Origin: Candidatus Bathyarchaeum sp.
Lineage (GTDB): Archaea; Thermoproteota; Bathyarchaeia; Bathyarchaeales; Bathyarchaeaceae
Direction: 5' to 3'
Length of the DNA stretch: 64,000 bases
Assembly: GCA_026014565.1 (NCBI GenBank)
Contig: JAOZIB010000018.1
Location: 195,042 to 259,041 of the forward strand
In this document: one piece after another, positions 1 to 64,000 of the stretch
Layout: every line of letters starts with the position of its first letter
Position numbering within the stretch: position 1 is the first letter of the stretch
Position numbers and translations under genes: made by a program
The notes under the pieces: model-generated
What the model saw: the letters and a program-made list of their open reading frames with translations, nothing else
Databases searched by the model: none
Told to the model about the DNA's origin: nothing

Positions 1-500
1 AACTTCAGCGCCTTCCAAAAGACTTCTATGGCAAAATTACTGATTACCTCAAAAAACTTAAAGTCGAAAATAGAATGCTAGATAAAAAAACCATAAAGGC
101 TCAGTTATTGGTTAGTGAATTTTCTAACTTTAAAGTCATGATTAAGGAACTTTTCACTTTGCGATACAAAAAAATTCGAGAAAAAGCGTTTTCTCTTGAG
201 CCCATTTCTCGTGACATTCTATCTGAAGAAGAAAAAAAGATGTATGACGCTGTGTTGCCTTTAGCTGAATCATATTTGGCTTTTTCTAAGGACATTCTTC
301 GTGGTCATTTGTCTGTTGTAACCAAAGAAATGAATCATGAGATTTGTGTTCTAAGGTTTGTTCAAGAAATTCCTGCTTTAGTTGGGGCCGACATGAAAAC
401 TTACGGTCCATTCCTGTCCGAGGATGTTGCAACTTTGCCCACAGAGAACGCTCGGATTTTGTTAAAGCAAGGAATGGCTGTAAAAGTAAACTCAAGTTAA
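1..500 (+). CDS. GINS complex subunit (Gins15/51 type), 5' end outside window
   Basis: Subunit of the GINS complex, which joins MCM and the Cdc45/RecJ-like protein in the replicative helicase. The reading frame is open from base 3 and the start lies upstream, so about 165 residues are visible. An alpha-helical A domain is followed by a small beta-rich B domain at the C-terminus (LVGADMKTYGPF ... GMAVKV). The A-then-B order is typical of the Sld5/Psf1 branch, hence Gins15/51. In many archaea GINS lies beside primase and the L44e-S27e-aIF2alpha genes, as here. A T-rich stretch follows the stop. Confidence 0.85.
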   Translation, partial: LQRLPKDFYGKITDYLKKLKVENRMLDKKTIKAQLLVSEFSNFKVMIKELFTLRYKKIREKAFSLEPISRDILSEEEKKMYDAVLPLAESYLAFSKDILRGHLSVVTKEMNHEICVLRFVQEIPALVGADMKTYGPFLSEDVATLPTENARILLKQGMAVKVNSS

Positions 501-664
501 CAAAAAATTCTGTAAATTTATCCCTTTTTTCTTGGTAATTTTTTGTCCATTTTTATTTTCTTTATTCATTTAATCAATCTTTGAATGTCTGTTTTTTCTT
601 TCTTCATCTTGTTTTGACGTACAAAAATCGGTAAAAATGTATCAAAACTATTGTTGAAATCCCA

Positions 665-711
665 CTTCCTTTTAAAGGAAGCACTCTAGATTGCATCAAA
701 TTTTTAAAGGA
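665..711. promoter_or_regulatory. Palindrome and half-site upstream of the Lrp-type gene
   Basis: CTTCCTTTTAAAGGAAG (665-681) is a perfect 17-bp palindrome. Its half TTTTAAAGGA recurs at 702-711, spaced 32 bp from the first copy and overlapping an AT-rich TATA-like stretch about 25 bp before the ATG at 732. The layout suits autoregulation by the encoded Lrp-type protein, with the second site blocking TBP. This is inference from symmetry and position. Confidence 0.5.
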
Positions 712-731
712 CTTGCATAAGATAGTATATT

Positions 732-1229
732 ATGAAACAGCAAAAACTCCTTAGACTAGTAAGTGAAATGCTTAAAAACTCCAAAAAGAGCGATCGTGAA
801 TTAGCTGGCATTCTTGGTGTCTCACAGCCTACTGTTTCCAGAACTCGTGCTAGAATCGAAAAAGAATACATCAACACCTACACCATAATTCCTGACTTCA
901 ACAAGCTCGGTTACCAAATCATGGCATTTACTCTTGCAAAAATGAAATCTAATCCTGAAAACTCAACTTTTGAGGACATGATGCAAACATCCAAAGAATG
1001 GGTTTCCAAACGTCCCAACGTCATATTCGCTGCTGATGGTGAAGGCTTTGGAAAGGACTTGATTTTGATCTCGTTCCACAAAGACTATTCTGCTTATGCC
1101 AAGTTTATTCGTTCGTTCGCTATGGATTGGGGCTCTTCATTGGATAATTTTGAATCTTTCCTTGTTAGCATAGGTTCTGGATATACCCTACGAGACTTTG
1201 ACCTCAAGTATTTGGCAGATGATATTTAG
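732..1229 (+). CDS. Lrp/AsnC-type winged-helix transcriptional regulator
   Basis: DNA-binding regulator of 165 residues. An N-terminal helix-turn-helix (residues about 18-42, SDRELAGILGVSQPTVSRTR) is followed by an alpha/beta region placed like the Lrp/AsnC effector domain but divergent from the usual RAM sequence. It is a single gene between GINS and L44e. An Shine-Dalgarno is not evident and a TATA-like element lies about 25 bp before the ATG, so the mRNA may be leaderless. The palindromes upstream suggest autoregulation. The effector cannot be told from sequence. Confidence 0.8.
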   Translation: MKQQKLLRLVSEMLKNSKKSDRELAGILGVSQPTVSRTRARIEKEYINTYTIIPDFNKLGYQIMAFTLAKMKSNPENSTFEDMMQTSKEWVSKRPNVIFAADGEGFGKDLILISFHKDYSAYAKFIRSFAMDWGSSLDNFESFLVSIGSGYTLRDFDLKYLADDI

Positions 1230-1275
1230 GCTCAGAAAACTTTGAGATTAAGCACTTCAAGCATGTTTTGGTAGT

Positions 1276-1314
1276 GTTAAGACTTTGTCTTAACTAAAAC
1301 CATTTTTATGGTTT
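1276..1314 (+). terminator. Two adjacent perfect hairpins after the Lrp-type gene
   Basis: GTTAAGAC-TTT-GTCTTAAC (1276-1294) and AAACCAT-TTTT-ATGGTTT (1297-1314) are perfect inverted repeats placed side by side 46 bp after the stop. They may end or stabilise the regulator transcript, or be binding sites controlling L44e downstream. Archaeal termination depends mainly on T-tracts, so the terminator role is uncertain. Confidence 0.4.
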
Positions 1315-1466
1315 GGATGCCAAAGCGCGTATTCCCTCTTTTGTTTTTTCTTGCAATTCATTGATAGAAGATTGCATCATTTTTGATGTAACTTTTGTTT
1401 TTTAAAAAGAAACAGATAAATAGTAATTAAGCGAGCTGTGTTATACTTAACTAGTCCGTGGTCACG

Positions 1467-1745
1467 ATGAATACTCCAAAAGAAGTAAACACATACTGCC
1501 CGAAATGTCAGTCTCATAAAGTTCACGCAGTTTCTTTGTACAAGGCAGGCAAAAGAAGAGCCCTAGCCAAAGGTGAGCGCGCTCACGCATTGCGAGAAAA
1601 GAAAGGCTATGGTGGACAAAAATTCCCTCGTCAAAGAAAATTTGCAAAAGTAACCAAGAAAATGACCTTAAGACTCAAGTGTAAAACTTGTGGTTATATG
1701 CGTCACAAGAAAGGTATGCGCCTTAAGAAGTTGGCCATCGTCTAA
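1467..1745 (+). CDS. rpl44e: 50S ribosomal protein L44e
   Basis: Large-subunit ribosomal protein of 92 residues that binds zinc and sits near the E site. Two zinc knuckles are visible (CPKC near residue 11 and CKTC near residue 73), flanking a very basic middle. The ATG at 1467 gives the family N-terminus MNTPKEVNTYCP. A GTG nine bases upstream would add three residues not usual in the family. It is followed after 17 bp by S27e and then aIF2alpha, a conserved archaeal translation cluster. Confidence 0.95.
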   Translation: MNTPKEVNTYCPKCQSHKVHAVSLYKAGKRRALAKGERAHALREKKGYGGQKFPRQRKFAKVTKKMTLRLKCKTCGYMRHKKGMRLKKLAIV

Positions 1746-1762
1746 AATGGAGTGGAAAAATA

Positions 1763-1960
1763 ATGAGCGAATGGGATAAAGTTATACCAAAACCTAACAG
1801 CAGTTTCTATAGAATAAAATGTCCGGACTGTGGAAATGAGCAATTTGTTTTCAGTCATGCTACAACATCTGTTTGCTGTAATGTTTGCAGTGCAGTGTTG
1901 GCCGAACCTTCCGGTGGAAAGGTCGCAGTCAAGGGCGAAATTACTGCCGAATTAGAGTAA
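1763..1960 (+). CDS. rps27e: 30S ribosomal protein S27e
   Basis: Small-subunit ribosomal protein of 65 residues with a C4 zinc ribbon: CPDC at about residue 20 and CNVC at about residue 39. Length and motif are typical for the archaeal family. It lies 17 bp after L44e and 25 bp before aIF2alpha. A GGAG sequence 9-12 bp before the ATG serves as ribosome binding site. Confidence 0.95.
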   Translation: MSEWDKVIPKPNSSFYRIKCPDCGNEQFVFSHATTSVCCNVCSAVLAEPSGGKVAVKGEITAELE

Positions 1961-1985
1961 GGTAACAAAAAGGAAAACAAGAAAC

Positions 1986-2777
1986 ATGAGTCTAAGAAGA
2001 CCTGAATGGCCTGAAGTAGGTGATTTGGTAATTGCTACCGTTGTGCAAATTACCGATTATGGAGCTTATGTCAGGCTTGATGAGTATGACAAGGAAGGTC
2101 TTTTGCATGTTTCTGAAGTTGCTTCCCGTTGGGTCCGAAACATTCGGGATTATGTTCGGGAAGGCCAAAAAGTTGTTTTGAAAGTTTTGCGTGTTCAAGC
2201 AGACAAAGGCCATGTTGACCTTTCTCGTAGAAGAGTAACAAAGCGGGATAAAAAAGAAAAGATTCAGTCTTGGAAAAAAGATCGAAAAGCTGAAAGTTTG
2301 CTTCGGACTGCTTCTGAGAAATTGGACATTTCTTTTGAGGAAGTCTATGAAAAAGCGGGAGCTTTAATTGAGAACGCTTTTGGGGCTTTGTATGAGGGTT
2401 TGGAAAAGACTGCAAAAGATGGTGTTGATGTTTTACTTGAGTTAGGCATCGACAAAAACATCGCAGATACTTTGACAGAGATTGCTATGGAAAAAATTCA
2501 GGTTTCTTTGGTTAATGTTAAAGGAATTCTGGAGTTACAGAATTTTAATCCTAAGGGTGTTATGGTCATCAAAGACACTTTGAAACACGCCAAGAAAGTT
2601 GGTGAAGAAGAAGGCGCCGAGATGAGCCTTTATCTTGTTTCTCCTCCAAAGTATCGAATTGTTGTTGCTGCAGAAGATTATAAAAGTGCAGAAAGCATTT
2701 TAGAAAAAACCACCACTTCTGCTGTTGATTACATTACAAATCATGGCGGTACCGGCTCTTTTAGACGAGAACGGTAA
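1986..2777 (+). CDS. eif2a: Translation initiation factor aIF2 subunit alpha
   Basis: Alpha subunit of the heterotrimeric aIF2 that brings initiator Met-tRNA to the small subunit. It has 263 residues: an N-terminal S1/OB domain (residues about 12-85, with GLLHVSEVASRW and GHVDLSRRRV), a helical middle domain and an alpha/beta C-terminal domain. All three are present at normal length. It ends the L44e-S27e-aIF2alpha run. The gene that usually follows, Nop10, is instead at 13.9 kb beside PAC2. A copy of the dispersed 50-bp repeat starts 35 bp after the stop. Confidence 0.95.
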   Translation: MSLRRPEWPEVGDLVIATVVQITDYGAYVRLDEYDKEGLLHVSEVASRWVRNIRDYVREGQKVVLKVLRVQADKGHVDLSRRRVTKRDKKEKIQSWKKDRKAESLLRTASEKLDISFEEVYEKAGALIENAFGALYEGLEKTAKDGVDVLLELGIDKNIADTLTEIAMEKIQVSLVNVKGILELQNFNPKGVMVIKDTLKHAKKVGEEEGAEMSLYLVSPPKYRIVVAAEDYKSAESILEKTTTSAVDYITNHGGTGSFRRER

Positions 2778-2811
2778 TATATTCATCGAATCTTTTTTTG
2801 GTTGGTTTTCA

Positions 2812-2863
2812 AGAAAAAGGTTGTTTTCAACTACGCCTTCTGTTAGTATGTTGATATGCTCTG
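2812..2863 (+). repeat. Dispersed intergenic element, copy F
   Basis: One of six related elements in the window. In this orientation it reads GAAAAAGGTT, then GTTTTCAAC, an 11-nt spacer, then TGTTAGTATG and GATATGCTCTG. It sits in the 3' untranslated region of aIF2alpha, in sense. The other copies are at 20747, 32245, 55051, 55391 and 60334. This copy is the most diverged in its dyad part. Confidence 0.65.
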
Positions 2864-2914
2864 TTTTATCAGGGAATTATATAACAAGATTTGCTATGAA
2901 AAACTAAAGTTTGT

Positions 2915-3103
2915 TTAGTATTCTCGTGGCACTAGGGCAATGTTGAATGCGACTATTTTTCCCCCGTGTTTGCGTTCACATTTGACTGTTACTGTTTCTT
3001 TGTCTTCGCTGATGTAAACAACTTTTCCATAATGTTCGGCTTCTTGATGAAAAACACTGTGAACTGGAATTTTCATACGGTCACCAAGTTTAATGTCAGC
3101 CAT
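2915..3103 (-). CDS. Small conserved-looking protein, beta-rich
   Basis: A 62-residue protein that I cannot assign to a named family. The sequence alternates short hydrophobic strands (MKIPVHSVF, GKVVYISED, ETVTVKCERK, GKIVAFNIALV), suggesting a small beta-barrel of SH3/KOW-like type. GAGGC lies eight bases before the ATG, supporting the start. It is transcribed divergently from the YHS-domain gene. Function unknown. Confidence 0.6.
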   Translation of the reverse strand: MADIKLGDRMKIPVHSVFHQEAEHYGKVVYISEDKETVTVKCERKHGGKIVAFNIALVPREY

Positions 3104-3276
3104 AATTAGTGCCTCTTTTTCAGCATCAGCTTTACTGGAAATTAACTATTAAAGATTACTTGGCTTGAATCTGTAATGAATTAAAAAACAGTTGTTGTTA
3201 AAACTGCTAAAATGTTCTTGGCATACAAAGAGCTTATCTAATACCTTTCACTAATTGGTGAGAAGAAGGAAACAAC

Positions 3277-3420
3277 ATGCCAAGAGACCCCGTGTGCGGC
3301 GTAAATTTGAACGAAAAAACTGCCAAATACAAAATCACTCATGACGGTGAAACATACTATTTCTGTAGCGTTAAATGTAAAAAGAAATTCAAACGCAACC
3401 GCGACAAATTCACCCAATAA
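3277..3420 (+). CDS. YHS-domain protein, 47 residues
   Basis: A complete but very short gene. The product starts with PVCG close to the N-terminus and continues to YYFCSVKCKKKF, the cysteine pattern of the YHS domain, which binds metal and is found free-standing or in copper and mercury proteins. A strong ribosome binding site, GGTGAGAAG, precedes the ATG. Its partner is unknown, since neighbours are a small beta-rich protein and tRNA-Pro. Confidence 0.85.
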   Translation: MPRDPVCGVNLNEKTAKYKITHDGETYYFCSVKCKKKFKRNRDKFTQ

Positions 3421-3561
3421 AACATGTTATTTTTTTGTTTACTTTTTCTTTACTGTAAAGCCTAAAAACGCAGTTCATTTCAACAATAACCAACTCAAAA
3501 AGGTTATCAATTTTTCTTACGAGAATCCTTATCTAAAACTGCTGCACCATCCAATAAAACA

Positions 3562-3639
3562 GGGACCGTCGGCTAGCTTGGTCTAGGCTATGAGCCTCGG
3601 ACGTTCGTGACCCCGGTTCAAATCCGGGCGGTCCCACCA
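3562..3639 (+). tRNA. tRNA-Pro (anticodon CGG), CCA encoded
   Basis: Folds to a full cloverleaf: 7-bp acceptor GGGACCG/CGGUCCC, D arm with G18G19, anticodon loop CUCGGAC giving anticodon CGG (proline), and T arm CCCGG-UUCAAAU-CCGGG. The discriminator A is followed by a genome-encoded CCA (3637-3639). No intron is present. The anticodon stem has U-G and G-U wobbles. A TATA-like stretch (CTTATCTAAAAC) lies about 25 bp upstream. Confidence 0.95.
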
Positions 3640-3679
3640 AAACAAGGCTTACGCTGAGCTTCTAAAAAATGAAAAAAGT

Positions 3680-3693
3680 GCCCAAAAATGGGC
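3680..3693. terminator. Hairpin between tRNA-Pro and the convergent flavoprotein gene
   Basis: GCCCA-AAAA-TGGGC is a perfect 5-bp stem located between two convergent transcription units, four bases past the flavoprotein stop. It may help to end either transcript. Confidence 0.35.
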
Positions 3694-3697
3694 GAAA

Positions 3698-5083
3698 CTA
3701 TTTGTTTTGTTTTTCACGTTTGGCAATTTCGGTGGCGACCATGACACCCGAGGCTGAGGCTTGGATTAGTCCTCGGCTTACTCCTGCGCCGTCACCGATT
3801 GTGAACACGTTTTTGATTTTGGTTTCTAACTTGCGAGTTAGCTCAAGGCGTGTGGAATAGAATTTGACTTCAACTCCATACAGTAACGTGTCGTTTGAGT
3901 AAACTCCAGGTGAGATTTTGTCTAGTGCTTGGAGCATTTCTTTGATGTCCGACAAATAACGGTAAGGCAAAACAAAACTCAAGTCACCCGGAACCGCGTT
4001 CTTCAAGGTTGGAACACAAAGGCTACGTTTTATTCTAGCTTGAGTTGAGCGCCGACCCGCTTTGAGGTCGCCTAGCCTTTGAACAATTACGCTTCCACTG
4101 AGCAAGTTTGAAAGCCTGGCAATGTATTTGCCGTAGGCGATTGGTTCCCGGAAAGGTTCAGTGAAAGAAGTGCTAACCAAAATGGCAAAGTTTGTGTTTT
4201 TGGTTTTGCGTTCGGCGTAGCTTTGTCCGTTTACTGTTAAAACGCCGTCATAGGATTCTGTGATTACCTCTCCCAATGGAGACACACAGAAGGTTCGAAC
4301 CTGGTCATCAAAGGATTTAGAATGATAAATCAGTTTAGGCTCATACAGTTTCTTGGTAAGATTTGACATAACCGCAGCTTGGAGTTCAACGCGAACACCG
4401 ATGTCTACTGGGTTGTTCAGGGTTTTCAGTCCCAAAAGTTCTGCTTCAGTTTTAAGCCATTGTGCGCCAATTCGTCCCGGCGCCAAAATAACGTATTTTG
4501 CATAGAATTTTTCGCCGTCGGTGGTTTCTACTCCTTGGATTTTGCCGTCTTCTACTAGGAGTGTTTTGACGTTGCTTCGCATTCGAATGTCTACTTTATC
4601 TGCGATATGTTCACGCATCATGCGAAGGGTTTCTGCACATTTTTCTGTTCCCATATGACGGACTTTTTGTTGAACTAGTTTGAGTCCAGCAAGGGATGCT
4701 TTGTGTTCTAGTTCTTCAAAAGTTTGTTGATCAACACTGTAAAGGTGTTTAGTTGCACCATACTCGATGTATTTGTCGTCAACATAATGCAAAAGATCCC
4801 AAAGTTCTGATTCTTCACTGCAGTATTCATTGAGCCATCCACCAACTTCTGTGGATAAAGTAAGTTTTCCGTCACTGAATGCGCCAGCGCCTCCCCAACC
4901 TGCCAAAAGGGAGCATGGATCACAGTTTAAACAGCCTAATCCGCGGCTGGCTGGGCATTTTCTTTTGTCTATGGATGAGCCTCTGTCCAAAAGCAAGACT
5001 TTAAGGTCTGTTTTGTCGGCTAACTCAAGTGCAGAAAAGATTCCAGCCGGACCAGCACCTACAATTATAACGTCGAAATTCAT
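3698..5083 (-). CDS. FAD-dependent dehydrogenase (COG2509-like)
   Basis: Flavoprotein of 461 residues resembling the uncharacterised NAD(FAD)-utilising dehydrogenases of the COG2509 type. It starts with a dinucleotide-binding fold (DVIIVGAGPAGIFSALEL, residues about 4-21) and an acidic strand end (LLLDRG). A cysteine-rich stretch (CPASRGLGCLNCDPC, about 43-57) precedes GGAGAFSDGKL, and the C-terminus has the second FAD motif TIGDGAGVSRGL. The start at 5083 is set by GGAGGAACC about six bases upstream; an ATG at 5128 lacks this. Substrate unknown. Confidence 0.8.
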   Translation of the reverse strand: MNFDVIIVGAGPAGIFSALELADKTDLKVLLLDRGSSIDKRKCPASRGLGCLNCDPCSLLAGWGGAGAFSDGKLTLSTEVGGWLNEYCSEESELWDLLHYVDDKYIEYGATKHLYSVDQQTFEELEHKASLAGLKLVQQKVRHMGTEKCAETLRMMREHIADKVDIRMRSNVKTLLVEDGKIQGVETTDGEKFYAKYVILAPGRIGAQWLKTEAELLGLKTLNNPVDIGVRVELQAAVMSNLTKKLYEPKLIYHSKSFDDQVRTFCVSPLGEVITESYDGVLTVNGQSYAERKTKNTNFAILVSTSFTEPFREPIAYGKYIARLSNLLSGSVIVQRLGDLKAGRRSTQARIKRSLCVPTLKNAVPGDLSFVLPYRYLSDIKEMLQALDKISPGVYSNDTLLYGVEVKFYSTRLELTRKLETKIKNVFTIGDGAGVSRGLIQASASGVMVATEIAKREKQNK

Positions 5084-5178
5084 CAACGGTTCCTCCGGAA
5101 TTTCCAAAACTACGTACAATAGGTCCAATATATGTGTATGCTGAGATGCACCAACAAAACTGCAAAATTGTTGATGTC

Positions 5179-5544
5179 TTAGTTTTCTGCTAATTTTTTG
5201 AGGGTATCATCTAACAGTTTCTTAAGAATTGGAGCAACTTCTTGTTCATTAAGAGATTTAACAAAAACAGAAACCAAACTCATTTTTTCAGTTTTTTCAG
5301 CCAAAATCTCCGCCAAAAGCCGAGTAATCATCATATTGCGATCCCCCAAAAGCACCGAAGAAACAGGAGAACCCACCAACTTTTTAGGGTGAGGCATAGC
5401 GACCGCTAAGGTTCCTAGTTTATCTTCAGTCTCGCTAAGAAACAGTTGATTAGCATTTGCAGTTTCCAACAAAACAGAATAAAATGCAGTATCTTTTTCC
5501 TCAAGCTCATGTTTTGTTATTTTTGCCCGTGACAAATCCAACAC
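5179..5544 (-). CDS. Hypothetical protein, 121 residues
   Basis: I do not recognise a family. The protein is soluble with mixed helix and strand; the C-terminal half is helix-rich (TRLLAEILAEK, VAPILKKLLDDTLKKL). It starts at GTG 5544 or TTG 5541, with AGGAAG just upstream favouring the TTG. It is followed on the same strand by the flavoprotein gene and preceded by the RuvC-like gene. No function is proposed. Confidence 0.55.
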   Translation of the reverse strand: MLDLSRAKITKHELEEKDTAFYSVLLETANANQLFLSETEDKLGTLAVAMPHPKKLVGSPVSSVLLGDRNMMITRLLAEILAEKTEKMSLVSVFVKSLNEQEVAPILKKLLDDTLKKLAEN

Positions 5545-5637
5545 TTCCTGCCTTACTGTAAGAGGGTTTAAACAGGTTATTTAGCCTTTGTAACAACAAA
5601 GTTTTCAATCAACCCGAAAACAATTTGATCAACAAAA

Positions 5638-6261
5638 CTATTTTCGTGCAAAGGCTTGTCCGGTTCTTCCTGCAATTTTTATTGCAGAAATCTTGTCCTT
5701 TAATAATCTGCGGTTCACTGATTTGCGGGGTAGGCGGCTGGTTCCAGCCTCTTTTACGATTTCTACCAGAATTTCTTTGGGTAACGACTCATCCAACAAA
5801 CTAACTAAATCAGTTGTGTATTCTGGCGTTCCATCCCCAACCCGCACAATTTTTGTTTCTGCAGGGAACCGGTTAATGCTATCTACAATCAAGTTTGTAG
5901 CATCATCTATACTTGAAGCCGTTTTTGTTTCAATAACCTGGCTGTCTCCAAGAATTGCTATGCCGCAGCTGTTGCCGGGATCCACTCCCACAACAATTTT
6001 TTCGTATCCTTGTTTTCCTTGAACTTTCAAAACTGCTTCATCTACAACAGATTCAGGGTTTGAACCTTTTTCATAGCATAAAATTGTGTCATGTTCAACT
6101 TTGTCGGATTCTTCTTTGGTTGTTATGACCACTTTGATGTTTGACGGAATGCTATCCCAAGGTTTTAAACTCAAAAACGGCAAACCTTTGTTGTATAATT
6201 CGGTAACCAGTTCGTAGTATACTCGTCCATTAACTGTTGCAACTGCAATTTTTGTTTTCAT
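5638..6261 (-). CDS. RNase H-fold (RuvC/YqgF-like) protein
   Basis: A 207-residue protein whose second half begins with VGVDPGNSCGIAILGD (residues about 92-107). This matches the first strand of the RNase H fold in RuvC/YqgF-type nucleases, with the catalytic-type Asp in DPG. The N-terminal 85 residues form a separate alpha/beta region. It is shorter than COG2433/DUF460 proteins that share this domain. It lies divergent from RadB, so a DNA-processing role is plausible but unproven. The later acidic residues of the active site are not clear. Confidence 0.6.
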   Translation of the reverse strand: MKTKIAVATVNGRVYYELVTELYNKGLPFLSLKPWDSIPSNIKVVITTKEESDKVEHDTILCYEKGSNPESVVDEAVLKVQGKQGYEKIVVGVDPGNSCGIAILGDSQVIETKTASSIDDATNLIVDSINRFPAETKIVRVGDGTPEYTTDLVSLLDESLPKEILVEIVKEAGTSRLPRKSVNRRLLKDKISAIKIAGRTGQAFARK

Positions 6262-6402
6262 TAAACAAACATGACCTTGACTATTCGTGTTTTTTTGTCC
6301 TGATTTTGGGCTTAAATATGTTCCGAAACCTCAACCAACCCAAATGACCCAGAACAATCCTTATTATTCCAGAGACCATACTTCGTTTCTTGTGTAGGCA
6401 TA

Positions 6403-7095
6403 TTGCAGAATTATGTAAAAACTGGATGTGTTTCCCTTGACAAACTACTAGGAGGAGGCTTCCCCACACAATCTGTTTCCTTGATTTATGGAGAAGCAGA
6501 AACAGGAAAAACCTCTCTTGCAGTTCAATGCGCAGTCACCAGCGCACGACGAGGAATCAAATCCCTATTCATCGACACCGACGGAACCTTCTCCTACGAA
6601 CGCCTATCCCAAATCGCAGAATACGATTACGAAAAAATTTCCCCCCTTTTGATTATAATGCGCCCCATCACCTTTCAGGAACAATCCCACGCCCTTGACC
6701 AGCTAGAAAAAATCATAACAAACAAGTTTGGATTGATTGTGGTCGACACAGTCACCTCGCTGTATCGGGCAGAACTTGATGACACCGAAAAAACCTATGT
6801 TTCCAACCGTGAATTAAACCGACAAATGGCAGTTTTGAAACAAATCGCCAAAACCCGAAACGTGGCTGTTATTGTAGTTAGTCAAGTGCGAGCAGTTCCC
6901 GTTGGAGAATCAGTTAAAACTAAGCCTGTGGCTACTCGGGTTTTGAATTACTGGTCTGATATTGTTTTGGATATGCGCCAATCTGGCCAAACTCGGGTGA
7001 TTCGGGTTCTTCGGGAAAAACATCCAACTATCAAGGGAACTGGATACGTCCACGTAAAAATTGAAAGCTCTGGAATCGCCGATTACAGACACTAG
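6403..7095 (+). CDS. radB: DNA repair and recombination protein RadB
   Basis: RecA-family paralogue of RadA, 230 residues, lacking the N-terminal helix-hairpin-helix domain of RadA, as expected for RadB. Walker A is GEAETGKT (residues about 29-36) and Walker B is LIVVDTVTSLYR. It binds DNA and modulates recombination in archaea. A TTG at 6403 gives the family N-terminus (VKTGCVSLDKLLGGG). It is followed after 27 bp by carS on the same strand. Confidence 0.9.
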   Translation: MQNYVKTGCVSLDKLLGGGFPTQSVSLIYGEAETGKTSLAVQCAVTSARRGIKSLFIDTDGTFSYERLSQIAEYDYEKISPLLIIMRPITFQEQSHALDQLEKIITNKFGLIVVDTVTSLYRAELDDTEKTYVSNRELNRQMAVLKQIAKTRNVAVIVVSQVRAVPVGESVKTKPVATRVLNYWSDIVLDMRQSGQTRVIRVLREKHPTIKGTGYVHVKIESSGIADYRH

Positions 7096-7122
7096 AGTTA
7101 ATTTATTGAACAACAATAAGGT

Positions 7123-7668
7123 ATGAACGACATGACAATAACCCTAATCGACATCGCCGCCGCATTGTGGTTCATTTTCCCAGCATACTGTGCCAACGGT
7201 GCCCCCGTAATTTTTGGTGGCGGCCAACCCATGGACTTTGGAAAAAATTTTGTTGACGGCAAACCCTTATTTGGCTCCCACAAAACCTGGCGAGGATTTT
7301 TCGCAGGCATAATAATCGGAACCTTTGTGGGATTTGTTCAAACCATTCTTTACGAGCAGATTCTGTTCCAGTACAGCCCACAGTTTAACTACAGCATACT
7401 TTTGGGATTCATGATATCCGTAGGGGCAGTAACCGGAGACCTCATAGAATCCTGCATAAAACGACGAATAAACCGCAACCCCGGAAGCGACCTTCCCATA
7501 GCAGACCAACTGGATTTCGTGTTGGGGGCGTTCCTTTTTTCGATTCCTATTTCTCCTCCACCTTTGGTTTATGTGATACTCATTCTGTTGATAACAATCC
7601 CAACCCACTATCTAACAAACTTTGGCGCAGCCTTATTGAACATGAAAAATAAACGAAAAAACAAGTAA
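7123..7668 (+). CDS. carS: CDP-archaeol synthase
   Basis: Integral membrane CTP:unsaturated-archaeol cytidylyltransferase (CarS, formerly DUF46), which activates digeranylgeranylglyceryl phosphate for polar head group attachment in archaeal lipids. The 181 residues show four to five membrane segments and the family signature ANGAPVIFGGG, then KTWRGFFAG and GDLIESCIKRR (cytosolic loop). Length is normal. ATG 7123 or ATG 7132 can both serve the AAGGT upstream. It uses the products of the isoprenoid operon at 45-52 kb. Confidence 0.92.
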   Translation: MNDMTITLIDIAAALWFIFPAYCANGAPVIFGGGQPMDFGKNFVDGKPLFGSHKTWRGFFAGIIIGTFVGFVQTILYEQILFQYSPQFNYSILLGFMISVGAVTGDLIESCIKRRINRNPGSDLPIADQLDFVLGAFLFSIPISPPPLVYVILILLITIPTHYLTNFGAALLNMKNKRKNK

Positions 7669-7700
7669 AAGCTTGTTTACTAAAAATTTTTGTAGCCTGA

Positions 7701-8126
7701 TTAGCTAGCAAACAAGTTTACTTCTAACAGAACATATGCCACAACAAACAAAGCAACCCCCACCAAAAGGGTGCGATATGCTTGCCGGGGATTATTAGCC
7801 TGTTTTGCGCTTCTGTACGATATTAGTAAACCTGCAAATCCAAGGGAATAAAATATCATAACAAGTATGCTTTCCAACAGAAACTGTTCAGTAATCCCAT
7901 AGGGATAAAAACTCATTATTGTTGAGCCAGAAATGTATGCCACGATGGGGTGCATCAAAAGGTCGTAGACTCCTCCAGCAAACAAAAAGATGGAAACAGC
8001 AACTGCTACCAGACCAACAAAAAACCATGATAGTTTATAGTTCAAGATTTTTTCGTAGATTTTTTGCAACGAAAAGGCAACGGACGACTTTTTTTTGTCG
8101 AAACTGTTAGACATTACTTTTTTCAT
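7701..8126 (-). CDS. OST3/OST6-like membrane protein
   Basis: A 141-residue protein with a short basic N-terminus and about four membrane segments. The pattern AGGVYDLL..P, then EQFLLES, then two long helices resembles by eye the membrane domain of eukaryotic OST3/OST6 (human TUSC3/MAGT1 have SGQMWN..RGPP, then QFVAES). The thioredoxin domain of those proteins is absent. In eukaryotes OST3/OST6 is a subunit of oligosaccharyltransferase, and the catalytic homologue AglB is encoded 3 kb away. The gene overlaps the preceding zinc-finger gene by 20 bp. ATG 8114 is an alternative start. Confidence 0.55.
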   Translation of the reverse strand: MKKVMSNSFDKKKSSVAFSLQKIYEKILNYKLSWFFVGLVAVAVSIFLFAGGVYDLLMHPIVAYISGSTIMSFYPYGITEQFLLESILVMIFYSLGFAGLLISYRSAKQANNPRQAYRTLLVGVALFVVAYVLLEVNLFAS

Positions 8127-8331
8127 CCTCGTTTTTCAATAAATGCTGTGCAACTTCTTTTGCCCAAGCGCCTGTGTATGAATTCTCGCCTACAGCTTTT
8201 AAATATTGCTTAAAGGAAAACCCAGTTGCCCGTTGCCATTCTTCAAATTTTTCAATAATATTGCTGTACGCCATCTTGTGAAACATACAAAACTCTTCGT
8301 TTGTGATTCTGTCACAGATTTTGCACTTCAT
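8107..8331 (-). CDS. Small zinc-finger protein
   Basis: A 74-residue protein starting MKCKIC, followed by CMFH at residues 15-18: a CxxC...CxxH zinc knuckle, then an amphipathic helical region. Its ATG overlaps the topA stop (ATGA) and its 3' end overlaps the OST3/OST6-like gene, so the three are probably one transcript. Similar short archaeal proteins exist but I know of no function. Confidence 0.7.
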   Translation of the reverse strand: MKCKICDRITNEEFCMFHKMAYSNIIEKFEEWQRATGFSFKQYLKAVGENSYTGAWAKEVAQHLLKNEDEKSNV

Positions 8332-10409
8332 GTTTTTTTCCTCTTTCTAGTTTTCAAAGAACAATTAAGATTAAAACACAAACTCCACGGCTTTTTCCCT
8401 CGCGACCAAACCAAAACCTGAGGCCAACCACACTCCTTACACTTGGTTTTTGTTGATTTAATCGTTCCCTGCTGAGGCAACGGAAATGAAGTTTCACAAA
8501 CCCCCTCAAAATAGTTGCTGCACCCAATAAACCGCTTCTTGGTTTTTCGGGAACGAATAACTGTTAAATCTCCAGTGCCACAAACCGGACATTTCCCAAC
8601 TACCTGTTGTTGTATTTGGACTTTTTTTGAAGCTTGACTCAAAATTTTGCCGATGGTTTCTTCGTTTTCTTTGAATTTTGTTAATTGGGACTTTAATTGT
8701 TTGATAACTTCATCGACAACTGTTTCTTTGTTGATTTTTCCTCTCTGTATCTGTTCCATTTTTTCTTCAATTTCTCGGGTTAACTCCACGGAAGACACCA
8801 ACGGAGCATACTTGCCCAAAACCATGGCAACATTGAAGCCCAGTTCTGTTACTGTTATCCTCTCATCTTTGACATATTTGCGCTTGTAAAGAGTTTGAAT
8901 AATATTTGCCCGGGTAGCTTTTGTTCCAATTTGTAACTGTTCCATCCTTTTCAAAAGACTACACGGATTAAAACGAGACGGAGGGCAAGTAAACCTGTCA
9001 TCCACCGTAACCTGACCCACCCAAACTTTATCCCCTTTTTTAATGGGAGGCAAAAAGCGTTCTGTTGCATGCACATAAGGTTTGTAGTATTGCATCCAGC
9101 CCTCCTTTAGAATCCGTCTTCCTCTCGCCACAAAACTGTGTTTATTCACTTCAAAGCCTACTTTCAGGGATTCCTTAACCGCATCTTCCCCAAAAACAGC
9201 CATAAACCGCCGCACAATAAGGTCCCACACTCTTCTTTCCGCCGTTCCCAGGGACGTTTCAGGTAACTTTCCTGTAGGATAAATTGCAGGATGAGCAGGG
9301 TCGTCTTTAGGTCCTTGATGGGGTTTCAGGCTTTCTTTTTGCAAAAGTTTTGAAGCTAACCCTTTGTATCCCCTGTGAGTTTTCAGAGCATCCAGAATCT
9401 TTCTATACTCAATTACTGGCGGCAACTTTTGACTGCTTGTTCTAGGATACGAAATCAAAGCCTCAAGATACAACCGCTGAGCAACTGCTAATGTGCGTTG
9501 AGGAGAATAACCAAAACTGGTGTAGGCTTCCCGTTGTAAAGCCCCCACATCAAAGGGAACAGGAGGCTTTTGATGAATTGTCTTTAAATCAACACTTGAC
9601 ACTTCACCGGTTTTGTTTTGGCATTCCTGTTGGATTTTTTTTGCTTCTGTTTTGGTTTGAATCCGCTTTTTTTCAAACTCAGCCTCAATAACTGTCTTAC
9701 CCACTTTAATTTCTGCTTTAATTTCCCAGTACGGAGTTGGCACAAAACTGCTGATTGTTTTTTCTCTTTCTGTTAGAGTCTTTAACGTTGGACCTTGAAC
9801 CCTTCCTGTGCTCAAAGTTGAGTACCTTCCCCTTTCTTGTTGGGTTGTTAAACTTAATGCTCGAGAAAGGTTAATTCCGTACAACCAATCAACTTCATGC
9901 CTCGTTTTTCCTGCTTCTATGAACGTAAAATTCAAGTGCTCTTGAGGGTTTTCGTATGCTTTTTCCAGTTCAGATTTTGTGAGGGTAGAAAACTTTATCC
10001 GCTTTGCCAAAACTTCCTTGTTGTCACATGCGTACTTCAAGATACAATATCCAATCAAGCTTCCCTCGATGTCGTAATCACAAGCTGACATAAATTCATC
10101 TGCATTCTGGGACAGCTTTGAGAATGCCTCAACCCATTTTGACAAAAATTTTTTGTCCCGTTCCACCAAATGGCGAGGAGACCATTTGTAATCAAAAACC
10201 GGATAACAGCTTTTTTTCTCCCCATCTTGTGTGACGGTGTAAAGATGACCAACAGATGGAACAACAACAAGTTGTCGGTCACGTTTGACAATAAAATATG
10301 GGACACCATTTTCTTCACGTTTTTCTGGTTTACCTTGTTTGTCAAGGGCAGCTGCTATTCGTTTTGCGACATCGGGTTTTTCAGTGACTATTAAGCTGTA
10401 TTTTTCCAT
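8328..10409 (-). CDS. topA: DNA topoisomerase I (type IA)
   Basis: Relaxes negatively supercoiled DNA by cutting one strand. The protein has 693 residues: an N-terminal Toprim domain (SLIVTEKPDVAKR; acidic triad in ACDYDIEGS at about residue 115), the type IA core with the active-site tyrosine in ALISYPRTSS, and two C-terminal C4 zinc ribbons (CPVC...CSNYFEGVC and CKEC...C..NC). ATG 10409 is chosen because AGGATG lies just upstream and it gives the standard N-terminus. The extension to 10496 adds 29 non-conserved residues. Confidence 0.93.
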   Translation of the reverse strand: MEKYSLIVTEKPDVAKRIAAALDKQGKPEKREENGVPYFIVKRDRQLVVVPSVGHLYTVTQDGEKKSCYPVFDYKWSPRHLVERDKKFLSKWVEAFSKLSQNADEFMSACDYDIEGSLIGYCILKYACDNKEVLAKRIKFSTLTKSELEKAYENPQEHLNFTFIEAGKTRHEVDWLYGINLSRALSLTTQQERGRYSTLSTGRVQGPTLKTLTEREKTISSFVPTPYWEIKAEIKVGKTVIEAEFEKKRIQTKTEAKKIQQECQNKTGEVSSVDLKTIHQKPPVPFDVGALQREAYTSFGYSPQRTLAVAQRLYLEALISYPRTSSQKLPPVIEYRKILDALKTHRGYKGLASKLLQKESLKPHQGPKDDPAHPAIYPTGKLPETSLGTAERRVWDLIVRRFMAVFGEDAVKESLKVGFEVNKHSFVARGRRILKEGWMQYYKPYVHATERFLPPIKKGDKVWVGQVTVDDRFTCPPSRFNPCSLLKRMEQLQIGTKATRANIIQTLYKRKYVKDERITVTELGFNVAMVLGKYAPLVSSVELTREIEEKMEQIQRGKINKETVVDEVIKQLKSQLTKFKENEETIGKILSQASKKVQIQQQVVGKCPVCGTGDLTVIRSRKTKKRFIGCSNYFEGVCETSFPLPQQGTIKSTKTKCKECGWPQVLVWSRGKKPWSLCFNLNCSLKTRKRKKT

Positions 10410-10572
10410 TGATGCATCCTGTTCCCGGTTTTTGGGTTGTTTATACTTGCTATAAATGATTCGAACAAACCTTTGGTTAGATTGAATTAAAAGCAATGCC
10501 TTGAAAACACTAATTTGTTGTGTTGTAATGCGATAAAACGGCGGAATCTATAAAAGCGTGTAAAGAATTATC

Positions 10573-10779
10573 TTGCGTCTACAAGGCTGTGGGACATTGC
10601 CTCAACAAGTACTTTGTAAAAAATGTGGTTTTGTTTTATACCAAGGTACAGAACTAAAACCTCCGGATGAGATAATCCAAACTCATGAGGGGAAATGCCC
10701 AAACTGTGGCGATAAAATAGGGTTTGTGCCCGAAAAAGTTGAAGTGAAATCTGCAGGCAATACCCGAAGAAGACGCTAA
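10573..10779 (+). CDS. Small zinc-ribbon protein
   Basis: A short protein with two CxxC pairs (CKKC and CPNC) separated by about 30 residues including ELKPPDEIIQTHEGKCP, the layout of a zinc ribbon conserved in several archaea. It starts at TTG 10573 or TTG 10597; neither has a clear ribosome binding site. The basic tail (NTRRRR) may bind RNA. Function unknown. Confidence 0.65.
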   Translation: MRLQGCGTLPQQVLCKKCGFVLYQGTELKPPDEIIQTHEGKCPNCGDKIGFVPEKVEVKSAGNTRRRR

Positions 10780-10932
10780 TTATCAACAATCCTTTGTTCT
10801 ATCGTTTACAATTTGTCTTAGTTCGGATATTTTTTTGATTTTTGTCCAAACTAGGTTGGATGTTAAATCTTCAATAATCTATTAAGATTCAGTAACAGCG
10901 GGATACCACAAAAAAGATATATGATTCGCACC

Positions 10933-10947
10933 CTCTTTCACGAAGAG
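10933..10947 (+). promoter_or_regulatory. Hairpin in the aglB leader, after a TATA box
   Basis: A TATA-like stretch, AAAAAAGATATATG, covers 10910-10923. It is followed by CTCTT-TCACG-AAGAG at 10933-10947, 11 bp before the GTG start of aglB. The hairpin could affect ribosome access. This rests on position only. Confidence 0.3.
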
Positions 10948-10958
10948 AAGGGTTCGTA

Positions 10959-13157
10959 GTGAAAATCGGGAAACTGTTTAGCAAAGAAAGCGCAGGTAGT
11001 ACATTATCCAGTCTTGGCTCTTTTCGACTTGGAATTTCTAATTCGACATTGATTCATTTTTCGTTACTGGCAATTATTCTCGTAATCGCAGCTGCAATCC
11101 GATTACTTCCCTTACGCTGGGGGTATCAACTTTCAGAATTTGATCCTCATATTCACTACCGGGCAACCAAATTCATAGTAGAAAATGGATTGAACGGTTA
11201 CACATCATGGGTAGACCCCATGAGCTGGTACCCCACGGGATATCAAATTTCAAGCTTTATTCTTCCGGGTCTAGCAACAACAGCAGCTATTATGTATCAA
11301 ATAGCAAATGCGTTAAACCTTGCTCCTGGACCTATCCTGACTTCAGAAGTTTATCACCCCTTAACTGCTGATCCAGTTTTCAATTTCTGTGTAATATTTC
11401 CCGTAATAATGGCCGTATTGACCGTTCTTGTGATGTATTTTGTTGGAAAAGACATGGGAGGTAAAGGAGTCGGTCTTTTTTCTGCCTTCTTTTTGGCTGT
11501 AAGTTCTGCTTATATCAGCCGTACATCTTTAGGATTTTTTGACGATGAAAATGTTGGAATCTTTGGCATTCTCTTGTTTATTTTCTTCTTCTTACGCTCG
11601 ATCGACAAAAATAGGTCAAACAAAGAAACAATAACTTACGGTGTTTTAGGCGGATTATCCTTAGCTTACTTGTTTGCGTCTTGGGGTGCAGCTAGGTATC
11701 CACTTGGTATTGTTTTAGTTTTTGTGTTAGCGCTGATTGTTTTGGGTAGATATTCAACGCGACTTTTAATTTCATATGCCACAACTTTTGCGGTGGCAAT
11801 TCTGCTAGCCTTGGCTGTTCCAAAATTAGGTGGCTTAAGTTTTCTGGTAGAACCCACAATTCTTGCCGTGCTAGGAATGTTCCTTTTACTAGTGATATTT
11901 GAGTTTTCTAAACGGATTACTGTTCCAAAAAACAAAGTTTTGTTTATTGTAGGTACTTTATCATTAATTGTTATTGTTTTTGCAGTTCTTGCTGGTTTTG
12001 GTTTAATGGGTTCCATAGGCGACAAATTTATTTCAGTAATTTTACCGTCTGAACGCCTTGGTGAAGGTCCTACTCAACAGCTTGTGCAGTCTGTTCAAGA
12101 ACACCGACCAAGCACATGGGGTTCATTTTACTATGACCTGGGAATTGGTGCCCTTTTTGTTCCCATCGGTTTATTCTTTATCTTACAAAAGCCCACAAAT
12201 CGTAACATCTTCGTTGCAATCTTTATATTAACTGCAATTTATTTTGCAGGCTCCATGGCAAGGTTGAGTCTGCTTTTGGCTCCGGCAGTTAGTATTATTT
12301 GGGCTCTTGCTCTGGTTCAATTAGTGAAACCTTTCGTTTCAATTTTGCGTGAAGACCCCAAAATTTCCAGACGTAAAATGCGGTTGCGACCCAAAGTTGG
12401 CAAAGAATTTAGTGTAGGCTTTATTGCTTTGCTATTCATTTTGTTGACTGTGAACTTTGTGTTGCCTACGACCGAAGGTGCCAACTATTCACGAACAGTT
12501 GATAGGGCTTATTCCCCAACAACAATTGCTGCTTCAAGTTTGCCCCTGCGAACAGAAGCTAGTTATTGGTTGGATGCTCTCAACTGGATGCGAACTAATC
12601 TGAATTCAAGTACTGTTGTGGCTTCTTGGTGGGACTATGGTTATTGGATTACAACTATTGGTAACGTAACCACGCTTGCGGATAACGGTACCGTAAATAC
12701 TACCCAGATTGGCATGATTGGTGAAAGTTTTGTTTCTAATGAGACAGAATCTATTAAAATCTTGAAAGATTTTGATGCAGAATATGTTACCCTCTTTATG
12801 AGCTTTGATTCAAATGGGGAGGACATGGGATACGGTGACGAGGGTAAATGGCGCTGGATGGCAAAAATTGCTGGGTTAGATGATACCGAATACGGCAACT
12901 ACAGTTTAGGTCTTGATTGGATTGACTCAAATGAAGATGGTGTGCCTGCTGACAGTGAATTAGTTGTGAATGAACTCGGGACAAGCTCAATATTGTACAA
13001 ATTAATGCATTACGCACGAGACATGGCGATTTACGGCTCCTCAGACATTGAACTGGAACATTTTGAAGAAGCCTTCTTTACTACGCCAGAGTGGTATGCT
13101 AAATCAGAAAGCGAATACTTTACAGCAATGGTGTGTACCTACAAAATCATTTACTAA
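10959..13157 (+). CDS. aglB: AglB-type oligosaccharyltransferase (STT3 family)
   Basis: Transfers a dolichol-linked glycan to asparagine of secreted proteins. The 732-residue protein has about a dozen membrane segments, the first-loop motif EFDPHIHYR (metal and substrate binding), DDEN in a later outer loop (FFDDENVG), and the signature WWDYGYW at about residue 557 in the soluble C-terminal domain. The family DxxK/MI-type region after it is not clear to me. It starts at GTG 10959. The soluble domain is short compared with euryarchaeal AglB. Confidence 0.93.
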   Translation: MKIGKLFSKESAGSTLSSLGSFRLGISNSTLIHFSLLAIILVIAAAIRLLPLRWGYQLSEFDPHIHYRATKFIVENGLNGYTSWVDPMSWYPTGYQISSFILPGLATTAAIMYQIANALNLAPGPILTSEVYHPLTADPVFNFCVIFPVIMAVLTVLVMYFVGKDMGGKGVGLFSAFFLAVSSAYISRTSLGFFDDENVGIFGILLFIFFFLRSIDKNRSNKETITYGVLGGLSLAYLFASWGAARYPLGIVLVFVLALIVLGRYSTRLLISYATTFAVAILLALAVPKLGGLSFLVEPTILAVLGMFLLLVIFEFSKRITVPKNKVLFIVGTLSLIVIVFAVLAGFGLMGSIGDKFISVILPSERLGEGPTQQLVQSVQEHRPSTWGSFYYDLGIGALFVPIGLFFILQKPTNRNIFVAIFILTAIYFAGSMARLSLLLAPAVSIIWALALVQLVKPFVSILREDPKISRRKMRLRPKVGKEFSVGFIALLFILLTVNFVLPTTEGANYSRTVDRAYSPTTIAASSLPLRTEASYWLDALNWMRTNLNSSTVVASWWDYGYWITTIGNVTTLADNGTVNTTQIGMIGESFVSNETESIKILKDFDAEYVTLFMSFDSNGEDMGYGDEGKWRWMAKIAGLDDTEYGNYSLGLDWIDSNEDGVPADSELVVNELGTSSILYKLMHYARDMAIYGSSDIELEHFEEAFFTTPEWYAKSESEYFTAMVCTYKIIY

Positions 13158-13177
13158 AAAATGAAATAAAAAAGAAG

Positions 13178-13951
13178 TTAAGAGATATAAGTGATTTTCT
13201 CTTCTTCTACTTTTTTGATGTTTTGCATGTATTTTGCGCGACGTTTTTCGATGTCTTGCATTTTACCCAGAATTTGTTTTGATTTTTCTATGTCTTTGTC
13301 TAATCCACTTAAGTCCACAGTTATTTCTAACAGTTTTTCCAGAACCTGAATGATACTTTTTGCTGTTTTGGGGTCTGGCAAATAACCTTTGGTTTCACCT
13401 AACAGACAAACAGCATCAAGGTTTCTGAATTTTGCTAAGCCGAGCAGTAAACCAGCAGTACCAACTATTGGAGTTCCTGCTTCACTGGATAACGCATTGG
13501 CTTTTTTTGCTTTTTCAAAAAGTTCTGGAGTGGTGGATACTGCAACAATTTTTGGGTCTCCTTCAAACTCGTTTCTGTATCCGCCGATAGTAATTATTGT
13601 TTTAACGTTTTTTTGTTGTGCAAAATCAAGAATAGTATTTGCAACTTCAAATTGTCCTTCAATGGTTTGTGGTTGGCTGTCTGCCGTTAAGAAGATGAAA
13701 TCATTTTTTCCTGATTCGTTTTTCCACCCATAGAATTCTCCCCTAAGAAGCCTAACACTGCCGTTTTCGTTTACAATTACATGGTACGGAAAATGAGGTG
13801 AATACAATGTTCCAACTTTTTCTGCCTTTAATTGTTTGACAAGATATTGAGTAGCTATGCTTCCGACCATTCCTAATCCTGGACATCCTTCAATTAGTAT
13901 TGGATTGTTTAGTTCTACTTTTTTTAGTTCTTCAATTGTTGTTTTCTTCAT
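13178..13951 (-). CDS. PAC2-family proteasome assembly chaperone homologue
   Basis: A 257-residue member of the PAC2/COG2047 family, whose archaeal members (PbaB and relatives) bind the proteasome core. The N-terminus has the conserved [13 protein letters not shown], then FLTADSQPQ and TIGGYRNE. The C-terminal 40 residues are a charged coiled-coil-like helix. Its ATG overlaps the Nop10 stop (ATGA), so the two are co-translated, as in many archaea. Confidence 0.88.
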
Positions 13952-14115
13952 TTTTGTTCTGTCTCTCTTATGGCTTGTCTATACTTTGCGTAGCGATCTT
14001 CGGGCGAAAATTTAGCTGGATGTGGAATGCGAACCTTTCCCCCACAAACTGGACAAACATCCTGACTTAAGGTGTATTTTTCACATTTCACACATTTTCT
14101 AAGCAACCAAACCAT
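13948..14115 (-). CDS. nop10: Ribosome biogenesis protein Nop10
   Basis: A 55-residue H/ACA ribonucleoprotein component that works with Cbf5, Gar1 and L7Ae in RNA-guided pseudouridylation. It has the zinc ribbon [13 protein letters not shown]...CPVCGGKV and the conserved tail [17 protein letters not shown]. It overlaps PAC2 by four bases. In many archaea Nop10 follows aIF2alpha; here the Nop10-PAC2 pair sits 11 kb away on the opposite strand. Confidence 0.95.
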
Positions 14116-14250
14116 CGCAACCAACACTTTGGACGTTCACCCCTACTTGTACGAACCTCCCTATTTACGTTTTCAAAAAAACAATATTAAATCTTAAATC
14201 TAAACTCCGTCTAGTATATTGATTTTGATGGTCCTCTTCAAAAAAGGAGC

Positions 14251-14457
14251 ATTTTAATTTACGAAATCATTGGCATTATTTTATTATCCTTTTAGGACGC
14301 TTGTTCCATTTCACACTTTTGAAATATCTGTTTCAACCCTTTTGTTGGTGCCTTTTCTGCAGTAAACGAAAGCGTCTGGGAACACTTAAAACTGGGCTTT
14401 TGGCCCTTGATACTATATACTGCTATCGAATACTGGAAAATCAAAAACAAAAAATGA
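14251..14457 (+). pseudogene. DUF6512-like membrane protein, broken
   Basis: The three forward frames together give an interrupted sequence: ILIYEIIGIILLSF (14251 frame, ending in TAG), then GRLFHFT in the next frame, then NPFVGAFSAVNESVWEHL and GFWPLILYTAIEYWKIK, ending in TGA at 14455. The VNESVWEHLK pattern is, as I recall it, the signature of the DUF6512 membrane family. At least two frameshifts separate the pieces and the C-terminal half of the family is missing. Sequencing error is possible but would not explain the missing half. Confidence 0.5.
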
Positions 14458-14627
14458 GCGAAAAATTAAAAAATTTCAGTTAGTAATCACGGCCTTCAAT
14501 AACGCTATTGAACAGTTTTCTAAAACTTCATTGATTCTCGATTATTGCAAAAAACTCACACAAAATTGAATAAGTTCTTTTTCCCTTCCTCTTCAAAACT
14601 AATTTTCAGTTTCTGTGGATTCATAAT

Positions 14628-14639
14628 GTTTATTACTTG
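14628..14639 (+). promoter_or_regulatory. TATA-like element before the candidate RNA
   Basis: GTTTATTACTTG lies about 25 bp before 14659, the first base of the closing stem of the candidate RNA. That is the archaeal TATA-to-start distance. No factor-B element is obvious. Confidence 0.3.
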
Positions 14640-14658
14640 AAATTGATGTATCCGTTTT

Positions 14659-14772
14659 TGCTCTCATCGCGAGCTTGATCTGCATGCGTAAATCCCGTTT
14701 ATGTATCATCTCAACGTGAGATAACCAAAATTTGAAATATCGGGGTGGCGTGGCACAAACCCGATGAGAGCA
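14659..14772 (+). ncRNA. Candidate structured RNA, new
   Basis: TGCTCTCATCG (14659-14669) pairs perfectly with CGATGAGAGCA (14762-14772), closing 92 nt. Inside are a 9-bp hairpin (ATGCGTAAA 14684-14692 with TTTATGTAT 14698-14706, loop TCCCG) and a second hairpin (ATCTCA-ACG-TGAGAT 14708-14722). The first stem contains two G-U pairs that would be C-A mismatches on the other strand, so the plus strand is the likely RNA. Loop TCCCG can pair with CGGGG (14741-14745) as a pseudoknot. The box-like ACA at 14772-14774 abuts the stem. The RNA ends four bases from the cofC stop on the opposite strand. I match it to no known class. Confidence 0.5.
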
Positions 14773-14775
14773 CAG

Positions 14776-15408
14776 TTAATCCATTTTGATTTCTGCTAAA
14801 ACTGCTTTTGTTGTTGTTTGGTTTTCAGTTTTCAGCAATATATCAAGGTCTTCAGTAGAATCAATATCCAAAGCCACACTATCCGATTCATAAATTATTG
14901 GTGAAACGCCTTTTTCTGTCGCTTCTGTTTGGTGTTTTTGGAAACTGTTTGGCCCAAATCGTGGAGAAATTATGTTCGGGGGATTTTGGAGCAACGCATT
15001 AGTTCCATTGTTATGGGAGGAAACAATAACTAAAGAAGGCGAGTCAGCACCTAGTTTGAGGATTTGGTTTATGTCATTAGCTGTTATGAGGGGGATATCT
15101 GCGGGCAGAATTAACACTGTTTTGGCGTGGTTTTTGATGCTCCATTGTGTTGCTTGTTTTAGGGAAGAGTTTAGGTTTGGACTTTTTTCTTGTAGATAAG
15201 TTACATCAAAGTCTTTGGTTAAATCTTCAATAGTTGGGTCGGAACCTACTACAACAATGTGGTTTATCATCGAAGATTTGGTTGCTGTGATTACGTCTTT
15301 AAGCATGGCAAGGGTTAGTTTTTGGCGTTGTTTTGGAGTTAGAACACCAGAAAGGCGCATTTTTGTGTTTGTTAGTTTTTTGACGGGGATTACGGCAAAG
15401 ACAGATAT
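14776..15408 (-). CDS. cofC: 2-phospho-L-lactate guanylyltransferase, possible AUA start
   Basis: F420 biosynthesis enzyme that activates 2-phospholactate (or a related phosphoacid) with GTP for CofD. The nucleotidyltransferase fold shows ILPADIPLI (metal site) and SPIIYESDSVALDIDSTEDL. The first ATG (15360) would cut off the conserved N-terminal strand. Upstream codons stay in frame and encode FAVIPVKKLTNTK, the expected nucleotide-binding start, back to a TGA at 15415. No ATG, GTG or TTG lies between. ATA at 15408, five bases after GGTGTGAG, is the best candidate. KTRL of the family is KMRL here. Confidence 0.85.
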   Translation of the reverse strand: MSVFAVIPVKKLTNTKMRLSGVLTPKQRQKLTLAMLKDVITATKSSMINHIVVVGSDPTIEDLTKDFDVTYLQEKSPNLNSSLKQATQWSIKNHAKTVLILPADIPLITANDINQILKLGADSPSLVIVSSHNNGTNALLQNPPNIISPRFGPNSFQKHQTEATEKGVSPIIYESDSVALDIDSTEDLDILLKTENQTTTKAVLAEIKMD

Positions 15409-15457
15409 TGTAACTCACACCATTAGAAGCGAGTTTAACCGATTCAATTAAATGAAT

Positions 15458-15952
15458 CTATTTGTTAAAGCCCGCAAGAAGAGTCTTTACTTCTGGTCGT
15501 AACAGTATGAATTCAATGAAGGTACTTGCAAGTAATACTTCAATGAAGGCCTTTACAATTATGAAAGCTGTTACTGTGTCTGGAACTCCATAAACGGTGC
15601 ATGCAAACCACATGTAAGGTGCATAAGGTATAATGGCAATGGCTCCACTTACGGGTGGGGGAACATTGAGTTTTTTTGCTAACAACCCAACAATGCCCGC
15701 CAGAAGAGCATTACCAAAGGGTATGAACAAATTACCGATGCTAATTGTAGACATAATCGTTCCTAATCCGCCTGTTATGGCACCAGCTATTGGACCAAAA
15801 GAAACAGCCATTAACAAAGCGGGTAAAATTGACAAGTGAAATTCAACGTTTGTTCCGGGAGCTGAAGGGAGTTGTATTACAAGAAGACCTAAAACGTTTC
15901 CAAGGGCACCCATTATGGCGATTAATGCAATTAGTTTCACGGTTATTTTCAT
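15458..15952 (-). CDS. ECF transporter S component, substrate unknown
   Basis: A membrane protein of about 164 residues with five to six hydrophobic helices, resembling the substrate-binding S components of energy-coupling-factor vitamin transporters: glycine/alanine-rich start (IALIAIMGALGNVLG), LPALLMAVSFGPIAGAITG and a late helix with FIIVKAFIEVLLAS. ATG 15952 is chosen, since GTGATT precedes it; GTG 15961 is an alternative. It lies between cofC and cofD on the same strand. No A or T component is nearby, so it must share them. Confidence 0.7.
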   Translation of the reverse strand: MKITVKLIALIAIMGALGNVLGLLVIQLPSAPGTNVEFHLSILPALLMAVSFGPIAGAITGGLGTIMSTISIGNLFIPFGNALLAGIVGLLAKKLNVPPPVSGAIAIIPYAPYMWFACTVYGVPDTVTAFIIVKAFIEVLLASTFIEFILLRPEVKTLLAGFNK

Positions 15953-16072
15953 AATAATCACATGCAGTTTTGACTGATTGAAGCACTAATAACATTAAAT
16001 AGTTATTAAATTTTTCGAAAAATATGTTAGTAAATTAATCATAATAGAATAACGAATGAACAAAACTAAGTG

Positions 16073-16993
16073 TCAAATAAAGGCCAAAACAGTTTCAGCC
16101 AAGTTGATTTTATCATCCAAGGTTTTCATAACCGTGTTCGTTGCAGCCACATCCATACCTAGAGATTCAATTCGGGCTTTTTGGTCTGCATCCACGGTGT
16201 CTATAACAAAAACGTCAAGAAAATCCCGATACAACGACGCCACACCATACGCAGAAACTTCAATCCCCGAACCGCGCATCATTTTGTCCGCCGGTCCTTT
16301 AATTGTCAATCCGCCCACAATCGGACTTATGGCAATTTTTCTTGCTTTGGTTGTTTTCACTGCATCTCTAACCCCAGGTACAGAAAGAATGGGACCAATA
16401 CTAACTAATGGATTACTGGGACACAAAATCACGGCGTCAGAACTTAAAATTGATTCAAGAACACCGTCAGCGGGTTTACTGTTTTTGATTCCTTCAAACT
16501 CTATACCAATTACTCGGTCTTGGGTGCCTCGTTTGATTAGGTATTCTTCAAAGTGTATTGTCCCCAAATCAGTTACAACCATAGTGGCAATTTGGTTATC
16601 ACTCATGGGAAGAAGCCGAACCTTCAGCCCAAGATGTTCACACAACTTTTGGGTGACCGCAGAAAGGGTGAAACCCTGATTCAAAAGGTGCGTTCGGTAG
16701 ATGTGGGTGGCAAGGTCTTTGTTTCCTAGATTGAACCAAGTTTGCAGCCCGTACTGTTTAAGCATTTCAAGGCACTCAAAGCTGTCGTCTTTGATGCCCC
16801 AGCCTGTTGTTTGGTTGACGATTCCAGCTAACGTGTACATGACGATGTCAAGGTCAGGAGAAATCTGCAAACCATAAAGTTCAATGTCGTCTCCGGTGTT
16901 ACCGATTATTGTTAGTTCCTTTTCTGGAACTATCTGAACTAAACCTTTAAGAAATTTTGAAGCCCCAACCCCACCCGCAAGTGCAGTAATCAT
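16073..16993 (-). CDS. cofD: 2-phospho-L-lactate transferase
   Basis: CofD joins the activated phosphoacid to the deazaflavin Fo to form F420-0 (or its dehydro form). The 306-residue protein starts ITALAGGVGASKFLKGL, then GNTGDDIELYGL and ISPDLDIVMYTLAG, all family signatures. ATG 16993 overlaps the stop of the nitroreductase gene by one base and is preceded by GGGGTC; the ATG at 17005 has no advantage. It is probably co-transcribed with that gene and with the ECF S gene and cofC. Confidence 0.93.
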   Translation of the reverse strand: MITALAGGVGASKFLKGLVQIVPEKELTIIGNTGDDIELYGLQISPDLDIVMYTLAGIVNQTTGWGIKDDSFECLEMLKQYGLQTWFNLGNKDLATHIYRTHLLNQGFTLSAVTQKLCEHLGLKVRLLPMSDNQIATMVVTDLGTIHFEEYLIKRGTQDRVIGIEFEGIKNSKPADGVLESILSSDAVILCPSNPLVSIGPILSVPGVRDAVKTTKARKIAISPIVGGLTIKGPADKMMRGSGIEVSAYGVASLYRDFLDVFVIDTVDADQKARIESLGMDVAATNTVMKTLDDKINLAETVLAFI

Positions 16994-17610
16994 TATTGAC
17001 CCCACCGATTCTGATACAATATATTGTCTAAAGGCTTTCTGGGCGGAGCCTTTGGAACCTCATCAGGATACCCCACGGTTATCAGCGCCTGCGGATAAAC
17101 ATTTTCAGGAATTCCCAACACGTTTCTGACTGTTTCAGGACAAAACAACGGCGCACAAAACCAACAAGCAGCCAAACCCTCACCATGAACTGCCAAAAGC
17201 AGGTTCTGAGTCGCAGCCCCCACGCTCTGAGTGCCCATCACGTATTCTGCTTGGCGCCTTTTTTTGTCGGGATAACTGTCCATTTCTTTCATCCCAAGGC
17301 ACACAACAACCAGAACTGGAGGACCACTAAACCGTTTAACAGAATCAGCAACAAAATTTTCCAAAAACACAGAGTCAGTTCCATCTTTTTGCAAATCTTC
17401 TTTCCACTTCATCGCCATTGCCTTTGCCAACTGTTGTTTTGTGTCAAAATCATCTATTACAACAAAACGCCAAGGCTGAGAATTATGCGCAGAAGGCGCC
17501 CATCGGGTAACATCAAAAACTCGTTGAATAACATCACTTGGAACTTTTTTTGACGAAAACTTGCGGACACTGCGTCGGTTCTTGATAAGGGTAAAAAGAT
17601 TTGAAGCCAC
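16993..17610 (-). CDS. Nitroreductase-family flavoprotein
   Basis: FMN-binding oxidoreductase of 205 residues with the family N-terminus (IKNRRSVRKF), RWAPSAHNSQPWRFVV (FMN site) and GEGLAACWF. It overlaps cofD by one base. Some nitroreductase domains act in F420 metabolism (the C-terminal domain of mycobacterial FbiB reduces dehydro-F420), so the placement suggests such a role. That is inference. No cofE is seen in the window. Confidence 0.85.
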   Translation of the reverse strand: MASNLFTLIKNRRSVRKFSSKKVPSDVIQRVFDVTRWAPSAHNSQPWRFVVIDDFDTKQQLAKAMAMKWKEDLQKDGTDSVFLENFVADSVKRFSGPPVLVVVCLGMKEMDSYPDKKRRQAEYVMGTQSVGAATQNLLLAVHGEGLAACWFCAPLFCPETVRNVLGIPENVYPQALITVGYPDEVPKAPPRKPLDNILYQNRWGQ

Positions 17611-17667
17611 GTTTATTCAACCTATTTTTAGTTAATTTGCTAGATAATACAGTTATGAAAACTGCTA

Positions 17668-18546
17668 TTATTTTGCTACTGCGAGTACAAGACAAACATA
17701 ACCGCTGATTCTTCCAAAAAGTTTGCCGTCGTCGGTAGTAAGATATTTTTTCTCTAATTCTTTGGCGGTGTAATGGGAAACTGTGTCAAAGCCTCTTTCA
17801 CGTAAAAACTGCTCAATTTTTCCTTCTTCAATCCCAAATTGATAAGGCTCATCTGATTCTGCGGTTGCTTTTAGGATTTCTTTAGCACCATAACAGTCAC
17901 AGGTTCCATCCACTACAGCTTTGTAAATGTAATTAAAGGCAACAGTGGTGCCAGACGTTTTATGGATAAAACTCAGGGTGGAATCTACAGCCTCAGGGGT
18001 TAAGTATTCTGTGACGCCTTCCCAAATAAACAAAGTTCTTTTGTTTACATCAAATCCTGCTTCCGCCAAAACTTCACCAAGATTCTGGGTGTTAAAATTG
18101 ATAGAAACATAATGTAACTGTTCAGGAACAGAAATGTCGGATTCTTTCAGAAACCTTTGCTTCATTTTCTGGGTTGGGGAACTGTCTAACTCAAAAATCT
18201 GGGTTTGTTTGATGCAGTCTTTAAAACGGTAAGGTCGGGTGTCGTATCCTGCACCAAGAAATACAATCTGAGGCAAATTCTCCAAAAGAGCTTGCTCAAA
18301 AATTGTGTCAAAAAATTTTGTTCGAGCAATAATGTATTCGTAGACTTGTGGAGCTTTTCGTTTTGCTATTGGTAACGTTATTTTGTGCAGTTTCAGAATA
18401 AAACTGTCAATACCTTTCATGTAAATTTTAGCTAAATGGTCAGGACCACGGATTTGCTCATTTTTTTCTTTATTTGCACACGCCCGAAAGAAACAAACAA
18501 TCGCAGCAGTTGAAGAGGGCTTTTCGTCTATAGACTGTTTGCTCAT
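17668..18546 (-). CDS. SAM-dependent methyltransferase, LCMT/PPM1-like family
   Basis: Class I methyltransferase of 292 residues in the leucine carboxyl methyltransferase-like family. SAM-binding motif I is IVFLGAGYDTRPYRF at about residue 92, with IFELDSSPTQ after it and FIWEGVTEYLTPEAV further on. These match secondary-metabolism enzymes that O-methylate small molecules or polyketides. It lies 57 bp upstream of the nitroreductase gene on the same strand. The substrate is unknown. Confidence 0.85.
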   Translation of the reverse strand: MSKQSIDEKPSSTAAIVCFFRACANKEKNEQIRGPDHLAKIYMKGIDSFILKLHKITLPIAKRKAPQVYEYIIARTKFFDTIFEQALLENLPQIVFLGAGYDTRPYRFKDCIKQTQIFELDSSPTQKMKQRFLKESDISVPEQLHYVSINFNTQNLGEVLAEAGFDVNKRTLFIWEGVTEYLTPEAVDSTLSFIHKTSGTTVAFNYIYKAVVDGTCDCYGAKEILKATAESDEPYQFGIEEGKIEQFLRERGFDTVSHYTAKELEKKYLTTDDGKLFGRISGYVCLVLAVAK

Positions 18547-18728
18547 GACTTTCCACCCACCAAATCAAAGATTTTTAGGTACTACTTGTAAGGAATGTTA
18601 GTAAATTAAAGTTAGTTTAACCAAACAGATAACAACAAAACTGGAACCAAAGTCGAAACATCTCTTTTCTGAAAGAGGAATTACGAAAATTGTAGTTGTC
18701 TAAATGAAAATGGGCATCTTTGGATTTG

Positions 18729-18757
18729 TGTTCGGGCACCCGAACAGAACTGTTCGG
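18729..18757. promoter_or_regulatory. Triple TGTTCGG operator before the secreted-protein gene
   Basis: TGTTCGGG-CA-CCCGAACA (18729-18746) is a perfect inverted repeat. The same unit follows again as TGTTCGG (18751-18757), making a second inverted repeat with the middle copy (spacer GAAC). Three copies in alternating orientation within 29 bp, 50 bp before the gene, suggest cooperative binding by a dimeric regulator, possibly the winged-helix protein encoded at 20127. Confidence 0.55.
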
Positions 18758-18806
18758 TACATAGAGTTATGAGTGCTTTTACGACCAGATAATTTGAGGT
18801 GTTAAA

Positions 18807-20123
18807 ATGAAACCCAGCTTAAAATTAACTATCATTGCCCTTTTTGCATTGGGTTTAGGCGTTGCGTATGCGTCGCCTATGCTCCTAACTCCAATGAACG
18901 TACAACCTTTTCCTATAGTACCAGAAGGAGATAAAGCAGAATTCGGTGTCGACATAGTCTACGCCAGCTTCAACCCAGTCGAATGGCAATCCAAAGTACC
19001 TGAATACGCCGAAAATGGATCTATCGTATACAACACGTACCCCGCCGTCAACGTTACATACAACGTCGTCCTAAATGTCACCAACCTTTCAAACCAACCA
19101 GCTACAATCTACGAATTAGCGTTTACAGCCGCTGAAGAACTCTCTGTGAAGCAGTCCATCCTCGGAGGAACATTATACGACCGCGGCCCAACCAAAACGC
19201 CAGTAGATGAAAGTAGACGAGCTTCACATTTCGGCGGCATCGTTGATGGAGTTTATCTTGATGGCGAATGGGTGAACATCACTTGGATTCCCGAAGGTCG
19301 TTGGATAGGCAACACATGGCAGTCACTGCCCTACCCACAATGCTTGATTGCTCTCACGCAAGTCTATTGTAACGAATATGAAGGATTCTTTCCAGGGCCT
19401 CTCACCCCAGACGACGTAGCTAACTTCAGTGCGGATCATTCCCTAAACCGCGCAATTCCTGATCTGCCCACTAATGCAAGCGAAATAGGCATCTGGTTTG
19501 AAGGTGTACCAATCGCCGAATACTATAACTCAACTTGCAATCCCGTGATAACAGTGATGTACATTAACGGGACATGGGTTGACGTAACAGGCAGAGTAAC
19601 AGTAGACAAAACTCAGCCATTCATGGTGGCATCAGGTCTGCTACTAAATGATGTACTAACAGTCGGAGCACAACCTTACGAGAACATATACAACCCAAAC
19701 GATGGACCAATAACAGCGTTGCCCCACTGGAGCGCAGGAATCGGAGTCGGACGAACGTACAGCTGGCTTCCATTCAGCAGTTCTGGCCCCGAAACATTCA
19801 ACAACACATGGGCACCAGGCGAATCAAGGCTTATCATGTTCAACAACACACAGATGTTCATTATCTCGCTAGGAACCAGTGGCGAAGGAATAGATGCGTT
19901 ACAAACAGGAACTATCAAACTGTATGCTTCAGTTTCAAACTACATCGACAACTGGCCCGTTAACGGAACCTACTACAACACTGCCTCAACAACCGTCCAA
20001 GTCGCCCAACTGCAACTGGAGAGGACTTCAAACGGATACACATACAACGCCATCTTAGCCGACAACCAAACGTTCCAACAGGGAAATTCACGCATTGAGG
20101 TCGTCATCATTACCGAGGGTTGA
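18807..20123 (+). CDS. Secreted protein, function unknown
   Basis: A 438-residue protein with a clear signal peptide (residues 1-22, LTIIALFALGLGVAYAS) and no C-terminal membrane anchor. The rest is rich in Asn, Thr, Tyr and Trp with many N-glycosylation sequons (NVT, NLS, NGT, NNT), typical of archaeal surface proteins; AglB could modify it. GAGGTG lies before the ATG. Codon use favours C-ending codons more than the neighbours, perhaps from high expression or transfer. It is followed by a regulator gene after 3 bp. I do not recognise a domain. Confidence 0.7.
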   Translation: MKPSLKLTIIALFALGLGVAYASPMLLTPMNVQPFPIVPEGDKAEFGVDIVYASFNPVEWQSKVPEYAENGSIVYNTYPAVNVTYNVVLNVTNLSNQPATIYELAFTAAEELSVKQSILGGTLYDRGPTKTPVDESRRASHFGGIVDGVYLDGEWVNITWIPEGRWIGNTWQSLPYPQCLIALTQVYCNEYEGFFPGPLTPDDVANFSADHSLNRAIPDLPTNASEIGIWFEGVPIAEYYNSTCNPVITVMYINGTWVDVTGRVTVDKTQPFMVASGLLLNDVLTVGAQPYENIYNPNDGPITALPHWSAGIGVGRTYSWLPFSSSGPETFNNTWAPGESRLIMFNNTQMFIISLGTSGEGIDALQTGTIKLYASVSNYIDNWPVNGTYYNTASTTVQVAQLQLERTSNGYTYNAILADNQTFQQGNSRIEVVIITEG

Positions 20124-20126
20124 GCC

Positions 20127-20600
20127 GTGACCAACAATAACGCAGAAGAGCTCGACGGCACCACCTTAAGCATCTACGCCTACGTCGTCAAAGAAGGCAA
20201 GCCTGTCGGACCACGTGAAGTCAGACGTGCCAACAACCTTACCAGTCCAAGCATCGCTCATTGGCATCTGCAGAAACTAGAAGCTCTAGGGTTGCTTACA
20301 AAAAACAAACTTGGAGAATACATCGTCAAGGAAAAAGTAAGCGTGAGCGGACATCTATGGATTGGTCGAACGTTGGTGCCTCGGCTCGTTTTTTACTCTT
20401 TCTTTTTTATTGGCATTTTGGCGGTGGAAATATGTCTAATCGCTTTACCCTTACTTATGCAAGGTGTTGCCCCTGCAGTGTACCTTTACTACTTGCTTTC
20501 ACCAACCGCTATAGCAACTATTCTGTTTTTGGCAGAAGGGCTGTGGTTACGCAAAAAAATCCTCTCACCAGCCACAAAGAAACACTCCGAAAGCAACTGA
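20127..20600 (+). CDS. Winged-helix protein with two membrane helices
   Basis: A 157-residue protein. Residues about 10-70 form a winged helix-turn-helix (VGPREVRRANNLTSPSIAHWHLQKLEALGL), followed by two hydrophobic helices (about 88-110 and 118-138). The layout is of a membrane-tethered transcription regulator. It starts at GTG 20127, three bases after the stop of the secreted-protein gene, so the pair forms one operon. Such a protein might sense the envelope state and act on the operator at 18729; this is inference. Confidence 0.7.
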   Translation: MTNNNAEELDGTTLSIYAYVVKEGKPVGPREVRRANNLTSPSIAHWHLQKLEALGLLTKNKLGEYIVKEKVSVSGHLWIGRTLVPRLVFYSFFFIGILAVEICLIALPLLMQGVAPAVYLYYLLSPTAIATILFLAEGLWLRKKILSPATKKHSESN

Positions 20601-20931
20601 AGTAGCCCCTCTTTTTGGGAAGGCTTCAGTTATCAGACTCTTTATCTGAGGCATTAGAAAAGTGCGAAGATGGAACGACATTTAATTCAATCTTCTAGCA
20701 CATTTTTTTGTATTGGCGAATTTTAAAAAAGGATTTGTTTCCAAGTTCCTGAACATATTCGCAATCCTAATAGAGGGTCATTGTTGAAAACAGCGTTTTT
20801 TCCTAAAAAACTGCACAACAAAAAAGACTGGAGCCCAGTTAATTTGATGTAACAGAAACTCCTGGGGTCGAAACCTTCATAAACCCTGCTCTCGATAAAC
20901 TCAACACTTGAAAAAATTAGGGTGAGGCATA
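20601..20931 (+). other. Intergenic region before L7Ae
   Basis: No gene is seen. The region holds a weak hairpin (TCAGA...TCTGA near 20634-20650), copy A of the dispersed repeat (20747-20803), a TATA-like CTTCATAAAC at 20875-20884 and the ribosome binding site GGTGAGG at 20921-20927 for L7Ae. Confidence 0.5.
20747..20803 (-). repeat. Dispersed intergenic element, copy A
   Basis: On the minus strand it reads GGAAAAAACGCT, GTTTTCAAC, then CTCTATTAGGATTG and AATATGTTCAGG. Unlike the other five copies it does not follow a stop codon in sense: it is reversed relative to both flanking plus-strand genes. Confidence 0.65.
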
Positions 20932-21315
20932 ATGTCAAAACCATTTTATGCAAAATTTGAAGTCCCCGATGAGGTGGCAGATGCGGCCTATGAAGCCCTG
21001 CAAATAGCCAGCCGAACCGGGTCAGTTAGAATAGGAACAAACGAAACAACCAAATCAGTAGAAAGAGGTCAAGCAAAACTCGTAGTTATTGCAAACGATG
21101 TAGACCCACCGGAAGTAGTGGCACATCTTCCACTTCTATGTGAAGAACGTAAAATCCCTTACGTGTTCGTCCCCAGTAGAGAAAAACTTGGTGTTTCCTC
21201 CGGGATCGAAGTCTCCTCCGCAGCAGTAGCAATTGCTAATGTTGGTGAGGCAGTCGGTTTGGTTAAGGAAATTTCAACCAGACTAGAGGAACTTAAACAG
21301 AAGGGCGCTGAATGA
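20932..21315 (+). CDS. rpl7ae: 50S ribosomal protein L7Ae
   Basis: Kink-turn RNA-binding protein of 127 residues. It is part of the large subunit and of C/D and H/ACA guide complexes and archaeal RNase P. The family motif [20 protein letters not shown] is present, followed by [17 protein letters not shown]. It starts the L7Ae-S28e-L24e cluster with strong ribosome binding site GGTGAGG. It could bind the candidate RNA at 14659 if that carries a kink-turn. Confidence 0.97.
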
Positions 21316-21533
21316 GCAAACGAGAAGAATCTGATGAGCTAGTTCCCGCAGAAGTCATCCAAGTAGTTGGACGCACAGGGACTACTGGGGAGATCACTCA
21401 GGTTCGAGTTCGTGTTCTTGAAGGAACAGACAAAGGACGAATCATCACACGAAACGTGAAAGGTCCAGTTCGTGCAAACGATATTCTTGTCCTACGAGAC
21501 ACTGAACGGGAAGCAAAACGGCTCAGAAGATAA
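21312..21533 (+). CDS. rps28e: 30S ribosomal protein S28e
   Basis: Small-subunit OB-fold protein of 73 residues near the mRNA exit. It has the motif [22 protein letters not shown] and the conserved tail ending in REAKRLRR. Its ATG overlaps the L7Ae stop (ATGA), indicating coupled translation. Confidence 0.96.
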
Positions 21534-21544
21534 GGTGAAAAAGC

Positions 21545-21742
21545 ATGCCAAAGAACAAAACATGTTCATTTTGCGGACACGAATTTCCGCCAGGAACCGG
21601 CATGATGTACATCCGAAACGACGGAACAACCCTGCAGTTCTGTTCTAATAAGTGCCGAAAAAGCTCCATTGATTTGAAGCGTGACTCACGCAAAGTCAAG
21701 TGGACAAAATACTTCGGAAAAGAAGAAAAAGGACGAGCATAA
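21545..21742 (+). CDS. rpl24e: 50S ribosomal protein L24e
   Basis: Zinc-binding large-subunit protein of 65 residues. The cysteines are at CSFCG and CSNKCRKS, spaced as in the family, with the conserved [14 protein letters not shown] between. The gene lies 11 bp after S28e with AAGGTG upstream. Confidence 0.96.
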
Positions 21743-21788
21743 CTGCTTACCCCTTTTTCTTTTGCTTCATGTTTCAGAGGTTAAAAAC

Positions 21789-22439
21789 ATGACCATGAAC
21801 CTAGTAGTCCTTGGTCCACCTGGAGTAGGCAAAGGAACATACGCAAAATATTTAGCCAAAAAATACAACATCCCCACAATTTCTGTTGGCGACCTTTTCC
21901 GTAATGCTATCAAAAACGAAACTCCGCTTGGCAAAAAAATTAAGGGCGTTGTTTCCAGTGGTGAGCTAGTTCCCGACGAACTTGTTAATGAGCTAGTAAA
22001 AAACAGACTTGATGAAGACGACTGCAAAAACGGATTCATTCTTGATGGATATCCCCGAACCGTTCCTCAGGCAGAAGCCATGCCTAGTTTCAAAAACCTT
22101 GATTTGGCGTTGAATTTTGTTGCCCCTGACGATGTTATCATGGAGCGAATCAGCGGACGACGAACCTGCAACAAATGTGGAGCAACCTATCACGTAAAAA
22201 ACATCAAACCAAAAGTTGAAGGTGTTTGTGATGGTTGTGGCGGTGAACTTGTACAGCGTGCTGACGAAAAACCTGACGTTATCAAAAACCGGTTAGCAGT
22301 TTATTATGAAAAAACCAAACCAGTTACTGATTATTTGCAGAAAAAAGGTTTGGTAGCAGACATCGACGCCAACTACAATATTGGCGAAGTAGAAAAGATA
22401 CTTTCTCAGTGTTACTCAGCCATTGACAAACTAAATTAG
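21789..22439 (+). CDS. adk: Adenylate kinase
   Basis: Converts AMP and ATP to two ADP. The 216-residue protein has the P-loop GPPGVGKGTYAK, the AMP-site DGYPRT, and a zinc-type LID domain with CNKCG and CDGCG. ATG 21789, after GAGGTT, gives the standard N-terminus; an upstream frame extension to 21681 overlaps L24e and is not coding. In many archaea nucleoside diphosphate kinase occupies this slot between L24e and aIF5B, so Adk here is a variation on the cluster. Confidence 0.95.
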   Translation: MTMNLVVLGPPGVGKGTYAKYLAKKYNIPTISVGDLFRNAIKNETPLGKKIKGVVSSGELVPDELVNELVKNRLDEDDCKNGFILDGYPRTVPQAEAMPSFKNLDLALNFVAPDDVIMERISGRRTCNKCGATYHVKNIKPKVEGVCDGCGGELVQRADEKPDVIKNRLAVYYEKTKPVTDYLQKKGLVADIDANYNIGEVEKILSQCYSAIDKLN

Positions 22440-22449
22440 GTTCAAACCT

Positions 22450-22469
22450 AGCCCTTTTTTCTTTTTTGT
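22450..22469 (+). terminator. T-rich tract after adk
   Basis: The sequence between adk and aIF5B contains runs CCCTTTTTTC and TTTTTTG, the kind of T-tract that ends archaeal transcription on the non-template strand. A weak promoter before aIF5B would then be needed. Confidence 0.4.
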
Positions 22470-22532
22470 TTATTGTTTAGAGTATAAGCTAAAATAGCCC
22501 CTTTTTATTGAAAATAGCTTGAGGAAAAGCTG

Positions 22533-24311
22533 TTGCCCATACGTCAACCCATTGTTTCGGTGTTAGGTCATATCGACGCTGGAAAAACCAAACTGTTAGA
22601 CAAAATCAGACAAAGCAGTGTCCAGGACCGCGAAGTCGGCGGAATCACCCAGCACATTGGAGCAAGCTATTTCCCTGTAGAAACTTTAGCCCAAATTTGT
22701 GGACCATTGTTTACGGGCATGAAAAAGGACGTTAAGCTTCCCGGGTTGCTGGTTGTAGACACCCCCGGTCATGAAGCCTTTGTTAACTTACGAAAACGAG
22801 GGGGCGCAGTTGCTGATATTGCAATTCTTGTGGTTGATGTTTTGAAGGGTTTTGAAGCCCAAACATACGAGTGCATCGAGATTCTAAAAGAGAAAAAAAC
22901 TCCCTTTCTTGTTGCCGCAAACAAAATTGACCGTGTGCCAGGATGGAAACCCCATGAGGGTTCAACTTTTACTGCTTCTTACAAAAGTCAAGGGCAGTAT
23001 GTTCAACAGGCTTTGGATGAAAATTTGTATCGGCTTATGGGAACTTTTTCGAGGCTTGGGTTTAGAACCGACAAATTCACTAACGTGAAGGATTTCGCCA
23101 AAACAATCGCCATAGTTCCCACAAGCGCAACAACTGGGGAGGGAATTCCGGAACTGTTGGCTGTTCTGATTGGTTTAACTCAACATTACTTGCAAAACAG
23201 GCTTAAAACCACTGAAGGTCCAGCCAAAGGCACAGTTTTGGAAGTAAAAGAAGAACCCGGACTTGGCATAACAGCAAACGTGATAATCTATGATGGAATC
23301 CTGCAAAAGGGAGACCTTATTGTTGTGGGTGCCAAGGAAAAACCTATTGTAACTAACATTCGGGCTGTGTTCTTGCCTAAACCCTTAGATGAGATCCGAG
23401 ACCCCCGAGACAAGTTTACTTCAGTTGATTGTGTTTCTGCAGCCGCCGGAGTAAAAATTGCAGCCCCTGACCTAGAAAACACCCTTGCAGGTGCGCCGGT
23501 TTATGCGGTTCCATCTGAGGACCGTTTGGATGAGTTTGTTCAGATGGTAGTTGACGAGGTTGAACAAATCAAAATCGACACCGATTTGGATGGAATTATT
23601 TTGAAAACTGATGCTTTGGGTTCTCTTGAAGCGATTGCTGAGAGTCTAAAAAGCAGTGGAGTTCCAATCAAAGTAGCTGATGTTGGTGATGTTTCTAAGC
23701 GGGATGTTACCAAAGCTGCAGTAGTTAAAGAGCGCGAGCCTCTTTATGGTGCGATTTTGGCGTTTAATGTTAAAGTTTTGCCCGATGCAGAAGAAGAAGC
23801 CCGAAACCGTGACATACCTATCTTTAACCAAAAAACCATTTACAGCTTAATTGACGAATATACCGACTGGCTCAAACAAGAAGACGAAGCCCGACTTGAC
23901 GCAGAATTCAACCGTTTAGTTAAGCCGGTCAAACTCAAGTTTTTGCCGGGTTATGTTTTTCGTAAAGCCAAACCTGCTGTTGTGGGTGTTGAAGTTCTAG
24001 CCGGAACAGTAAAACCCAAACAAATTTTGGTTAAAGAAGATGGAAAAAACATTGGAGATATTTCCCAAATTCAGGATAAAGGCAAGGCTGCTTCTGAGGC
24101 AAAAGTTGGAGCTCAGATTGCAGTTTCGTTGAGTAAGGCGATTGTTGGTCGTCACATCCATGAGGGTGAGGTTTTCTTTGTTCGTTTGCCTGAAAGGCAT
24201 GCAAAAATTTTGCGGACAAAGTTTGAAGACCGTTTATCTTCTGATGAGCTTGATGCCTTGACAGAATATATTGAGCTTAGGCGTCGTGATTCGCCTTTTT
24301 GGGCGGTTTAA
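22533..24311 (+). CDS. infB: Translation initiation factor aIF5B (IF2-like)
   Basis: GTPase that helps subunit joining. The 592-residue protein has G1 GHIDAGKT, switch II DTPGHEAF and NKID, followed by domain II and the archaeal/eukaryotic C-terminal domains, ending with the alpha-helical tail that contacts aIF1A. Length is normal for archaeal aIF5B. It starts at TTG 22533, with GAGGAAAAG upstream. Its place after L24e and a nucleotide kinase is conserved in archaea. Confidence 0.96.
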   Translation: MPIRQPIVSVLGHIDAGKTKLLDKIRQSSVQDREVGGITQHIGASYFPVETLAQICGPLFTGMKKDVKLPGLLVVDTPGHEAFVNLRKRGGAVADIAILVVDVLKGFEAQTYECIEILKEKKTPFLVAANKIDRVPGWKPHEGSTFTASYKSQGQYVQQALDENLYRLMGTFSRLGFRTDKFTNVKDFAKTIAIVPTSATTGEGIPELLAVLIGLTQHYLQNRLKTTEGPAKGTVLEVKEEPGLGITANVIIYDGILQKGDLIVVGAKEKPIVTNIRAVFLPKPLDEIRDPRDKFTSVDCVSAAAGVKIAAPDLENTLAGAPVYAVPSEDRLDEFVQMVVDEVEQIKIDTDLDGIILKTDALGSLEAIAESLKSSGVPIKVADVGDVSKRDVTKAAVVKEREPLYGAILAFNVKVLPDAEEEARNRDIPIFNQKTIYSLIDEYTDWLKQEDEARLDAEFNRLVKPVKLKFLPGYVFRKAKPAVVGVEVLAGTVKPKQILVKEDGKNIGDISQIQDKGKAASEAKVGAQIAVSLSKAIVGRHIHEGEVFFVRLPERHAKILRTKFEDRLSSDELDALTEYIELRRRDSPFWAV

Positions 24312-24449
24312 ATTGTTGTATGCATTTTTGTAAAGTGATTTTAAATATACCTATTTTATTAAGTCTTACGAAGCCCTATTTTTATGTAATCTGTGAACAA
24401 ACAAAGTCGATTAGCTAGGGCTAAGAAGAATCGATAAATGTGAGAGCTG

Positions 24450-25196
24450 ATGAAAACGGATTCAAAATTCCCTCCTAAGCGAAAAGACTCAGTTTTCCAT
24501 GAGGTGTACCTGATTTATGAGCACTGTGTGTATGCAGCGATTGTTGCTGAATCAAACACTCATATTACAGTATGAACTGATTTAGTCCACCTTGCTTGAA
24601 GAAGACGTAGGGTTATTACATGAAATCAAAACCATACTGATTGAAGAAATTGACATTACTCTCAAGGAAATTGAAACCCGAAAAAAAGCAGGAGAATACT
24701 TCAAATCCAAAATCTGTGAAATCAAAGGTTACCGAATCAAAATTGTAGAGGAATCCATCGACAAACTCGCATAGTATATCATAGGGACTTTTTGGGTTAC
24801 AGAAAAATAGACGCTCTAATGAAAGACCCCCTCATCAAAGATATTTCAGTTGATGGAGTTGGAAGCCCTCCATATGTTTGGTATAGTGATTACGAGTCAT
24901 TTCCAGCAAACATTAGTTTCAAAGACAGTTTAGAACTAAATTTGTATATTTTCCACTTTGCATACTTGGCAAAAAAGAACATTTCTGTGTTTGCTTCGCC
25001 AACAATTTTGTCCACTATTGGATACGTGAAACGGTGTTTTTCGTCAAAAGTTGGTTTTAATGTTTCAATCTCTCAGCTAACAAACTTGTTAATAATATGC
25101 TTAACTTTTGGGTTTTTGGCTAAACTGCCCTCTTCTTCTTTTGAATCTTTTGATATATATTGTCTCTTTTTCTGCAAGAATCCACGAAGAGTTTAA
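24450..25196 (+). pseudogene. Type II/IV secretion ATPase (GspE/ArlI-like), broken
   Basis: Three fragments lie in order. From ATG 24450, VYLIYEHCVYAAIVAESNTH stops at a TGA. After a frameshift, YELI, an in-frame TAG, then STLLEEDVGLLHEIKTIL and EESIDKLA run to 24774. After another shift, GYRKIDALMKDPLIKDISVD and LAYLAKKNISVFASPT follow. These match the N-terminal domain of archaeal pilus/archaellum ATPases, whose usual text is FLGYGKIDPLMRDPYIEDIS. The Walker A and catalytic half are absent, so the gene cannot make a working ATPase. Confidence 0.75.
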
Positions 25197-25378
25197 TCGC
25201 GTCTAGACCTCAAAAATAGGTTTGTTGATTTTTAAAGTATTATGGCGCGCCAAGTTGTACTGGTTATCTGTGTTTACAAAAAAATTGCATGTATTGCTGG
25301 TCTTTATTCTGGATTGGTATCTTGTACAGTCGGACACTCGGGTAAAAGATAAAAGTCCTGCTGTTTTTAGAGGAAGAT

Positions 25379-26272
25379 ATGTCAAAACCAATCTTCTCAG
25401 TAATTGCAACTGGGAGGGGTGAAACCGATACAAACGCCCTCAAAGAAACTTTCAACAACTGGGAGATTGCAAAAAAGGTTTTTGAAGAAAAAACCGGAAA
25501 AAGCCACGCCGTAGAATTTTTGGTGGCAGACGCCGGAGAAAACGCAGAGTTTCCTCAGATCAAGGATTTGCGGGTGATTTCTCCAAAAGAATATGAAGAT
25601 TACCGCATAGACCTTTGGAAACAAGGAATAATCAAATACCCAAACTGGGATACCCCCGCAATAGGCAGAAATTTGGGCTTTAGGCACTCCAAGGGTCAGA
25701 TGCTTGTTTTTAATGACATTGATTCCCTTGTTTCTACGGGCACAGAAATGGATGAAGAATACGTTTTTTCTGATCTAGACAAATACGAAAACTATTTTGA
25801 AGTAATGTATCAAGCTTTCAAACGCAAAGACATCATTGCCTCAGCCCCATCCCTGCGGCCTCGGGACAGCCGAAAACTTGGACGAAGATTTGGAATAATG
25901 GGAGCTAACTTTGTGACCCAATTTTCCCTTATGTTGCCCACTGTAAAGATTTTTGGGATCCCAATTATGGGACCTACTGTTCCTGGACCCAGCATGACCG
26001 TACGCAGAGATATTGCAGAAAAAATGTCTAACGGCAAATCCGGGCCCTACGATCCCGAACTGGGAATATCAGAAGACCAAAAAATTTCCCGACTTATGAC
26101 CAAATATGGAAGAATATCTTACGAAAAATGTGCGGGAGTCTTCACCCGAACATACAGCAGAGTAAGTGAAGGTTTTGACATCGCAAAATCCTTGGGCTAC
26201 GCAATCAAGGGTTCTACATATTACATTTTTCCGGGCTTGTTCAAGTACCGCAGACACGCTTTAACAATCTAA
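25379..26272 (+). CDS. Glycosyltransferase, GT2-like (GT-A fold)
   Basis: A 297-residue cytosolic or membrane-associated transferase. The N-terminal half has IFSVIATGRGE and GRNLGFRHSKGQMLVFNDIDS, the last holding the DxD-type metal site of GT-A enzymes; later GPTVPGPSMTVRRDI and GISEDQKISRLM (the D/E-D acceptor motif). GAGG precedes the ATG. It follows the ATPase pseudogene and is convergent with the DUF1638 gene. Acceptor and sugar are unknown. Confidence 0.75.
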   Translation: MSKPIFSVIATGRGETDTNALKETFNNWEIAKKVFEEKTGKSHAVEFLVADAGENAEFPQIKDLRVISPKEYEDYRIDLWKQGIIKYPNWDTPAIGRNLGFRHSKGQMLVFNDIDSLVSTGTEMDEEYVFSDLDKYENYFEVMYQAFKRKDIIASAPSLRPRDSRKLGRRFGIMGANFVTQFSLMLPTVKIFGIPIMGPTVPGPSMTVRRDIAEKMSNGKSGPYDPELGISEDQKISRLMTKYGRISYEKCAGVFTRTYSRVSEGFDIAKSLGYAIKGSTYYIFPGLFKYRRHALTI

Positions 26273-26275
26273 AAA

Positions 26276-26902
26276 TTACGAGCTTTTTTCTTGAAGTTTT
26301 TTGACGGCTTCCTTTATTACATATTTTAATCCAGCTAATCCAACTGTTTTTTGTTCTTTGACTTCAAGACCGCTGTTGGAACTGAATTCTTCTATGTCAC
26401 TTTTCAGTTCATTCAAGTTACCTAAAGAATCTACAATAATCAAACCATCAAGTTCCTTAAATTGCTCTTTGATATCTGCCAAGTTCCAATCAAAAATTTC
26501 TTTAAAGTTCTTAGTTTTCTTCAGGTTAGACGGCATCCAGCCCGGTGACAAATAGAAGTGACTATATTTCGGGTCAGCTTCCAGAAGTTTTTGGTGTCCT
26601 CCAAACAAACAGTCAATGCAATTCAGGGCGTCAACTTTAACGGCATTGTCATAGTTGTTGACTATTTTTTTGAGCCTTGGATGACACATGTCCCCGTAAA
26701 TGACAACTATGCCCTTTTTGGGGTCTTTTGAGTGTTTTTCTAGAGCAGTGGTTACTGCTTTTTCTAGGTCAGAATAAACTGCGTGCAGACCAGCATCTAA
26801 AAATATGACATCAACGTCAAGTTGTTTTTCGTTGATGAGCCTTTCAATTTCTGCACGTAAAATACCGCAAGAAAGAAGAAGGGGACGGGTGTTGCGGGTC
26901 AA
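26276..26902 (-). CDS. DUF1638 family protein
   Basis: A 208-residue protein with the DUF1638 pattern: LSCGILRAEIERL at the start, VIFLDAGLHAVYSDLE, and IVVIYGDMCHPRLKK, followed by CIDCLFGG. Members are often encoded near corrinoid-dependent methyltransferases in methanogens and bacteria, but none is seen here. Cys and His residues (CGIL, DMCHP, NCIDC) may bind a metal. It lies 13 bp downstream of the inositol-phosphate synthase gene and is probably co-transcribed. Confidence 0.8.
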   Translation of the reverse strand: MTRNTRPLLLSCGILRAEIERLINEKQLDVDVIFLDAGLHAVYSDLEKAVTTALEKHSKDPKKGIVVIYGDMCHPRLKKIVNNYDNAVKVDALNCIDCLFGGHQKLLEADPKYSHFYLSPGWMPSNLKKTKNFKEIFDWNLADIKEQFKELDGLIIVDSLGNLNELKSDIEEFSSNSGLEVKEQKTVGLAGLKYVIKEAVKKLQEKSS

Positions 26903-26915
26903 AATTTTGTTCCCG

Positions 26916-28016
26916 CTACTGTTTTTCTAGTTCTGCAATCCACGCGTCCAAATGTTCTCTGGCGTCTTCGTCGCCCATTTGTTCCATTGGGTGTTTCATC
27001 AAATACGCTGAAACATACTTGAGGTTGCCACTTACACCTTTGTCTAAGGCTAGTTGTGCACATCGGATGGCGTCGATTGCTACTCCGCCGGAGTTGGCTT
27101 TGTCGTCTACGTCGAGGCGGATTTCCATGTTGTACGGAATGTTTGCAAACATTCGTCCTTCAATTCTGATGAATGCAAGTTTAGTGTTACCCAAAAAGGG
27201 GATAAAGTCGCTTGGTCCAATATAGATGTCTTTGGCGTTGAGGCGCTGTTTTTCTGGAATTTGACTTTGCACAGATTCAGTTTTGCTGATTTTTTTGCTT
27301 TCCAGCCTTTCCCTTTCAAGCATGTTAGCAAAGTCCGTGTTTCCACCAACATTGATTTGGTATGTTCTATCGATGGTTGCCCCACGGTCCACACAAAGTT
27401 TGGCAAGGGTTCGATGAGTGATGGTTGCACCGATTACGCCTTTCACGTCGTCGCCGACGATAGGCAGTTTTGCGTCTTCAAACTTTTTGAGCCATTGTTT
27501 ATTTGAGGCAATGAAAACCGGCATACAGTTGATGAATGCACATTTAGTTTTCAGGGCGATGTTTGCCCAGAATTCTACAGCTTTTTGGCTGCCTACAGGC
27601 AAATAGTTGATTAGGATTTGGGGTTTGGTTAGTTCGATTTCTTCGATTACTTCTTTTTCTAGTTCTTCGATGGTTTTGGTTTGGTTGATTGGTTTAATCA
27701 TGGCGGCAACATAGATTCCTACCCCGTCAAGAATTGGGCTTTCTTTGACCTTTCTTGAGGTGCAATTAGATACATTATCAACCCAATCTACATAGTTGGG
27801 GTCAGAAAAGATTGCTTCATCTAGGGGTCTACCGACTTTGTTTTGTCCCACGTCGAAGGCACAAACAAATTCTAGGTCTTCTAGTCCATAGCCTCCGATT
27901 TTTTCGTGCATTAAACCGAGTTTTTCAATTTTGTTTCGTTTGTAGATTTCGATTCCTTGAGCTAAACCTGCAAAACAGTTTCCTACTCCAATTACGCCAA
28001 CCCTGATTTTGCCCAT
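26916..28016 (-). CDS. ino1: Inositol-3-phosphate synthase
   Basis: NAD-dependent enzyme that makes inositol-3-phosphate from glucose-6-phosphate, for inositol phospholipids or inositol-based solutes. The 366-residue protein begins KIRVGVIGVGNCFAGLAQGI (NAD site) and has NYLPVGSQKAVEFWA, INCMPVF, GDDVKGVIGATITHRTL and KANSGGVAIDAIRCAQLA, all typical of archaeal and actinobacterial forms. ATG 28016 is preceded by GTGATC; the longer start at 28046 adds ten unusual residues. Confidence 0.92.
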   Translation of the reverse strand: MGKIRVGVIGVGNCFAGLAQGIEIYKRNKIEKLGLMHEKIGGYGLEDLEFVCAFDVGQNKVGRPLDEAIFSDPNYVDWVDNVSNCTSRKVKESPILDGVGIYVAAMIKPINQTKTIEELEKEVIEEIELTKPQILINYLPVGSQKAVEFWANIALKTKCAFINCMPVFIASNKQWLKKFEDAKLPIVGDDVKGVIGATITHRTLAKLCVDRGATIDRTYQINVGGNTDFANMLERERLESKKISKTESVQSQIPEKQRLNAKDIYIGPSDFIPFLGNTKLAFIRIEGRMFANIPYNMEIRLDVDDKANSGGVAIDAIRCAQLALDKGVSGNLKYVSAYLMKHPMEQMGDEDAREHLDAWIAELEKQ

Positions 28017-28224
28017 GTGATCACATTCTTTATGTACTCTGACCAAATAGGAACCAGTTCTTCTTTATTTCTTTCGGTCAAACAAGAAAAAAACATCCCC
28101 CAAAGCCGTTTCACAAGACCATTTCTGTTACGCAAAAGCAGCTTTTTCCTTGATTTAGTGCCTTTTCTTAAGAACGTCAAAAAAATAGGCGACAATGGGT
28201 GCACTAGCGACATATACTACACTT

Positions 28225-28581
28225 CTAACAGCCACCAAAATACAATGCAGGTTTATCATCAGATTTTCCACGTTGCTGCAAGAAAGCAGGTGACAGTCCT
28301 TCACTACTTCCAGAAACTTCTTTGACACTCAAATCTCCAATAGTGAAACTAGTACCAGAAGCAGAACCCCCAGTGATGTAAGCAAGACAATAAAGAGCTG
28401 CAAGGTCCGTAATGCAAGCTGCTTGTCCAGAAGTACAGTTTGAGTAATCAATTTCCAAGCCAGTTTCTAGTTCTACCTCGACTTCGGCATCTGCAATAAA
28501 CTCTAAAACCTTCACATCAGGAATATCAGAAGCAGACAAGTTAACCCGATCTCTCACACGATCAGCAGTCACAGAAGCCAA
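28225..28581 (-). CDS. Virus-like head-tail connector candidate
   Basis: A 118-residue protein. The N-terminus VTADRVRDRVNLSASDIPD, followed by EFIADAEVEVELETG, a Cys-containing region (NCTSGQAACITDLAALYC) and a glycine-rich stretch, resembles small head-tail adaptor or connector proteins of tailed viruses (gp6-like). This is pattern recognition, not a firm match. It sits seven bases downstream of a holin-like gene on the same strand. No capsid, portal or terminase gene is nearby, so it may be a provirus remnant or a domesticated gene. Confidence 0.5.
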   Translation of the reverse strand: MASVTADRVRDRVNLSASDIPDVKVLEFIADAEVEVELETGLEIDYSNCTSGQAACITDLAALYCLAYITGGSASGTSFTIGDLSVKEVSGSSEGLSPAFLQQRGKSDDKPALYFGGC

Positions 28582-28587
28582 GAACTC

Positions 28588-28806
28588 TCACCTACTCGTT
28601 GATTCCATCAACTCTTTTGCAGTGGTTATGAGTTGCTGCACTTCATCTTCTGAAAGCTTGTCGTCCTCAATAGCTGCAACAAGTTCACAAAGAAGCTTAG
28701 AAAACAGCTTAGACTTGTTTACCCAGTGCCTATATTTCACTCCCAAAAACATAGAAGCAACGGACAGAATCGCAGTTACCAAAATCATAAAAGATGCAGT
28801 GTCCAT
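28588..28806 (-). CDS. Small one-helix membrane protein, virus-like
   Basis: A 72-residue protein with one N-terminal membrane helix (residues 5-25, SFMILVTAILSVASMFLG), then a cytoplasmic region ending in an amphipathic helix (EDDKLSEDEVQQLITTAKEL). The layout, with a helix of the type 'D-x-K-x-S-x-x-E', is common among small phage-encoded membrane proteins next to structural genes. Paired with the connector-like gene. Function not proven. Confidence 0.5.
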   Translation of the reverse strand: MDTASFMILVTAILSVASMFLGVKYRHWVNKSKLFSKLLCELVAAIEDDKLSEDEVQQLITTAKELMESTSR

Positions 28807-29001
28807 GACTTAAACTCTAAAAGAAGGTAGATTTAAGATATTTTGGCAGAAAAAACCATGATATTAGAACTAATTAATAAAATATTATTAAAAAAACGTT
28901 AATAAAATTTTAAGATAATTAAATCCATATTTGCATTGTTACTTACAAAGCTGGTCATATGAAAAACAGAATCACAAAAAAAGGAGAGGGAGAGGTTTTG
29001 T
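28807..29001. other. AT-rich spacer
   Basis: Very AT-rich, no gene seen. The TTAATAAAAT-type stretches near 28870-28925 may supply a promoter for the virus-like pair on the minus strand, and T-tracts for the operon ending at 29002. Confidence 0.3.
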
Positions 29002-30153
29002 TTATTTTTTGCTTTTGTGGATGAGATAGATTGCGACGGATATTATTATCCCTACAATTGCAACAATTGTAACGTGCCCAAAATCTATGGGGATACTTGA
29101 GCTTGATGATTCTTTCGGCTCTTGGTTTGACAGATCAGATGAAGGGTTCGTTTCAGTATCATCAGGTATTGTTGATGATTGTGTTGACGGAGTTGTTGTT
29201 TCCGGTAAATCTTCTGAAGAAATCAGACCTCCAATCATTTGCATATGCCCGTAAAAGATTTCACCTGTGTCAGCCCAGATATTATATGTAACACCATAAA
29301 CTGTACCAGCATAGATTTTATCAAATGTTAAGCTAACCTGCCAGTACGGATACAGAACCAGTGGTTCTTTGGGTGCAGATAACAATGTTGTGCTTGTACG
29401 GTTATCAAGTACAGTGACGTTTCCTATTTCAACGTTTTCTACAGTCCAAGAAATATTTTTCACTTGTTGCATTGCGATACTAATTACTTCTTCTTTTGAA
29501 AACTTTACGTCAGTGCTACCGATTTTGTTGTAACGGTCATCAATCATTCCAAACTCGCCATTGGACCGAAAAGTAAAACTAATTTTTGTATACTCGGCTC
29601 CATTGAACGTGTTCATCCAGCTAAAACTTGTTTCTTTCATTTCAAGGCTTTTTAGCTCAAATTTAACGTTACTTGTTGTAATCGTTATGTTTTTCACTTC
29701 GTTGACACTTGACACCATTTCTTTATAATATTGAATCGTTGAATCTCCAAGATAATTTTGGTAGTTTTCAAGGAAAGCATTAGTACGTTCAATGAAGTTA
29801 GCTGATTGAGTTTCACTGTATAACGGTGAACCCTCTAGTATAGATGTTTTACACCAGCTTAAAGTCCCGTTCTTAAATGTTAAAAGCACTTTTAGTTTGC
29901 TGTCTTTTGATTCAAGAATGTATCGCGGATTCTCCATAGAAAGCCCACCTAAATCGTCAGGAAAGCTTATAGCGTTATTTAGAAGGGTGACATTGTAACG
30001 ATCCAAATCTAGTAGTAACACATCGCTTATGAAAGTCAAAGACTTGTCTTGAATTGTTGATTCAGTTGAATGCACCATAGATACATTCAGTGCAGAAATT
30101 GATAAAGCAATCACAAGAATTAAAAGAACTCCAAGATTTTTATTTTTAGTCAT
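29002..30153 (-). CDS. Membrane-anchored protein with PepSY-like region
   Basis: A 383-residue exported protein: signal or anchor helix at residues about 8-25, a large outer region, a Ser/Thr/Pro-rich linker and a C-terminal membrane helix (VTIVAIVGIIISVAIYLI) with a KSKK tail. Two stretches look like PepSY units: EEVISIAMQQVKNISWTVEN, and YWQVSLTFDKIYAGTVYGV followed by WADTGEIFYG. PepSY domains occur in peptidase propeptides and inhibitors. It starts at ATG 30153, with GGGTGA upstream inside the end of the previous gene, five bases after that gene's stop: an operon with the caspase-like protein. Confidence 0.65.
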   Translation of the reverse strand: MTKNKNLGVLLILVIALSISALNVSMVHSTESTIQDKSLTFISDVLLLDLDRYNVTLLNNAISFPDDLGGLSMENPRYILESKDSKLKVLLTFKNGTLSWCKTSILEGSPLYSETQSANFIERTNAFLENYQNYLGDSTIQYYKEMVSSVNEVKNITITTSNVKFELKSLEMKETSFSWMNTFNGAEYTKISFTFRSNGEFGMIDDRYNKIGSTDVKFSKEEVISIAMQQVKNISWTVENVEIGNVTVLDNRTSTTLLSAPKEPLVLYPYWQVSLTFDKIYAGTVYGVTYNIWADTGEIFYGHMQMIGGLISSEDLPETTTPSTQSSTIPDDTETNPSSDLSNQEPKESSSSSIPIDFGHVTIVAIVGIIISVAIYLIHKSKK

Positions 30154-30158
30154 TGTAT

Positions 30159-31121
30159 TCACCCTGTTGGAATAAAATTGTCGCCATTGCCGAAGACTTC
30201 CATCTCCGTGTTCCATGTTTCACTTATTGGAGCGGGAAGCCATGCACCCCATCCATCGTAAAGTATAGTATTACTAAAATAATTTTCACCGTATGCGCTA
30301 CTTGATGCATAATCGAGTGCTTCATTTATCGAATCTCCACTGATTAACGCACTATAATAGAAAGCTTCAACAAAATCGCTTAAAAGCTTGTTGCTGTACC
30401 CTGTCACGTTTGATAATGGTGGTGAAAAAGTCTCAAATCCTATAAAGCAATAGTCCGTACTATCTGCGTCACCGTAGCCATCATCGCTTAGTACACTATC
30501 ATCTTGGTGGGTCCAAGCGTAAGCCCAACCCACAGGTCCAGTCCCTTCATAGTACATGGAACCTCCAAGCGGCATGTCTTGATCATAATACCCTATCTGT
30601 TTTGCTGAAGCGCAAGTCCACATGAAAACAAAGTAGTGGTGACCGTTCCCAGTATAGTCGTAGAGTTCGTGGTCGTAAATATAGTCTGAGGCAGCAGCGA
30701 AGCCTTGGTAGTGCTCTACATCTACTGAATACTGTGGTATCGAATAGTATTTGACCCATCCTGTTTCAGTATAATTGCTACCGTGCATATATTGAAACAC
30801 TGTTGCGTATGTGTAATCATCCATTGAATCAGCAGTACTGTATACTTCAGAGGATGATACGTCTGAAGTATTTTGATATTCGTTCAATTCGTAATCCAAT
30901 GAATTGTATAAAGAATAAATATAGCTAACAGTATCTTCTGTAACATCTTCTTCATCTGGCCAATAAGTATTCCATTGGCTGGGCCAGGCATATGATGTCC
31001 ACCGATTTACACTAGCTTCATTTGCTATAGCTATTTTTATCCCAATAGAAGGAAGCATGCATACAATGAGCCCTATAAGAAGCATAGCCTTTAACGTACA
31101 ATTGGGTTTTATTTTTTTCAT
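30159..31121 (-). CDS. Secreted protein, possible clan CD (caspase-fold) cysteine peptidase
   Basis: A 320-residue protein with a signal peptide (about residues 1-33). Two motifs suggest the caspase/gingipain/clostripain fold: a hydrophobic strand ending in His-Gly (ATVFQYMHGS, His113) and a strand ending in Cys (YFVFMWTCASA, Cys170), the catalytic dyad of clan CD. The C-terminal part (FVEAFYYSALISGDSINEAL) resembles the helix pair that closes that fold. The spacing of 57 residues is longer than usual. Tyr- and Ser-rich, consistent with a secreted enzyme. GAGG lies before the ATG. Confidence 0.5.
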   Translation of the reverse strand: MKKIKPNCTLKAMLLIGLIVCMLPSIGIKIAIANEASVNRWTSYAWPSQWNTYWPDEEDVTEDTVSYIYSLYNSLDYELNEYQNTSDVSSSEVYSTADSMDDYTYATVFQYMHGSNYTETGWVKYYSIPQYSVDVEHYQGFAAASDYIYDHELYDYTGNGHHYFVFMWTCASAKQIGYYDQDMPLGGSMYYEGTGPVGWAYAWTHQDDSVLSDDGYGDADSTDYCFIGFETFSPPLSNVTGYSNKLLSDFVEAFYYSALISGDSINEALDYASSSAYGENYFSNTILYDGWGAWLPAPISETWNTEMEVFGNGDNFIPTG

Positions 31122-31342
31122 TTCTTTTTCCTCATTTTTGTTTTTCTACACTGCTTTGTTCTCCGTGCTATCTCTTTCTGCCCTTCACTTGGGGCTAGGT
31201 GGTGACACACCTCCGCTGCATTTAGCCTCGGTTTAGTTTTGTGGATAGAAATGGTTTGTGAGTTAACTCGCTTTTTACAGAAAAAAGTCGATGTGAAATC
31301 CAAACGGTTGGTGGATATAGAAATCGAAACATTTCTAGCCAC

Positions 31343-31681
31343 ATTATTCCCCCTTTTTTAATTACCCTATCAATTTATTTAAATTTTTCGATCAATTTTA
31401 TTAATTTATATATACATATTATTTTTAATTACAACAAAATGTAATTTCACTAGTTTTTATTATTATTCATTCTAACTCCGTTCTAGATTGGGTTTATCCA
31501 TCATTCTTGAAATTATTAAATACAATTCTGTTTTTTTGAATATAAAATTCGAACATGTTCTATTGGAAAAGTGCAAAAAAGTTTTGATACCCAAATTCAG
31601 CTACATTAAATCCTTTAGTGTATTACAGATTTTTCCCTGAAAAAACAGGACGTTCAGAAGATTTTGCATAAGATAGGATTT
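31343..31681. other. AT-rich intergenic region
   Basis: No gene is supported. The first 200 bp are extremely AT-rich with TTTATATATA near 31404-31415, which on the minus strand could be a TATA box for the secreted operon. The remainder shows nothing I can name. Confidence 0.35.
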
Positions 31682-31682
31682 G

Positions 31683-31781
31683 CTAAATCATGAGTAAATC
31701 TAGATATTTTTGACCTTTTGAAGTTACTTGATAAACTCCTCTGAAACTCTTTTGATATGTTTGTTTTTTAACAAATATTAG
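31683..31781 (-). pseudogene. Winged-helix fragment downstream of the HTH gene
   Basis: Directly after the TAG of the HTH gene (31782-31784), the same frame continues as QKSFRGVYQVTSKGQKYLDL to a TAG at 31683-31685. YQVTSKGQKYLDLL is typical of the C-terminal wing and helix of archaeal winged-helix regulators. It is probably the remnant of a longer or second regulator cut by mutation. Confidence 0.4.
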
Positions 31782-32108
31782 CTATGATTTGAAAGTGTTT
31801 GTTGTAACAAACAAATGTCTCGTGAGGTAGCTCTCAGCTTCTTTTTGTACCATTTTGGATGTTTGTTCTTGTTCGCGTTCTACTTTTCGAAAAAGCAGCA
31901 TACTGGTTTGCCCACTTTCTGAAAGGCTGTATTTTCTTCTGCTTGATTGTTTACCTAAAAGAGTTGAATCTTTTAGGTGATAACTAAGCAAACTCGTGTC
32001 CCTTATGCTTGTGGCGTTTTGAGTGTCAGTAAATGAAGCCTCCCCTTTTTGCTCATGAAAAACAAAAATCTCACGACGGACTGGGTTTTTTAATGCAACA
32101 AATATCAA
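31782..32108 (-). CDS. Winged-helix regulator, DUF7347/ArsR-like
   Basis: A 108-residue protein matching archaeal HTH proteins that begin ALKNPVRREIFVF and have SIRDTSLLSYHL as recognition helix, then RRKYSLSESGQTSMLLFRKVERE. The usual text between helix and wing (a Leu/Gly-rich turn) is shortened to KDSTLLGKQSS, and the frame ends early with wing-like sequence beyond the stop. It may be a decaying gene or a shortened form. Regulated genes are unknown; the secreted operon is downstream on the same strand. Confidence 0.55.
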   Translation of the reverse strand: MIFVALKNPVRREIFVFHEQKGEASFTDTQNATSIRDTSLLSYHLKDSTLLGKQSSRRKYSLSESGQTSMLLFRKVEREQEQTSKMVQKEAESYLTRHLFVTTNTFKS

Positions 32109-32244
32109 ATCATAATCTGTGTATTAGTCAAGCGCCCCACTTAATTCCTCGTTGCAGTGTATAGCTAAAAAATTTTCATGTATAAAAACTGGAAAACTGA
32201 ACTCATTAATTTAATTGGTCAAAAAACCCATTGTCGTAAAAAAT

Positions 32245-32293
32245 CCAGCATATTCGTATACTAATAGAGGTTCTATGTTGAAAACAACTTTTA
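32245..32293 (-). repeat. Dispersed intergenic element, copy B
   Basis: On the minus strand: TAAAAGTT, GTTTTCAAC, spacer, CTATTAGTATACGAATATG then CTGG. It begins inside the TAA of the ThiF-like gene and runs into the 3' untranslated region, in sense. The dyad part TATTCGTATACTAATA is nearly palindromic. Confidence 0.7.
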
Positions 32294-33031
32294 CTGCACG
32301 CCACAAACTGGACACGATTCGACCTTTGAGAGCGTCACCCGATTCATTTCTAAACCGGTTAAATCAAAGTTCAAAAGCTTGTTAACTAAATTCGGCTTTT
32401 GCCCTGTTAACAACTTTACGGCTTCGCTGACTTGCAAACTTGCAATTATGTTAACTATAGAAGGATGAACCCCGACAACTTCTGATTTGCCCGATTTGTT
32501 TCCGTAAAAACATTCCAGACAAACACTTTTCCTTGGAACTATAGTGGACACGTTCCCCATGGTGGTTGCAACTGCGCCAAAAACATATGGAACACCAAGC
32601 TTAACACATGCTCGATTAACTGCATAACGGGCTTCCATGTTGTCTACTCCATCAATAACAACATCCATGCCCCGAACTATTTCCTCTGCATTGCTTTCAT
32701 TTACGGAATACTTCATCGGTTCAACAACAATGTAAGGATTTAAACTCCGCAACCGCTCCGCCGCAGCATCAACTTTAGGAACACCTTTTTTGTCGACACC
32801 ATAAAGATGTTGCCGATGCAAATTAGTCACATCAACAACATCACAGTCAACAACCCGCAAGAAACCAACCCCCATCCCCGACAACTGCATCGCCACCGGA
32901 GAACCCAAACCACCTAAACCAACCACACAAGCTTTTGCATTTTTTAGTTTAAGCTGACCTTTAACACCGATTTCATCCATCATAATCTGGCGCGAATAAT
33001 AATCAAGTTCATCTTTTGAAAGCTCAACCAA
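32291..33031 (-). CDS. ThiF/MoeB/HesA-family adenylyltransferase (E1-like)
   Basis: Activates the C-terminus of a ubiquitin-like sulfur carrier (ThiS, MoaD or SAMP type) by adenylation, for sulfur transfer or protein conjugation. The 246-residue protein has the nucleotide site GLGGLGSPVAMQL, the Arg finger NLHRQHLY, VIDGVDN and the zinc cysteines CLECF and CPVCG. It is 10 bp downstream of the DUF167 gene and may be in the same operon. The carrier partner is not in the window. Confidence 0.92.
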   Translation of the reverse strand: MVELSKDELDYYSRQIMMDEIGVKGQLKLKNAKACVVGLGGLGSPVAMQLSGMGVGFLRVVDCDVVDVTNLHRQHLYGVDKKGVPKVDAAAERLRSLNPYIVVEPMKYSVNESNAEEIVRGMDVVIDGVDNMEARYAVNRACVKLGVPYVFGAVATTMGNVSTIVPRKSVCLECFYGNKSGKSEVVGVHPSIVNIIASLQVSEAVKLLTGQKPNLVNKLLNFDLTGLEMNRVTLSKVESCPVCGVQ

Positions 33032-33041
33032 TTTTTTTTCC

Positions 33042-33326
33042 TCAAACAGACTCTAAAATCTCTTCAACTTGTTTTGTTTCAATTCCACTAATAAGGAACC
33101 GCTTCTGACGCGACGTAAACCCCGAAACCAACTCAACATTCTTACCAAAAATCTTTGTCAAATGTTTAAGCAACTCTTTATTCACTTTTCCTTTAACCGG
33201 TGTTTCTTGGCACAACGCAACAAGTTCGTCGTCTTCAATTTTTAACTGAAACTTTTTGGAGTTGGGCTTAACAAACACCTCCAAAACGATGCCCTGAGCA
33301 ACTTTTTGTAACTTCATTGACTTCAC
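33042..33326 (-). CDS. DUF167 (YggU) family protein
   Basis: A 94-residue protein of the DUF167 family, with the family sequence VKPNSKKFQLKIEDDELV and then ETPVKGKVNKELLKHLTKIF, followed by VSGFTSRQKRFLISG. The fold is known (bacterial YggU and archaeal MTH637) but the function is not. It is upstream of the ThiF-like gene on the same strand and divergent from the m5C methyltransferase gene. Confidence 0.9.
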   Translation of the reverse strand: MKSMKLQKVAQGIVLEVFVKPNSKKFQLKIEDDELVALCQETPVKGKVNKELLKHLTKIFGKNVELVSGFTSRQKRFLISGIETKQVEEILESV

Positions 33327-33411
33327 AACATTTGCTTCAACTATGCAACTGTAATATTTTGCACTATCAAGCCTTTAATATGTGCCCAGATAAGACACAA
33401 TGTGACCATAC

Positions 33412-34752
33412 ATGCTAAGGGACGCTTGGGCTCTTGCCATTGAAACTCTAAGTTGCATAGAACTAAAACGAATGGGCGAGCGTTTAGCCTTAACCCAAGC
33501 AACAAAAAAACTGAAAATAAAAAACTCCCGAGCAATTGGGTTGGCCCACCGGCTTGTAACTGAAACCTTGCGGAAAAAAAATTTCATCGACCATTTACTA
33601 AACTTGGTTTTAGCCCCTCAGTCAATCAATGAACTGAACATGAAAGTTCGGGCTTTCCTTCAAATATACACTCATGAAACAAAATTAGTTGATTCTAACC
33701 AAAAAAACGCAGCAAAAATTGCCCGCATGGGGCGCCAAGTTTTGGGTTGGTCAAAACTTAATGATGTAGAAGAAATCCTTGGAAAAATTCTGAGCCTAAA
33801 CACAGAAAAAGCTCTAGACGGTCTTGAAGAAACCGAAAAAATTGGGTTGCAGACTTTTCATCCTACTTGGTTTGTGGGCTACTGCTACAAACTTTTAGGA
33901 CGATATGAAGCTCTGAAATTTTTAGAAAAATCCACACAAATCCCACCTGTTTACATTAGAATTAACACTTTGAAGGCCCCCGAACAAAAAATACTAACGT
34001 CACTGGAAACGGAGTCTATAGTTCTAGAAAAAGTTCCCCAACTAAAACACTCATACAAACTTATTGAAACAAAAACTCCTCTCACAAGAACACAAAGCTT
34101 CCATCAAGGACTATTTTACATCCAAGACAAAGCCAGTTGCCTAGCAGCCGAAATCGCAGACCCAAAACAAGGAAACACAATACTTGATGTATGTGCTGCT
34201 CCCGGTTCAAAAACAACGTATTTGGCACAACTAATGGAAAATGAGGGAACAATTTTTTCCCTTGATTATTCGAGGCGCAGATTACGTGTCTGGCAAAAAG
34301 GAACAAAACGTGTCGGAACAACCATTGTAAACCCAATAGTTGCTGATGTACGAAAAACTTTACCGTTACACCTAACCGCTGACGTAGTAATTTTAGACCC
34401 TCCATGCACAAGCACTGGAACCTTTGGAAAAACCCCTGCAGCAAAATGGCGCCTTAGTAAACGGTCCTTACTTGGAATGTCAAGAATTCAATCAGAAATG
34501 ATGGAACAAAGTTCACAACACGTCAAAGAGGGCAGATTTCTGGTTTATTCCACATGTAGCATAACCGTTGAAGAAAACGAGTATGTGATTGAAAACTTCC
34601 TCAAAGCCCACAGCGAATTCAAACTAGTAAAACCAAAACCCCAAATCGGATTACCCGGGCTGAGAGGATTAACTAAATGCCAGCGTCTGTATCCTCATAT
34701 TCATGAATGTAACGGATTTTTTGTAGCAAAACTACAAAAAGAAGCCAAATAG
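33412..34752 (+). CDS. RsmB/NOP2-type RNA m5C methyltransferase
   Basis: Methylates cytosine C5 in rRNA or tRNA. The 446-residue protein begins with a NusB-like helical domain (residues about 1-150), then a PUA-like linker and the methyltransferase core: ILDVCAAPGSKTTYLAQ (SAM site), VVILDPPCTSTGTFG and LVYSTCSITVEENE. The catalytic cysteines are in DPPC and STCS. The NusB domain suggests the bacterial RsmB-like branch. The target base cannot be told from this sequence. Confidence 0.9.
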   Translation: MLRDAWALAIETLSCIELKRMGERLALTQATKKLKIKNSRAIGLAHRLVTETLRKKNFIDHLLNLVLAPQSINELNMKVRAFLQIYTHETKLVDSNQKNAAKIARMGRQVLGWSKLNDVEEILGKILSLNTEKALDGLEETEKIGLQTFHPTWFVGYCYKLLGRYEALKFLEKSTQIPPVYIRINTLKAPEQKILTSLETESIVLEKVPQLKHSYKLIETKTPLTRTQSFHQGLFYIQDKASCLAAEIADPKQGNTILDVCAAPGSKTTYLAQLMENEGTIFSLDYSRRRLRVWQKGTKRVGTTIVNPIVADVRKTLPLHLTADVVILDPPCTSTGTFGKTPAAKWRLSKRSLLGMSRIQSEMMEQSSQHVKEGRFLVYSTCSITVEENEYVIENFLKAHSEFKLVKPKPQIGLPGLRGLTKCQRLYPHIHECNGFFVAKLQKEAK

Positions 34753-34760
34753 AAAACAAA

Positions 34761-35654
34761 TCAGCCTCGTTTTTGTTTGCGCTCCAAAAATCCTAACATT
34801 TCAAAAATCACTTTTGCAGCTTGAGTAGCAGTAACACCTTGATCATAGTTCGGAGCTACTTCAACTACATCAAATCCAATAACATTGTACTCACACACTG
34901 CTTCAAGAAGGTCCAAAAGGGTTGAAGTATCCAGGCCCTCTGGCTCCGGATTGGGAACAGCAGGCACAAAGGACGGGTCTAGAACATCCATGTCAACTGT
35001 AATGTACACCTTTTTGCTGCCTTTTAGTGCCTTTTTTATCTCTTCTACTGTTTTTTGGGCTCCATCTTTTCTTATCTGAAGGGTAGTTAAATAGTCAATT
35101 CCTGCCTCTTTTGCGTAGTCAATCTCTTCAGTGCACACCGCTCGGGTACCCACCTCTAAAATCTTGGCAGGTCCTACAGTCTCGTTGATTCTTCGCAAAA
35201 ATGTTGTATGGGAAACATTAAGCCCAAGATAATTATCCCGCAAATCCAAATGAGCATCAAAACTAACTATCGTTGTGTCTTTGTCAAAACACCGCGCAAT
35301 CCCCAAAGTTATGGTGTGTTCGCCTCCAATGAATACGGGGATTTTTTCGTCATCAAAAAGATCCTGGGTCACTAAGGCTAAACGACCAAGGGTTAATTCC
35401 ACATCTGCAGCAACATGAAGATCACCTAAGTCATGGGTTGCTAGGTCTTCTATGTTGATGCCTGAACGAAAACTGTAACATTCTATGTTTTGGGAAACAT
35501 CCCTTATTGCTAGAGGTGCAAATTTTGCGCCAGAACGATATGTGCTGGTTACGTCAAAAGGTACGCCTAAGATTGCATATTTGGACGCTTCATAAATTTC
35601 TTGGCTTCCAGTAAAAACTGGAGACGGTGAAACAAAGAGCTCACGATAACTCAT
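34761..35654 (-). CDS. speB: Agmatinase / ureohydrolase family
   Basis: Manganese enzyme that splits agmatine to putrescine and urea (or a related guanidino compound). The 297-residue protein has the metal motifs GGEHTIT, SFDAHLDLRDNY and TVDMDVLDPSFVPA. The standard start is ATG 35654, since GGAGTGATC precedes it; an upstream GTG (35663) lies within that sequence. Convergent with the m5C methyltransferase gene. In archaea the product feeds polyamine synthesis. Confidence 0.88.
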   Translation of the reverse strand: MSYRELFVSPSPVFTGSQEIYEASKYAILGVPFDVTSTYRSGAKFAPLAIRDVSQNIECYSFRSGINIEDLATHDLGDLHVAADVELTLGRLALVTQDLFDDEKIPVFIGGEHTITLGIARCFDKDTTIVSFDAHLDLRDNYLGLNVSHTTFLRRINETVGPAKILEVGTRAVCTEEIDYAKEAGIDYLTTLQIRKDGAQKTVEEIKKALKGSKKVYITVDMDVLDPSFVPAVPNPEPEGLDTSTLLDLLEAVCEYNVIGFDVVEVAPNYDQGVTATQAAKVIFEMLGFLERKQKRG

Positions 35655-35722
35655 CTCGATCACTCCAAAAACTAAGTGCTTTAAACATTAATTATAAAAT
35701 AAAGAAAAAGGAAGATTTAGGA

Positions 35723-36007
35723 TTATTGCTTCTTCAGTTTGGTGTAGCAATCCCAACAAAGAATTTCACAGTTTTCTATTGTGGGTTTTCCACCCTTTTC
35801 TGGACTGACAAAAAATACAGCTTCCCAACCGCTTCGCTCATTTGCGTTTCCGCGGTGTTCCCAAATAATTTGTTTGAAACACGTAAAAGTTCCATGATCG
35901 TGGTTATCTCGTTCACATTGGCATCGCATGTTTGCTCTCATAAATGCTTTTTTTACAACATCTTCAGGAAATTCGACCATTTTCAATTCCTCAACTGCAT
36001 AAGCCAT
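35723..36007 (-). CDS. Small Cys/His-rich protein, HNH-like
   Basis: A 94-residue protein with RCQCERDNHDHG near residue 28 and ENCEILCWDCYTKL at the end, a spacing resembling the zinc and metal site of HNH nucleases (C-x-C ... C-x-x-C with His). The central His of a true HNH is not clear (WEHRGNAN is a candidate), so catalysis is uncertain. It has a TATA-like CTTTAAAAG about 20 bp before the ATG, suggesting a leaderless mRNA. Confidence 0.55.
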   Translation of the reverse strand: MAYAVEELKMVEFPEDVVKKAFMRANMRCQCERDNHDHGTFTCFKQIIWEHRGNANERSGWEAVFFVSPEKGGKPTIENCEILCWDCYTKLKKQ

Positions 36008-36107
36008 TATTCAGTTTACTTTTAAAGATTACGACAACAGCCGACAAAAGCAAAACTGTCTGGTTTACGCATTTTCTCCATTTCTAGAGGCAAAAAGTTG
36101 CAGTTTT

Positions 36108-36332
36108 TTATGGCGCAACCAATGCACGAAGAGAATTTTGCTTGTTATCTCGGTAATACTGGAGCTCTTCCCTTAGGCTTTGAACTTCTCTTCTTAGACT
36201 CATTAATTCTAACAGAAGAAATGTGTTACCGTGCTTAAAGAACTGATCAACTTTCTCAGAAACAGTTTGTTCACTAATCTGCCCTATGACTTGAGCAGAT
36301 ATTTCCTTTGAGAGCAATTTTTTAGTGTTCAT
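36108..36332 (-). CDS. Hypothetical helical protein, 74 residues
   Basis: No family recognised. The C-terminal half (LELMSLRREVQSLREELQYYRD) has the heptad pattern of a short coiled coil, so it may form dimers. There is no clear ribosome binding site. It is isolated between the HNH-like gene and a divergent membrane protein gene. Confidence 0.45.
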   Translation of the reverse strand: MNTKKLLSKEISAQVIGQISEQTVSEKVDQFFKHGNTFLLLELMSLRREVQSLREELQYYRDNKQNSLRALVAP

Positions 36333-36526
36333 TTTAACCGCACACAGATTGGGTTAGTGAAGGATAACCCTTATGAAAACAAAATTATTACACCAAATCT
36401 ATCTTCTATATTCACAATAAATAAGCTCATTTTTGTGGGACTTGTACATTTTTACCAACATCACATGCTGAACTTGAGAAACTATTTTATTACCAATCGT
36501 ATAATAGCGGTAGAAGGGAATACAAA

Positions 36527-36901
36527 ATGGCTTCACAAACAAGCATACCACCAAAGAATCGAACAGTTTTGATTTTTTCCATCTTCTACATTGTAGCCGG
36601 ACTTGCCCAATTAGCAACCTTTGCAGTCGAAGGCTCTAATGCACCTTTACACCTTCCAATTCTTGGAATCATAAGCCTAATCACTGGATACCTAGTTTTC
36701 AGCACTAACAAATGGGCTTTACCTCTTATTGCTGGACTTTTGGCTGTTGGATTAACCTTTGGGGCAACAACTTTGTCTAGTTCCATCGCATTAAACGGCT
36801 TCGGCGGAGCTATGCTGTTACATGTTGCTCTGATAACTTACATAATCCTTCTATTAGTCGTCTCAGTATACCTCATATACAAAAGAGAAACCCTGAACTA
36901 A
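36527..36901 (+). CDS. Four-helix membrane protein, unknown
   Basis: A 124-residue protein with four hydrophobic helices (about residues 14-32, 43-58, 65-82, 92-116) and short loops; the last loop ends in KRETLN. No known family. It is a single gene just before the S13 operon, separated from it by 165 bp. Confidence 0.6.
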   Translation: MASQTSIPPKNRTVLIFSIFYIVAGLAQLATFAVEGSNAPLHLPILGIISLITGYLVFSTNKWALPLIAGLLAVGLTFGATTLSSSIALNGFGGAMLLHVALITYIILLLVVSVYLIYKRETLN

Positions 36902-37006
36902 AACCTCTTATTTTCACTCTTCAAAATTTACTAACTCCGTGTCATCGAAGGAAATTTAGCAGTTTATCTGCCTTGTTTTTTGGACGGAAATGTTGACCAT
37001 AAGGAA

Positions 37007-37019
37007 AACTTAAATAAAC
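37007..37019 (+). promoter_or_regulatory. TATA-like element before the S13 operon
   Basis: AACTTAAATAAAC lies 48 bp before the S13 ATG at 37067, which would give a leader of about 20-25 nt. GTGA at the end of the leader can bind the ribosome. Confidence 0.4.
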
Positions 37020-37066
37020 AACAATTCACTTCGGTAGATAGCTTAAAAGAGACGTGAAAATTCAAG

Positions 37067-37531
37067 ATGTCCAAAGAATTTCAGCACATCATAAGGTTTG
37101 CCGGATCGGATATACCCGGAACTCTGCCGGTTACTTTCGCACTAACAAAAGTAAAGGGTATTGGAATAAAATTAGCAACTGTAATTGTAGAAAAATCTGG
37201 AATTGACCCAGAAACACGAATGGGTTTTCTTTCTAGTGCTGATGTAGAAAAAATCGAAGACATCACCACAAATCCAAGTAATTATGGTATTCCTGATTGG
37301 CTTCTAAACAGAAGAAAAGATATGGATACTGGAAAAGACCTTCACCTCTTAGGTACAGACCTAATCGTTCAAACAAAGAACGACATCGACGGAATGAAAG
37401 CCATAAGGTCATGGAAAGGTTTCCGTCACAGCTACGGCTTAAAAGTTAGAGGTCAAAGAACTAAATCCACTGGTCGAGCAGGAAAAGCCATGGGTGTAAA
37501 GAAGAAACAAGTGCAAAGAGGAGGAAAATAA
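37067..37531 (+). CDS. rps13: 30S ribosomal protein S13
   Basis: Head protein of the small subunit, 154 residues, with archaeal/eukaryotic S18-like length. It shows IRFAGSDIPGTLPVTFALTK, a helix-hairpin-helix region, and the conserved C-terminal GLKVRGQRTKSTGRAGKAMG. It starts the S13-S4-S11-RpoD operon. The S4 gene follows after 3 bp. Confidence 0.97.
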   Translation: MSKEFQHIIRFAGSDIPGTLPVTFALTKVKGIGIKLATVIVEKSGIDPETRMGFLSSADVEKIEDITTNPSNYGIPDWLLNRRKDMDTGKDLHLLGTDLIVQTKNDIDGMKAIRSWKGFRHSYGLKVRGQRTKSTGRAGKAMGVKKKQVQRGGK

Positions 37532-37534
37532 TAG

Positions 37535-38104
37535 ATGGGTGATCCGAAAAGACAACGAAAAAAGTTTGACTCGCCTAGGTTCCCTTGGCAAATGGACACT
37601 CTAGAGGCTGAACTTAAGCTTCTTGGTGAATACGGTTTACGAAACAAACGAGAGATTTGGCGCCACAAAACCTTGCTTTCAAATTATCGAGGTATTGGAC
37701 GTTCACTATTAGGTCAATCTGCTGACGAACGAGAAACTCAAGAAAAACAGCTTCTAGGTAGACTTAACCGATTAGGAATACTACATGAAGAATCCGAACT
37801 AGACGACGTTTTAGACCTGACCTTGGAAGATATTCTTGATCGCAGACTTCAAACACTTGTTTATCGGAGAGGATTATCCCAATCAATGCAACAAGCTCGT
37901 CAACTAATTGCTCATGGACACATTTCTATTGATGGACAAAAAGTTTCTGCACCAAGTTATTTGGTTCTCAGAGACGAAGAAGACAAAATAACTTATTCTC
38001 CAAAAAGTCCATTAACCAATCCTGATCACCCCTTAACAAAAGCAATAAGCATACCTGCTGAACCAATATTGCCAGAAGCTGAGGAGGAAAACATCAATGA
38101 GTAA
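37535..38104 (+). CDS. rps4: 30S ribosomal protein S4
   Basis: Primary rRNA-binding protein of 189 residues. The S4 domain is at [20 protein letters not shown], followed by [11 protein letters not shown]. The N-terminus ([17 protein letters not shown]) is typical of archaea. It overlaps S11 by 8 bp. Confidence 0.97.
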
Positions 38105-38492
38105 GAAAGCTGACAAATGGGCTGTAGTTCACGTTTTCAGTTCATACAATAACACAATAATTCACTTCACAGATATTACCGGAGCAGAAACCATTGCACG
38201 ATCTTCAGGTGGAATGCATGTTAAATCTGACCGTTTAGAATCTTCTGCATATGCAACAATGCGTGCAGCTGCACACACAGCAGCGGTCGCCAAAGACAAA
38301 GGAATCACTGCAATTCACATCAAAGTCCGAGCCCCGGGAGGCTCAGGAGCCCGAACGCCTGGATCTGGAGCACAGTCTGCAATCCGTGCATTGGCACGAG
38401 CTGGATTTCGTGTAGGTAGAATTGAAGAAGTAACACCTATTCCTCACGATGGAACTCGCAGGAAGGGTGGACGCAGAGGACGCAGGGTCTAA
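38097..38492 (+). CDS. rps11: 30S ribosomal protein S11
   Basis: Platform protein of 131 residues that contacts mRNA near the E site. It contains [39 protein letters not shown] and the arginine-rich tail [10 protein letters not shown]-rich stretch (CCCTTTTTTTC at 38495-38505) after the stop may end part of the transcripts. Confidence 0.97.
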
Positions 38493-38531
38493 ATCCCTTT
38501 TTTTCTTCGTTATTTATGTAAAATGTTGGGC

Positions 38532-38558
38532 AAGCCGAAACATATATTGAATCGGCTT
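38532..38558 (+). promoter_or_regulatory. Inverted repeat flanking a TATA box, before rpoD
   Basis: AAGCCGA (38532-38538) and TCGGCTT (38552-38558) are perfect inverted repeats around CATATATTGA, which has TATA-box character. A protein binding both arms would cover the TATA box. This would control the RpoD-L18e-L13-S9 part separately from S13-S4-S11. Confidence 0.45.
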
Positions 38559-38647
38559 TGTCTGATAACCAAAATATTGAAATAATGGCTTTAGCACTTT
38601 TTGAAAAGCACGAGCTTTAAACGCGTTAATTACAAAGAGGCTTAAAT

Positions 38648-39469
38648 GTGGTAGAAATTCAAGTAATTGATAAGACCGAAAATTATATGCGCTTCATTGT
38701 TAGCGGAGTCAATACGCCTTTTGTAAATGCGCTACGAAGAATAATGCTTACTGAAGTCCCCGCAATGGCGATAGACGAAGTTGTAATTCTTGAAAACTCA
38801 TCAATTCTTAACGACGAAATCCTCGCACACAGAATCGGTTTCATTCCCCTAAAAACAGATTTAGATTCTTACAGTCTTCCTGACGAATGTAAATGTGAAA
38901 GCGAGTTCGGATGTAGCCTTTGTAGATCAAATCTTACACTAGAAATTGAAGCAAAGGACAAAATAACAACAGTTTACTCGGGTGACATGGTTCCAGAAAA
39001 TCCTGATGTTGCGCCAGTAAGTGACAAGATTCTCCTCGCAAAGTTAGCTCCAGCTCAAAGAATAAAAATGGAAGCCTATGCCCGATTGGGTAAAGGCAAA
39101 AAACATGCAAAATGGCAGCCCGTTTCTATGTGTGTTTATTCCTATATGCCTGAAATCAAAATTGACTCTAAGACTTGTGATGCATGTGGAAAATGTGTTA
39201 AAGTATGTCCTGAAGAAATTTTAATCCAGGCTGATGGAAAAATAAAAGTTCAGAATGAAATAAACTGTACTTTGTGTATGGACTGTGTAGATGCCTGTCC
39301 CAAAGAACCATCTGCTGTAAACATTTCTTGGGATGATAAAACTTTCATCTTTAAAATCGAATCAACTGGAGCACTTCCAGTAGAACGAATAGTTATGGAA
39401 GCAACAAAAATCCTTGACAACGAAGTCAAAGAATTTTCCAATAAACTGAAAAAGGGTAATAAGAATTGA
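38648..39469 (+). CDS. rpoD: RNA polymerase subunit D (Rpo3), Fe-S type
   Basis: Assembly platform of RNA polymerase (alpha/Rpb3 homologue), 273 residues. The core has NALRRIMLTEVPAMAID and RIGFIPLKTD; a Cys-rich loop (CKCESEFGCSLC) follows, and then a ferredoxin-like insertion with CDACGKCVKVCP and CTLCMDCVDACP. Eight cysteines could hold two [4Fe-4S] clusters, as in some archaea. It starts at GTG 38648 with GAGGC upstream. The L18e start overlaps the stop. Confidence 0.96.
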   Translation: MVEIQVIDKTENYMRFIVSGVNTPFVNALRRIMLTEVPAMAIDEVVILENSSILNDEILAHRIGFIPLKTDLDSYSLPDECKCESEFGCSLCRSNLTLEIEAKDKITTVYSGDMVPENPDVAPVSDKILLAKLAPAQRIKMEAYARLGKGKKHAKWQPVSMCVYSYMPEIKIDSKTCDACGKCVKVCPEEILIQADGKIKVQNEINCTLCMDCVDACPKEPSAVNISWDDKTFIFKIESTGALPVERIVMEATKILDNEVKEFSNKLKKGNKN

Positions 39470-39828
39470 AAAAATTAAAGTCAACTAATCCTGAGCTGAT
39501 TACACTCATTCGTGATCTAAAAAAACAGTCACAAGAAAGTCAAACTGAATTGTGGCTTAGTTTAGCAGAACGTTTAACCAGTTCAAACCGTAATCGTGTT
39601 GCAGTTAATTTGAGTCGTTTGAATCGTTACACAAACGAAGGTGAAACTGTAGTTGTTCCTGGCAAAGTTTTAGGTGCAGGACAAGCTGATCACGCTTTAA
39701 CTGTGGCAGCATTTTCGTTTTCTGATGTAGCAAAATCCAAAATTGCACGCAAAAAAGGAAAATGTTTGTCCATTAGAGACCTAATGAAAAAAAACCCAAC
39801 AGGTAAAAACGTGAAAATTATGGAGTAA
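39466..39828 (+). CDS. rpl18e: 50S ribosomal protein L18e
   Basis: Large-subunit protein of 120 residues, homologous to L15-type proteins, with SNRNRVAVNLSRLNRYT and VVVPGKVLGAGQADHALTVA. It starts at TTG 39466, overlapping the RpoD stop by four bases. L13 follows after 6 bp. Confidence 0.96.
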   Translation: MKKLKSTNPELITLIRDLKKQSQESQTELWLSLAERLTSSNRNRVAVNLSRLNRYTNEGETVVVPGKVLGAGQADHALTVAAFSFSDVAKSKIARKKGKCLSIRDLMKKNPTGKNVKIME

Positions 39829-39834
39829 TTTGGG

Positions 39835-40278
39835 ATGTCTTCTAACACTTCTGTTATAATTGATGCTAAAGGTCTGATTCTTGGACGAATGGCTAGTGAT
39901 GTAGCAAAGCGCCTTCTTGACGGTGAAAGCGTAATAATTTTGAATGCTGAAAAAACAGCCATATCTGGCAAAAAACAGCACATAGTTACTGACGCCAAAA
40001 CCTTCTTAGAAGTTGGCCACCCTAGAAAGGGTCCAAATCATCCTAGACGACCTGACAAAATTGTAAGCCGAACCATTCGTGGTATGCTTCCTCGACGAAA
40101 ACCCAAAGGTATCCAAGCTTTCAAACGATTGCGTGTATACTTGGGCGTTCCCGTTGAATTTGAAGGAAAAAACATCCAGACCATTACAGAAGCTAGCACA
40201 GGCAAATTAAAAGCACCTTACATAACCGTGGGTGACTTGGCCAAAGAAATCGGCGATTGGAACCCCGAGGTAGATTAG
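39835..40278 (+). CDS. rpl13: 50S ribosomal protein L13
   Basis: Large-subunit protein of 147 residues of the archaeal/eukaryotic type. It has [35 protein letters not shown] and the conserved [17 protein letters not shown]9 starts one base after its stop. Confidence 0.97.
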
Positions 40279-40279
40279 A

Positions 40280-40693
40280 ATGTCAAAAACAAAAAAAGTT
40301 ATGGTTTTAAGTGGAAAACGAAAAACTGCAATAGCACGCGCAACAGTTAGACTTGGAAAAGGAAGAGTACGAATAAACAACGTACCCTTAGAAGTTTATG
40401 AACCTCAAATAGCACGAGACAAAATTCTTGAACCCTTACTGCTTACAGAAGACAAAGTCTGGAACCAACTTGACATAAACGTTACAGTAGCTGGTGGAGG
40501 CTACATGGGCCAAGCTGAAGCCGCTCGTATGGCAGTAGCCAACAGTTTACTAAAATGGACTAAAAGCACACGACTTCGAACCACTCTTATCGATTACGAT
40601 CGAACCATGCTTGCAGGGGATCCTCGAAGAAGTGAACCCAAAAAGTTCGGAGGACCCGGCGCAAGGGCTAGGGATCAGAAAAGCTACCGGTAA
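40280..40693 (+). CDS. rps9: 30S ribosomal protein S9
   Basis: Small-subunit protein of 137 residues whose C-terminal tail reaches the P-site tRNA. It has [39 protein letters not shown] and the tail [14 protein letters not shown], complete to the conserved end. RpoN follows after 135 bp, longer than the other gaps in this operon. Confidence 0.97.
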
Positions 40694-40828
40694 ATGCATT
40701 CTTGTAATGGATGCGTTTGTAGCTTTGGGTGCCAATGAGCAATTAAATTGGTGCCGAAATGTATAAGTATGAATTAAAAGTTCGAAACAACCTGAAGGTC
40801 ACAATTATGTTTAGGAGGTCAAATTAAA
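40694..40828 (+). promoter_or_regulatory. rpoN leader: hairpin, TATA box and strong ribosome binding site
   Basis: GGTGCCAAT (40728-40736) pairs with ATTGGTGCC (40747-40755) over nine base pairs with two G-U wobbles, an RNA-type stem that may end the S9 transcript. A TATA-like TGTATAAGTA (40759-40768) follows, then GGAGGTC at 40814-40820. The last is eight bases before the AUU start of rpoN. Confidence 0.5.
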
Positions 40829-41053
40829 ATTATCATCCCAGTTCGTTGTTTTACTTGTGGTAAGCTAGTTGCCGATGTATGGGAAGACTTCAATAAACGG
40901 GTTCAAGCCGGAGAAGACCCAAAAAAGGTTCTTGACAGTTTAGGCGTAACAAGATATTGCTGTCGTCGAATGGTTCTTGGACATATTGAAATTTCTGACA
41001 GTATTCTCCGCTTTTATAGCGAAAAAGCAAACTTTAATGCTCAACCATATTAG
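40829..41053 (+). CDS. rpoN: RNA polymerase subunit N (Rpo10), AUU start
   Basis: Zinc-binding polymerase subunit of 74 residues, with [11 protein letters not shown] at the start and [11 protein letters not shown] as the second Cys pair; it bridges subunits D, L and B. No ATG, GTG or TTG is in frame between the upstream stop (TGA 40793-40795) and the conserved N-terminus. ATT at 40829 gives exactly the family start (M)[10 protein letters not shown] and lies eight bases after GGAGGTC. AUU initiation is therefore the best reading. The partner subunit K, usually next, is absent. Confidence 0.9.
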
Positions 41054-41063
41054 CGGTGAAAAC

Positions 41064-42308
41064 ATGTCCTCTATCATAGAAGAAGTCTCGGCTCGAAAAC
41101 TTTTCAACAGTCGTGGACGAGAAACCATCGAAGTTGACATTGTAACAGCTGATGGCTTTGGAAGCGTAGCTGCCCCTGCTGGAGCTAGCACCGGAAAGGC
41201 TGAAGTTGTTTCTTTTCCTGAAGGTGGAGTCGACGCTGCTCTAGATAAATTTGAGGAACTTATTGTTCCAGAACTTATTGGAATGGACGCTGAAGAACAA
41301 AACGATATTGATGCACTTCTTCATGAAATAGATGGCACACTAAACTTTAGTAACATCGGTGGAAATACTGCTTTTGCTGTTTCTGTAGCTAATGCAGAAG
41401 CTGCGGCAACCTCTCTTGATTTACCTTTGTTTCAATATCTTGGTGGATCTGTTGGTAATGAACTTCCTTACCCCCTTGGCAACGTACTGGGGGGAGGAAA
41501 ACATGTTCTTGGGAAAACAACAGACATCCAAGAATATCTGGTAATTCCTTTGAATGCATCTTATTTTGCTGAAGCTGCTACTGCTAATGTAAAAGTCCAT
41601 GCCAAGGTTGGAGAACTTCTTGCTAAAACTTGTAAAAGCTTTACGGGTGGAAGAGGTGACGAAGGGGCATGGGCGCCAAACATTGCAAACGAAGAAGCCT
41701 TGAAGATTGTTTCTCAAGCCTGTCAAGAAGTGTCAGACGAGATGGATGTTGAATGTCGTCCTTGTTTGGATGTTGCTGCTTCTAGTTTTTACGATCCCAA
41801 AAAGGGTGTTTACGTTTATTCTATGGAAGGCAAAAAGCGAGATTCTGGTGAACAACTAGAATTTATGTTGCAGCTAATTGAAGAGTATAATCTTGCTTAT
41901 GTGGAAGACCCCTTCGATGAAGATGATTACGATAGTTTTGCGGAACTCACAAAGAAAGCAGAAAACTGTTTGATTTGTGGTGATGACTTGTTTGTTACAA
42001 ATCGTGACCGGTTAGCCAAGGGAATTGAAATGGGGGCTTGTAATTCTCTTATCGTAAAAGTTAATCAGATTGGAACCCTTACCGATGCTTTAGAAACCAC
42101 AAAGTTGGCCAAATGGGCTGGATATGTTCCTGTTATGTCCCATCGTTCTGGTGAGACAGTCGATACACATTTAGCTCACCTAGCTGTTGGTTTTGGCTGT
42201 CCAGTTATCAAGACTGGAGTCTTACACGGCGAGCGCATCGCAAAAATCAATGAACTAATCCGAATTGAAGAAAATCTTGGAAATAGAGCTCAAATGTCAA
42301 TACTATAG
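41064..42308 (+). CDS. eno: Enolase
   Basis: Interconverts 2-phosphoglycerate and phosphoenolpyruvate. The 414-residue protein has ARKLFNSRGRETIEVDI at the start, GGGKHVLGKTTDIQEYL, the metal residues in the AYVEDPFDEDDY and GDDLFVT regions, and the active-site SHRSGETVDT. ATG 41064 is preceded by GCGGTGAAA. The earlier in-frame ATG (40977) overlaps rpoN. Enolase next to the S9-RpoN genes and S2 is a conserved archaeal arrangement. Confidence 0.96.
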   Translation: MSSIIEEVSARKLFNSRGRETIEVDIVTADGFGSVAAPAGASTGKAEVVSFPEGGVDAALDKFEELIVPELIGMDAEEQNDIDALLHEIDGTLNFSNIGGNTAFAVSVANAEAAATSLDLPLFQYLGGSVGNELPYPLGNVLGGGKHVLGKTTDIQEYLVIPLNASYFAEAATANVKVHAKVGELLAKTCKSFTGGRGDEGAWAPNIANEEALKIVSQACQEVSDEMDVECRPCLDVAASSFYDPKKGVYVYSMEGKKRDSGEQLEFMLQLIEEYNLAYVEDPFDEDDYDSFAELTKKAENCLICGDDLFVTNRDRLAKGIEMGACNSLIVKVNQIGTLTDALETTKLAKWAGYVPVMSHRSGETVDTHLAHLAVGFGCPVIKTGVLHGERIAKINELIRIEENLGNRAQMSIL

Positions 42309-42323
42309 TTGGAGGAAAAAAGT

Positions 42324-42986
42324 TTGTCTGAAAATGAAGAAAACATGGAAAATTTCAGCGAAGAAGAATTGCTGCTACCCCAGGACACACTCTTGTCTGC
42401 GGGTGTTCACATAGGAACCAGAATGCGAACCAAAGACATGGAACAATTCATCTACCGCGTAAGAGCAGACGGCCTGTTCGTACTAGATGTTAAAAAAACC
42501 GACGAACGCATACGCGTTGCCGGTAAATATCTTGCTCGATTTGACCCATCAAAAATTGCAGTTGTAGCAGGACGTTTGTACAGTCATTCTCCTGTAGAAA
42601 AATTCTGTCAAGTAACTGGGGCAACCCCAATCGTTGGTCGATTTATTCCTGGAATGCTTTCTAATCCGTTGTATCCTGATCGTCTAGAACCTAGTGTAAT
42701 CATCGTTTCTGATCCAAAAGCTGACGTTCAAGCAGTTAAAGAAGCTGCAACCATTGGTGTTCCTGTTGTTGCTTTGTGCAGTACAGATAATGACTTCTCC
42801 TTTGTGGATTTTGTTATCCCCACTAACAACAAAGGACGACGCGCACTGGCAGTTATTTACTGGTTGCTTGCACGACAAATTCTGCGGGAACGTGGAGAAA
42901 TCCCTGCTGACGGTGACCTCAGTCAGTCTATTGAAGATTTCGAAATTAAATTGACTAGGGACCGAGGGGAAGCGGAAGAAGATTGA
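42324..42986 (+). CDS. rps2: 30S ribosomal protein S2
   Basis: Small-subunit protein of about 220 residues with LLSAGVHIGTRMRTKDMEQF, ARFDPSKIAVVAGRLYSHSP and TNNKGRRALAVIYWLLARQ. TTG 42324 is preferred, because GGAGG (42311-42315) lies eight bases upstream. A TTG at 42309 would overlap this site. The acidic N-terminus (SENEENMENFSEEE) is longer than in most archaea. The stop overlaps the MEMO start. Confidence 0.95.
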   Translation: MSENEENMENFSEEELLLPQDTLLSAGVHIGTRMRTKDMEQFIYRVRADGLFVLDVKKTDERIRVAGKYLARFDPSKIAVVAGRLYSHSPVEKFCQVTGATPIVGRFIPGMLSNPLYPDRLEPSVIIVSDPKADVQAVKEAATIGVPVVALCSTDNDFSFVDFVIPTNNKGRRALAVIYWLLARQILRERGEIPADGDLSQSIEDFEIKLTRDRGEAEED

Positions 42987-43831
42987 AACTCAGGTATCCA
43001 GCTGTAGCCGGTACATGGTATGCTGGTACTCCTGATGGTTTAAATCTTCAAATTCAACACCTTTTTACCCACAGACTAGGACCTGGAAGCCTTCCTTCAG
43101 TAATGGAGGATGGTCCCAGAAATTTTGTTGCACTTATTGTTCCCCACGCAGGATACATGGCGTCGGGTCCTGTAGCTGCTCATGCGTATTATAATCTGGC
43201 TCTTGATGGCAAACCTGACGTTATCGTAATTTTTGGTCCAAACCATACTGGTCTTGGAAGCGCGATCTCTCTCATGAATGAAGGCGCTTGGCGCACACCG
43301 TTAGGTGATGTTCAAATTGATGCCGAAACAGCAACTCAGATTCTGCAAAATTCTGACATTATAGACTTGGATTATCGTGCTCACATTCGTGAACACTCTA
43401 TCGAGATGCAGTTGCCTTTTCTTCAGTATCTTTATGGTTCTGACTTCAAATTTGTTCCCATCTGTTTCATGATGCAAGATCTAGAGACCAGTCGCGAAGT
43501 AGGAAATGCAGTTGCAGCCGCATTAAAGGCCAAAAACGGATTGGTTATTGCATCAACTGACCTGACCCATTATGAGCCTCAAAGTCAGGCTGAAAAAAAG
43601 GACAAATTAGCCATAGATGCTGCCCTTGAGATGGATGAAGAAAAATATTATCGCACTGTGGATTTGTATGGAATTTCAACTTGTGGTTATGGTCCTACAG
43701 TTGCTGTTATTACTGCAGCTAAACATTTGGGTGCGAAATCTTCGAACTTATTATGTTATGGGACCAGTGGTGATGTTTTAGGAGACAAATCGTCTGTTGT
43801 GGGTTACACTTCTCTATCATTCAGTAAATAA
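42983..43831 (+). CDS. MEMO1-family protein
   Basis: A 282-residue member of the MEMO family, related to extradiol dioxygenases. The conserved motifs are PAVAGTWYAG, VPHAGYMASGPVAAHAYY, FGPNHTGLG, REHSIEMQLPFLQYL and STDLTHYEP, with histidines placed as metal ligands. In archaea it is fixed next to S2 and mevalonate kinase, but its reaction is not settled. TTG 42983 overlaps the S2 stop (TTGA). Confidence 0.92.
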   Translation: MKLRYPAVAGTWYAGTPDGLNLQIQHLFTHRLGPGSLPSVMEDGPRNFVALIVPHAGYMASGPVAAHAYYNLALDGKPDVIVIFGPNHTGLGSAISLMNEGAWRTPLGDVQIDAETATQILQNSDIIDLDYRAHIREHSIEMQLPFLQYLYGSDFKFVPICFMMQDLETSREVGNAVAAALKAKNGLVIASTDLTHYEPQSQAEKKDKLAIDAALEMDEEKYYRTVDLYGISTCGYGPTVAVITAAKHLGAKSSNLLCYGTSGDVLGDKSSVVGYTSLSFSK

Positions 43832-44576
43832 CTAATTTATAGAATATACGTTCAGTAAAACGGAATGTTTATATATAATTGTACATTATTAGGATAATTA
43901 ACTGAATGAGTGTGAGTAAATATGGCAACACCAATCATAAACGAAAACAAACCTGAACTAGAACTAACCGAATCTTTAACAACCAAAGAACTCGTCAATA
44001 TCTGGTTTTTCCCAAGAATCTAACAAAAAACTGTGCTCTAACTCAGTCAATAAAATCTCTTTGATACTCAAAACAGACCGAGGTGAAAATCCACAGATTT
44101 CAATCTAAACGACCAATTAACCCATCTTCGTTTAACTCCTTTTTTCTTTCTAATTTTTTGTTAAACTTGATTTGCTGTCCGAAAATCTTTATGACCAGTA
44201 TCGTGTTGCTAGTTGATTATTTAATTTTGTTTATGATTCGTCATATATGTCCTGATTTAGATTAATTAGTAAACTCGATCATTAAGGCAATATCATAATA
44301 AATATGGCCTGAAATTTTACTTTCGATTGATTTTGGAATAGGTCTTTCCCTTGTCTATGGGTGCGTATGTAGGTCATTTCTTTGTTATTTTATATATGAC
44401 TGGCTAACTGCATCCGATACTTTGGGGGAGATAAACAATCATGGCAAAGGATTACAATTATTCTGAAAAAGTTTTGACGTGCATCTGTAGCTACTTTTTG
44501 TTGGTTTAGTATTTTGATTTACTGTTCAAAATTATGCTTGAATTCAATAAATTTTTTATAAACCACTATTAATTTT
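43832..44576 (+). other. AT-rich gap between MEMO and a glycosyltransferase
   Basis: No full gene is supported. A TATA-like TTTATATATAA lies near 43868-43878. Small ORFs at 43922-44023 (33 residues, MATPIINENKPELEL...) and 44441-44509 (22 residues, with a strong GGGGGAG site upstream) have no known relatives and may be truncated gene starts. TTTTTATAAA at 44554-44563 is 14-23 bp before the glycosyltransferase ATG, suggesting a leaderless mRNA. Confidence 0.4.
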
Positions 44577-45260
44577 ATGTTGAAGTTTATGGTGTCAATA
44601 AGTATTTTGATTACTTCAATAAAAGACCAAATCAAAACTCTAAACTTTCTAAAAGAATGTCCGGTTCCTTATGAAGTAATTATTTCTAAAAAAAGAGGGC
44701 TTGGTTACGCAAGAAATTATGCGGCATCAAAGGCAAAAGGAAAAATATTGGTTTTTTTTGATGACGATTTGAAATTAAACCCTAGAATATGGAACATAAT
44801 ATTGAAAATCAAACCAAAAACATTTGTTATGGAATTTGGATCCAGTAAAATTCCTTCTACTAGATGTTTAGTTATACACCAAAAAGATTTCGTGGCAATA
44901 GGCGGATTTAGTAATCAGATTCGTTTAAGTGGTGAAGACCGGGAATTTTGTCTTAACGCAATAAAAAACGGTATGAAACTCTTTCGATTACCCCGAAACT
45001 TGATTTATCATGTTAATCATCCAATTAGAGCTAAAAAAAATCGCATTACCGCTTTAATGATGCTGTTTGAACAAGCTAAAGTTGTTTCAACTTATGGTGC
45101 AATCTGGCGCAATCTTGAAGGCTTCAAATTATTTTTTTTCCCTTTACCCTACGCTAAGAAAAACAAAAAATTATTACCTGGATTAATTTTTTGGAAATTG
45201 TTGATAAGAAATATGATGTTTATGTTTTGTATTTCTTTTAGTCAAAAATATCGTAATTGA
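44577..45260 (+). CDS. Glycosyltransferase, GT2 family
   Basis: A 227-residue transferase. The N-terminus SISILITSIKDQIKTLNF and VIISKKRGLGYARNYA precede KILVFFDDDLKLN (DxD metal site), and IRLSGEDREFCLNAI gives the (E)D acceptor motif. The C-terminus is basic and hydrophobic, suited to membrane attachment. It is very AT-rich and separates MEMO from mevalonate kinase, genes adjacent in many archaea, so it looks inserted. No signal for co-transcription with mevalonate kinase. Confidence 0.7.
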   Translation: MLKFMVSISILITSIKDQIKTLNFLKECPVPYEVIISKKRGLGYARNYAASKAKGKILVFFDDDLKLNPRIWNIILKIKPKTFVMEFGSSKIPSTRCLVIHQKDFVAIGGFSNQIRLSGEDREFCLNAIKNGMKLFRLPRNLIYHVNHPIRAKKNRITALMMLFEQAKVVSTYGAIWRNLEGFKLFFFPLPYAKKNKKLLPGLIFWKLLIRNMMFMFCISFSQKYRN

Positions 45261-45376
45261 AATTAAAATATTACTAATCTTTACTGCTATTTCCTTTTTC
45301 TAGACTTTTTAGTAAATCTGTGTAAACGCAAAAGTATTTTATTCCTTCTTTTCAATTGTGTTCTGGGTTGTTTTCA

Positions 45377-46321
45377 ATGGGAAAAGGTTCTGGCTTTGGC
45401 AAAACAATTTTGTTCGGTGAACATTTTGTTGTTCATGGTGTACCTGGAATTGCTTCGGCAGTTGACTCTGCAGCTGATTCAGAAGTAAAAAAAATTGCGC
45501 AAGGCATCAAAGTAACAGATGAAAGAACCGGCGCAAAAGGCTATGCAGAAAAAAAGGAACTCCAACAACTAGAATCCATCGAAAGAATGCTAGTTACACT
45601 GGGCATGGACCCAAAAAGTGTTGGACTGGACATCTGGTTGGGCGGCAATCTTCCGGGATTTAGTGGTCTTGGTGCTTCTGCAGCAAGCAGTGTAGCAATC
45701 GCTAGAGCAATCGCCGAAGAATTTGATTTGGATTTGTCTGATGAACAAATTAATGACGTTTCTTACGAGGCAGAAAAAGCGTATGCTGGAAACCCCTCTG
45801 GAATTGATAACACTGCAGCAACATTTGGAGGTTTGATTTGGTTTAAAAAAAACCTCGAAAGTGGCAAAAATGAAATCCAACAACTAAACATCCGGGAACC
45901 TGTAGAAATCGTCATAGGCAATACTGGAATTGTTGCCAACACAAAAGCCATGGTTGCTGGAGTAGCCAAACGAAAACAAGTAACTCCTGAAAAGTATAAC
46001 CCAATTTTCAAACAAGCCGAAGAACTAGCCCTCAAAGGAAAAGCAGCCTTAGATGCTTTTGACTTAAAGAAAGTTGGTGAATTAATGAACCAAAACCATA
46101 CTTTACTGCAACAAATTGAAGTTTCCTGCAAGGAACTGGATCACTTGGTTGATTTAGCTCGAAAATTAGGTGCCTACGGAGCCAAAATGACTGGAGGCGG
46201 AGGTGGTGGTTGCATGCTAGCCTTAACTCCAGGAAAGGACCTTCAAGAAAGAGTTGCAACCGCCATTGAAAACGAAGGTTTGCAAGTTTTGCGAACAAAA
46301 ATTGGTGTAAGAAAACAGTGA
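45377..46321 (+). CDS. mvk: Mevalonate kinase
   Basis: Phosphorylates mevalonate, the first kinase of the isoprenoid route. The 314-residue GHMP kinase has FGKTILFGEHFVVHGVPG, the ATP loop SGLGASAASSVAIARAIAEE and the third motif GAKMTGGGGGGCML. ATG 45377 gives the usual start; an upstream GTG at 45356 is in frame but adds seven unlike residues. It begins an uninterrupted operon that runs to GluRS. Confidence 0.94.
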   Translation: MGKGSGFGKTILFGEHFVVHGVPGIASAVDSAADSEVKKIAQGIKVTDERTGAKGYAEKKELQQLESIERMLVTLGMDPKSVGLDIWLGGNLPGFSGLGASAASSVAIARAIAEEFDLDLSDEQINDVSYEAEKAYAGNPSGIDNTAATFGGLIWFKKNLESGKNEIQQLNIREPVEIVIGNTGIVANTKAMVAGVAKRKQVTPEKYNPIFKQAEELALKGKAALDAFDLKKVGELMNQNHTLLQQIEVSCKELDHLVDLARKLGAYGAKMTGGGGGGCMLALTPGKDLQERVATAIENEGLQVLRTKIGVRKQ

Positions 46322-46331
46322 GGGAAATGCT

Positions 46332-47654
46332 TTGGGTTTTCGAGATTTTATTGACCTCCTAGAAAAAGAAGGAAAACTAACCAGAATTAAAAAAGAGGTT
46401 TCAACAGACCTGGAACTAGCAGGAATCCTTGAAGCTTTAGGGGAAAAGCCCTGCTTTTTTGAAAAAATCAAAGAATCAAGCATGCCCGTGGTTGGAGGTT
46501 TGGTTTCTTCTAAAGAATTAGTCGCCAAAGCCCTGAACATGAGCGTACACCAGATTTTGCCTAAATTATCTGGAGTTTTAGAAAATCCTGTCCCACCACC
46601 TGTAGTAAAAATGGGAAAATGCCAAGAAGTTGTGGAAAAAAATGTTGACCTAAACACATTACCCATAATGCGTTATACCGAAAAAGATGGCGGAAAATAC
46701 ATTGCTTCTGCTGTTTCAATAATTAAAGACCCTGAACTAGGCAGAAACATGTGTTTTCACCGTTTGATGCTGATTGGAAAAAACAAGTTTGTTGCTAGAT
46801 TCGTAGAAAACCGAGGAACAGACACCGCCCTCAAAAAAGCTGGAGGCGAGTTAGAAATTGCCATGTGTATCGGCAACGCTACTTCTGTTCTTTTGTCTGC
46901 GGCTACTTCGTTGCCTCCAGGTGTTGATGAGCTAGGGATGGCAAATGCTTTGGAACGAACAGAACTTATAAAATGTAAAACCGTTGACCTTGAAGTTCCT
47001 AACGATTGTGAAATCGTTCTTGAAGGGCGAATAACCAACGAAACCGTTTCAGAAGGTCCTTTTCTTGATTTGACTGGAATTCCTGATCGTGTTAGGCAAC
47101 AGCCAGTTATTGAAGTCAAATGCATCACGCATAGAAAAGATCCAATTTACCAAACAGTTCTTGCTGGTAGAAACGAACACAAAGTTTTGATGGGTATGCC
47201 TAAAGAGCCCACTATCTTTAATGAGGCAAACAAGGTCTGCAAGTGTAACGACGTTTACATTACTACTGGGGGTTGTAGTTGGCTTCATGCAGTTTTGCAG
47301 ATAACTAAACAAAACCCAGATGATGGAAAAAAAGCCATAGAGGCTGCCTTTAAGGGTCACAAATCCTTGAAGCATTGTGTTGTCGTGGATGACGACATCA
47401 ACATTTACGACAGTGATGATGTAGAATGGGCTCTTGCAACTAGGTTCCAAGCTGACAAAGCCGCAGTTATTATGCCCAATCAGCCGGGGTCTTCTTTGGA
47501 CCCTTCAGGAGATTTGTCTGAAGGCAAAAAAGCCCGAACCTGCAAAATGGGGTTGGATGCTACCATTCCTTTGACTGGGACTGGTAAAGGGTTTGGTAAA
47601 ATAAATTACCGAAAAGTTGACTTGAAAAAGTTCGTGGATTCATCATGTACTTGA
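46332..47654 (+). CDS. UbiD-family anhydromevalonate phosphate decarboxylase
   Basis: Prenylated-FMN-dependent decarboxylase, 440 residues, with ENRGTDTALKKAGGELE, VLAGRNEHKVLMGMPKE and TRFQADKAAVIM. In the archaeal modified mevalonate pathway a UbiD relative decarboxylates trans-anhydromevalonate 5-phosphate to isopentenyl phosphate. The gene order with the AcnX-type dehydratase and IPK strongly supports that assignment over ubiquinone synthesis. It starts at TTG 46332. It overlaps the next gene by 10 bp. No UbiX (flavin prenyltransferase) is in the window. Confidence 0.9.
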   Translation: MGFRDFIDLLEKEGKLTRIKKEVSTDLELAGILEALGEKPCFFEKIKESSMPVVGGLVSSKELVAKALNMSVHQILPKLSGVLENPVPPPVVKMGKCQEVVEKNVDLNTLPIMRYTEKDGGKYIASAVSIIKDPELGRNMCFHRLMLIGKNKFVARFVENRGTDTALKKAGGELEIAMCIGNATSVLLSAATSLPPGVDELGMANALERTELIKCKTVDLEVPNDCEIVLEGRITNETVSEGPFLDLTGIPDRVRQQPVIEVKCITHRKDPIYQTVLAGRNEHKVLMGMPKEPTIFNEANKVCKCNDVYITTGGCSWLHAVLQITKQNPDDGKKAIEAAFKGHKSLKHCVVVDDDINIYDSDDVEWALATRFQADKAAVIMPNQPGSSLDPSGDLSEGKKARTCKMGLDATIPLTGTGKGFGKINYRKVDLKKFVDSSCT

Positions 47655-48841
47655 CCAAAAATGAACAAAAAATGCTGGACGGCGAAGAAGGCAACACAAT
47701 AAAAAAATCCATGGAAATCTTGGTTGCCCTTGGAAACATTTACGGCGCAGAAAAACTCATCGACGTCGGTTCAGTGCAGATTTCTGGAGTTTCTTATCAT
47801 AACCTTGGGGATGCGGGACTAGAATTTTTGGACGAAATGGCAAAAGACGGCAAAGTCAAAGTCTTAACAACCTTGAACCCTGCCGGAATGGACCTAGAAA
47901 ACTGGCAAAACCTAGGAATCGACCCCGAGTTTGCCCGAAAACAAAAACTAGTCATTGATGCTTTCGAAAAAATGGGAATCATTGTTTCTTGCACATGCAC
48001 ACCTTACTTAATTGGCAACCTGCCACGATACGGCGAACACATCGCATGGGCAGAATCTTCTGCAGTTACCTTTGCAAACTCAGTTATCGGAGCAAAAACA
48101 AACCGTGAAGGCGGACCCTCAGCTTTAGCAGCCGCTTTTGTTGGAAAAACTCCCTGTTATGGTTTGCACTTGGATGAGAATCGGGTTCCAGACCTTCAAG
48201 TAGAAGTAACTGCAGAATTATCCAAGTTTTCAGACTGGGGCGCCCTTGGTTACTGTATCGGCAATGCTGCCTCGGGCAAGATTCCTTACATTACTGGAAT
48301 CAAAGAAGCAACAGTTGATGAATTGAAATCATTTTGTGCCTCGGTGGTAACTTTTGGTTCTAAGCCCTTGTTTTACATGAAAGATATTACGCCCGCATCC
48401 AAGAAAGTAACTCCTCCATCAGAAAAAGTAACCATCGACAACAAGGCTCTGCAGGCAGCATACGATGCAATTAATGATGAGACCGAAGGTATAGACTTTG
48501 TTTGTATCGGTTGTCCTCATGCGTCAATCAAAGAAATTGCCCAAATCTCAAAGTTACTTGAAGGGAAAAAAATCTCCCCCACCACAGAGTTTTGGGTTGC
48601 AACTTCCCGACCTGCAAAACAGCTCGCTGACAGCCGAGGTTACACAAAAACCATTGAAGATGCCGGTGGAAAATTTGCATGCGATACATGCATGGCAGTT
48701 GCGCCTTTGAAAGGAAGATTCAAAGCAATTGCGACAACTTCCGCGAAGGGCTGTTATTATTCTCGTCACAATTTGATGTTAACCAAAATGGGAAGCCTAG
48801 AAGAATGCATACACGCAGGAGTGACCGGAAAATGGAGCTAA
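47645..48841 (+). CDS. Phosphomevalonate dehydratase large subunit (AcnX type)
   Basis: Dehydrates mevalonate 5-phosphate to trans-anhydromevalonate 5-phosphate, using an Fe-S cluster. The 398-residue AcnX large subunit has VSCTCTPYLIGNLPRYGEHI, WAESSAVTFANSVIGAKTN and REGGPSALAAAFVG, and cysteines in VCIGCPHAS and CDTCMAV. It overlaps the decarboxylase by 10 bp and the small subunit by 10 bp, consistent with coupled synthesis of the complex. Confidence 0.92.
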   Translation: MYLTKNEQKMLDGEEGNTIKKSMEILVALGNIYGAEKLIDVGSVQISGVSYHNLGDAGLEFLDEMAKDGKVKVLTTLNPAGMDLENWQNLGIDPEFARKQKLVIDAFEKMGIIVSCTCTPYLIGNLPRYGEHIAWAESSAVTFANSVIGAKTNREGGPSALAAAFVGKTPCYGLHLDENRVPDLQVEVTAELSKFSDWGALGYCIGNAASGKIPYITGIKEATVDELKSFCASVVTFGSKPLFYMKDITPASKKVTPPSEKVTIDNKALQAAYDAINDETEGIDFVCIGCPHASIKEIAQISKLLEGKKISPTTEFWVATSRPAKQLADSRGYTKTIEDAGGKFACDTCMAVAPLKGRFKAIATTSAKGCYYSRHNLMLTKMGSLEECIHAGVTGKWS

Positions 48842-49218
48842 AAGGACGAATAATCTCAAAAGGTGTTATTGAAGCTGAAGCCTTAGTGACTTCTCAGCCG
48901 ATTTCTTTCTATGGTGGAGTAAACCCCGAAACCAGTGAAATCCTCGAAAAAGGACACGAACTACAAGGCCAACAGATCCAAGGCAAAATCTTGGTTTTTC
49001 CAACTGGCAAAGGCTCAACCGTTGGCTCATACACCCTTTATAGACTCAAAAAAGGCGGTGTGGCTCCTGCGGGAATCATAAACGGCGAATGTGAAACCGT
49101 AGTTGCGGTTGGCGCAATAATTTCTGAGATTCCCTGTGTCGATAAAATTGACATTTCCAAAATTTCGACTGGGGACATTGTTCGTATAGAAAACGATGTT
49201 GTCACAATAAAGAAGTAA
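48832..49218 (+). CDS. Phosphomevalonate dehydratase small subunit (AcnX type)
   Basis: Second subunit of the dehydratase, 128 residues. The N-terminus LKGRIISKGVIEAEALVTSQPISFYGG is cut here as LKGRIISKGVIEAEALV, then GKILVFPTGKGSTVGSYTLY and EIPCVDKIDIS, typical of AcnX swivelling domains. Start ATG 48832 overlaps the large-subunit end; longer frames upstream are inside that gene. Confidence 0.92.
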   Translation: MELKGRIISKGVIEAEALVTSQPISFYGGVNPETSEILEKGHELQGQQIQGKILVFPTGKGSTVGSYTLYRLKKGGVAPAGIINGECETVVAVGAIISEIPCVDKIDISKISTGDIVRIENDVVTIKK

Positions 49219-49271
49219 CCCAGTTAACTTTATTCCCTTATTATTCACACAGTAAAGTAACGGTGAGAAGG

Positions 49272-50069
49272 ATGACAACCAAGCCAACTGTTCTAAAACT
49301 GGGGGGCTCTGTAATCACAGACAAAAACAAACCCGCCACCTCAAACACTGAAGCAATAGAACGACTGGCACAGGAAATAGCTCAAGCTAAAGTTTTCCCT
49401 CTTATTCTGGTTCATGGCGGAGGCTCTTTTGGTCATCCAGTAGCAAAAAAACACCATCTAAACAACGGCTTTGATAATCCTTCACGGGCTGAAGGATTTT
49501 CCGAAACCCACCGCGCCATGACTCAACTGAACAATCTGGTTATGGAAGCCCTGTTTAACCATAACGTGAACGCTGTGGTTGTTCGACCGTCTTCGTGTGT
49601 GGTAACAAAATCTGGGCGAATACACACCATCGAACTAAACCCCATCAAACGAATGCTGGATATGGGGCTTGTCCCTGTTTTGTATGGTGATGCAGTTCTT
49701 GACTCTGAGAACGGATTTGCGATTCTTTCTGGTGACCAGCTTGTTTCTTCTTTAGCAATCAATTTTGGTGCCTCTCGTATTGTTATGGGTGGGGATGTGG
49801 ACGGTCTTTTTACTGCCGATCCGAAGACTTGTCCTTCTGCTCGGTTAATTGAGCGTGTTACTTTGGAAGACTTAAAATCTGAAAAGCATCAGATAGACGG
49901 TTCGCAGTCAACTGATGTAACAGGTGGCATGATGGGAAAAATACGTGAATTGGTTCCTGCCATTGAGCATGACATAGAAACGTTGATTGTGAACGCCACA
50001 AAACCCATGAGGGTGTGCAAGGCACTTAAGGGTGAAATAGTAGTTGGAACCGTTATCATGAAGGGGTAA
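49272..50069 (+). CDS. ipk: Isopentenyl phosphate kinase
   Basis: Converts isopentenyl phosphate to the diphosphate. The 265-residue amino acid kinase-fold protein has VLKLGGSVITDK, LVHGGGSFGHPVAKKHHL (catalytic His) and VMGGDVDGLFTADPK. ATG 49272 has GGTGAGAAGG upstream. The gene lies 53 bp after the dehydratase small subunit. Confidence 0.95.
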   Translation: MTTKPTVLKLGGSVITDKNKPATSNTEAIERLAQEIAQAKVFPLILVHGGGSFGHPVAKKHHLNNGFDNPSRAEGFSETHRAMTQLNNLVMEALFNHNVNAVVVRPSSCVVTKSGRIHTIELNPIKRMLDMGLVPVLYGDAVLDSENGFAILSGDQLVSSLAINFGASRIVMGGDVDGLFTADPKTCPSARLIERVTLEDLKSEKHQIDGSQSTDVTGGMMGKIRELVPAIEHDIETLIVNATKPMRVCKALKGEIVVGTVIMKG

Positions 50070-50074
50070 AAAAG

Positions 50075-51175
50075 TTGGATGACATTATTGGAGAACGAAA
50101 AGCCGACCACATAGAGGTGTCTCTAAAAGAGGACGTTCAAGCAAAAAATGTAACCACAGGATTTGAAGACGTTACATTAATTCACAGAGCTTTACCTGAA
50201 ATTGACCGTAACAAAATTGACATTTCAACAACAGTTTTTGGGTACAAGTTTTCTGCGCCCCTCTTTGTTGGAGCCATGACTGGAGGTACATTGCAAGCCA
50301 AAAAAATTAATGCAAAAATCGCCCAAGCAGTTGAAGAACTTGGTCTGGGAATGGGTGTAGGAAGCCAACGAATAGCAATCGACAATCCTGAAGTTGCTGA
50401 CTCCTTTAGTGTGGTGCGTGAAAAAGCCCCAACCGCTTTTGTTTTGGCAAATATTGGGGGTCCACAGTTAGTGACCAAATACGGTGTGGCAGAAGCAAAA
50501 AAAGCAGTTGAAATGGTAAAAGCCAACGCCTTAGCAATTCATTTGAACCCCTTACAGGAAGCAGTCCAGCCAGAGGGTGATACTGATTACTCTAATTTGT
50601 TGCAAAAAATTCGTAAACTTGTTCAAGATTTAGATGTTCCCGTAATCGTCAAAGAAACTGGTGCTGGAATCTCGGCAGAAGATGCCGCTATGCTTGAAGC
50701 TGCAGGCGTTGCTGGAATTGATGTTGCGGGAGTTGGGGGAACAAGCTGGTCGGGAGTAGAATATTATCGTGCCAAGGCTCGTAACGATGAATGTAGCCAA
50801 AAGCTTGGAGAAACTTTTTGGGACTGGGGTATCCCATCTGCCGTGAGTCTTGTAGAGACCGTAAATTCAGTTAATTTGCCTGTAATTGCTTCGGGTGGAA
50901 TACGAACCGGAGTAGATGTGATAAAATCTTTGGCTTTAGGGGCAAGTTTGGCAAGTGCAACTTTTCCGTTTTTGGGTCCTGCCACAAAAGATTCAGAAGA
51001 CGTTAAAAAGGCACTCTTGTATTTTGTTGAGGAAGTGAAAAATGCCATGTTCCTTGTCGGTGCCAGTTCAGTTCAAAAACTGCAAAATGTTCCAGTTGTG
51101 TTAACTGGCAAAACCGCGGAGTGGTTACGGGGCCGTGGCTTTAAACCAAAAACTTATGCGAGGAGAAAATTGTGA
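50075..51175 (+). CDS. fni: Isopentenyl-diphosphate isomerase, type 2
   Basis: FMN- and NADPH-dependent enzyme that isomerises IPP and DMAPP. The 366-residue TIM-barrel protein has RKADHIEVSLKEDVQAKN, GAMTGG, MGVGSQRIAI and VAGVGGTSWSGVE, with the FMN-phosphate motif SGGIRTGVDVIKSLALGA. It starts at TTG 50075 after GGGGT. It overlaps the next gene by four bases. Confidence 0.95.
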   Translation: MDDIIGERKADHIEVSLKEDVQAKNVTTGFEDVTLIHRALPEIDRNKIDISTTVFGYKFSAPLFVGAMTGGTLQAKKINAKIAQAVEELGLGMGVGSQRIAIDNPEVADSFSVVREKAPTAFVLANIGGPQLVTKYGVAEAKKAVEMVKANALAIHLNPLQEAVQPEGDTDYSNLLQKIRKLVQDLDVPVIVKETGAGISAEDAAMLEAAGVAGIDVAGVGGTSWSGVEYYRAKARNDECSQKLGETFWDWGIPSAVSLVETVNSVNLPVIASGGIRTGVDVIKSLALGASLASATFPFLGPATKDSEDVKKALLYFVEEVKNAMFLVGASSVQKLQNVPVVLTGKTAEWLRGRGFKPKTYARRKL

Positions 51176-52173
51176 GCCGATTGTCAACTCAAATATCTGA
51201 ATCCGCCCAGAAAGTAAACAAATTCATCCAAATCGTAGTAGACACTGAAACCGAACCCCAGGTATTGTACCAAGCAGCACGCCATATAATTGATGCTGGC
51301 GGAAAACGGTTACGTCCGTTTCTTGTTTTGAAAACATGCAACCTAGTTGGCGGAAACGAACAAGACGCAATTCCAACGGCTTCATCCTTGGAGATGTTGC
51401 ATACTTTCACTCTTTTGCATGACGACATAATGGACCAAGACGAAAAACGTCGAGGAGTTCTCAGTGTTCACACTAAATTTGGTGTGCCTATTGCTATTGT
51501 TGCGGGGGACTTGTTGTTTGCTAAGGTTTTTGAGGCAATCACAAAAAACACCGACCACAAAAGTGTAAAACCTAAACGTATTTTGCAGATTTTACAAGAA
51601 CTCAGTGAAGCAACAATAGTTTTGTGTGAAGGACAAACTCGTGACATGCTCTTTGAAGACAAAGAAACAGTAACCGAAGCTGAATACTTTGAAATGATAG
51701 ACGGCAAAACTGCTGCATTGTTTGAAACCTCAGCTCGATGCGGAGGAATAATTGGGGGAGCAACAAAAACCCAAGTTAAACGGTTGGGTGAGTTTGGGCG
51801 CTTTGCTGGCATAGCTTTTCAGGTTATTGACGACATTTTGGCTTTGACTGCGAACGAGAACGTTCTAAAAAAGCCTGTAGGAAACGACATCCGTGAAGGC
51901 AAACGAACCTTGATGGTTGTTTATGCCCTAAAGAAAGCTAACAAAACTCAACGTCAAATGATTCTGGAAACTTTAGGAAATCAAAAAGCTTCAAATGAGC
52001 AAATTAAGGAAACAATTGCGTTGATGGATTCTTTGGGTGCCATTTCTTACGCCAAAAAAATGGCGGACAAATATATTACAAAATCCAAAAAAGCCCTAGC
52101 CAAGTTTCCAGATGGACCCAACAAAGAAGACCTATTAAACCTCGCTGACCTGATTTTTGACAGACAAAACTAA
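51172..52173 (+). CDS. idsA: Geranylgeranyl/farnesyl diphosphate synthase
   Basis: Builds the C15-C20 prenyl chains for archaeal lipids. The 333-residue helical protein has GGKRLRPFLVLKTC, the first Asp-rich motif LLHDDIMDQDEKRRG and the second in FQVIDDILALTAN. GNDIREGKRTLM is also typical. The second motif is DDILA rather than DDxxD, which is common. Chain length cannot be decided reliably by eye. GTG start overlaps the IDI stop. Confidence 0.94.
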   Translation: MSRLSTQISESAQKVNKFIQIVVDTETEPQVLYQAARHIIDAGGKRLRPFLVLKTCNLVGGNEQDAIPTASSLEMLHTFTLLHDDIMDQDEKRRGVLSVHTKFGVPIAIVAGDLLFAKVFEAITKNTDHKSVKPKRILQILQELSEATIVLCEGQTRDMLFEDKETVTEAEYFEMIDGKTAALFETSARCGGIIGGATKTQVKRLGEFGRFAGIAFQVIDDILALTANENVLKKPVGNDIREGKRTLMVVYALKKANKTQRQMILETLGNQKASNEQIKETIALMDSLGAISYAKKMADKYITKSKKALAKFPDGPNKEDLLNLADLIFDRQN

Positions 52174-52178
52174 GACAA

Positions 52179-53936
52179 GTGGCAACCGTGAACCCAACCG
52201 AAGAAAAACAAGCCCGAGAAATAATCAAAAAAATTGTACTCCTAAATGCTGTTCGTTACGAAGGAAAAGCTACTCCTAAACCAATTTTTAGCAAACTTTT
52301 GGGAGAATATCCTCAGTTTCGAAAAAACGTGAAAGACATTGGACCCATAATCAACGAAACAGTCCAGGGAATCAATTCAATGCCTTTGGATGAACAAAAG
52401 GCGATTGTTGCGAAGAATTGGCCTGAGACTTTGGTTGAAGAAAAAGTAGAAGAAACCAAAAAACTACCGCCTTTGCCTAACGTGAACAAATATAAAAAAG
52501 TGGTTACACGCTTTTCACCAAACCCTGATTTTGTTTTGCACTTGGGTTCAGCGCGGGCAATCTGGCTTAGTTATGCCTACGCCAAAATGTACAACGGCAG
52601 TTTTATTCTTCGTTTTGAGGACACCGACACCAAAACCAAAAAACCAAAACTGGAGTTTTATGAAGGCGTCAGAACAGATATGGATTGGTTGGGTTGTAAA
52701 TGGGATTCAGAATTCATTCAAAGTGACCGGTTGCCAATCTATTATGAGCATGCTGAAGCATTAATCAAAGCAGGAAATGCTTACGTTTGTATTTGTCAGC
52801 GGGAAGTTTTTCGGGAAAAATGCCACTCAGCCCAAGCTTGTCCGTGCCGGATATTGTCTGTCGACGAGAACTTGGTTCGTTGGAACAAAATGTTAGACGG
52901 CACTTACGATGAAGGAGAAGCTGTAGTGCGTGTGAAAACTGAGTTAGGTCATCCCAATCCTGCTGTTCGGGACTGGCCTGCGTTGCGTATTGTAGACACC
53001 GTAAAGTATCCTCATCCTCGGGTATGTAGCAAATACAGTGTTTGGCCCCTTTACAATTTTTCTACTGGAATAGACGACCACCTCATGGGAATAACCCACA
53101 TTATACGAGGAAAAGAGCATCTAACCAATCAAGCTCGGCAAGAATACATGTACAAGCATTTTGGGTGGGACTACCCTGAAACCATCCATTATGGTAGACT
53201 CAAAATAACTGGGGCCTCCCTTAGTAAATCAGAAATTGTAAAAGGCATGGAAAGCGGCCTTTACAAACACTGGGATGACCCAAGGCTTGCCACTCTTGCT
53301 GCTTTGAAAAAACGGGGAATCCAACCCGAAGCCATTCAAAATCTGATAGTTGACGTGGGACCCAAACCCCAAGACGTAGTTTTAAGCTGGAAAAACCTTT
53401 ATGCTCACAACAGAAAACTGGTTGACCCAACCGCTAAACGTTTCTTTTTTGTAGCTTCCCCACTTAAAATTACAGTAACTGGCATTCAAAAACGTTATTC
53501 AGCAAAAATTCCTGTGCATCCCGACCACCCCGAAATGGGTTTTAGAACCTTTGAAGTTACTCCCGTAAATGGAGAAGCGATTTTTCTGATTTCAAAAAAT
53601 GACCTCCGCCTTATTCAGGGTAAACCCGCAGTTCGTTTTATGGACCTTTTCAATTTTACAGTACAAACGATTGCTGAAAACAATGTGCAAGCGATGTTCC
53701 ATAGTGAATCATACGAAGAAGCAAGAAACCTTTCTGCTCCTTTGATTCATTGGCTTCCGGTTGACAGTGGAATTTCTTGTGAAGTAGTGCTGCCAGATGC
53801 TTCTGTTGTTGAGGGCGTTGCAGAGGATAGTTGTAAAAGTTTGAAGCCTGATGAAGTTGTGCAGTTTCAGCGGTATGGGTTTGTAAGAGTAGACGAAATT
53901 AACAACAAGTTAGTTGCATATTTTGCCCACAAGTAG
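52179..53936 (+). CDS. gltX: Glutamyl-tRNA synthetase (archaeal type)
   Basis: Charges tRNA-Glu. The 585-residue protein has an N-terminal helical domain (residues 1-100), then the class I catalytic core with RFSPNPDFVLHLGSARAIW; the HIGH motif reads HLGS. The KMSKS region is KITGASLSKSE. A cysteine cluster (CICQREVF...CHSAQACPC) makes a zinc site in the acceptor domain. The C-terminal barrels are GlnRS-like, as in archaea. It starts at GTG 52179, six bases after idsA. Confidence 0.94.
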   Translation: MATVNPTEEKQAREIIKKIVLLNAVRYEGKATPKPIFSKLLGEYPQFRKNVKDIGPIINETVQGINSMPLDEQKAIVAKNWPETLVEEKVEETKKLPPLPNVNKYKKVVTRFSPNPDFVLHLGSARAIWLSYAYAKMYNGSFILRFEDTDTKTKKPKLEFYEGVRTDMDWLGCKWDSEFIQSDRLPIYYEHAEALIKAGNAYVCICQREVFREKCHSAQACPCRILSVDENLVRWNKMLDGTYDEGEAVVRVKTELGHPNPAVRDWPALRIVDTVKYPHPRVCSKYSVWPLYNFSTGIDDHLMGITHIIRGKEHLTNQARQEYMYKHFGWDYPETIHYGRLKITGASLSKSEIVKGMESGLYKHWDDPRLATLAALKKRGIQPEAIQNLIVDVGPKPQDVVLSWKNLYAHNRKLVDPTAKRFFFVASPLKITVTGIQKRYSAKIPVHPDHPEMGFRTFEVTPVNGEAIFLISKNDLRLIQGKPAVRFMDLFNFTVQTIAENNVQAMFHSESYEEARNLSAPLIHWLPVDSGISCEVVLPDASVVEGVAEDSCKSLKPDEVVQFQRYGFVRVDEINNKLVAYFAHK

Positions 53937-53980
53937 GTTTCGTATGTAAAATTTTTTATTTTATCTTTCTTTTTACTTTA

Positions 53981-55018
53981 ATGGGGTTTTGTTTGTCAAA
54001 TCTGATTTCTAAATGCGGAATTGATTGTGGCACTTGTCCTTGGGGACCTTTTCCTCGGGAGAGTATGTCTGAAAGCAAGTTTGAAGAGTTTAAGGTCCGT
54101 GCTAAACAGATTTTGGGGTATACACCAATTCGGACTGCTTGTGTGACTTGTCAAACTCCTGATGATCAGATTCCAAAAACGTCAAGGCTTCCTAGTAAAA
54201 AGTGTTTGATACGCCAGTGTGTAGACAAAGCTGGAATTCCAAATTGTAGCTTTTGTTCTCGCTTTCCCTGTGAAACCTTAAAAGGAACGGCAGATGCGTG
54301 GAAGCGTGAAGTTATCGAAGCTAAATTGGGGGCGTCTTTGTCTGATGTGGATTACAGTCGGTTTGTTGAGCCCTTTGAAGGTTTGAAGAGATTAACTGTT
54401 TTTCGGGAATCCTTAAAGCCAAATGACTTTGTTGAACCTCCAAAAATAAACGCAAAAACAAAATTAGTTAAATTTCCCAAGAATTTGATTTCAATTGAAG
54501 TCGAGCATTTCAAACAAGTTCACACATTAATTGAAAAAATTTGGAATTCTTCCTTTGGGTTACACGACCCTGACACCTTTGCGCAACATCACACCGTTAA
54601 AAAACAACGAACTCATGTTTTGAGGTTTTTGTGGATTTTTGGAACATATGGCATCTTGGAATCAGACCGCTCAAAGCTTGTTATCGACCCAAAAACCTAT
54701 CTTGATAACCGTGGAAGCGAAAAACAGTTAGCCATTTGGTCGTTTCTTGAATGTGTTGTTTTCAAGGAATTGTCCAGATTGGGGGTTTGTTGTAAACGTG
54801 TGCCCTTATCTGGAGTAAATATTGCAGACCTAACCACCGGCACAGGATATGTCCGAAACAAAGGTTGGGTTATGAGCATTTCTTTTAAGAACCAAATTGG
54901 TGGGTTAGATGCTCTGCGGGCTTTAAATGCTTACTGCAAAAAATTAAACAAAAAATTTGATAAAAAAGCGTTTCAACAGTTCTGTATGACCGATATGGGT
55001 GTTTTGTCTGACCTTTAA
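53981..55018 (+). CDS. Cysteine-rich DUF3795-like protein
   Basis: A 345-residue protein. The first 110 residues are rich in cysteine (ISKCGIDCGTCPWGPFPR, ACVTCQTPDD, CLIRQCV, CSFCSRFPC) like DUF3795 zinc proteins, while the rest (helical, with SFLECVVFKELSRLG) is not recognised. It starts at ATG 53981 or TTG 53993; the latter gives MSNLISKCGIDCG, the family-like start. Copy D of the dispersed repeat starts 33 bp after the stop. Confidence 0.6.
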   Translation: MGFCLSNLISKCGIDCGTCPWGPFPRESMSESKFEEFKVRAKQILGYTPIRTACVTCQTPDDQIPKTSRLPSKKCLIRQCVDKAGIPNCSFCSRFPCETLKGTADAWKREVIEAKLGASLSDVDYSRFVEPFEGLKRLTVFRESLKPNDFVEPPKINAKTKLVKFPKNLISIEVEHFKQVHTLIEKIWNSSFGLHDPDTFAQHHTVKKQRTHVLRFLWIFGTYGILESDRSKLVIDPKTYLDNRGSEKQLAIWSFLECVVFKELSRLGVCCKRVPLSGVNIADLTTGTGYVRNKGWVMSISFKNQIGGLDALRALNAYCKKLNKKFDKKAFQQFCMTDMGVLSDL

Positions 55019-55050
55019 GGAACAGTTTTGGTGTTCTTTTGGTTTTTATA

Positions 55051-55101
55051 GAAAAAGACCGTTTTCAACATAGAATTACTATCAGTATTCTAATATGCTG
55101 G
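55051..55101 (+). repeat. Dispersed intergenic element, copy D
   Basis: GAAAAAGACC, GTTTTCAAC, spacer, then TACTATCAGTATTC and TAATATGCTGG. It lies in the 3' untranslated region of the DUF3795-like gene, in sense, and ends 11 bp before the next gene. Confidence 0.7.
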
Positions 55102-55111
55102 CAATTGATAT

Positions 55112-55339
55112 TTGAGTAAAATTCTTATTGTCTTTGAACTAAATATTTTGTTGATTGCGTTGTCGGAAAATAAGAAACTGGTTTGTCCCTTGTGTCAGTG
55201 CACCGAATTTGAGAAACAAGAAGGAAAAATGGATAGCAAATGGGGCGTAACTGCTCACCAAATAACTTTGATGATATGCAAAAACTGCAGATTCATTTTG
55301 AGTTTTTCAAAAGGCAGAACAATCTTTGACTTTGATTAG
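55112..55339 (+). CDS. Zinc-ribbon small protein
   Basis: The core SENKKLVCPLCQCTEFEKQ ... ICKNCRFILSFSKGR is a two-knuckle zinc ribbon. A TTG at 55160 gives MSENKKLVCP and is a likely true start; the upstream 16 residues are hydrophobic and not typical. The protein would then be about 59 residues. Function unknown. The dispersed repeat occurs both before and after it. Confidence 0.6.
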   Translation: MSKILIVFELNILLIALSENKKLVCPLCQCTEFEKQEGKMDSKWGVTAHQITLMICKNCRFILSFSKGRTIFDFD

Positions 55340-55390
55340 AACAATGACGCTTTGATGAGCTAAGAACTTGAATTCTTTTCTGGCTTTTCT

Positions 55391-55453
55391 GAAAAAGATT
55401 CTTTTCAACATTGTATTGTTGTTAGTATACTGATAGTATCCTAACATAGTTGG
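55391..55453 (+). repeat. Dispersed intergenic element, copy E
   Basis: GAAAAAGATT, CTTTTCAAC, then GTTAGTATACTGATAGTATC and CTAACATAGTTGG. It is about 12 bp longer than the others because the dyad part is partly duplicated. It lies in the 3' untranslated region of the zinc-ribbon gene, in sense. Confidence 0.6.
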
Positions 55454-55522
55454 ATTTTGGGAACTGTTGAAACAGTTTATATCTCCTTGTTTTCATTATA
55501 CAATAAAACTTGGGGATTACAG

Positions 55523-55666
55523 TTGGTTGAGCAACGAAAAGACCTTTGTGGATGCGTCTATGAAATTCAGGAAGGCATTATGGTTTGTGTTAAACGTTGT
55601 AAAAAACACAGCAGACCAAAACGAAAGCGCCCCTTTCGAGCGAAAGCAGAGTGTGTAAGACCATAA
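55523..55666 (+). CDS. Small Cys/His protein, 47 residues
   Basis: From TTG 55523 the product reads VEQRKDLCGCVYEIQEG and then VCVKRCKKHSRPKRKR, with CGC and CKKH making a likely zinc site. GGGGATT lies upstream of the TTG. The longer frame from 55457 adds 22 residues that look like untranslated sequence. Function unknown. Confidence 0.5.
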   Translation: MVEQRKDLCGCVYEIQEGIMVCVKRCKKHSRPKRKRPFRAKAECVRP

Positions 55667-55730
55667 AAAGGGGGATCAAATCCTTTTTTTAATAGGCGCT
55701 CTGAATATATCCATACGGACATGAGCAAAA

Positions 55731-58403
55731 ATGGCTACACAGAGTTCTTTATTGTCGTTCGGGGACGTTCCAAAAAAGAAAAAACCTGAATCCACCAATA
55801 TCCAAGTAATTGAAGAATCCCAACAAACATCAACGGACAAAGAACCAGTAATATACCCAGACTTTCCAGAAAATTTACCCCCGTCTTATCTTGTATCTAT
55901 TTCATATGACGGAAAAAAAGCATTAGCCAAGCTTTCTTTGTATGAGCCTGTTTCACAAAAAATCTATTTTTGGTACGACAACACCGGTCACAAGCCTTAC
56001 TTGTTAACTAGTCTTGCTCCCGAAGAAGTGGAAAAAATCAGCGGAGTTACTTCTCATACTGGATACGACCATGTGGAAGCTGTTGAAAAGTTTGACCCCC
56101 TTCATGACAAAACCATTACCGTAACAAAAGTAGTAGCCAAAGACCCCCTTGCTATCGGTGGGCGCCAACATGGGTGTTTAAGGGACATTATTCCAGAAGA
56201 TTATCAAGCCTTAACAGGAATTGACGAGCCTCCAAAAGTTTGGGAGTCATATATCCGGTATTATCAGTCTTACATTTACGACAACAACCTTGTTATCGGC
56301 ATGTTGTATGCCATAAAAGACGGAAATTTGGTTCGGGTAGTCCAGAAATCCTCGGAAGAAACCATCAAACAGATTCTGGGAAAGTTTTCTGATGTAGACA
56401 AACAGTTCCGAGATACTGTAGAAATGTGGGCCCGGCTTCTGGAATCTCCTGCCCCCGAGTTTAAACGAGTGGGATTAGACATAGAAGTCGCATCTGCAGT
56501 TGCCACTCGGGTTCCTGACCCCCAAAAAGCTACGGACCCTGTTGTTTGTGTGGCGTTGTACGGTTCAGACCGCAAAAAACAGTTGTTCATTTTGAAACGA
56601 AAAGGAATCGAACAAGGCAACCGAAAACTGCCTGATGATGCTTTGGTTACCTATTTTGATGAAGAAAAAGAGTTGCTACAAAAATTGTTTGAAGCAACCA
56701 TGCAGTATCCCTTTGTTTTAACTTTTAATGGTGACGATTTCGACCTGCCGTTTTTGTATAATCGGGCAAAGAATCTTGGAATAGACAAAACTGAAATTCC
56801 AATAGAAGTGGGTAGAAGAACCTGTTCAGTTACCCACGGTGTTCACATTGACCTTTACAAGTTCTTCTTTAATCGTTCAATCCAAATTTACGCTTTTGGT
56901 AATAAATATCGGGACATGACACTTGACGCTATCGGCACAGCACTTTTAGAGCTTCCAAAAATTGAGCATGAAAAAGCATTTTCTGAACTAAGCTACACTG
57001 AACTTGCTGAATACAATCTGCGTGACTCAGAAATCACCTTGGATTTGACTGCCTTTAACGATAACTTGGTCATGAAACTGATTCTAGCAATGTCCCGAAT
57101 TTCCCATATGCCCATGGAAGACGTAAGTCGCCAAGGGGTTTCTCGTTGGATTCGTAACTTTTTGTATCATGAACACCGCCAACGAAACATGCTCATTCCA
57201 AACAAAGAAGACATCCTTGCACTCAAGGGCGGAACCACAACTACTGCAATGATTAAAGGTAAAAAATACAAGGGCGCCATAGTTGTTGATCCTGTTCCGG
57301 GTGTCCACTTTAATGTTGCAGTTATGGACTTTGCCAGTCTGTATCCGTCAATCATTAAGGTTTACAATCTGGGTTACCAAACTTTGTTATGCAACCACGA
57401 AGAATGCAAAAAAAACAAGGTTCCCGAAACAACCCACTGGATATGTACAAAAAACAAGGCACTAGAAAGTTTACTGATTGGCTCGTTGCGGGATTTGCGA
57501 GTTAAATGGTACAAACAAAAAGCCAAAGACAAAACCTTGCCTCAAGATGTACAAAGCTGGTACGCCGTAATTCCTAGTGCCCTTAAAGTCGTTTTGAATG
57601 CAAGTTATGGTGTTTTTGGTTCACCTGCTTTTGGTTTATACTGCCCACCAGTTGCAGAAGCAACCGCAGCAATTGGAAGGCACGTTATCACGCAAACCAT
57701 CGAAAAAGCCCGTTCCTTGGGTGTTGAAGTTTTGTATGGGGACACAGACAGTGTCTTTTTGAAGAATCCCTCTCCCGAGCAGGTAAAAATTCTGGCAGAT
57801 TGGTCTATAACAAAGATGGGCATGGAGCTGGAAGTAGAAAAATGGTACCGATACGCGGTTTTTAGTTCCCGAAAAAAGAACTATCTTGGAATCTTGAAAA
57901 ATGGAGGCATTGACGTCAAAGGAATGACCGGAAAGAAACGTCACATTCCGCCATATATCAAAAAAGCCTTCTATGAAATGGAAGAACGCCTTCAACAGGT
58001 GCATAACCCTGCAGAGTTCGAGGAAGCAAAAAAGGAGATTAAACAACTCATCCGTGACCGTTACAACTGTTTAAAGAAACGCCAATGGGGCGATACTCCT
58101 GATGATTTGGCCTTTCATGTTGTTTTGGGAAAACCGTTGTCTGATTACACAAAAACTACTCCACAGCATGTGAAAGCGGGTCGGGAACTGGAAAAAATGG
58201 GTTATGAACTTAAAACTGGCGACTTAATTAGTTACGTTAAAGTCATAAAAGGCGTTAAACCCGTGCAAATAGCCACAAACAGTGAAATCGATGTTGACAA
58301 GTATGTTATGTATTTGCAGTCGACTTTTGATCAGATTCTTGATGCGTTAGGACTGGATTTTGATGAAATAATTGGCTTAACTAAGCTGTTCCGCTTTATG
58401 TAA
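55731..58403 (+). CDS. polB: Family-B DNA polymerase
   Basis: Replicative or repair DNA polymerase of 890 residues. Proofreading exonuclease motifs are VGLDIEVAS (Exo I), NGDDFDLPFLYNRA (Exo II) and YNLRDSEITLDL (Exo III). Polymerase motifs are DFASLYPSI (A), KVVLNASYGVFGS (B) and YGDTDSVF (C), then KKNYLGI. All catalytic residues are present. The extreme N-terminus, QSSLLSFG at residues 4-11, resembles a PCNA-interacting box and is followed by a disordered stretch. Confidence 0.96.
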   Translation: MATQSSLLSFGDVPKKKKPESTNIQVIEESQQTSTDKEPVIYPDFPENLPPSYLVSISYDGKKALAKLSLYEPVSQKIYFWYDNTGHKPYLLTSLAPEEVEKISGVTSHTGYDHVEAVEKFDPLHDKTITVTKVVAKDPLAIGGRQHGCLRDIIPEDYQALTGIDEPPKVWESYIRYYQSYIYDNNLVIGMLYAIKDGNLVRVVQKSSEETIKQILGKFSDVDKQFRDTVEMWARLLESPAPEFKRVGLDIEVASAVATRVPDPQKATDPVVCVALYGSDRKKQLFILKRKGIEQGNRKLPDDALVTYFDEEKELLQKLFEATMQYPFVLTFNGDDFDLPFLYNRAKNLGIDKTEIPIEVGRRTCSVTHGVHIDLYKFFFNRSIQIYAFGNKYRDMTLDAIGTALLELPKIEHEKAFSELSYTELAEYNLRDSEITLDLTAFNDNLVMKLILAMSRISHMPMEDVSRQGVSRWIRNFLYHEHRQRNMLIPNKEDILALKGGTTTTAMIKGKKYKGAIVVDPVPGVHFNVAVMDFASLYPSIIKVYNLGYQTLLCNHEECKKNKVPETTHWICTKNKALESLLIGSLRDLRVKWYKQKAKDKTLPQDVQSWYAVIPSALKVVLNASYGVFGSPAFGLYCPPVAEATAAIGRHVITQTIEKARSLGVEVLYGDTDSVFLKNPSPEQVKILADWSITKMGMELEVEKWYRYAVFSSRKKNYLGILKNGGIDVKGMTGKKRHIPPYIKKAFYEMEERLQQVHNPAEFEEAKKEIKQLIRDRYNCLKKRQWGDTPDDLAFHVVLGKPLSDYTKTTPQHVKAGRELEKMGYELKTGDLISYVKVIKGVKPVQIATNSEIDVDKYVMYLQSTFDQILDALGLDFDEIIGLTKLFRFM

Positions 58404-58425
58404 AAAGTAGGATGGCCCCAAAAAT

Positions 58426-58749
58426 TTAGGGGTTTTCAAATTTTTTGTCGTTATTTACACAGTTGGATTTTGGTCCAGTGTGTTTGACTTCTACGCCTTC
58501 TTCAATAGGTCTGCAGGGTATCTGATATTTTTTGAATAACCACATTAGTTCTTTGAAGGCTTTTTCGTTAACTTCAAGCTCTACAACTTCAGTCATTTCT
58601 TCTATAATTGCATGGTGTTTTGGGTTAGCTTTGTAGAGCATCATAAATTCGGTGTCTTGATCAGATTTTGGAGGAATTGCAACAATTTCCCACAAGGATT
58701 TTACTGGAAAGTTGCGCGGAGGATATCGCTTAATCCGAATTTTTTTCAA
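58426..58749 (-). CDS. Hypothetical protein, 107 residues
   Basis: A charged protein starting KKIRIKRYPPRNFPVKSLWEIV, with a probable alpha/beta region (HHAIIEEMTEVVELEVNEKA). No family recognised. It starts at TTG 58749 with TTAGGAG upstream. It is convergent with polB. Confidence 0.5.
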   Translation of the reverse strand: MKKIRIKRYPPRNFPVKSLWEIVAIPPKSDQDTEFMMLYKANPKHHAIIEEMTEVVELEVNEKAFKELMWLFKKYQIPCRPIEEGVEVKHTGPKSNCVNNDKKFENP

Positions 58750-58988
58750 TATCCATGCTCCTAATCAGTAATAATTCCTAGGATTTGTTGGTGTTTCATA
58801 TAAGCGGGTATGAAAGGTTTTTCTATATCTTACTTATAGATAAATTGCTACAAAAAAATGTACCGCTATATCTAAACAATTTGATAAAGGGTAAACTATT
58901 TTGCATTACAGATAAACATTTTCATGTTTTAATAGAACAAACTTAAAGTTTCAAGATTTCACAATTAACTTCAAAGGACGACAAAAAT

Positions 58989-59804
58989 TTGATAATTTTC
59001 ATAGCCTCCAAACAAGACACCGCAGGAATGAACATAGCAAACCAATTAATCAAAAACTACCAGTTTGAAAAAACTTCAGAAACATTCCAAGATAACCCTG
59101 TTTACATAAAAACTTTATACAACAAAGAAAGCAAACTGCTTTTCGTTGAAGCAGAAATCGTTCAAACTCAATTCTTAGAAAACTTAGTTAATCCTCAACT
59201 GATGGTTTTTCTCTCTCGCCACAGTAGCTCAAAAGGTGTCCCAACCCTTTCTGTGCACGCCCCAGGAAACTTGTCTGAGGCAAAATTTGGTGGAAAACCA
59301 AAAACAGTTTCCGTCTCCCCTGCAAGGGCAATGAAAAATGCTCTTTGTGAAATGGACAAACAGGTAAAAGAAAAAAAGTTAGAATACGAAGTTTCCTACG
59401 AAGTCACCCATCATGGCCCCTCGTTAAATTTTCCTTCTATGTTTGTTGAATTAGGTAGTTCTCCAGAACAGTGGATTGACATTGAAGCTGCAAAAGTTGT
59501 TGCAGATTCCGCTGTTGCTGCTGTTTCTGATTGTTCTGTCTGTCCCGCGGTGGTTGGAATTGGTGGACCGCATTACAACAAAAAGTTCACAAAACTTGCC
59601 ATAACTAATGAACGGGCTTTTGGTCACATGATTCCAAAATATGCACTTGACTCAATTGATGCTGAAATAATAGAGCAATGCGTTAACCGAACCCAAGAAC
59701 CGGTAAAATCTGTGGTTTTGGATTGGAAAGGAATCAAAGGCGAACATAAACTCAAGATAGTTGATGCTATGGACTCGCTTGGTTTAGAAATAGAAAAAAT
59801 TTAG
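58989..59804 (+). CDS. dtdA: D-aminoacyl-tRNA deacylase (archaeal/plant GEK1 type)
   Basis: Removes D-amino acids wrongly loaded onto tRNA. The 271-residue metal-dependent protein has IFIASKQDTAGMNIA, FLSRHSSSKGVPTLSVHAPGN, THHGPSLNFPSMFVELGSS and VGIGGPHYNKKF, all family marks. It starts at TTG 58989. It is a single gene convergent with mscL. Confidence 0.93.
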   Translation: MIIFIASKQDTAGMNIANQLIKNYQFEKTSETFQDNPVYIKTLYNKESKLLFVEAEIVQTQFLENLVNPQLMVFLSRHSSSKGVPTLSVHAPGNLSEAKFGGKPKTVSVSPARAMKNALCEMDKQVKEKKLEYEVSYEVTHHGPSLNFPSMFVELGSSPEQWIDIEAAKVVADSAVAAVSDCSVCPAVVGIGGPHYNKKFTKLAITNERAFGHMIPKYALDSIDAEIIEQCVNRTQEPVKSVVLDWKGIKGEHKLKIVDAMDSLGLEIEKI

Positions 59805-59832
59805 GATGAAAAATGTGGAAAGGGGGAAATTT

Positions 59833-60198
59833 TTACTGTATTCTCCATTTTTTGGTCAGCTTTACTAATATGAAGATAACTAACGCTACGATTATGAACG
59901 TTATGAATGCTACTAGAAAGTTTCCCAGACCAAAGACTTGTTCTCCGACGGTATACTGTAATGATGCTAAATCACTAACAGGTAATACCAGCCCGATTGC
60001 GGGTAATAGTAAATCTTTAGCCAAAGATTGGACGAGTTGACCTAAGTAAACACCCATAATGAAAGCGACAGCCAGACCCATGACTTTATAGTTTTCGATA
60101 AATGCCTTGAATTCAGCCCATAATCCTTTAGGTGCAGGAGGTGGAGGAGCAGGTTTAGCAGCAAGAAGTTCTCGTATCTGCTGAAGTTCCTTTAACAT
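59833..60198 (-). CDS. mscL: Large-conductance mechanosensitive channel MscL
   Basis: Pressure-release channel of the membrane. The 121-residue protein has FKAFIENYKVMGLAVAFIMG (first pore helix), then LPAIGLVLP and a second helix with VAFITFIIVALVIFILVK. The usual N-terminal amphipathic helix is replaced by a longer proline/alanine-rich stretch (AAKPAPPPPAPK). It is 229 bp downstream of metK on the same strand. Confidence 0.85.
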   Translation of the reverse strand: MLKELQQIRELLAAKPAPPPPAPKGLWAEFKAFIENYKVMGLAVAFIMGVYLGQLVQSLAKDLLLPAIGLVLPVSDLASLQYTVGEQVFGLGNFLVAFITFIIVALVIFILVKLTKKWRIQ

Positions 60199-60333
60199 TT
60201 CATCTTGATTTGAAATTTTTATTCACCTTCTATACTAATGGTGCAGATTCCCCTTTTAACATCTGTTATCCTCACTGGTTTTTCAACATCTTGTTAATTA
60301 AAAACTAACATAATGGAAGCAAACCAACTTTCA

Positions 60334-60386
60334 ACTAACATATTAGACTACTAATAGAGTACAATGTTGAAAACAAGCTTTTCAGA
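60334..60386 (-). repeat. Dispersed intergenic element, copy C
   Basis: On the minus strand: TCTGAAAAGCTT, GTTTTCAAC, spacer, then CTCTATTAGTAGTC and TAATATGTTAGTT. TATTAG-ACTA-CTAATA (plus strand) is a perfect dyad. It starts 42 bp after the metK stop, in sense. Confidence 0.7.
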
Positions 60387-60427
60387 AAAATACAATAAAA
60401 CAAAAAAAATAATGAAAAGTCTGGATT

Positions 60428-61639
60428 TTACCAGACTGAGATTTTTCCATAGGTGAGTTTTTCACAAAAGTTTTCGATGTTTGCAAGTTCTGCATCGATT
60501 ACTTCGTTGACTCGACCTTGGATTTTCTTGTCGTAAACTGAACCATCGTTCATGACAACTTGGGCAGCTGCGATTGCGGGTTGGTCGATAGGTTTGCCGA
60601 TTTGGCTTAGAAGCCAGACAATGGTTTCTGCAATTTCGGGGACTTCGTCACAGATTTTTCGTGCAATTTGGTGGCTTAGTGCGTTATAGATTTTTCCAAC
60701 ATGACTGACTGGGTTTTTGCCTGCTGCAGCTTCAGTTCCGATTGGCCTGTTAAGGGAGATTACTCCGTTGACTTTGTTGCCTCGTCCAACTTGTCCAGAG
60801 TCTGCACCATCTGCACAAGTTCCTAACACAGTCAAAAAGACACCGTCAACTCCACGGTCATCCACATCTAATGTGTTGATGTAAACATTAACCTTATCAA
60901 AGGCACCTTTAGCGTTGACCCATTCCTCGACATCAGCTGTGATTTCGGCTTTTCTGCGCATATAGTCTTTCACATCCGAAACAAGGTGATCAACAAAAGC
61001 GTTACAAATGGTCAAGTTCAAAACATTGCCGTTCTTGTAGCCCATGACTTTGACGTCTTCTCCGCTCATTGGGAATCGTTTCTTGAATTCCTTAGAGTTG
61101 ATGTATCGTTCAGTGGTCAAAACCATGTTTTCTGTGCGAGTTAAAGGTGCATAACCTACTGCTGCTGAAGTATCGTTGGCTCCAAACATGCAGGTTTCCC
61201 GCTTGAAAATATCAGTAAGTCCTTGTGAGCCTTGTCTGATTGCGATTTGGTATTTCATGTGTTTTTCGGGGTCGACAAATCGGATGTTTTCTTTGAGCCA
61301 TTTTTTGGCTGTGTTTATGGCGATGTCTTCAACTGGTATTTCTTTTCCGTTGGCTCCAAAGGTTGCCCTGTCTCCGAAAATTAGGAGCATGGGTTTGTTT
61401 ACCACTCCGCCTCCGAATTTGCATTCTACATCCCCGGCAACAAGTAGGGCCTTGTCGGTGTTGTGATGTAAAATTGCTCCAAATTCTTTGATGTAAGCTT
61501 TGCTTAGTTCCACTGAAACCTGATCCATTATGGCGTCGCACATGGAGTCAGGATGACCAACACCCTTGCGTTCAACTATCTCTACTGGTTGCTTGTCTAG
61601 GGGTGTACATTTCGAATCATTAACAAGTATGTTCCTCAT
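60428..61639 (-). CDS. mat: S-adenosylmethionine synthetase, archaeal type
   Basis: Makes SAM from methionine and ATP. The 403-residue protein is the archaeal form, unlike bacterial MetK, with [15 protein letters not shown], the dinucleotide-like [12 protein letters not shown], and [31 protein letters not shown] 61639, with GGTG just upstream, gives the family start; the frame extends upstream to 61915 but overlaps purF and is not coding. It supplies the methyltransferases seen in the window. Confidence 0.94.
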
Positions 61640-61720
61640 CAAAAACACCTTGATGAAAAAGCCTAACTCTGATAATTCATATATACCTTGCGATAATACC
61701 AGCATCACAGCTTCGTCAAC

Positions 61721-61756
61721 AAAACTATGCCAAACAACATAGTTTTCATATGAAAA
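61721..61756. promoter_or_regulatory. Two overlapping palindromes between metK and purF
   Basis: AAAACTATG (61721-61729) and CATAGTTTT (61738-61746) form a 9-bp inverted repeat with an 8-bp spacer. TTTTCATATGAAAA (61743-61756) is a perfect 14-bp palindrome overlapping its right arm. They lie in the 217-bp divergent gap between the SAM synthetase and amidophosphoribosyltransferase genes and could bind one regulator of both. They are 82 bp and 101 bp from the two starts. Confidence 0.5.
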
Positions 61757-61856
61757 TAATTCCAAAACACTCCAGAAGAATGGCTTTCTATTACCCAAGT
61801 TTTGCGTTAAAATTGTAGTAAACATTGATAAATGGGTCAAATTAATAGAACAAATT

Positions 61857-63341
61857 ATGCTGGAACAGTTAAAAGAGGAATGTGGGGTTTTCGCGGCAAA
61901 GGACTTTACAGACAAACCAGTATTTCCTTACATTTACTGGGGATTGCGCTCACAAAACCACCGTGGTCACCAATCCCACGGAATCACAACCTTTGATGGG
62001 CAGTTCCACACCCACAAATGCTTAGACCTTGTTCCAAAAATAAAACAAAAAGACCTAGACAGCTGGCTAGTAGACCTGCCTGGGCCAGTTGGAATAGGAC
62101 ATGTTCGATACTCCACTTCGGGTGGAACAGATTACGATTCATTGGTAAAAAGCACTCAACCAATTTTAGAAAAAAAAGGAGAAAAAGAGGTGGCAATCGC
62201 CTTCAACGGTAACGTCGTAAACACTCCAGACATCGTCAAAGAAATTCAAGCCGAGCAACCAAATTTCCATTTCAACTATGATGCAGAATTAATCACCAAA
62301 AAACTTCTGAGAGGCGGAAAAAACTGGGACTTGGAAACTTCAGTAAAAAAGTGCATGAAAGAAATTGAAGGCGCATTTTCCGTCACTGGTTTAACAGAAG
62401 CTGGCGAACTTTTTGCATTTCGTGACCCTCAGGGAATCAGACCTCTTTGTTGTGGTTGCAACAAAAACGGAACAACATGTGCAGTCTCCTCGGAAACTGT
62501 TGGTTTGGACATTAACTGTTTTGATTTTAGTTTTGAAGTAAACCCCGGCGAGCTTGTGGTTGCCCAAAAAGATGGGTTTGAACGAAAACAACTCTGCACG
62601 GGTGAAAGAAAGGCTCTTTGTGCTTTCGAGTTTGCTTATTTTGCTCGTCCTGATTCTAAGTTAGGTGACCGTTACGTTTACGAAGCAAGGGAAGCTTTTG
62701 GCAGAAACTTTGCGTGGGAGTTTCCCGAAACTACAAGTAAAGTGGACATCATCATGTCCATGCCTGAAACTGGTAATGATGCGGCTTATGGCTATCATGA
62801 ATTAACTGGAATTCGATGGGAACGTGCCTCTCGACGCCATAGATATGTGGCGGAACGTGCGTTTATTTTGCTTTCAGACCAACGTCACACCACCATTGAT
62901 CGTAAAATCAATATTGTTGACCATCAGCTCACTGGAAAAAATGTTGCTGTAGTTGACGACAGCATTGTGCGAGGGGACACAACCAAAGTTGTGGTAAACA
63001 AGCTTCGGCAGATGGGTGCCAATAAGGTGTTTTTGTTTATTACTTTTCCACGGATTATTGGTCCGTGTTTTTATGGAGTTGACATGGCAACTTACCGTGA
63101 GTTGATTGGTTCCCAACATGATGCAGAAGAAATTGCAGAAATAGTTGGAGCTGATGCGGTTCATTACCAATCCGTTGAAGGTTTGGTTAAGGCAACATGC
63201 TTGCCCAAAGAAGAATTGTGTTTGGGTTGCATAACTGGGAAGTATCCGACGCCTTTGGCTCAGAAGCTGGCTGACGAAATGAAGGCGCGTTTTGAGAGCG
63301 GATATAGTGAAAAAGGTAGGATTTATGAAAATTCCATATAA
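61857..63341 (+). CDS. purF: Amidophosphoribosyltransferase
   Basis: First step of purine synthesis: PRPP and glutamine to phosphoribosylamine. The 494-residue protein has the glutaminase nucleophile in EECGVFAA (Cys9, after a short propeptide), HRGHQSHGI and FNGNVVNT in the N-terminal domain. The phosphoribosyltransferase PRPP loop is VAVVDDSIVRGDTTK. Full length. ATG 61857 is the only suitable start. PurD follows. Confidence 0.93.
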   Translation: MLEQLKEECGVFAAKDFTDKPVFPYIYWGLRSQNHRGHQSHGITTFDGQFHTHKCLDLVPKIKQKDLDSWLVDLPGPVGIGHVRYSTSGGTDYDSLVKSTQPILEKKGEKEVAIAFNGNVVNTPDIVKEIQAEQPNFHFNYDAELITKKLLRGGKNWDLETSVKKCMKEIEGAFSVTGLTEAGELFAFRDPQGIRPLCCGCNKNGTTCAVSSETVGLDINCFDFSFEVNPGELVVAQKDGFERKQLCTGERKALCAFEFAYFARPDSKLGDRYVYEAREAFGRNFAWEFPETTSKVDIIMSMPETGNDAAYGYHELTGIRWERASRRHRYVAERAFILLSDQRHTTIDRKINIVDHQLTGKNVAVVDDSIVRGDTTKVVVNKLRQMGANKVFLFITFPRIIGPCFYGVDMATYRELIGSQHDAEEIAEIVGADAVHYQSVEGLVKATCLPKEELCLGCITGKYPTPLAQKLADEMKARFESGYSEKGRIYENSI

Positions 63342-63381
63342 ACTTCCATTTATTTTATTTCAGAATGTTTAGGTGACTTTG

Positions 63382-64000
63382 ATGGAAAAAGTTGGCATCT
63401 TAGTAGTAGCGTATGGCTCACGAGCCGCCGCTATGATAGACGCTTTCACCCGAAGTGAAGACTATTCTCCAAAATTTTATGTGGTTGATAAACAAAACAA
63501 TCCTTTCATCCTCCAACGCGCAGAAAAACACACAGTAATTTCTAATTTTGATTTAAACGAAATCGCAAAATTTGCCAAAAAACACAAAGATAACATAGAC
63601 TTTGGCATTATAGGTCCAGAAAAGCCCATCATCGCCGGAGTTAGAGACATAGTTGAAAAAGAAACAAAAATTCCCATAATTTGCCCAACCAAAGAGTACG
63701 CAATTGAAGGCAGTAAAATTGCTCAACGAGAATTGTTCGAAAAAGTATCCCCTGAAGTTAATCCCCGCTTCAAGGTTTTTGACCCCAAAGACTACAGTAG
63801 CACCACTCAGGTCAAAAAAAGTGTCTATGCTTGGCTTAAAGAATTAGACAACCAAGTTGCAGTAAAACCTGATATGGCAACTGCAGGCAAAGGCGTTGGT
63901 GTCTGGGGGGACCACTTTAATAGTCCCGAAGAAGTTTTTGCCCATTTCCTGTCCAACTACGAACATGGTGCAGTTATTATCGAAGAAAAAGTGGAAGGCG
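63382..64000 (+). CDS. purD: Phosphoribosylamine-glycine ligase, 3' end outside window
   Basis: Second step of purine synthesis: joins glycine to phosphoribosylamine. The visible 206 residues cover the N-terminal domain (VGILVVAYGSRAAAMIDAFTRS, typical) and the start of the ATP-grasp region (VAVKPDMATAGKGVGVWGD). The frame runs open to the end of the window. ATG 63382 is preceded by AGGTGA. It is 40 bp after purF, likely one operon. Confidence 0.9.
   Translation, partial: MEKVGILVVAYGSRAAAMIDAFTRSEDYSPKFYVVDKQNNPFILQRAEKHTVISNFDLNEIAKFAKKHKDNIDFGIIGPEKPIIAGVRDIVEKETKIPIICPTKEYAIEGSKIAQRELFEKVSPEVNPRFKVFDPKDYSSTTQVKKSVYAWLKELDNQVAVKPDMATAGKGVGVWGDHFNSPEEVFAHFLSNYEHGAVIIEEKVEG

Follow-up and report, generated by a model that had tools for sequence, protein, structure and literature searches.

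A covarying, rod-shaped RNA of Bathyarchaeia as a new RNA family and candidate stand-alone gene

Small structured RNAs with features resembling those of the RNA described here are known from several systems. Archaeal H/ACA guide RNAs are small, stand-alone molecules that combine a hairpin, an internal loop, and a closing stem. Y RNAs, which associate with Ro60, are rods of ~100 nt with their ends paired in a long stem, and they are dispensable and patchily distributed. The msr-msd RNAs of retrons and the omega-RNAs of TnpB are structured RNAs of mobile or defense systems, and retron RNAs also have a long closing stem. Orphan stand-alone structured RNAs (e.g., PMC2864571) have been discovered by comparative genomics through intergenic covariation, with their function unassigned.

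We analyzed a locus sharing features with each of these classes in a 64,000-nt stretch of contig JAOZIB010000018.1 from Candidatus Bathyarchaeum sp. (this whole stretch is referred to as the window). The RNA occupies positions 14659 to 14772 on the plus strand and belongs to a family with lengths of 109 to 133 nt (median, 119 nt). Bathyarchaeia are abundant sediment archaea, and our literature searches turned up only incidental mentions of their structured RNAs. Covariance-model searches with Rfam 15 (4227 families) detected only a tRNA elsewhere in the window at the gathering threshold, one sub-threshold chance match to mir-7 beside the RNA when the locus was searched at E values up to 10, and nothing at six homologous loci at E values up to 1. 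The initial annotation had proposed a plus-strand structured RNA of an unlisted class, and the homologues, their covariation, and the lack of any Rfam family match for the RNA bear this out. The RNA is a new RNA family, with novelty claimed at the level of the family and the working principle not judged from sequence. Elsewhere in the window, an ARAGORN call of tRNA-Ser at 46424 to 46519 had no Rfam tRNA match at the gathering threshold and is probably a false positive.

A rod of five nested helices

Analysis of the aligned copies showed that the family folds as a rod in which conserved internal loops interrupt five nested helices, P1 to P5 (all coordinates are on the plus strand). The closing stem P1 is a perfect 11-bp stem in the window copy, pairing 14659 to 14669 with 14762 to 14772, and 10 of its 11 pairs underwent changes on both sides in the covariation analysis. 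P2 (5 bp, 14673 to 14677 with 14756 to 14760, placed by the covariation analysis and pair coordinates) has both-sided changes in four of five pairs, and its C14674-A14759 position is unpaired in the window copy. The internal loop J2/3 (14678 to 14682), which lies opposite GUA or GCA, is kept within clades and reads CUCUG in the family and AUCUG in the window copy. P3 (14683 to 14687 with 14748 to 14752) is of the CACGC/GCGUG type and is paired in 98.3% of cells, with CACGU/ACGUG, CAUGC/GCAUG, and CACAC/GUGUG as variants among copies.

The alignments showed the internal loop J3/4, RUAAA(U), at 14688 to 14693 to be near-invariant. P4 joins CCC at 14694 to 14696 to GGG at 14743 to 14745 with 94.3% of cells paired, and because it is nearly invariant, it has little covariation of its own. 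The complementarity of UCCCG (14693 to 14697) and CGGGG (14741 to 14745) that the initial annotation read as a possible pseudoknot is real, but it fits as the nested P4 instead. P5 is a 6-bp hairpin, AUCUCA-ACG-UGAGAU, at 14708 to 14722 with both-sided changes in five of six pairs, and 3' of it lies the conserved unpaired segment CCAAAA at 14725 to 14730. Compensatory changes thus support both the 11-bp closing stem and the 6-bp hairpin first noticed in the window copy.

The window copy folded with a z score of −3.5 relative to dinucleotide-shuffled sequence, with 1 of 200 shuffles equally good. Across 58 distinct copies, 91.6% of cells at the 30 proposed pairs were standard pairs, compared with 37 to 50% in slid-partner controls. 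In the same copies, 23 of the 30 pairs varied on both sides, double-sided changes numbered 225 where shuffles predicted 78, and covariation scored 0.37 versus 0.19, with 0 of 500 shuffles as high; an earlier set of 44 copies gave the same covariation outcome. Compensatory pairs were present in P1, P2, P3, and P5, and the strongest covarying columns in an unguided column-pair scan were the proposed pairs. The alignments were built by covariance models carrying the proposed structure and lean towards that structure; the compensations, such as those in P1 and P5, were nevertheless already present in our first alignments, made structure-free with MAFFT. Outside the helices, we detected only weak, clade-linked signals of tertiary covariation. 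Because of the folding z score, the covarying homologues in dozens of genomes, and the absence of an Rfam match, the structured RNA is confirmed to exceed chance.

Distribution and genomic surroundings

Among 101 relatives searched first at the DNA level, clear copies turned up within the genus and the family as well as in two further families of the order, and several genomes had more than one. With nine copies as its seed, a covariance model then detected the RNA in 34 of 151 relatives. A second model detected 65 copies, distributed over 40 of 257 genomes of Bathyarchaeia at one to eight per genome, with the maximum in G217. The window copy matched at 116.9 bits (E = 2e-31) with a model whose seed included it. 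Named contigs with the RNA include CP070828, CP070659, JAOZHB, and LFWW01000046 (MCG-6 AD8-1). Alignment of homologous loci, a check put forward in the initial annotation, yielded conserved homologues with covariation.

No match occurred outside the order of the window genome in a sample of 398 genomes of the phylum, and 39 good-quality non-carrier relatives gave no hit with a third, broader covariance model run under relaxed filters. Because this sensitive search left those genomes empty, the patchiness of the family is real, and a family found in 40 of 257 genomes is dispensable to its hosts, which keeps some room for an unseen cis or mobile role. When genomes were scanned for a loose version of the motif, most matches were chance ones in bacteria, accompanied by true Bathyarchaeota ones. 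Viral contigs and plasmid collections contained no match, and phages yielded nothing credible (four partial 26-nt matches at E = 0.5).

Two genomes illustrate how copies differ. G006 contains two decayed copies ~9 kb apart, L219:4039-4158 (minus strand) and L219:12856-12975 (plus strand), in which P1 and P3 pairs are broken in a pseudogene-like manner. G217 contains eight divergent copies (L248 to L255), several with a CATAA-like promoter element.

In the window, the 114-nt locus sits between the minus-strand Nop10 and PAC2 genes and convergent cofC, a gene for F420 biosynthesis according to Pfam, whose stop codon lies 4 nt beyond the closing stem. The Nop10 gene (13952 to 14126, minus strand) lies beside PAC2 on the strand opposite the RNA. 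The locus is partly syntenic within genus g1. The gene directly 3' of the RNA in G005 and G006 is found on the same contig ~6 kb downstream in the window genome, and a gene block (14776 to 20932) that includes cofC intervenes between it and the RNA. We did not find cofC in five relatives of the genus, and gene blocks are inserted beside the RNA in some genomes.

Promoter, flanks, and alternative readings

A TATA-box-like element, TTCATAATGTTTATTA, lies at 14620 to 14635, −39 to −24 from P1 on the plus strand, and as the initial annotation had anticipated from the window copy, such an element is conserved across copies and enriched over control windows. Of 57 copies, 22 had TTCATAA between −50 and −25 relative to P1, whereas the count was 0 to 1 of ~54 for every one of 12 control windows, and the extended element TTCATAANNTTTATTA has a single exact match in its own genome, at the RNA locus. 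The family has a pyrimidine-rich (C/T) tail after P1, which is weak in the window copy (14773 to 14790, plus strand); 35 of 57 copies had a C/T run of at least 5 nt no more than 10 nt from P1, versus 13% of control windows. Among ORFs of 80 or more amino acids, the closest one downstream shared the strand of the RNA in 32 copies and lay on the other strand in 24, and the closest one upstream was split 28 to 26. No neighbor gene families were shared between lineages, with strand close to random, and there was no conserved reading frame, each frame being open in at most 18 of 58 copies. The promoter element, the C/T tail, the non-conserved neighbors and strands, and the lack of a consistent ORF together point to an independent plus-strand RNA gene. 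These sequence features indicate a stand-alone small RNA gene rather than a riboswitch or untranslated region, one that would be transcribed as a discrete RNA. The plus-strand direction given in the initial annotation therefore stands, but its argument from wobble pairs in a local hairpin does not; G-U evidence for the strand is modest (83 GU versus 46 AC cells), and folding energies are similar for both strands.

Several other readings of the locus were weighed. The RNA could be a cis-regulatory element of the riboswitch or ribosomal-leader type that controls the next gene, since its conserved internal loops resemble a ligand pocket and four copies in genus g29 precede a HAD hydrolase gene on the same strand by ~110 nt. 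We regard this as quite unlikely given that 24 of 56 copies have an oppositely oriented downstream gene, that neighbors are unrelated between lineages, and that the 3' end of the RNA in the window is 4 nt from the end of convergent cofC. The patchy distribution, the one to eight copies per genome, the decayed G006 copies, and the adjacent gene-block insertions would instead suit an RNA that is part of, or left over from, a mobile or defense element, such as a retron, a TnpB omega-RNA, or a MITE-like repeat with P1 as its termini. This reading is also unlikely: only 2 of 22 carriers have a reverse transcriptase (RVT_1) hit, TnpB occurs in 1 of 22 carriers versus 4 of 22 non-carriers, divergent copies retain compensatory pairs and the promoter outside P1, synteny of the locus is partly kept within the genus, and viral and plasmid sequences are empty. 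An atypical modification guide of the H/ACA or C/D type, acting with L7Ae and Nop10, would be expected to be archaeal, structured, and stand-alone like this RNA, and in the window copy an ACA overlaps the end of P1 with Nop10 nearby. An ACA directly follows the basal stem in only 3 of 57 copies, however, so the H/ACA hint that the initial annotation drew from it does not extend to the family, and the proximity of Nop10 is due to the local gene order in the window genome only. Box C (RUGAUGA) was found in 0 of 58 copies and a D-type CTGA in 6 of 58, inspection of the alignments by eye recognized no kink-turn or K-loop signature with conserved tandem GA, and the unpaired strands hardly vary among the eight G217 paralogues. 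Together with the missing Rfam match, these observations make a guide very improbable.

A further reading concerns the fold itself. The window copy can form a 9-bp hairpin with two G-U pairs, AUGCGUAAA-UCCCG-UUUAUGUAU, at 14684 to 14706, and the AUGCGUAAA/UUUAUGUAU pairing might alternate with P3 to make the RNA a conformational switch. Similar local hairpins are possible in G060, G066a, G075, G082, G097a, family f21, and G217, and the pairing was better than that with shuffled 3' segments (mean, −2.37 versus −0.79 kcal/mol; 0 of 200). Segments swapped between sequences nevertheless paired almost equally well (−2.20, with 31 of 200 swaps as low), and thus there is no covariation support for the hairpin, which is missing from many copies and overlaps P3, a covarying helix almost always paired. 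A switch consequently appears improbable. Although the initial annotation treated this wobble hairpin as part of the structure, it conflicts with P3 as a family feature and is a possible alternative fold outside the conserved structure.

Proposed role and relation to known RNAs

The reading that we favor, with somewhat better than even confidence, is that the locus is a stand-alone gene whose product, a small structured noncoding RNA of Bathyarchaeia, would act in trans by binding a partner. The copies are intergenic, are tied to no neighboring gene, and are duplicated and sometimes decayed. The RNA would be transcribed as a discrete molecule of ~115 to 130 nt, with P1 and P2 serving as a clamp that joins its ends. 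The conserved core, comprising the RUAAA loop, CCC/GGG, and the CCAAAA strand by P5, may bind a protein or, less probably, a small ligand, so that the RNA might serve within a ribonucleoprotein as its scaffold or decoy. In the eight G217 paralogues, the core and the P4-P5 segment are nearly constant and the unpaired strands barely diversify, a pattern more in keeping with one common partner than with separate targets. More tentatively, and with clearly less than even confidence, the RNA might belong to an undescribed archaeal ribonucleoprotein confined, in the genomes sampled, to Bathyarchaeia, in which an independently transcribed rod RNA would scaffold or regulate a dedicated complex as a functional counterpart of 6S or Y RNA. 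A covariation-supported family with its own promoter, at most eight copies per genome, and no Rfam relative gives concrete new material to work with: metatranscriptomes can be searched with its covariance model, and an in vitro transcript can be used as bait for the partner.

We also considered specific candidates. An Ssb-like OB-fold protein encoded near the RNA in several lineages was set aside as a chance association because it is nearly universal in the class (246 of 257 genomes). Identity with a Y RNA was not supported, given the absence of Ro60 co-occurrence: TROVE was found in 1 of 257 genomes (G247), a non-carrier. Identity with a retron RNA or TnpB omega-RNA was rejected on the inconsistent presence of reverse transcriptase or TnpB in carriers and the absence of an adjacent effector gene.

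Relative to known systems, the RNA differs from H/ACA guide RNAs in its five-helix rod without a conserved ACA box or recognized kink-turn signature, and from guide RNAs, which diversify, in unpaired strands that have not diversified between paralogues. It resembles Y RNA in form and distribution, but no carrier has TROVE/Ro60 and no Rfam family matches. It shares a long closing stem with retron RNAs, whereas neither a consistent reverse transcriptase or TnpB nor an effector gene accompanies it. Unlike orphan RNAs of the PMC2864571 type, it matches none of the 4227 Rfam 15 families, and it is like them a stand-alone structured RNA brought to light by covariation in intergenic sequence.
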